From IMG/VR virus record IMGVR_UViG_3300033571_003975, positions 1 through 20,381 of that record: DNA of 20,381 bases; one strand, written 5' to 3'. The DNA is from a virus. Shown piece by piece: positions 1 through 20,381 of the stretch; the stretch's first letter is position 1; every line of letters starts with the position of its first letter. The notes under the pieces were generated by a model. That model was not told the origin of the DNA. It saw nothing but the letters and a program-made list of their open reading frames with translations, and made no database searches. The position numbers and the translations under genes were made by a program.

Positions 1-69
1 CCCCCTCGGACGCACGCCGAGGTTCCGCAGGTGAGGTTTATGACACTGATTGGATTTCTTGATGAATGA
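1..69 (+). CDS. C-terminal end of an upstream gene (partial)
   Basis: Reading frame 1 is open from the window edge to a TGA at 67-69 and would encode the last 22 residues of a gene that starts outside the window, ending in MTLIGFLDE. The next gene starts at ATG 62, which would give an 8-base overlap. That matches the 8-base overlaps seen elsewhere here, at 878-885 and 13984-13991. A short independent ORF starting at ATG 40 is also possible, because GTGAGG lies just upstream. The fragment is too short to assign any function. Confidence 0.4.
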   Translation, partial: PPRTHAEVPQVRFMTLIGFLDE

Positions 70-376
70 CGCATGTGCTGTGTGTGGAAACCCTGTGCCC
101 GGGAATTGCCGTCGCACCTGTGGCAGCCCGCGTTGCGTGCGGACCTACCGCAACACCGCACCAAAGGCGATACGTCGTGTGCCGACGCCGACGCCGCCGC
201 CCGTCAGGAACGCAATCATTCCCGACACACATGGGCGTAACCGGGTCACTCAGTTGTGGAATGACTCGGCGCGGTTGTTCGGGAGTGAGCCGACTTCGCA
301 CCGTGTCGCGTGGGTTGCCGAGCGTGCAAACGTGCGGCCAGCGGAAGTCTTGTCAGTCATCAGGGCGGTGGCATAG
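62..376 (+). CDS. Small treble-clef-type zinc-finger protein
   Basis: This encodes 104 residues from ATG 62. A TTG at position 50 in the same frame would add four residues, and neither start has a good ribosome site. The N-terminus carries CAVCG (Cys5, Cys8), then Cys16, Cys20 and Cys25 in CRRTCGSPRC. This pattern resembles the short 'C-x2-C ... CS-x2-C' zinc fingers common in phage proteins next to terminase genes. The basic middle is followed by WVAERANVRPAEVLSVI, possibly a small helical DNA-binding segment. The stop codon overlaps the GTG of the small terminase (TAGTG), so the two are translationally coupled. A role in packaging or DNA binding is inferred from position only. No HNH catalytic motif is present. 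Confidence 0.7.
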   Translation: MNDACAVCGNPVPGNCRRTCGSPRCVRTYRNTAPKAIRRVPTPTPPPVRNAIIPDTHGRNRVTQLWNDSARLFGSEPTSHRVAWVAERANVRPAEVLSVIRAVA

Positions 377-885
377 TGGGTGCTCGCGGTCCGAAGCCAA
401 AGCCCGCCGAACTCCGCAAGTTGGAGGGCACATACAAGCCATCCGAGCACGGGGAGTCGGTCATCATCGGTGGTCGCCCCGACGCACTCCCGGCACCCGA
501 CAGGCTCACCGAGCATGAGGCTGATGTGTGGGATGAGGTCGTACCGCCGCTGTTGGCCGTTGGGCTGCTTGACCGGGTTGACACATTCGCCCTTGAAGCG
601 CTTGTGCTGTGCGTGTCCCGGTGGCGCGAGGCCGAAGAATTGCTCAAGGTTGAAGGAATGTTTGTGGAGTCACCGAACGGATACCGCATCGCGCACCCGG
701 GCATTGCCGTCGCGCAAAAAGCACAGGCCGAGTATCGGTCATGGTGCGCGAGGTTCGGCCTTACGCCAAGCGACCGCATCGGCCTCGGGATGGCAGCGGT
801 GCGCTCGCGGTCGCTGAGTCAGGACTTGGCCGAGCGCATCGGACCAAGCCCCCGGGCGAAGGCCAAGGTGAAGGCAAGTGAGTGA
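376..885 (+). CDS. terS: Terminase small subunit, P27 family
   Basis: The 169-residue product would recognise phage DNA and load the large terminase for packaging. The start is GTG 376, which shares one base with the upstream TAG. Starting there gives the basic N-terminus VGARGPKPKPAELRKLEGT, typical of the P27-like family. An upstream in-frame start at 310 would lie inside the previous gene. The C-terminal third has the family hallmark: NGYRIAHPGIAVAQKAQAEY (about residues 101-120), then RFGLTPSDRIGL (126-137) and a basic tail. A central helical block, DRVDTFALEALVLCVSRWREAEELL (67-90), probably mediates oligomerisation. It overlaps the next small gene by 8 bases. The large subunit lies about 730 bases downstream rather than adjacent. 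Confidence 0.88.
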   Translation: MGARGPKPKPAELRKLEGTYKPSEHGESVIIGGRPDALPAPDRLTEHEADVWDEVVPPLLAVGLLDRVDTFALEALVLCVSRWREAEELLKVEGMFVESPNGYRIAHPGIAVAQKAQAEYRSWCARFGLTPSDRIGLGMAAVRSRSLSQDLAERIGPSPRAKAKVKASE

Positions 886-997
886 CCGGCCTGACGAGTG
901 CCCGCGCTGCGGGTGGTCGCCGCAGCCGCACGACCTGTGCGGTGGGTGCGGGTGGGATGTGAATGACAACAACGAGGAGGCGAAGCATGGGCGCTGA
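878..997 (+). CDS. 39-residue zinc-ribbon protein
   Basis: A very short ORF from GTG 878 to TGA 995-997 encodes 39 residues. It contains CPRCG (Cys8, Cys11) and CGGCG (Cys21, Cys24), a textbook pair of CxxC knuckles separated by 9 residues, each followed by Gly-Trp. This is the architecture of minimal zinc ribbons. The ORF fits the gap between terS and the SSB gene, overlapping both (8 bases with terS, 11 with the SSB), which supports it as a real gene. A competing frame from GTG 882 has no cysteine pattern. Function is unknown. Plausible roles are binding DNA or acting as an adaptor for terminase or SSB. Confidence 0.65.
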   Translation: MSDRPDECPRCGWSPQPHDLCGGCGWDVNDNNEEAKHGR

Positions 998-1391
998 TGT
1001 AAACGCGGTAACGTTGGTTGGCAGGCTGACACGCGACCCGGAAACCCGGGGCAGCGGGAAGGTGCTTGCCATGCGGCTGGCCTTCACAAGCACGCGCAAG
1101 GCGGGTAACGATTGGGAGGACGTACCCAATTACGTTGACGTTGTGACGTTCAACGCCGTTGACGCGCTGAGCCGCCTGCTTGAGCGCGGCGATCAGGTGG
1201 CCTTGTCGGGTCGCCTGTCGTGGCGCGAGTGGGAGGCCAACGACGGCAGCAAGCGGCAGTCACTTGAGGTCATCGCTGACCGAGTTCAGTTGCTTGCCAA
1301 GCCCAAGGGCCGCGAGGCCAGCGCACCGGCAGCCGCCGCGCCTGTCGCCGCGCCCGAGCCTGTCGCCACGCTAGACGACATTCCGTTTTGA
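987..1391 (+). CDS. ssb: Single-stranded DNA-binding protein (SSB)
   Basis: The 134-residue product would coat single-stranded phage DNA during replication or recombination. ATG 987 is chosen because GAGGAGG lies at 974-980, six bases upstream. The earlier in-frame ATG 963 lacks a ribosome site. The OB-fold hallmarks are present: NAVTLVGRLTRDPETR at the N-terminus, MRLAFTS (29-35), VDVVTFNAVDALSRLLERGDQVALSGRLS (about 50-78) and LEVIADRVQLL (93-103). After a flexible Pro/Ala linker the chain ends in LDDIPF, the acidic C-terminal tip that bacterial SSBs use to recruit replication and repair proteins. A replication gene between the two terminase genes is unusual. Its stop overlaps the next start (TTGA). 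Confidence 0.93.
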   Translation: MGADVNAVTLVGRLTRDPETRGSGKVLAMRLAFTSTRKAGNDWEDVPNYVDVVTFNAVDALSRLLERGDQVALSGRLSWREWEANDGSKRQSLEVIADRVQLLAKPKGREASAPAAAAPVAAPEPVATLDDIPF

Positions 1392-1615
1392 CCGACCGCA
1401 TCGCAGAGATACGCGCACGGATAGGTGACGCTGCGCCCATCACGATTCACGGGCCGGAACCGTTGGTCCGTGCGTTTGAGCAGAAAGATGCTGACATTGC
1501 GTGGCTGCTCGCTGAGGTTGAGCGGTTGCGGCAACTGACGGACCATGACGAGCATTGGCGGCGTCAGTTCTACGCGCTGCGTAACAGGGTTCGTAAGGCG
1601 GGCGTCAGCATTTGA
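1388..1615 (+). CDS. Small coiled-coil protein of unknown function
   Basis: This 75-residue protein starts at TTG 1388, overlapping the SSB stop as TTGA, and ends overlapping the terminase start in the same way. The layout MTDRIAEIRARIGDAAP, then a short variable part, then DIAWLLAEVERLRQL resembles a widespread family of small actinophage proteins with an 'LAEIRARLDAATPGPW ... IPALLAEVERLR' pattern. This copy looks shortened: the usual middle is replaced by ITIHGPEPLVRAFEQKDA. The helix from about residue 38 to 52 has coiled-coil heptads, and the C-terminus is basic (WRRQFYALRNRVRKAG). The function of this family is not known. It is clearly coupled to its neighbours. Confidence 0.72.
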   Translation: MTDRIAEIRARIGDAAPITIHGPEPLVRAFEQKDADIAWLLAEVERLRQLTDHDEHWRRQFYALRNRVRKAGVSI

Positions 1616-3114
1616 CGACCACAGCCCCCCACGACGCTGCGACGTTCCCGAGTCAGGGCGATCACTTCGCGGACTTTTGCCGCACCTACCTGCGCCACAC
1701 TAAAGGCCGATGGGCTGAGCAGCCTGTCGAACTTGAGCAATACCAACTTGACCTGATGCGCGAAGTGCTGCGCCTTGACCCGGACACCGGGCGGCGCGTG
1801 TACCGCACCTGTCTTGTCGGCTTGCCGAGAAAATCAGGCAAGTCAACGCTTGCCGCAGCACTCGGCCTGTACATGCTCACCGCTGACGCGGAGGCCGGTG
1901 CCGAGGTCATCATTGCCGCAGGCTCACGCGAACAGGCCAGCATTGTGTTTGACCAAGCGCGTGGTTTCGTGGACGGGTCGCCGTTGCTCGGGGACTTTTG
2001 CGACTCCCAACGGTTCGTCATCCTTGGGCCTGATGGCGGAGTAATGAAACGCATTGCGGCTGACGGTCGGTTGCAGCATGGCTTGAATCCGTCAGCGATC
2101 ATTGCGGACGAGTTGCACGCATGGACGACGCCCCGGCAGGAGGAGTTGTACGCGGCCCTGACCACAGGCAGCCATGCCCGTGAGGAGCCGCTTACGTTCA
2201 TTATTACGACGGCTGGTTACGACAAGGCCACTGTGCTTGGTCGTCTGTATGACGAAGCCATACGCATGGACAATGTTGAGCGGAGTGACGGCCTGACGAT
2301 TGCCCGCAGCCCCGCTGCCGGTTTCCTGATGTGGTGGTACGGGTTGCGCGAGGATGAGCCTGCCGATGACGTTGACTTGTGGGCTGCCGCCAACCCGGCG
2401 TCGTGGATTACCACCGATGTGCTTGCTCAGCAGGCCGCGTCACCGACGCTGGACGAACTCGCGTTTAGACGCCTTCACTTGAACCAATGGACGAAGGCCC
2501 GTGACTCATGGTTTCCTGCGGGTCAGTGGGAATCGCTCAAGACTGACGGCGGAATCCCTGACGGTGCTGATGTGTTCATCGGCGTTGACGTTGGGCTTGT
2601 TCACGACACCACGGCTGTGGCCGTTGCGTACAGGCCCGATGACGGACCTGTCGTACTCCGCGCCCGGGTATGGGCTGCGCGTGATGATGCGGTCGCTCAT
2701 CAGGTGCTACCCGGTGGGCGCGTTGACCTGTCCATCGTGGAGGAACACATACGCGCTATTGCGAGCCGGTTCAACGTCGTTGAGTTGGTGTATGACCCGC
2801 GATTTTTTGACCGGTCGGCGGACATGCTTGCCAACGAGGGCATGACGGTCGCGCCTGTTGAACAGGGGTCGCGCCGGATGCTTGAGGCATACGCCCGATT
2901 TTATGCAGCCGTGACCGAGGGTAGAGTCACGCACGATGGTGACAAGGTGCTAGCGCAACACGTCGAATCGGTACAGGGTGTGATGACTGAACGAGGTTGG
3001 AAAATCAGCCGCCCCCGCAGCCAGCGCATTGACGCCGCAGTTGCGTGCGTTATGGCGCACTATCGTGCCGAGCGGAGCGACCCGGCTGAGTACGTCCTAA
3101 CGTGGGACGACTGA
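1612..3114 (+). CDS. terL: Terminase large subunit (packaging ATPase and nuclease)
   Basis: This 500-residue packaging motor subunit starts at TTG 1612 (TTGA overlap). It hydrolyses ATP to pump DNA through the portal and cuts concatemers into genome units. The ATPase domain has a Walker A, GLPRKSGKST (70-79), a Walker B with the catalytic glutamate, AIIADE (162-167, Asp166 and Glu167), and the coupling segment TFIITTAG (195-202). The RNase H-like nuclease domain has the expected acidic residues: Asp326 in GVDVG, Asp395 in YDPRFF and Asp474 in RIDAAVA. Length and motif order match HK97-type large terminases. No intein or frame break is visible. The partner small subunit is separated from it by three small genes. 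Confidence 0.97.
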   Translation: MTTTAPHDAATFPSQGDHFADFCRTYLRHTKGRWAEQPVELEQYQLDLMREVLRLDPDTGRRVYRTCLVGLPRKSGKSTLAAALGLYMLTADAEAGAEVIIAAGSREQASIVFDQARGFVDGSPLLGDFCDSQRFVILGPDGGVMKRIAADGRLQHGLNPSAIIADELHAWTTPRQEELYAALTTGSHAREEPLTFIITTAGYDKATVLGRLYDEAIRMDNVERSDGLTIARSPAAGFLMWWYGLREDEPADDVDLWAAANPASWITTDVLAQQAASPTLDELAFRRLHLNQWTKARDSWFPAGQWESLKTDGGIPDGADVFIGVDVGLVHDTTAVAVAYRPDDGPVVLRARVWAARDDAVAHQVLPGGRVDLSIVEEHIRAIASRFNVVELVYDPRFFDRSADMLANEGMTVAPVEQGSRRMLEAYARFYAAVTEGRVTHDGDKVLAQHVESVQGVMTERGWKISRPRSQRIDAAVACVMAHYRAERSDPAEYVLTWDD

Positions 3115-3116
3115 CC

Positions 3117-3884
3117 GTGCGTGCGCTTGTCATCGGCTGCGGAAGGCAGGGTCAGCGCCACCGCCGCGTGCTGACAAGCATGGGGTTCGCGGTGGATACC
3201 ATTGACCCCATTGAGCCTGACGCGACGTACTCGGACATGAGCGCGGCGGCGGGCAACGACTACGACGCCGTTGCGGTGGCCGTCCCCATCCGACTGCTAG
3301 CCCGTGTTGCCATTGACGCCATGTTCGATTTTGAGCCGCCCGTCATTATGGTTGAGAAGCCACTTGGTGCCAGCGTCACCGAGGTCGTGCAGTTGGACAA
3401 GGCTGCGGAGTCCACCGGCACACTTGTCGTCCCCGGGTACACCGAGCGGTACAACCCTGCGGTCATGCAGTTCGCCGCGATGCTTGAGGACGGCGACAGG
3501 GCTGACGTGGTGAACATCGCTGCACGCCGCTACTCGCCTGACGGCGGTGCGCCCGACGTTGACCCCATCATTGACCTCGGCGTACATGACATTGACATTG
3601 CCATCAGGAACGCACCGGGCGCGGTCGTCCACATTGACGCCGGGTACGCACCACATCGCTCGCGGGTTTTTGTCGCCGTGCATGAGGATGGTGTTTGCAC
3701 GGTGCTTGACCTTGCCAACCGCATGGTGGACAACGTTGCGGTTGACGGTGCTGAGCCGCTAGTTGCCCTGTGGGAAAACGCGCTTGCGCAGCCGCAGGAA
3801 TACCGCAGCCTTTCGCATGAGATTGACGTGATGCGCTGCGCGGAGTTCCTTATTGGTGCCGCTGACGCAGAAGTCGTCACCTAG
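3117..3884 (+). CDS. Gfo/Idh/MocA-family sugar oxidoreductase (auxiliary metabolic gene)
   Basis: This 255-residue protein is chosen to start at GTG 3117, two bases after the terminase stop. GTG 3102 would add five residues but overlap the terminase. The N-terminus is a Rossmann NAD(P)-binding strand and loop, VIGCGRQGQRH (5-15). Next come EKP (80-82), with the lysine typical of the family active site, then GYTERYNPAV (107-116), and D-x-G-x-H-x-x-D at 153-160 (DLGVHDID), the other catalytic signature. The family oxidises or epimerises sugars, sugar nucleotides or inositols. It is shorter than typical members (about 330-390 residues), mostly in the C-terminal domain, yet key residues remain. 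Proximity to two glycosyltransferases suggests it prepares a sugar donor. The substrate is not predictable from sequence. Confidence 0.9.
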   Translation: MRALVIGCGRQGQRHRRVLTSMGFAVDTIDPIEPDATYSDMSAAAGNDYDAVAVAVPIRLLARVAIDAMFDFEPPVIMVEKPLGASVTEVVQLDKAAESTGTLVVPGYTERYNPAVMQFAAMLEDGDRADVVNIAARRYSPDGGAPDVDPIIDLGVHDIDIAIRNAPGAVVHIDAGYAPHRSRVFVAVHEDGVCTVLDLANRMVDNVAVDGAEPLVALWENALAQPQEYRSLSHEIDVMRCAEFLIGAADAEVVT

Positions 3885-3932
3885 AAAAAGACGGTATTTG
3901 CGGGCAAGTCGGAGGCGTTTATACGACGATCG

Positions 3933-3961
3933 CCCCACAGCGGTGCGCGAGGGTGTATAAC
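3933..3961 (+). promoter_or_regulatory. Putative promoter for the first small accessory gene
   Basis: The -10 element is TATAAC (3956-3961), placed 17 bases after a poor -35, CCCCAC (3933-3938). It lies in the 112-base gap after the oxidoreductase gene. The segment from GTGTATA to about 20 bases downstream resembles the corresponding region of the stronger promoter at 4673-4701 (both GTGTATA followed by a TCCAC-AAG-like run), which suggests a duplicated regulatory unit. An alternative pair, TTGCGG (3898-3903) and TATACG (3920-3925) with a 16-base spacer, is also possible. The rest of the gap shows no other recognisable element. Confidence 0.45.
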
Positions 3962-3979
3962 TCACTCCACAAGGAACGA

Positions 3980-3993
3980 CGGCACGGAGGCCG
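3980..3993 (+). promoter_or_regulatory. Leader hairpin with ribosome site in the loop (copy 1)
   Basis: CGGC-ACGGAG-GCCG forms a 4-bp stem with a six-base loop that contains the GGAG ribosome-binding core, three bases before ATG 3997. The same loop occurs in two other leaders downstream. Compared with those, two stem pairs have changed with compensation (G-C to C-G, and C-G to A-U), which argues that the pairing is maintained. Confidence 0.5.
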
Positions 3994-3996
3994 ACA

Positions 3997-4272
3997 ATGC
4001 GCACCGCACACACCATCAAGATCGCTTACACCGCCGCCGACATGCTCGGCAAGGCTGACGACCTTCACCTGTACGAGTCGGACGGACTGCTTGAGGTTGA
4101 GAAGGACGACCCGACCGGGGACAACTCAAGCGAGTGGGCCATCTACGTGCGCACCAACGCCCGCCGTCAGGTCGCCCGCGTGTACATCGCCCGCACGGGC
4201 GAGGAGTGGGCCATTAGCGCCGATGAGGCCGAGTACTACATCATGGGCATCAAGTCGCCGGTTCGTCCCTAA
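3997..4272 (+). CDS. Small protein of unknown function
   Basis: This 91-residue acidic protein starts at ATG 3997 with GGAG seven bases upstream. I do not recognise a family. The visible pattern is a short N-terminal helix (AYTAADMLGKADDLHLYESDG), a charged turn, then alternating strands WAIYVRT, RRQVARVYIAR and EEWAISADEAEYYIMGI, suggesting a compact alpha/beta fold. There is no signal peptide, membrane segment or cysteine. It is the first of three small genes that share leader hairpins and have dedicated promoters. This suggests expression apart from the late operon, for example early in infection, as is common for small host-takeover proteins. That role is inference. Confidence 0.75.
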   Translation: MRTAHTIKIAYTAADMLGKADDLHLYESDGLLEVEKDDPTGDNSSEWAIYVRTNARRQVARVYIARTGEEWAISADEAEYYIMGIKSPVRP

Positions 4273-4277
4273 ACCAA

Positions 4278-4304
4278 CTACAGCCACGGAGGGCTGACCA
4301 ATGA
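4278..4304 (+). repeat. 27-base direct repeat, copy 1 (leader of gene at 4301)
   Basis: The 27 bases from CTACAGCC through the start codon (ending ATGA) are identical to 4719-4745. The match begins and ends abruptly, covering only the ribosome-site hairpin and start codon. The coding sequences that follow are unrelated. Confidence 0.9.
4281..4296 (+). promoter_or_regulatory. Leader hairpin with ribosome site in the loop (copy 2)
   Basis: CAGCC-ACGGAG-GGCTG forms a 5-bp stem with the GGAG core in a six-base loop, four bases before ATG 4301. The loop is identical to copies at 3980-3993 and 4722-4737. It could present the ribosome site or be the target of an RNA-binding regulator. Confidence 0.5.
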
Positions 4305-4660
4305 ACATGACCACTGACAATTACGGAGTCCGCGAGTCCAACGGCATTGACTCGGTGCCCGCCAACATTCGCAACGCCGAGCGCGAGCAGTCCGTTGACG
4401 TGACGGACCCGCGCCTTGCCCGGGTTGACCGGCTGCGGCTCATCACTGACCCGGGGTTCCCGTGGTGGGACGTGTCATACGCATGGGGCACGCTCAAGGA
4501 TGGCACCGCCGTGCGCGTTGCCTTTCCTGAGTTCTCACCCACCCGGGGCAAGGGGCAGCCGAGCGTGACCCGTCAGTTGGTGGAGTACTGCCGTGAGCGA
4601 GGCGTGTACGCAAAGGGCCTCGGCCTGCTTGACCCGGAGGTGCTTTCACTCCTCGTCTAA
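4301..4660 (+). CDS. Protein of unknown function (119 residues)
   Basis: The start is ATG 4301, preceded by the repeated leader with GGAG nine bases upstream. I do not recognise the family. The protein has a polar N-terminus of about 45 residues, then a probable folded core: RLRLITDPGFPWWDVSYAWG and TLKDGTAVRVAFPEF are likely beta-strands, followed by a glycine-rich turn (TRGKGQPS) and helix VTRQLVEYCRERGVYAKGLGLLD. The pattern looks like a small alpha/beta protein without a signal peptide or membrane segment. A second in-frame ATG at 4307 is equally possible. It lies 28 bases after the previous gene, so it is probably co-transcribed from the promoter near 3956 while carrying its own translation signal. 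Confidence 0.75.
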   Translation: MNMTTDNYGVRESNGIDSVPANIRNAEREQSVDVTDPRLARVDRLRLITDPGFPWWDVSYAWGTLKDGTAVRVAFPEFSPTRGKGQPSVTRQLVEYCRERGVYAKGLGLLDPEVLSLLV

Positions 4661-4672
4661 ACGCCGACCGCC

Positions 4673-4701
4673 TTGCACGCGCTCACGGGCGTGTGTATAG
4701 T
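4673..4701 (+). promoter_or_regulatory. Sigma70-like promoter for the gene at 4742
   Basis: TTGCAC (4673-4678) and TATAGT (4696-4701) are separated by exactly 17 bases, close to the vegetative consensus TTGACA-17-TATAAT. It sits in an 81-base gap otherwise occupied by the repeated leader, and gives a leader of roughly 35 bases before ATG 4742. Confidence 0.65.
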
Positions 4702-4718
4702 CGTTTCCACCAAGTCAC

Positions 4719-4745
4719 CTACAGCCACGGAGGGCTGACCAATGA
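4719..4745 (+). repeat. 27-base direct repeat, copy 2 (leader of gene at 4742)
   Basis: Identical to 4278-4304, including the start codon. See that entry for the extent of the match. Confidence 0.9.
4722..4737 (+). promoter_or_regulatory. Leader hairpin with ribosome site in the loop (copy 3)
   Basis: Same CAGCC-ACGGAG-GGCTG stem-loop as copy 2, four bases before ATG 4742. Confidence 0.5.
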
Positions 4746-4927
4746 GCAAGTACATCACCGACAATCAGCAGCAGTACTACAACACCATTATCCGTATCTA
4801 CCGCACCGACCGCCTTGCCGAGCAGCCCCGTGGGCTGTACCCCACTGACGAGCAAATGCAGTACGTCGCCCGGTTCGTCGGCCTGCTGTCGCGCGGCACT
4901 CGCATCCGAGCCGCCGCCATCGGGTAG
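4742..4927 (+). CDS. Small protein of unknown function (61 residues)
   Basis: The start is ATG 4742, with the repeated leader and its own promoter at 4673-4701. The protein is rich in Gln, Tyr and Arg: MSKYITDNQQQYYNTIIRIY, then LAEQPRGLYPTDEQMQYVARFVGLLSRGTRIRAAAIG. The second half looks helical and basic, which could suit nucleic-acid or host-protein binding. No family is recognised and there are no cysteines or membrane segments. It is followed by a strong terminator-like hairpin, so promoter, gene and terminator form a self-contained unit inside the structural operon, much like phage 'moron' genes. Confidence 0.72.
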   Translation: MSKYITDNQQQYYNTIIRIYRTDRLAEQPRGLYPTDEQMQYVARFVGLLSRGTRIRAAAIG

Positions 4928-4949
4928 CCGCAACCGACATAAGCAGGAC

Positions 4950-4974
4950 CGGGGGGCGCTACTAGCGCCCTCCG
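4950..4974 (+). terminator. Strong hairpin, probable transcription terminator
   Basis: An inverted repeat, CGGGGGGCGCT-ACT-AGCGCCCTCCG, gives an 11-bp GC-rich stem (one G-U pair) with a three-base loop. It lies 22 bases after the stop of the gene at 4742. There is no U-run after the stem, so it is not a classic intrinsic terminator, but tail-less hairpins are proposed to act as terminators in high-GC Gram-positive bacteria. Confidence 0.6.
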
Positions 4975-4988
4975 TCGTATGCGGCGGC

Positions 4989-4994
4989 TACAGT
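4989..4994 (+). promoter_or_regulatory. Possible -10 element for leaderless transcription of the first glycosyltransferase
   Basis: TACAGT fits the TAnnnT -10 pattern and ends seven bases before GTG 5002, which would put the transcript start at or next to the start codon. Leaderless mRNAs of this kind are common in Actinomycetota. There is no ribosome site before GTG 5002 and no clear -35, so this is tentative. Confidence 0.3.
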
Positions 4995-5001
4995 TGCAGG
5001 C

Positions 5002-5670
5002 GTGCGCCCGTTACTCCTCGTCCTCAACCCGCGTGACATACGCGAGTGCGTTGAATCAATCTCCCGGCTGCCCGTGGACAAGGCGTGGCTTCGCTCGTAC
5101 ACCGAGGAGGAACTAAGCCGGGTCATTCCCGAGGTTGTCAGCGATGCCGGTTCATCGTATGACTATTTCCTCATTGTTCCCGATGACTGCGTTGTCAGCC
5201 CCGGGGCACTCGCGGCGGTGATGGCGCAGGCCGAGGCATACCCTGTCGTCAGCGGGTTTACACGGCTTGACGCAACACATCCGATGGTGAACCTGACCAC
5301 GCGCCCGCTCATCGGTGACGAGCCGGTGCCCGGGGCATATGACTTCTATTCGTATGCCGACGTGATGGCCCACGACGGTCAGGTCATTGACACCGGCTTC
5401 GTCGGCTTTGCGCTGACCGGAATGAGCCGCGACCTGTGGCAGCGGTTCCCGTTCCGCGCCCGAGGCTGTGGGTCAACGGCGTGTTGCTCGGACTTTGACC
5501 TATCCGTCAGGTTGCGTGACGCCGGTATCCCGATGGTGGCGGCAACAGGCGGGTATGTCGAACACGTCAAAATTACATGGGGAGAACGCGACTGCGGCAA
5601 AGACCCGCGCAAGAGGTTGCTCATTGGTGAGCGACCGCAGGAGGTCATTTATGAGGAGGCACGGAGTTGA
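5002..5670 (+). CDS. GT-A type glycosyltransferase (family 2-like)
   Basis: This 222-residue enzyme starts at GTG 5002. It has a glycosyltransferase GT-A layout: an N-terminal strand LLLVLNP, then YDYFLIVPDDCVVSP (53-67) with Asp61-Asp62 in the position of the metal- and nucleotide-sugar-binding DxD motif. TGFVGFALTGMSRDLWQRFPF (131-151) is the typical acceptor-side segment, and CCSDFDLSVRLRDAG (161-175) carries the likely catalytic acid. YVEHVK (185-190) supplies a histidine often seen near the C-terminus. It would transfer a sugar from a nucleotide donor to an unknown acceptor. It lies directly upstream of, and overlaps, a second glycosyltransferase. An unusual cluster of Cys157, Cys161 and Cys162 sits next to the active site. 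The acceptor is unknown. Confidence 0.8.
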   Translation: MRPLLLVLNPRDIRECVESISRLPVDKAWLRSYTEEELSRVIPEVVSDAGSSYDYFLIVPDDCVVSPGALAAVMAQAEAYPVVSGFTRLDATHPMVNLTTRPLIGDEPVPGAYDFYSYADVMAHDGQVIDTGFVGFALTGMSRDLWQRFPFRARGCGSTACCSDFDLSVRLRDAGIPMVAATGGYVEHVKITWGERDCGKDPRKRLLIGERPQEVIYEEARS

Positions 5671-6434
5671 GAATCATAGGGTTGCTCAGTTGGTATGACG
5701 AAGCGCCATCGTGGTTGGCGGCGACGGTAGCGGCAGCCGCGCCGATGCTTGACCACTTGGTTGCGGTGGACGGCGCATACGCCCTTTACCCGGACGGGCG
5801 TGCGCGGTCCGAGCCGATGCAAGCCGAGGTTGTCCTACGCACTTGTGACGCTGCGGGCATCGGCCTGACGTTGCACCGACCTCAGGAGCGGTGGCACGGC
5901 AACGAGACACACAAGCGAACCTATGCGTTTGCACTCGCTAACGCCGAGGCTGAGGCGGGCCGTGATTGGGTCTTTGTCATTGACGGTGACGACGTGGTTA
6001 CGCGCATCCCGCCCGACCTTCGCCCGAGGCTCAAGGCGACTGAGCGCGATGCCGCCGAGGTCACGCTTTGGGAACGCGAGGCGTGGATTGAAAAGACGCC
6101 CGAGGCGTCACAGGGATTGAACCTTCCGCCAATCACTCGGCAGCATCAACGTCGCCTGTACCGGGCTGCCGACGAAATCACGGTTACGGGTTCTCACTTC
6201 GTTTACCTTGCCAAGCGGCGCGATGAATACTCGTACTTGTGGGGGCCTAACACATTCCCGCTTGTTGCGGCTGCTGACTTCACTGACATTGAGATTGAGC
6301 ACCGCAGCAGGCACAGGGACCGTGCTAGGCGGGAAAGCGCCGCTGAGTATTACCGTGTGCGTGATGCCCTCGGAATTGAGCAAACAGGGCAGCGCATGAT
6401 TGAAACGGTGGACGGTGAAAAGGTGGTCGTTTAG
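5667..6434 (+). CDS. Glycosyltransferase family 2-like protein
   Basis: This 255-residue protein starts at TTG 5667, overlapping the previous stop (TTGA). AGGAGG at 5654-5659 is seven bases upstream, which fixes the start. The N-terminus MRIIGLLSWYDEAPSWLAAT and LVAVDGAYALYP are typical of GT2 proteins that handle low-complexity acceptors, followed by an 'NETHKRTYAFALANAE' helix. WVFVIDGDDVV (101-111) holds the DxDD donor-binding motif. The C-terminus IEIEHRSRHRDRARRESAAE and YYRVRD matches a basic His/Arg segment seen in many phage glycosyltransferases located among late genes. It probably decorates a virion or cell-surface component. Virion glycosylation by phage enzymes is known in some mycobacteriophages. 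Its stop overlaps the portal start (TAGTG). Confidence 0.85.
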   Translation: MRIIGLLSWYDEAPSWLAATVAAAAPMLDHLVAVDGAYALYPDGRARSEPMQAEVVLRTCDAAGIGLTLHRPQERWHGNETHKRTYAFALANAEAEAGRDWVFVIDGDDVVTRIPPDLRPRLKATERDAAEVTLWEREAWIEKTPEASQGLNLPPITRQHQRRLYRAADEITVTGSHFVYLAKRRDEYSYLWGPNTFPLVAAADFTDIEIEHRSRHRDRARRESAAEYYRVRDALGIEQTGQRMIETVDGEKVVV

Positions 6435-7666
6435 TGCCGGAATTCCGGTGGCCGTGGCAAACAGCCGAGGAGCCTAAGCCCGCACCGCCCGAGCAGCGGG
6501 CAGAGTGGGGCAGCAGCGCCATACCCCTTCCGGGTATGGGATACTTCTCGCTGACCGGTCGGACGGTCAACCCGGACACCGCGACCGGGCTGCCCGCCGT
6601 GACCGCCGCCATCCGTTTGGTGGCTGAGTCAATCGCGTCCATGCCCATAATCGTTTACAAGGGCACAGGGCCAACCCGAGGACGCGCATACGACTCGGAC
6701 CAATACCGGCTGTTGCACGATGCGCCTAACGCCTATCAGTCGCCGTTTGATTTCCTTAGCGACATTGCCACTTCTCTTGAGGGCTTCGGCAATGCCTATG
6801 TCCAAAAGATCAAGCGCAACGGGCGCGTGGTTGAGTTGGTGCCGCTTGACCCGGAGGCGGTGTACATTCACCGCGACAAGGAAAGCCGTGAGCGCCGTTA
6901 TGACGTGATGGTTGACGGTCAGCGCGTGACCGACTTGACGCCTTCCGACATTCTCCATATCCGGGGCATGACCATGCGCGGTGGCCTACTCGGAATGTCA
7001 CCGATACAGGTTCACCGCAACGCGCTCGGCAACGCCATCGCGCTCAATGACTTCGTGAGCCGGTACTTCGCCAACGACGCAAGCCCCGGGCTTGCGATCA
7101 AGATTCCGGGGACCGTCACTAGCCAGCAGGCGAAGTCAATCCTTGAGGTGTGGCAGTCCACTCATGGCGGCGTTATGAACTCGCACCGGCCTGCCGTCTT
7201 GGCATCGGGCGCTGAATTGGACAAGGTGCCCGTCACGCTTGAGGACGCGCTTGTCATTGAGGCGCAGCAGTTCAGCGTTCGTGAGGTCGCGCGTATTTTC
7301 AACGTTCCGCCGTCGCTACTCGGTGCCGATGGTTCCGCCACCGCCGCAAGTGCCGCCGAGGAGGCCGACCGCTTTGTCAGGTTCAGCCTCGGCCCGCGCA
7401 TCCGTCGTATAGAAATGGCGTTCAGGGCTGACCCCGACTTGTTCGGCGGCACCGACCTGTTTCCTGAGTTCCTTGCTGACTCGTTGCTCAGGCCCGATAC
7501 CGCCACGCGCTATCAGGCGTACTTGCTCGGGAAGCAGGCAGGTTGGCTGAGCACGAACGAGATTCGTGAACTTGAGAACAGGCCCCCGGTTGACGGTGGC
7601 GATCAGGTTCAGATTACGCCTGTTGGGGGTGCTCCCAACGTGAACGGTCAGGGGGGTCTTGAGTAA
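6434..7666 (+). CDS. Portal protein, HK97 type
   Basis: This 410-residue protein starts at GTG 6434, sharing a base with the upstream stop. It would form the dodecameric ring at one capsid vertex through which DNA enters and exits. Family features seen in order: TATGLPAVTAAIRLVAESIASMP near residue 50, LLHDAPNAYQSPFDFLSDIATSLEGFGNAYVQK (about 93-126), LVPLDPEAV, then ILHIRGMTMRGGLLGMSPI (about 172-190). The crown-side RYFANDASPGLAI and EAQQFSVREVARIFNVPPSLLG (about 277-298) are strong HK97-portal signatures. The C-terminus ends WLSTNEIRELENRPPVDGGDQ and a Gly/Asn-rich tail, as usual. It is followed without a gap (TAATG) by the maturation protease. Confidence 0.96.
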   Translation: MPEFRWPWQTAEEPKPAPPEQRAEWGSSAIPLPGMGYFSLTGRTVNPDTATGLPAVTAAIRLVAESIASMPIIVYKGTGPTRGRAYDSDQYRLLHDAPNAYQSPFDFLSDIATSLEGFGNAYVQKIKRNGRVVELVPLDPEAVYIHRDKESRERRYDVMVDGQRVTDLTPSDILHIRGMTMRGGLLGMSPIQVHRNALGNAIALNDFVSRYFANDASPGLAIKIPGTVTSQQAKSILEVWQSTHGGVMNSHRPAVLASGAELDKVPVTLEDALVIEAQQFSVREVARIFNVPPSLLGADGSATAASAAEEADRFVRFSLGPRIRRIEMAFRADPDLFGGTDLFPEFLADSLLRPDTATRYQAYLLGKQAGWLSTNEIRELENRPPVDGGDQVQITPVGGAPNVNGQGGLE

Positions 7667-9246
7667 TGCCTTGGCACATTGAGAATGACAACCCTGAATG
7701 TTCCGGGTTCGCTGTTGTCAAAGACGACACCGGCGAAGTCGTCGGATGCCACGAGATAGCGGGCGAGGCCGACGATCAACTTACCGCGCTCAACATCGCT
7801 GAGGCTGAGCAGGACCGTGCCATTGGTGACGTTGACCTTACGCCTACGGCGGAAATGCGTGACCTTGCTGCCCGTGGCGTTGAGTACCACGAGCAGGGCC
7901 TAAGCGGCGACGGCATCGCACCGGCCACGGTTGCCGATGCGCGAGCCATTGCGTCAGGTGATGCGATTAGCCCTGACAAAGTTGTACGCATGAACGCTTG
8001 GTTTGCACGCCACCTGCCCGACCTTGATGCACCGCAAAACTCGGACCCCGGCAACGATGATTTCCCCGGACCGGGTGCGGTCGCGTGGTATTTGTGGGCA
8101 GGCGACCCGACTGACTCCAAGGCTGCCGGTGTCGCGTGGTCGGCTCGCAAGGTCAGTGAACTTGAGGCCAACGGATACCGCATCGAACAGCGTGAGGACG
8201 AGCCGAGCGATTTGCTGGCCCCGCGTCAGCGTGCGATGTACGAGAAGTACGAAGGCATTGCTGAGATTTTCGGACAGTGGAGTCAGGACGCGGGACCGGA
8301 CGGCGCACACTACATGGGGCCGGATGACAACCCGTTCAAGGCTGATGGACTCAACTGCGCGGCGTGCGTTTTCTTTCAGGGCGGCGGCGCGTGCGAAATC
8401 GTCAGCGGCGAGATTCACCCTGACGGCCTGTGCAAGTTGTGGGTCATCCCCGAGGGCGGGGCTGCGCCCTATAGTAATGACGACATGCTTGATGACTCAA
8501 TTGAAAATAAGCCGCCTGTCATCACCAATGGTGCTGACCCCGAACGGTCGCACTTCCGTGGTGGTGTTGAGTGGCGCGAGTCCGGGGCCGGTAAGCAGTA
8601 CCGCGTGATTCGCGGTTATGCCGCCGTGTGGAATTCGCGCAGCGAGGACTTGGGCGGATTCGTTGAGGTACTTGAGCCGGGTGCCTTCCGTGAGGCGCTT
8701 GGTCCCGAGGCTGACGTTGCCCTCCTATACAACCACGATGATTCCACCATCATGGCCCGTCAGTCGGCGGGCACGCTTGAGTTGGAGGAGGATGAGCGCG
8801 GCCTTCGCGTGTGGGCGCGGGTTGACATGAACGACCCTGACGTTGCGCGAGTCGTCGGCAAGATGAACGCTGGCAACGTGAGTCAGATGAGTTTTCGGTT
8901 CACCATGAACCCGGGCGGGGATGAGTGGGATACCTCCAACGGCACGCCGCTGCGAACGATTCGCTCAGGCGGAATCAAGCGTTTGTACGAGGTCACCCTT
9001 ACCCCGTTCCCCGCATACCCGGCGTCGAAGGCGTCGGTGTACGAGCGGGCCATTGAATCCGGTCGCCTTCACAACGAAGGGGCCGTTGCCAACGTCGCAC
9101 AGGCTGAGCCTGTGGGCGATGACACCCCCGAGCCGCGTGCCAATGGCGCGGGCGAGGATAAGCGTGCCGAGGACTCGGCGCGTTACCGGGCGTCCCTGTG
9201 GGCTGCTCGTTTGTCCAAGCACCGTAATAGGAGTGTGAAAAAGTGA
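7666..9246 (+). CDS. Prohead maturation protease (S78 type) with large N-terminal extension
   Basis: At 526 residues this is more than twice the usual length of about 200 for HK97-type proteases. Residues 296-460 are the protease: RGYAAVWNSRSEDLGGFVEV, then catalytic His357 in YNHDDS, and Ser409 in NVSQMSFRF, followed by LYEVTLTPFPAYPASKASV. It would cleave the capsid protein's N-terminal domain during head maturation. In front lie three blocks: a short N-terminal unit (1-50), a domain at about 62-171 (AARGVEYHEQG, ISPDKVVRMNAWFARH, GPGAVAWYLWAGD, ARKVSELE) known fused to other phage head proteins, and a four-cysteine block at 190-262. The acidic linker 265-295 and basic tail look flexible. 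There is no frameshift, and the start ATG 7666 overlaps the portal stop. The extension might act as a scaffold inside the prohead. Confidence 0.9.
   Translation: MPWHIENDNPECSGFAVVKDDTGEVVGCHEIAGEADDQLTALNIAEAEQDRAIGDVDLTPTAEMRDLAARGVEYHEQGLSGDGIAPATVADARAIASGDAISPDKVVRMNAWFARHLPDLDAPQNSDPGNDDFPGPGAVAWYLWAGDPTDSKAAGVAWSARKVSELEANGYRIEQREDEPSDLLAPRQRAMYEKYEGIAEIFGQWSQDAGPDGAHYMGPDDNPFKADGLNCAACVFFQGGGACEIVSGEIHPDGLCKLWVIPEGGAAPYSNDDMLDDSIENKPPVITNGADPERSHFRGGVEWRESGAGKQYRVIRGYAAVWNSRSEDLGGFVEVLEPGAFREALGPEADVALLYNHDDSTIMARQSAGTLELEEDERGLRVWARVDMNDPDVARVVGKMNAGNVSQMSFRFTMNPGGDEWDTSNGTPLRTIRSGGIKRLYEVTLTPFPAYPASKASVYERAIESGRLHNEGAVANVAQAEPVGDDTPEPRANGAGEDKRAEDSARYRASLWAARLSKHRNRSVKK
8233..8451 (+). 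other. HiPIP-like four-cysteine domain within the protease gene
   Basis: Residues 190-262 of the protease contain Cys231-x2-Cys234-x8-Cys243-x12-Cys256, in the setting NCAACVFFQGGGACEIVSG and then DGLCKLWVIP. The spacing, the Phe-Phe after the second Cys, the Gly-rich turn, and Gly-x-Cys-x-x-Trp at the end resemble high-potential iron-sulfur proteins (CxxC ... C ... GWCxxW), which hold a [4Fe-4S] cluster. Zinc binding is the main alternative. Confidence 0.55.
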
Positions 9247-10526
9247 GCGACGTTTTTGAGGCTCGCAAGGCGCACGCCGTGGCCATTGACGAGATGGCCG
9301 AGGCAGTCGCCGCGCTCAGCACCCCGACCGAGGACGCCGACATTGACGCGCTTGAGGCGCGTTGTGCCGCTGCTGAGGTTGAGGTTGAGCGCCGCAGCAA
9401 GATTGTTGAGCGACTTGAGCGCATTGAGGAGGCCCGCGCCGCTGCGCCGGTCCTGACCGACTCGCCCGAGCCGCGCATTGCCGTCACCAAGGATGAGCCG
9501 GTTTACCGGCCTGACGCCAAGGTGTCGTTTTTCCGTGACCTCGTTATGGCTCGCAACGACCGTGACGCCGCCGACCGCCTGCACCGTCATCAGCAGCAGG
9601 CCGCTGAGTCGCGTGACGTGTCGTCGTCTGGCAACGGCTATGTGCCGCCGGTGTACCTGTCGCAGTACGAGGCTCCGCTTGCACGCCCGGGACGTCCGTT
9701 CGCGGACGCGCTCGCAAAGGCTGCCCTCCCCGCAGTTGGGACTTCGTTTACCCTGCCCAAGTTGACCGGTGGCGCAAGTGTCGCCGCGCAGACTGACGGC
9801 GGCGGTGTGTCCGAGACTGACCCGACCACCACGACTGTCACTACCTACGTCCGCACCATCGCGGGTCAGGTGGACATGTCGCAGCAGGCCATGGACAGGA
9901 CTGACCCGTCATTCGACGCGGTTGTGTTCCGCGACCTGCTGAACGCCTATGACGCCGAGTTGGACCGTCAGACGCTTGTTGGTTCGTCGGGCAGCAACGA
10001 GCACGTCGGAATTGCGAACGTGTCGTCTATCAACACCGTGACGTACACGTCGTCCACGCCGACTGCGGCTGAGGCGCTGCCGAAGTTGTACGACGCCATT
10101 CAGAAGGTTGCTTCGACGCGGTACATGTACCCGACGGCAATCATCATGCACCCCCGCCGCGCCGCCTTTTTCGCTGCGGGCCTCTCAACCTCGTCCCCGC
10201 TGTTTCAGCAGGGCGGACTGATGCAGGCTGTGGGTGAGCAGAACGGCGGCGTTGTCGGAACCATCGCGGGCCTTCCCGTCATCATTGACGCGAACCTTCC
10301 CGTAACCGGTGGGGCCGGAACGAATCAGGACGACATTTACGTTGTCCACCTGCCTGACCTCGTTCTCATGGAGGGTGCGCTTCAGACTCGTGTGCTTGAG
10401 CAGCCGCTTAGCGACACCCTTGAGGTGCGCGTGCAGTTGTTCGGGTACTCAGCATTTGCGTCGGGCCGGTACGAGAAGGGCATTTGTAAGATCAGCGGCA
10501 CCGGTCTTGTCACCCCGTCGTTTTAG
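9243..10526 (+). CDS. Major capsid protein, HK97 fold
   Basis: This 427-residue shell protein starts at GTG 9243, overlapping the protease stop. The first 70 or so residues are a charged helix (EARCAAAEVEVERRSKIVERLERI), the delta/scaffolding domain that the upstream protease should remove. The mature part follows: GGYVPP-like GNGYVPPVYLSQYEAPLARPGRPFADAL, an E-loop region FTLPKLTGGASVAAQTDGGGVSETDPT, and the spine and A-domain with VDMSQQAMDRTDPSFDAVVFRDLLNAYDAELDRQTLVG. Later come MHPRRAAFFAAG, GTIAGLPVIIDANLP and VLMEGALQTRVLEQPLSDTLEVRVQLFGYSAF, typical of PF05065-like capsids. It is likely the most highly expressed gene here, and a strong terminator follows. No decoration-protein gene is evident next to it. 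Confidence 0.96.
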   Translation: MSDVFEARKAHAVAIDEMAEAVAALSTPTEDADIDALEARCAAAEVEVERRSKIVERLERIEEARAAAPVLTDSPEPRIAVTKDEPVYRPDAKVSFFRDLVMARNDRDAADRLHRHQQQAAESRDVSSSGNGYVPPVYLSQYEAPLARPGRPFADALAKAALPAVGTSFTLPKLTGGASVAAQTDGGGVSETDPTTTTVTTYVRTIAGQVDMSQQAMDRTDPSFDAVVFRDLLNAYDAELDRQTLVGSSGSNEHVGIANVSSINTVTYTSSTPTAAEALPKLYDAIQKVASTRYMYPTAIIMHPRRAAFFAAGLSTSSPLFQQGGLMQAVGEQNGGVVGTIAGLPVIIDANLPVTGGAGTNQDDIYVVHLPDLVLMEGALQTRVLEQPLSDTLEVRVQLFGYSAFASGRYEKGICKISGTGLVTPSF

Positions 10527-10539
10527 GCAACTCGCCTAA
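10523..10539 (+). promoter_or_regulatory. Small hairpin over the capsid stop codon
   Basis: TTAGGC-AACTC-GCCTAA is a perfect 6-bp stem with a 5-base loop that includes the TAG stop. It precedes the large terminator by 15 bases and may protect the capsid mRNA 3' end. Confidence 0.4.
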
Positions 10540-10554
10540 GCACGGACGTAGTAT

Positions 10555-10590
10555 GCGGGGGGGTCACTTCGGTGACTCCCCCGCTTTGTT
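10555..10590 (+). terminator. Intrinsic terminator after the capsid gene
   Basis: A 13-bp stem (10555-10567 with 10572-10584, one G-U pair) is closed by the very stable C(UUCG)G tetraloop and followed by TTTGTT. It sits in the 78-base gap between the capsid gene and the next gene. It probably lets only part of transcription read through, so capsid mRNA exceeds the connector and tail mRNA. No convincing new promoter follows. Confidence 0.85.
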
Positions 10591-10604
10591 GAGGAGGCAT
10601 AAAG

Positions 10605-10814
10605 TTGAGTGGAATGACTGACGATCAGCGCAAGGCGTATATTGCCGCGCTCATTGAGGAGCGCAACGGCTACCGTGCCGCTGGCCGCGACGACCGGGCT
10701 GCCGAGGTTGACGCCGAGTTGGCGCGTTTCGGTGAGCAGGGCGAGGCCCCGGCAGCGCGAGCCGAGAAGCGACCGCGCACCCGTAAGCCCAAGGCCGAAG
10801 GTGAGTCGCGCTAG
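10605..10814 (+). CDS. Small basic helical protein after the capsid gene
   Basis: This 69-residue protein has its start set at TTG 10605 because AGGAGG (10592-10597) is seven bases upstream. ATG 10614 would be 16 bases away. A helical N-terminus (DDQRKAYIAALIEERNGYRAAGRDDRAAEVDAELARFG) is followed by a Lys/Arg/Pro/Ala-rich tail (EKRPRTRKPKAEGE). Small proteins with this 'YIAAL-EERxGYxxAGRxDRAAxVDAEL' pattern commonly follow the capsid gene in actinophages. Their function is not established. The basic tail could contact DNA or the acidic capsid interior. It is the first gene after the terminator, two bases before the adaptor gene. Confidence 0.75.
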   Translation: MSGMTDDQRKAYIAALIEERNGYRAAGRDDRAAEVDAELARFGEQGEAPAARAEKRPRTRKPKAEGESR

Positions 10815-10816
10815 CC

Positions 10817-11452
10817 GTGGCGCATAACTTTGACTTGACAACGGTTTCGGCGGTACGGGAAACGCTTGAACTCCCGGCAGGTGATACGTCCCGTGACGCG
10901 CTCATCGAAACGCTGATTTCGGACATGTCCCGCGCCATCATCCGTGAGGTTGACCGCGAGTTTGCACCGGCTACCGCAAACGCAACGCGACGGTTCAGGC
11001 TCGGTGCAAACTCGGTAATGCTTGACCTGTCACCGTATGACTTGCGCTCAGCGACGAGCGTGACGCTGAACCCGGAGTCAGCCAACTCAACTGTGCTGAC
11101 GGCGACGACTGATTATCAATTGGTCCCGTTACAGCCGCGTGACGGTACATACCTCGGAATTCAGTTCGCGTACAATCAGACAAATTTGCACACGTCCGAC
11201 ACGGCGCGTGACTTCGGTTTCACGCTCGTTGACGTGGCGGGTTCGTGGGGCTTCGCTACTGTTCCCCACGACATTGCGCGGGCGTGCATCATCGCCGTGA
11301 CCGCGAGCCTGCGCCGTGACCTCACCGAGTTCGCCATTGCCGGGATTGACGAGCCGCAGGCCATCGCGCCCGAGGGACCGGCAACACACGCGGTCCCCGC
11401 TGCGAGCCGAAGGCTCATCGCCCCATACAGGCGAACCGGTGGAGTTTTCTAG
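10817..11452 (+). CDS. Head-tail connector (adaptor) protein
   Basis: This 211-residue protein starts at GTG 10817. The N-terminal two-thirds matches the gp6/gp15-type adaptor layout: a helix with TVSAVRETLELPAGD, the pair of helices RDALIETLISDMSRAIIREVDREFAP, then a beta-rich insert (TRRFRLGANSVMLDLSPYDLRSATSVTL, TDYQLVPLQPRDGTYLGI) and a final helical part VPHDIARACIIAVTASLRRDL. Such proteins sit under the portal and provide the docking surface for the tail. The family is recognised from layout rather than a single diagnostic motif. The C-terminal 45 residues (Pro/Ala-rich, ending YRRTGGVF) are variable. No separate head-closure (stopper) gene is obvious between it and the tail genes. Confidence 0.75.
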   Translation: MAHNFDLTTVSAVRETLELPAGDTSRDALIETLISDMSRAIIREVDREFAPATANATRRFRLGANSVMLDLSPYDLRSATSVTLNPESANSTVLTATTDYQLVPLQPRDGTYLGIQFAYNQTNLHTSDTARDFGFTLVDVAGSWGFATVPHDIARACIIAVTASLRRDLTEFAIAGIDEPQAIAPEGPATHAVPAASRRLIAPYRRTGGVF

Positions 11453-11896
11453 GTGCCGACCTCAACTGTTCCCGCCGTCATGGACGCGCTATACGATGCG
11501 CTCGTTGCGCGTCAGTCGGGTACGCCCGGTGGGCTGAACGGCGTTCGCGTCAACTATGGGCCTGCCCTGCCTGACCCCGGGCGGGAGTCGGTGAACATCC
11601 TCGGCGTTGAGGGTGAACAGGCGTGGGCGGGACTTGGCAAGTTGGCGAAGGATGAGGTTTACACGATCAGTGTCCTCGTCATCGTTATACGCGAGGGTCA
11701 GCAGACGAAGGATGCGGTTGAGCGTGCCTATGCAATCGCCGCTCAACTTGAGGACGTGGTTGGTGATGACGTGACGCTAGGGAACACATGCCGGGTCGCG
11801 GCGGTTGACTCGCCGTTTGACTTGGAGGTCGGCGCATCCGACACCACGCGGAGCGCCCTGCTTACAATAGGCGTGCGCGTTGAAGCGCGAATCTAA
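11453..11896 (+). CDS. Tail terminator / tail completion protein
   Basis: This 147-residue protein starts at GTG 11453 directly after the previous stop. The layout follows tail-terminator proteins of siphoviruses: helix TVPAVMDALYDALVARQSG, a strand with RVNYGPALPDPGRESVNILGVEGEQ, strand DEVYTISVLVIVIREGQQTKDAVERAYAIAAQLEDVV, and final strands NTCRVAAVDSPFDLEV and RSALLTIGVRVEARI. Such proteins cap the tail tube and join it to the head. The assignment rests on fold pattern and on gene order (after the adaptor, before the tail tube), with no catalytic motif to confirm it. Confidence 0.7.
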   Translation: MPTSTVPAVMDALYDALVARQSGTPGGLNGVRVNYGPALPDPGRESVNILGVEGEQAWAGLGKLAKDEVYTISVLVIVIREGQQTKDAVERAYAIAAQLEDVVGDDVTLGNTCRVAAVDSPFDLEVGASDTTRSALLTIGVRVEARI

Positions 11897-11913
11897 ACGA
11901 GGAGTTAGTTGCC

Positions 11914-12135
11914 GTGAAGGTTGAGTATTGCGGGCCGCACAAGTCGGTTGAGGTTCCGCTTGGCGACGGTTCAGCGGTGGTCGTCCGTCGCGGTGATGCG
12001 GTTGAACTTCCCGACGACGTTGTTGCCGGGTTGGTAGTTCAGTCAACTTGGCGGGAGGCCAAGGGCAAGGCCGATAAGGCCGAGGACGCCCCCGCTGCCA
12101 AGGCCCCTGAGAAGGCCGGAAAGGATGGTAAGTAA
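11914..12135 (+). CDS. Small protein preceding the tail tube gene
   Basis: This 73-residue protein starts at GTG 11914, with GAGGAG at 11899-11904 upstream. The first 45 residues look like a small beta domain (KVEYCGPHKSVEVPLGDGSAVVVRRGDAVELPDDVVAGLV), a pattern frequently found just before the tail tube gene of actinophages (GPH-x-EV-x-v, then RGD-x-VELPDDVA). The last 25 residues are a Lys/Ala/Asp/Pro-rich disordered tail. Its stop overlaps the tail tube start (TAATG), so translation is coupled. The function is unknown. It may be a minor virion or assembly component. Confidence 0.75.
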   Translation: MKVEYCGPHKSVEVPLGDGSAVVVRRGDAVELPDDVVAGLVVQSTWREAKGKADKAEDAPAAKAPEKAGKDGK

Positions 12136-13115
12136 TGGCGATTCGTTCCGGTATTGCCGCTCAGTTGGGCATTGCTGCGGAAACGACGTGGGGCACCTAC
12201 GTCGCGCCTGACCATTGGTACGAGTTCAACGAGGAGGATTTGTCGCTCAGCATTGAGCCGATTGAGTCCGCTGGCATTCGCTCCAACAACCGCGTGCTTC
12301 GCACCGACCGTTGGGCACAGGGCCAGCGCCGCGTTGAGGGAACTGTCACGATGGAAGTTCCGAGCGAGTCGTTTGGCCTCATCGCCAAGCACGCGCTCGG
12401 CAGCGCATCAATCAGCACCCCGAGCGGTGCGACTCTTGCGCGGCTTCACCGCCACACGCTTGGCGACCCTTACGGCCTCGGCCTGACGGTGCAGGTTGGA
12501 CGCCCGGACAACGCCGGGACTGTGCAGCCCTTCACCTATACGGGTGCCAAGGTCAGTGAACTCACTCTTGCCAATTCGGTTGACGAAATCCTTACCGCCG
12601 AGATTGGGCTTGTTGCTCAGAACGAAGTGACTTCGCAGTCGCTTGCAACTGCCTCGTACCCGAGCGGCAATCAGGTGTTCAATTGGACGCAGGGCGTCAT
12701 TAGCCTCGGCGGCAGCACGGTCGGTGTTGTCACGGATTTTGAAGTCACCGTCAACAATGGCCTCAAGGATGACCGTTATTTCCTCGGTGCGTCCACGATG
12801 AGTCAGCCCATTATTGCGAACATGACCGAAATTACCGGCACCATGTCGGTGGAGTTCGACGGCCTGACCAACTACAACCGCTTCGTCAACGGCACGACCG
12901 CCGAGATTGTTGCGACGTGGACGGCCAGCACCGCCATTGAGTCCAGCACCTTCCCGTATGTCAAGGTGACGCTTGCTAACTGCCGTTTCGATGGCGACAC
13001 GCCCAACGTCGGCGGACCGGATGTGGTGACTCACGACCTGACGTTCAAGGCCCTGTACGACGGGACCAACGGCCCCATCGTCATTGACCTGATGAGCGAC
13101 AACACCACTTCGTAG
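12135..13115 (+). CDS. Major tail tube protein
   Basis: This 326-residue protein starts at ATG 12135. The N-terminus AIRSGIAAQLGIAAETTWGTYVAPDHWYEFNEEDLSL is the classic opening of siphovirus tail tube subunits. The rest is beta-rich: RVEGTVTMEVPSESFGLIAKHALG, FTYTGAKVSELTLANSVDEILTAEIGLVAQ, VTDFEVTVNNGLKDDRYFLG, and EITGTMSVEFDGLTNYNRFVNGT. Subunits stack as hexameric rings to form the tube through which DNA passes. Its place before the chaperone and tape measure genes supports this. The length is within the usual range. No extra immunoglobulin-like domain is evident at the C-terminus. Confidence 0.9.
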   Translation: MAIRSGIAAQLGIAAETTWGTYVAPDHWYEFNEEDLSLSIEPIESAGIRSNNRVLRTDRWAQGQRRVEGTVTMEVPSESFGLIAKHALGSASISTPSGATLARLHRHTLGDPYGLGLTVQVGRPDNAGTVQPFTYTGAKVSELTLANSVDEILTAEIGLVAQNEVTSQSLATASYPSGNQVFNWTQGVISLGGSTVGVVTDFEVTVNNGLKDDRYFLGASTMSQPIIANMTEITGTMSVEFDGLTNYNRFVNGTTAEIVATWTASTAIESSTFPYVKVTLANCRFDGDTPNVGGPDVVTHDLTFKALYDGTNGPIVIDLMSDNTTS

Positions 13116-13117
13116 TT

Positions 13118-13525
13118 ATGGCACGCGGCGGACCTAGCCGCTCAGGTTCGGTCACAATCCACGGCATGAAGGCGCTTTACCGCGACCTTCGTGCCGTGGA
13201 GAGTGGCCTACCGAACGAACTCAAGCGCGACCTCCGCATTGCGGTAAAGCCGACAATTGACACGGCGAAGGCGCTTGCGCCGTATAGGACGGGTGCGCTT
13301 CGTAAGTCCATCCGTGCCTACCCGGCACAGGACGCAATACGCATCCGCGCGACAAAGACCCGTAAGGGGTTCCTGTATCCTGCCGTGTATGAGTACGGAA
13401 AGCGCGGCGGTCGTGAGTATGGCCCCCGGGCTTATCTGAACCCGGCGCTTGAGTTGACCGAAAACAATATTGTCAACGAGGTCGCCCGGATGCTGAGCCA
13501 TTACATGAATCGCTACGACCTGTAG
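13118..13525 (+). CDS. HK97 gp10-like head-tail / tail protein
   Basis: This 135-residue protein starts at ATG 13118, two bases after the tail tube stop. The layout matches the gp10-like family: an N-terminal helix with SVTIHGMKALYRDLRAVESG, basic helix ELKRDLRIAVKPTIDTAKALAP, then YRTGALRKSIRA, the family's most conserved stretch, and YPAVYEYGKRGGREYGPRAYLNPAL in the C-terminal half. Members act near the head-tail joint or in tail assembly. They usually lie upstream of the tail tube gene, between the head-closure and tail-terminator genes, so the position after the tube gene is atypical. Function in this family is only partly understood. Confidence 0.82.
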   Translation: MARGGPSRSGSVTIHGMKALYRDLRAVESGLPNELKRDLRIAVKPTIDTAKALAPYRTGALRKSIRAYPAQDAIRIRATKTRKGFLYPAVYEYGKRGGREYGPRAYLNPALELTENNIVNEVARMLSHYMNRYDL

Positions 13526-13539
13526 CACGGAGGAACCCC

Positions 13540-13827
13540 TTGAGCCAGATAGGAACCATCAGCGTCAACGGCAAGGCATACGACCTTGACGACCTTGAGT
13601 TGGGCGAACTTGAGTCACTTGAGGATTTTATGGGTGCGCCCATTGGTGAACTGTCTCTTGGCAGCATCAAGGCAACCCTTTTCCTTGTGTACCTCATCAA
13701 GCGCCGGGATGACGACAAGTACACGCTTGACGATGCACGCAAGGAAAAGTTCGTCAGCGTCAAGTGGGGCGGCGATGACGAGGATGACAACAGCCCTTTG
13801 CCCGTAAGCGCCGACGCGAAGGTGTAA
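13540..13827 (+). CDS. Tail assembly chaperone, short (unshifted) form
   Basis: This 95-residue protein starts at TTG 13540, with GGAGG about six bases upstream in CACGGAGGAACCCC. It is acidic, with GELESLEDFMGAPIGELSLGSIKATLFLVYLIKRRDDDKYTLDDARKEKF, the helical pattern of the N-terminal tail-chaperone domain (gpG-like). The tail GGDDEDDNSPLPV is disordered. Such proteins bind the tape measure and recruit tail tube subunits, and are not part of the virion. The gene continues in the -1 frame through a slippery site, giving a longer form (see 13540-13991). Confidence 0.85.
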   Translation: MSQIGTISVNGKAYDLDDLELGELESLEDFMGAPIGELSLGSIKATLFLVYLIKRRDDDKYTLDDARKEKFVSVKWGGDDEDDNSPLPVSADAKV

Positions 13828-13991
13828 GACCTGACGCAAGGCTCAGGGGCCGTGCGCTGTGGCGACCGGAACACCTTGACCGTTGGGGCGTAAGGCCGTG
13901 GGAAATGGAACGCTTTACCCGTGGCGAATTGATCGCACTTGGTGACATGGTGAAGCGGCAAAACCGAGAGGCGAAGCGCAAGCGTGGCTAG
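13540..13991 (+). CDS. Tail assembly chaperone, -1 frameshifted long form
   Basis: A programmed -1 shift at CCCTTTG (13794-13800) joins residues 1-87 of the short form to 63 residues read from 13800 in the -1 frame, giving 150 residues and ending at TAG 13989-13991. The -1 frame opens right before the slippery site (a stop at 13785) and would otherwise be an ORF without a start. Its C-terminus holds RPWEMERFTRGELIALGDM and KRQNREAKRKRG, matching the 'RPWExERxTxGE' helix of gpGT-type chaperones. Frameshifted chaperone pairs between the tail tube and tape measure genes are conserved in long-tailed phages. The long form overlaps the tape measure start by 8 bases. Confidence 0.85.
13794..13800 (+). 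promoter_or_regulatory. -1 ribosomal frameshift slippery site CCCTTTG
   Basis: In the zero frame it reads C CCT TTG, matching the X XXY YYZ heptamer, so both tRNAs can re-pair after slipping one base back (CCC, TTT). It lies nine codons before the zero-frame stop and within the only stretch where both frames are open (13788-13827). No strong downstream stem-loop at the usual 5-9 base spacing was seen. Confidence 0.85.
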
Positions 13992-16900
13992 GGCACGACG
14001 GGTTGAAATTGTCATTGGCGGTGACGCATCCGGGGCAGCCCGGGCGTTTGGTACTGCTAGCGCGTCGGCCCGCCGCTTTGAAGGCAGCGTAAAGCGCACG
14101 TCCGCGATTACTACCGCCGCGTTCGCCGCCATGAAAGTTGGGGCTGCGGCGCTCGGCGTTGGCATTGCCGCAGCGGCGGTGTTGGGTACGAAGGAACTCA
14201 TGGCGGAGGAGAAGGCTGCCGCCGCGATTGCCAACACCCTGAGAAGCACGGGCAATGCCGCAGGCACAACCGCCAAGCACCTCACCGACATGGCGGCTGC
14301 GCTACAGGCGCAGACAGGGTTGCAGGATGACGCCATCATGTCCGCATCAAACTTGCTGCTGACGTTCACCAAGATCAGCAACAGCAACCCTGACAAGATG
14401 TTCGACAAGGCCGTCATGGCGACGGCTGACCTTTCCGTACAGTTCGGGAAGTCGCTTCCCTCGGCAGCCATCATGGTTGGCAAGGCGTTGAACTCTCCTG
14501 TGCAGGGAATTACGGCGCTGAGCCGCGCAGGCATTCAGTTCACGAAGGAACAAAAAGATCAGATAAAAACGCTTGTTGAGTCAGGCCGTGTGCTTGATGC
14601 TCAGCGCCTGATTATGGGCGAGTTGCAAACTCAGGTTTCCGGCGCTGCCAAAACTTTTGGTCAGACACGCGCCGGTCAAATAGAGAAGTTGAAGCGCAGT
14701 TTTGAGGAAATGACCGAGGAGGTTGCAGCGTCCCTGCTGCCCGCCTTCGACAAAATTGCGCCCGTGCTGACGCAATCGCTCAAGGCCGTCGCTCCTGTAC
14801 TTGCCAACGTGGCAACCGCCGTGGCCGGGTTGGTGCAGACGTTGTTGAACGACGAAGGCGTCAGGCAGTTTGCGTCAGCCGTAGGCGATGCGCTGACCAA
14901 GGCGTTTCAGATGCTTGCCGGTGCGGTCACGGTGGTGGCTCAGGTCATCGGCCCGCTGCTCGGTAGCATCGCCGCCGTTGGTCGGGCGTTTGCTGATTCG
15001 GCAATCGGCGTAATGGTGCTGACCGGTGCGCTCGGCGCGTTCGTCGCGGTCAAGGCCGTGGCCTACGCACGTCAGTTGGTTGCCACGATGGCGGGCATGA
15101 CCGTCGTGCAGGCGCTTGCGCCCGGGTTTATTGCGCTCGGCTCGGCCACTCGCACTACAGCCCTCGGGTTCCGTGGTGTCAGCGCGGCCAGCATGGGTCT
15201 TGCCCCGGGACTCACGGCGGCAAGCGCAGGCATTAGCCGGTTTACCGTGGCCGGTGCCGCAGCCCGCACGGGTCTTGCCGCGCTCGGTACAGGGATGCTC
15301 GGCATGGTCGGTGGTCCGGTCGGCGCAATCACCATCGGCGTCGGCGCAGTTGCGGCCATCATCGGCGGCGACCTTGTGCGTTCGTTTTTCGGTGGGCAGT
15401 CGGCAGCCGATCAGTACGCACAGTCACAGCGCAACGCGGCTGCTGCCACCGACGCGCTCAAGAATTCCACCACCGCGCTCATTGGTGGGCTGGCCGGTGT
15501 GGCACAGGCCGAGTCAGCCGAGGTCGCCGCCAAGAATGCGGCAGCGGCGGCGACCCGGGCTAAGAGTGCGGCGCTTGCTCAGTACGGGTCAGGCTCGGCG
15601 CAGTACCGGGCGGCAGTCGCCAACGAGAAGCGTGCAAACGTTGACCTTGCCGCTGCTATGTCCAACACCGACGCGGCGCGTACACGCGGCGAGGGCGCGG
15701 CCCGCACTCAGATTCAATCGCTCATCAAGACGGGCGACAGTATCCGTGACCTTGCAACCAAGTCGCGGGCCATGGCTGTAACGCCGCCCATCCTCGGTGC
15801 GAGCGCAAAGGCGTTTGACAACTACCGCATCGCGGTCGCCACCGCTGACGCCCGGTTCATGCGGACGAACAAGACGGTGCAGGAGCAGCAGCGCAACGCT
15901 GGTCGTCTTGCAAGTGAGTTGAAACTACTCGGCCCGGAGTATTCCGCCGCCGCCGCAGCCGCGTCACGGCTTGCCAACGCCAAGACCCCGACTGCCTACA
16001 ACAAGGCACTTGGTGACTTGACCAAGGCGCTTGGTGGCACCAAGACGGAGGCCGACAAGGCCAGCGGCGAGGTCAATAAAAAGGTCGGCATGATGGGCGC
16101 GACCTCAACACAAATGAGCAAGGTGGAGGCTGAGGTTGGTGTCAGCCTTGACAACATCATCGCCAAGGTTGAGGCCAAGGTTGCTGAGGCCAATGACAAG
16201 TTGCGTAAGATCGGCGACCGGTCATCGCCTGTCGTAGCCGACACCGTTGCCGCCAACCTCAAGGGTGTCGGCGGTGCGCTTGATTCGGAAATGACCGGCA
16301 TACTTGCGCTTGCAACCGAGGGCGTCAAGCGCATCAACGCTAAGTTGGCGACGACCGGCACACCGCTTGAGTCGGCCAAGGCAACGCTTGGTTCGGCCCC
16401 GATGCAAACAGGACTCAGGGACAGCATCAGTCAGGCCCGGGGTCAGGGCATCGCCGTTGGCGGTGAGTACGACGCAACGGCCAATGCACTTGCTAGCGAG
16501 GTCGGACAAACACAGCGTTTGTACGATTCATACAACAGGCTCAAGCAGGCGCGTGCCGCGCTCAATCAAGAGAACAGCAAGGCCAATCAGCAGGCCGTGA
16601 GGAACGCGCTTGCTGACGTGCGCGAGACTGCTACCGCCGCAGGTGTCAGGGCCAAGGTCAATGACCTCAAGGGTGCGAAGGCTGCGCTCACTCAGCAGAC
16701 TAAGCAAATGGCCGGGACTCAGGCTGTTGCCCGTATGCGAGCACAGGCGCTACAGGAGGCAATACGTCAGCAGGAAGTTGCCACTCAGGCAGCACAGGCC
16801 GCGTTTGCCAAGTACCGCGATCAGGTCATGCAGGCGACGGACGCGAAGTACAACGACTCGTTCCGCCGCATAGGCGACACCATCGAACTCATCCCGGGCA

Positions 16901-17775
16901 AGTTCACGGAACTGAACCGTGAACTTGACAACAACCTCAAGGCCATTGAGGCAACACGCGCCGCGCTGACTCCCGCTGAGCAGGCGCTAAAGAATCTTGA
17001 AAACTCTGTTGCGTCCGATGACCTTGCCAAAAAGGTGGCAGACGCACAGGCCAAGTTGGCGGAGGCGCAGCGCATAGGCGACCCCCGGGCAATCGCGGAC
17101 GCACAGGCTGAACTTGGCGCGGCTGAGCGTGACACGAGGTTGGCCGAACTGCGGGCGACCGCCGAGACTGAGCGTGCTGAGCGCGACCGCATTGCCGCCG
17201 ATGCCGTCACCGCCGAGCAGTTGCGCGGCGAGGCCCGACGCCTTGAGTTGGATGCGCAGCGCGAGGCCGAGCGCAAGGCAACCGAGGATAACCTTGCCGT
17301 GCTTGAGGCGCAGTTGCAGCGAGTCCCCGCGATTCTTGCGGGAGCCAAGGCACCGGCTGAGAACGAACTTGCATCCATCGTGCGGACCTTTGGCAAGTTC
17401 GGGGACAAGGCCGGTGACAACTACATCAAGTATCTCGCCAAGTCACTTGGCGACATGGACACGGCTATTGCCAAGACCATTGCGACCAAGGTTCAGCCGT
17501 ACTTGAAGTTGGGCAGCCCTGCGAAAAAGGGTCCGCTTTCCAACTTGGACAAGTGGTTTGTGCCGTTTACTGACACGCTTATGTCAGGTGTTGATACCGC
17601 TTCGCTTGCGCGTTCATCATCGGCTATCGCAGGAACAACAATGCCGATGGGCGGCGGCGGAATTGGCATGGGCACCACCGTCGTTGTCAACGTGTCAGGC
17701 AACGAGTTCGATGCGCGTGAGTTCGCCCGTAAACTTGAGCCTGAACTTGCTCGCATCGTGAGCGCGAACTTCTAA
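13984..17775 (+). CDS. Tape measure protein
   Basis: This 1,263-residue protein starts at GTG 13984. It is the longest gene in the window, directly after the tail chaperone, as expected. It sets tail length, and at about 0.15 nm per residue predicts a tail near 190 nm. Visible parts: a basic N-terminus, hydrophobic stretches at about 46-68, 340-395 and 437-463 (GPVGAITIGVGAVAAIIGG), and a large Ala/Gln-rich helical middle. A strongly charged coiled coil lies at about 990-1120, and the C-terminal LGSPAKKGPLSNLDKWF near 1176-1192 is typical of tape measures. Early residues 80-250 (GLQDDAIMSASNLLLTFTKI, QTRAGQIEKLKRSFEEM) also match the family. No lysozyme or peptidase motif was found. The hydrophobic segments may enter the host membrane during DNA delivery. 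Confidence 0.95.
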   Translation: MARARRVEIVIGGDASGAARAFGTASASARRFEGSVKRTSAITTAAFAAMKVGAAALGVGIAAAAVLGTKELMAEEKAAAAIANTLRSTGNAAGTTAKHLTDMAAALQAQTGLQDDAIMSASNLLLTFTKISNSNPDKMFDKAVMATADLSVQFGKSLPSAAIMVGKALNSPVQGITALSRAGIQFTKEQKDQIKTLVESGRVLDAQRLIMGELQTQVSGAAKTFGQTRAGQIEKLKRSFEEMTEEVAASLLPAFDKIAPVLTQSLKAVAPVLANVATAVAGLVQTLLNDEGVRQFASAVGDALTKAFQMLAGAVTVVAQVIGPLLGSIAAVGRAFADSAIGVMVLTGALGAFVAVKAVAYARQLVATMAGMTVVQALAPGFIALGSATRTTALGFRGVSAASMGLAPGLTAASAGISRFTVAGAAARTGLAALGTGMLGMVGGPVGAITIGVGAVAAIIGGDLVRSFFGGQSAADQYAQSQRNAAAATDALKNSTTALIGGLAGVAQAESAEVAAKNAAAAATRAKSAALAQYGSGSAQYRAAVANEKRANVDLAAAMSNTDAARTRGEGAARTQIQSLIKTGDSIRDLATKSRAMAVTPPILGASAKAFDNYRIAVATADARFMRTNKTVQEQQRNAGRLASELKLLGPEYSAAAAAASRLANAKTPTAYNKALGDLTKALGGTKTEADKASGEVNKKVGMMGATSTQMSKVEAEVGVSLDNIIAKVEAKVAEANDKLRKIGDRSSPVVADTVAANLKGVGGALDSEMTGILALATEGVKRINAKLATTGTPLESAKATLGSAPMQTGLRDSISQARGQGIAVGGEYDATANALASEVGQTQRLYDSYNRLKQARAALNQENSKANQQAVRNALADVRETATAAGVRAKVNDLKGAKAALTQQTKQMAGTQAVARMRAQALQEAIRQQEVATQAAQAAFAKYRDQVMQATDAKYNDSFRRIGDTIELIPGKFTELNRELDNNLKAIEATRAALTPAEQALKNLENSVASDDLAKKVADAQAKLAEAQRIGDPRAIADAQAELGAAERDTRLAELRATAETERAERDRIAADAVTAEQLRGEARRLELDAQREAERKATEDNLAVLEAQLQRVPAILAGAKAPAENELASIVRTFGKFGDKAGDNYIKYLAKSLGDMDTAIAKTIATKVQPYLKLGSPAKKGPLSNLDKWFVPFTDTLMSGVDTASLARSSSAIAGTTMPMGGGGIGMGTTVVVNVSGNEFDAREFARKLEPELARIVSANF

Positions 17776-17788
17776 GGGGTGTAAACAC

Positions 17789-18442
17789 ATGCCGTGGACT
17801 AATCCACAAACATTCACCGCAGGGCAAACGCTTACTTCCGCGAGCATGAACATCATCAGCGCAAACGCTCGCATGGGTCTTCCGGTGTACGCAAGCACCG
17901 CTGCGCGTGATGCTGCAATCACCGCGCCCGAGGATGGCATTACCGTTTACATTGGCAGCAACGATGCAAGTGAGGGCCTTTATACCTACAACGGCACGTC
18001 GTGGCGCAGGGGTCCGGGTTGGAATGCGCCATGGGGATACATCGGCTATGCCGCCCGCACGTCGAATGTCACCGTGAATACAGGCACGTCAGACATAACC
18101 GACTGCGCAGTTACGTTCACCGCTGTGGCAAATCGCTATTATCGCATCATCGGTCACACGCTGATGAACAGCAATCACGGCGTATCGCAGGACGTTGACT
18201 TTCGCATCGCCGTGGACGGGACCGCTGCGCGACTCATTCCGAACACGTTGTTTGGTAACCCGGGTCCGGGTGATCGCATGTCGTTTGACTTGACATTCAT
18301 CACGACGCTTACGGCTGGTTCGCGCACCGTCAAGTTGCAAGGGTCATTTTCGGGCGGCGCAAGCAACACCTTCGACGCCAACACCAATGACCCGTCGTTC
18401 ATTCTCATTGAGGACATTGGGCCGTCAGGTGCCCCCTCCTGA
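17789..18442 (+). CDS. Tail appendage / receptor-binding-like protein
   Basis: This 217-residue protein starts at ATG 17789 (weak GGGG upstream). The N-terminus MPWTNPQTFTAGQTLTSASM and the Asn-containing helix after it form a short attachment module seen on many phage tail proteins. The protein at 19803 has a related one. Residues 31-75 (LPVYASTAARDAAITAPEDG, then YNGTSWRR) match a small domain common in tail fibres. The C-terminal 130 residues (TSNVTVNTGTSDITD, RYYRIIGHTLMNS, FRIAVDGTAARLI, SRTVKLQGSFSGG) alternate short strands like a jelly-roll or virion surface domain. This suggests a trimeric tip or fibre protein that contacts the host. The receptor is unknown. Confidence 0.72.
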   Translation: MPWTNPQTFTAGQTLTSASMNIISANARMGLPVYASTAARDAAITAPEDGITVYIGSNDASEGLYTYNGTSWRRGPGWNAPWGYIGYAARTSNVTVNTGTSDITDCAVTFTAVANRYYRIIGHTLMNSNHGVSQDVDFRIAVDGTAARLIPNTLFGNPGPGDRMSFDLTFITTLTAGSRTVKLQGSFSGGASNTFDANTNDPSFILIEDIGPSGAPS

Positions 18443-18483
18443 TGAACACCACCGACGCCAACAGCGATTGCGTCGGGTGGTAG
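18442..18483 (+). CDS. Possible 13-residue mini-ORF
   Basis: ATG 18442 overlaps the previous stop (TGATG) and the frame runs 13 codons (MNTTDANSDCVGW) to TAG 18481-18483, four bases before the next start TTG 18488. It fills an otherwise unusual 45-base gap. It may be translated as a leader that re-initiates on the weak TTG, or be chance. No function is proposed. Confidence 0.25.
   Translation: MNTTDANSDCVGW
18448..18481 (+). promoter_or_regulatory. Hairpin upstream of the minor tail protein start
   Basis: ACCACCGACGC (18448-18458) pairs with GCGTCGGGTGGT (18470-18481), an 11-bp stem with one bulged G (18477) and an 11-base loop. It lies 6 bases before TTG 18488 and would cover the only G-rich ribosome-site candidate (GGTGG). 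It may reduce or couple translation. It lacks a U-run, so termination is less likely. Confidence 0.45.
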
Positions 18484-18487
18484 GTAA

Positions 18488-19792
18488 TTGCCCGCCCCCG
18501 TCATCACCGTAGAAGTCGGATGGACTGACACCCCCGGCAACATTTTTGCGCTGGACTCGTCGGCGCTTGACAGTTTTGACCAACTTGACGGCCTCGGCGT
18601 CGGTGACTTCTCGGGGCCGTATGACAACGTGACCGCCGACGTTGGCGCTGACTCGCTACGCATCAGGCGCGGGCGCTCGGACACGCTCGCAACCATGCAG
18701 GCCGGAACGTGTGAGTTCACGCTTGAGCGCCCGAGTGACCCGGACTTTTACAACCCGAACTCGCTGACCTCACCAATTGCGTTTGAAGATCCGGGCTTCG
18801 CGCCCATGCGCCCCGTGCGCGTCATAGCGACCTACGGCGGGACTGACTACCCGTTGTTTTTCGGGTTCCTCCGCACGATGGATTGGGACTCGGATTCACG
18901 CATTGCCAAGGTGCAGGCTGTTGACCTGTTCCTATGGCTGAGCCGCACCAACCCGACCGTTCGCATTGTTGACGCACAGGCAGCGGGCGTGGTGAACACG
19001 GGTGATGCTGTGGGCTTCGTGCTTGATAAAGCCCTATGGACGGACCCGGCGCGGCGCAGCCTCGCGGACGGCGACAGCGTTGACCCGTCAGCGGCAAACT
19101 TCTCCTACCCGGACGGAAGCAACACGGCACTCAGCATCATTGAGGATTTGCTTGCCGGTGAGCGCGGCACGGCCTTCGCCAATGCCTCGGGCACGTTCGT
19201 GTACAGGGACCGCAACGCCCGGGCGGAAACGTCCACCATCACCGCCACGTTCAACGCGACACAGCAGTTGAACGTTGGGTCGTCGCTTGACCTTGACCGC
19301 ATAGTCAACCGCGTGCGAGTCACGCGCACGGGCGGCACTCAGGTTGAGGAGGGCGATGCAACTTCTCAAAGCCGCTACGGCATCAATGACTACACGTTGG
19401 ATAACAGGTACATCCCGTCATACAGCGCGAGTCAAAACCTTGCCAAGTGGCTCATTCGTCGCCTTGCCACTCCTCAGCCTCCTGTTGAGGTCACGCTTGA
19501 GAACGACAACGCGGGCACGCTTGTCACGCAACTCAGCATTGAACTTGGCGACCGTGTTGAGGCCCCCATTGAGTTCGACGCAATGGTGTTCGGTGACGGT
19601 CGGTTCGGCAGCGCCCTGTTCGGCGGCGACCTCGGGCAGTACCACGTTGAGCAAGTCGAACATCAGGTCAGGGGCGGTGGGCTTTACCTCAGCACTAAAC
19701 TCATCCTGTCTGCTCGCGGTGCAGACGGCGAGCAGTTGATTTTTGGCGAAGCCGTCTTTGACGACGTAAACACCGGCACATTCGGTTACTAG
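18488..19792 (+). CDS. Minor tail protein (hub-like)
   Basis: This 434-residue protein starts at TTG 18488 with no strong ribosome site. It resembles actinophage minor tail proteins: N-terminal TVEVGWTDTPGNIFALDSSALDSFDQLDG, RIRRGRSDTLATMQAGTCEFTLERPSDPDFYNP (about 58-90), then MRPVRVIATYGGTDYPLFFGFLRTMDWD (about 107-134). The middle holds AQAAGVVNTGDAVGFVLDKALW and DGSNTALSIIEDLLAGERGTAFANASGTFVYRDRNARAE, typical of the hub-like fold. The C-terminus contains the near-repeats FGDGRFGSALFGGDLG and LIFGEAVFDDVNTGTFGY. It probably sits at the tail tip around the distal end of the tube. It lies between two appendage genes. Confidence 0.8.
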   Translation: MPAPVITVEVGWTDTPGNIFALDSSALDSFDQLDGLGVGDFSGPYDNVTADVGADSLRIRRGRSDTLATMQAGTCEFTLERPSDPDFYNPNSLTSPIAFEDPGFAPMRPVRVIATYGGTDYPLFFGFLRTMDWDSDSRIAKVQAVDLFLWLSRTNPTVRIVDAQAAGVVNTGDAVGFVLDKALWTDPARRSLADGDSVDPSAANFSYPDGSNTALSIIEDLLAGERGTAFANASGTFVYRDRNARAETSTITATFNATQQLNVGSSLDLDRIVNRVRVTRTGGTQVEEGDATSQSRYGINDYTLDNRYIPSYSASQNLAKWLIRRLATPQPPVEVTLENDNAGTLVTQLSIELGDRVEAPIEFDAMVFGDGRFGSALFGGDLGQYHVEQVEHQVRGGGLYLSTKLILSARGADGEQLIFGEAVFDDVNTGTFGY

Positions 19793-19802
19793 GAGTTAGC
19801 GC

Positions 19803-20300
19803 ATGGCGTGGGTTACACCATCGAACCGCTCAACAGGTGACGTGCTCACGGCGAGCATTTGGAATCAAGACGTTGTAGCCAACGCAACTGAATTGGCGTC
19901 GTTTTTTAGCGGTTGGACTTCGTTTGCACCAACATGGACGAACTTGACCATTGGCAACGGAACGACCGCGAGTTACTACGTCAAGATTGGCCGACTTGTT
20001 ATCTACTCTGGGTTCATTACTTGGGGGTCAACAACTTCCGCTACGGCTACAAGCACATTGGTGTCAATACCTTTTACCGCTGCAACTAGAACCGGTATGG
20101 AATGGCAGGGTTCGGCGCGTATTTCCGACGCAGGAACGCGGGGATACCCGGGGGAGTGCGGTATTTCAAGCGCCGCAACTACGATGAGTTTTCATCACCC
20201 GGAGTCAGGTAACTTTGGGTCAATCAATAGCACTAACCCGATGACGTGGACAACGAATGACTCGGTTTATTGGACAATCATGTATGAGGCCGCATCCTAA
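19803..20300 (+). CDS. Tail appendage protein with shared N-terminal attachment motif
   Basis: This 165-residue protein starts at ATG 19803, with AGGAG (19791-19795) seven bases upstream. Residues 1-35 (MAWVTPSNRSTGDVLTASIW, then NQDVVANATEL) resemble the first 30 residues of the protein at 17789. The rest, FAPTWTNLTIGNGTTASYYVKIGRLVIYSGFITWGSTTSA and STLVSIPFTA, matches a small beta domain found on many phage tail proteins ('PTWTNLTxGNG ... YxKxGRLV'). A short tail fibre or receptor-binding role is likely. Base composition drops to about 47-48% GC in 19981-20100, clearly below its neighbours, as is typical of exchanged host-range genes. Its stop overlaps the ATG of the next mini-ORF (TAATG). 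Confidence 0.75.
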   Translation: MAWVTPSNRSTGDVLTASIWNQDVVANATELASFFSGWTSFAPTWTNLTIGNGTTASYYVKIGRLVIYSGFITWGSTTSATATSTLVSIPFTAATRTGMEWQGSARISDAGTRGYPGECGISSAATTMSFHHPESGNFGSINSTNPMTWTTNDSVYWTIMYEAAS

Positions 20301-20347
20301 TGCCGTGGCCCGGGTACAACGGCGAGCAGGGTAACGACGTTTACTAA
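20300..20347 (+). CDS. Possible 15-residue mini-ORF
   Basis: ATG 20300 overlaps the previous stop (TAATG). The frame encodes MPWPGYNGEQGNDVY and stops at 20345-20347, two bases before the next start candidate at 20350. Like 18442-18483, it fills the gap after an appendage gene exactly. It might be a real micropeptide or a chance ORF. Confidence 0.3.
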   Translation: MPWPGYNGEQGNDVY

Positions 20348-20349
20348 CC

Positions 20350-20381
20350 GTGGCCGCATCAGTCCCGATTACCGACCCCGC
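20350..20381 (+). CDS. Start of a further tail gene (partial)
   Basis: GTG 20350 opens a frame (VAASVPITDP...) that runs off the window end. The start sits two bases after the mini-ORF stop, in keeping with the spacing used here. An N-terminus of this kind would suit another minor tail protein, but ten residues are too few to assign it. Confidence 0.4.
   Translation, partial: MAASVPITDP

Follow-up and report, generated by a model that had tools for sequence, protein, structure and literature searches.

Phage head-maturation proteins probably include a cluster-binding module with the fold of high-potential iron-sulfur proteins (HiPIPs), as judged from sequence comparisons and a predicted structure. 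We recognized it in the prohead protease of an uncultured bacterial virus, IMG/VR virus record IMGVR_UViG_3300033571_003975, from which a stretch of 20,381 bases (the window) was analyzed. The phage module is a diverged variant of the HiPIP type, found in a new setting, and some of its phage relatives already bear a HiPIP name in databases. The protease gene and its neighbors show the following features:

6434–7666, plus strand: portal protein gene, upstream of the protease (PF04860, E=8.5e-86)
7666–9246, plus strand: head (prohead) maturation protease ORF, 526 aa, with the four-cysteine module (PF04586, TIGR01543, PHROG 80)
7666–7815, plus strand: N-terminal small domain, residues 1–50, with Cys12 and Cys28; Cys28 is nearly invariant in relatives of the same architecture
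7825–8160, plus strand: helical domain, residues 54–165, a frequent companion of the module (match to PHROG 2859)
8200–8469, plus strand: HiPIP-like module as modelled, residues 179–268 (29-member alignment; AlphaFold2 pLDDT 85, pTM 0.76)
8293–8316, plus strand: GPDGAHYM, residues 210–217, invariant in the 29-member alignment
8356–8442, plus strand: four-cysteine core C231-x2-C234-x8-C243-x12-C256-x2-W259, which in sequence matches HiPIPs
8575–9060, plus strand: S78 protease domain, residues 304–465 (PF04586; T4 gp21 protease fold, Z 11.1)
9243–10526, plus strand: major capsid protein gene, downstream of the protease (PF05065, E=2e-13)

The sequence-only reading had called the product of this ORF a capsid maturation protein, and the assignment holds: Pfam PF04586 matches residues 304–465 with E=3.6e-36, TIGR01543 matches with E=1.1e-30 and PHROG 80 with E=2.4e-45, and portal and capsid genes flank the ORF. 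An S78 domain over the cut-off, the conserved His and Ser, and these flanking genes identify an HK97-type prohead protease. His357 and Ser409 of the S78 domain are invariant in the alignment of relatives and are likely to be the catalytic pair. Outside the module, the ORF is an ordinary HK97-type S78 prohead protease (PF04586), whose protease part folds like T4 gp21 and the herpesvirus proteases (Z 11.1 to 5jbl); most HK97-type S78 prohead proteases that we found, unlike that of the window, lack the module. The N-terminal segment of the window protein, MPWHIENDNPECSGFAVVKDDTGEVVGCH (7666–7815), contains Cys12 and the nearly invariant Cys28. The prohead protease of Pontimonas phage phiPsal1, like other proteases without the HiPIP-like module, begins with a similar two-cysteine segment. 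Three further genes of the window are a GFO/IDH/MocA-type oxidoreductase gene between terminase and portal (3102–3884; PF01408, E=1.1e-6), a single-strand binding protein gene in the unusual interval between small and large terminase (963–1391; PF00436, E=1.2e-20), and a possible glycosyltransferase directly 5' of the portal gene (5667–6434; weak match to PF00535, E=0.08).

The four cysteines named in the sequence-only reading are all present in the protease ORF and lie within 8233–8451. They sit in LNCAACVFFQGGGACEIVSGEIHPDGLCKLWVIPE, with codons starting at 8356 (Cys231), 8365 (Cys234), 8392 (Cys243), and 8431 (Cys256), and the codon of Trp259 at 8440. The window protein shows the cysteine arrangement of HiPIPs (CxxC...C...C, then two residues and an aromatic one), Trp being the aromatic residue. 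Phe236 stands at the position of Phe48 (C-x-F) and Trp259 at that of Trp80 (C-x-x-W) of the C. vinosum HiPIP, and Gly254 matches the HiPIP Gly two residues before the fourth Cys. The Tyr of GPDGAHYM, Tyr216 in the window, is kept in 35 of 35 phage modules of the combined alignment. It lies 9–14 residues ahead of the first Cys in the modules, as a Tyr does in the R. tenuis, PioC, and R. marinus HiPIPs; the automatic sequence alignment pairs it with the Tyr of 3h31 (R. marinus HiPIP) only. The conserved HiPIP Tyr (Tyr19 of C. vinosum) packs on the cluster, and Tyr216 is a candidate for its counterpart. The module shares with HiPIPs (PF01355; 3h31, 1isu, PioC 6xyv) the pattern CxxC-x(n)-C-x12-C-x2-aromatic, the predicted fold and the Gly before the fourth Cys, perhaps also the Tyr upstream of the first, and with PioC the identical CxxC-x8-C-x12-C spacing. 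Unlike HiPIPs, it occurs internally or terminally in head proteins and scores below the Pfam cut-off. It also carries the invariant GPDGAHYM lead-in, unlike the five solved HiPIPs compared, and, ahead of the fourth Cys, an aliphatic residue at a site that is Trp or Tyr in many HiPIPs.

Sequence profiles in both directions, profile–profile comparison, and the predicted fold all support the proposed likeness to HiPIPs. Searched singly, the window sequence matched the NCBIfam iron oxidase model (a HiPIP) and the HiPIP 3h31 in the PDB, each with E=0.003, and the Pfam HIPIP model with E=0.1 (13.4 bits); single-sequence matches to Disintegrin and Nudix were gone once a profile was used. Used as the query against viral contigs, the module region yielded 63 loci, and 29 phage modules were aligned. 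When the profile of this alignment was run against all PDB sequences, the top four matches were all HiPIPs (3h31, 2e-4; 1hpi, 0.03; 1isu, 0.05; PioC, 0.1); as a yardstick, the R. tenuis HiPIP and PioC, both accepted HiPIPs, score 0.047 against each other. In the profile–profile comparison that the sequence-only reading had proposed, hhalign aligned the phage modules with the five solved HiPIPs over 43 columns at a probability of 95.8 (E 7.7e-9 for one comparison).

For the reverse search, a profile built from the five solved HiPIPs and zero phage sequences was run against the 11,528 six-frame ORFs of 144 loci. Its top 106 matches were module ORFs, and it matched 150 of the 151 module ORFs, with a best E of 1.2e-8 and E=5.9e-4 for the window ORF. 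No sequence among the shuffled and reversed controls (23,056 ORFs) scored better than 0.57 with this profile. One antisense, non-module ORF of 63 aa (locus L129) reached E=0.0019 and was taken as noise. The Pfam HIPIP model gave matches in 25 of 34 module-bearing phage records, and 27 of its 28 places coincide with the module when compared by hand, via coordinates, with the module locus ranges. None of these 34 records reached the curated PF01355 cut-off of 22 bits, the best relative scoring 20.0, and we therefore do not file the phage module as a member of PF01355.

The structure prediction points the same way. The AlphaFold2 domain model, made from 29 rows without templates, has a mean pLDDT of 85 and a pTM of 0.76, the five models ranging from 85 to 56. 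The first two PDB matches found with Foldseek, 3h31 and 1noe, are both HiPIPs, though weak ones (3h31: E 1.1, probability 0.38). Realignment of Foldseek's 25 best chains left a list of HiPIPs only, and the predicted module aligns with 1isu at a modest Z of 4.9 (1.7 Å over 49 residues). In the full-length model (15 rows), the module region has low confidence (pLDDT 36–53), so the fold work uses the domain model, and the fold claim rests on this one model together with the independent sequence evidence. Compared with predicted viral structures, the module model matched 15 phage proteins at E<0.001 (TM 0.76–0.86). One of these bears the name "High potential iron-sulfur proteins family profile domain-containing protein"; the others include XkdF, SppA/ClpP-class protease, prohead protease, ParB/sulfiredoxin, and zeta-toxin proteins.

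The profile located 154 modules in the 144 loci, one of them cut by a contig end, and the four cysteines are kept in all 153 complete modules. The spacing is 8,12 in 141 of these, the rest having 7, 9, or 15 and 12 or 18, and the last position of the motif is Trp in 142 of the 153 and Ala in 11. A second subtype has a GIWxGY lead-in and CxxA in place of CxxW but keeps the four cysteines, the spacing, and the Tyr. Since the 144 loci had been found partly via motif peptides, a module-blind scan with the protease domain alone was added. Among the 80 S78 ORFs that it returned, the module was present in nine, all with four cysteines (9/9), and was not detected in the other 71. The nine are the closest relatives, up to 91% identical in the protease domain. 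The check for cysteine loss raised by the sequence-only reading came out in its favor, as loss of a single Cys was seen in no relative (153/153 modules; 9/9 in the module-blind scan). Loss or gain affects the module as a whole, and stepwise cysteine loss was not seen.

The module is mobile: it occurs with S78, XkdF-type, and S49 proteases, with other domains, alone, and in tandem. In 135 complete ORFs it was internal in 46, near the N-terminus in 40, near the C-terminus in 29, and alone in 20, and relative to the S78 protease it is placed before or after, varying among ORFs. A non-redundant set of 49 module ORFs contained 20 of the S78 family, seven of the XkdF-type S78_2 family, one S49 protease, and three phage capsid proteins; further matches were to a Tudor-like domain (six) and zeta toxin (two). 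Many of the 49 match head-protein PHROGs, and 27 match phrog_2859, the helical domain. In some cases the fusion partner is a domain other than a protease (zeta-toxin family, ParB-like), so that the link between module and head proteins is strong but not exclusive. Stand-alone module genes lie near the capsid gene in locus L093 (5944–6252) and between the capsid and major tail genes in L058, and at two loci one ORF contains two full modules. A second module scan confirmed at least 582 stretches. A scan of cellular genomes with the strict peptide pattern returned one contig, in a Nanopelagicales MAG, which is probably a binned phage.

Several arrangements are worth recording in their own right. 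Stand-alone genes of the Ala type and the Trp type stand side by side in L111 (5588–5902 and 5905–6258), and likewise in L084, L122, L124, and L138. In the tandem ORF of L139 (5716–6261), the first copy is very short, KSCRSCLHYEGRYCDLWNAKTKPAMVCDAW (x2, x7, x12), and may represent the module in minimal form. ORFs of L017 (3947–5287) and L021 (3944–4948) join the module to a ParB/sulfiredoxin-like segment (DGHHRWAA).

Part of the module-bearing group, at least, is likely to have actinobacterial hosts: the window terminase comes closest (about 33%) to those of phiBT1/phiC31-like Streptomyces phages, DSL-LC01 is predicted to be an actinobacteriophage, and the host of phiPsal1 is an actinobacterium. 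A search of 198 Actinomycetota genomes turned up no HiPIP, and acquisition of the module from such hosts is thus not supported. SufA/IscA-type assembly genes were likewise not found in 34 module-bearing phage records, so that a cluster would depend on the host.

We propose that residues ~185–265 of the protease form a diverged HiPIP-fold module, most likely holding one [4Fe-4S] cluster on Cys231, Cys234, Cys243, and Cys256 in a pocket to whose lining Phe236, Trp259, and probably Tyr216 would contribute. The host would build this cluster with its own assembly system. As a mobile accessory of head-assembly proteins, joined before or after several kinds of protease, the module could act in docking or scaffolding, as a cluster-stabilized domain that keeps the protease and its relatives within the assembling prohead, electron transfer being incidental. 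The variety of partners, the placement at either end, and the occurrence as a separate gene suggest that it contacts something common to proheads rather than one protease, which favors docking or scaffolding over a redox switch or an ejected cargo. We therefore regard this as the most likely role, if only tentatively; the GPDGAHYM patch is a candidate contact surface.

Two other roles would accept the HiPIP fold. The oxidation state or loss of its [4Fe-4S] cluster could control the activity or release of the fused protease and so time head maturation. HiPIP clusters are established as redox active, and direct fusions join the module to three kinds of maturation protease (S78, XkdF-type, S49). 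But 71 of the 80 S78 proteases found lack it, and their heads presumably mature as usual; the module is also seen on its own or together with non-proteases, and its position before or after the protease varies. We consider such a switch improbable. Equally doubtful is a cargo role, in which the module would enter the virion together with the protease or head protein and reach the host with the DNA, to serve there as electron carrier or iron source. By the time DNA is packaged, HK97-type proteases have normally left or been degraded, there is no sign of a translocation domain, and 198 genomes of the likely host phylum encode no HiPIP; stand-alone and tandem copies near head genes, and the Fe-S clusters known in phage tail structural proteins (PMC10276861), speak for this cargo. 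A broader proposal, that tailed phages of aquatic bacteria took over the HiPIP fold as a redox-active prohead [4Fe-4S] module, with head assembly or maturation dependent on the cluster state or reporting it, seems to us quite unlikely; if true, it would mean an iron-sulfur-dependent step in capsid maturation.

The remaining readings concern the metal site itself. That a scaffold inherited from HiPIPs has come to bind zinc or to be held together by disulfides, in a purely structural role, is unlikely. In its favor, four-cysteine sites bind zinc easily, sequence does not tell zinc or disulfides from an Fe-S cluster, and one subtype has Ala for Trp. Against it, the spacing lacks the second CxxC of zinc ribbons and equals that of PioC, and every top match in sequence or fold is a [4Fe-4S] protein. 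A zinc ribbon proper, the geometry that the sequence-only reading had named as the contrary outcome, was rejected: two CxxC-type knuckles are needed and one is present, the third and fourth cysteines are 12 residues apart, and the PDB entries listed by the aligner are HiPIPs. The one Pfam match to Zn_ribbon_bTOP1 (E=0.25) covers residues 4–17, outside the module. That an unrelated four-cysteine motif resembles HiPIPs by chance, without common ancestry, is highly improbable: small Cys-rich domains do yield weak, composition-driven matches and the Pfam cut-off is not reached, but the shuffled and reversed controls fail (best 0.57 vs. 1.2e-8) and sequence, profile, and fold tests agree. Ahead of all these, the cluster-binding HiPIP-fold module remains the reading that we prefer.

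Elsewhere, HiPIPs carry electrons in respiration and photosynthesis, and the well-studied ones are exported; the phage module, unlike these, would be cytoplasmic. It extends HiPIPs to viruses whose likely hosts have none. That it is joined to several kinds of capsid-maturation protease and never loses a cysteine, across at least several hundred phage stretches from the environment, points to a step of head assembly that depends on metal. At about 80 residues, and existing also as a single gene, it is a simple test protein. Iron-sulfur clusters are established in phage structural proteins of the tail hub (lambda gpL type; roseophage R4C hub), where a cluster on four cysteines is needed for assembly (PMC10276861), and in the literature found, phage structural Fe-S clusters are reported for tail hubs only. 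The module resembles these proteins in having four cluster-type cysteines in a phage structural protein, whereas they act at the tail tip, at another assembly stage, and have no HiPIP module. Our literature search found no paper on HiPIP modules in phage head proteins or proteases, and the DSL-LC01 paper does not mention the HiPIP module.

In databases, the label "high potential iron-sulfur" is already attached, as a name only, to phage proteins such as A0A6J5M9J5 (BFVD) and WJZ48512.1 and UOF82869.1 (GenBank). A0A6J5M9J5 has the same module (53% identity, TM 0.86). Phage DSL-LC01 has both a gene so labelled and, two genes on, a module-bearing maturation protease. WJZ48512.1 and the Manatee Spring proteins are of another type with more cysteines; this group is seen in L066 (1128–1862), L224 (4893–5282), and L225 (4962–5306), from DSL-LC01 and Manatee Spring phages. 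The prohead protease of the cultured phage phiPsal1 (L065, 2644–4098) has a looser motif, CxxC-x15-C-x12-C-x2-W, which gives E=0.65 only with the HiPIP profile and stands before, not after, the helical domain.
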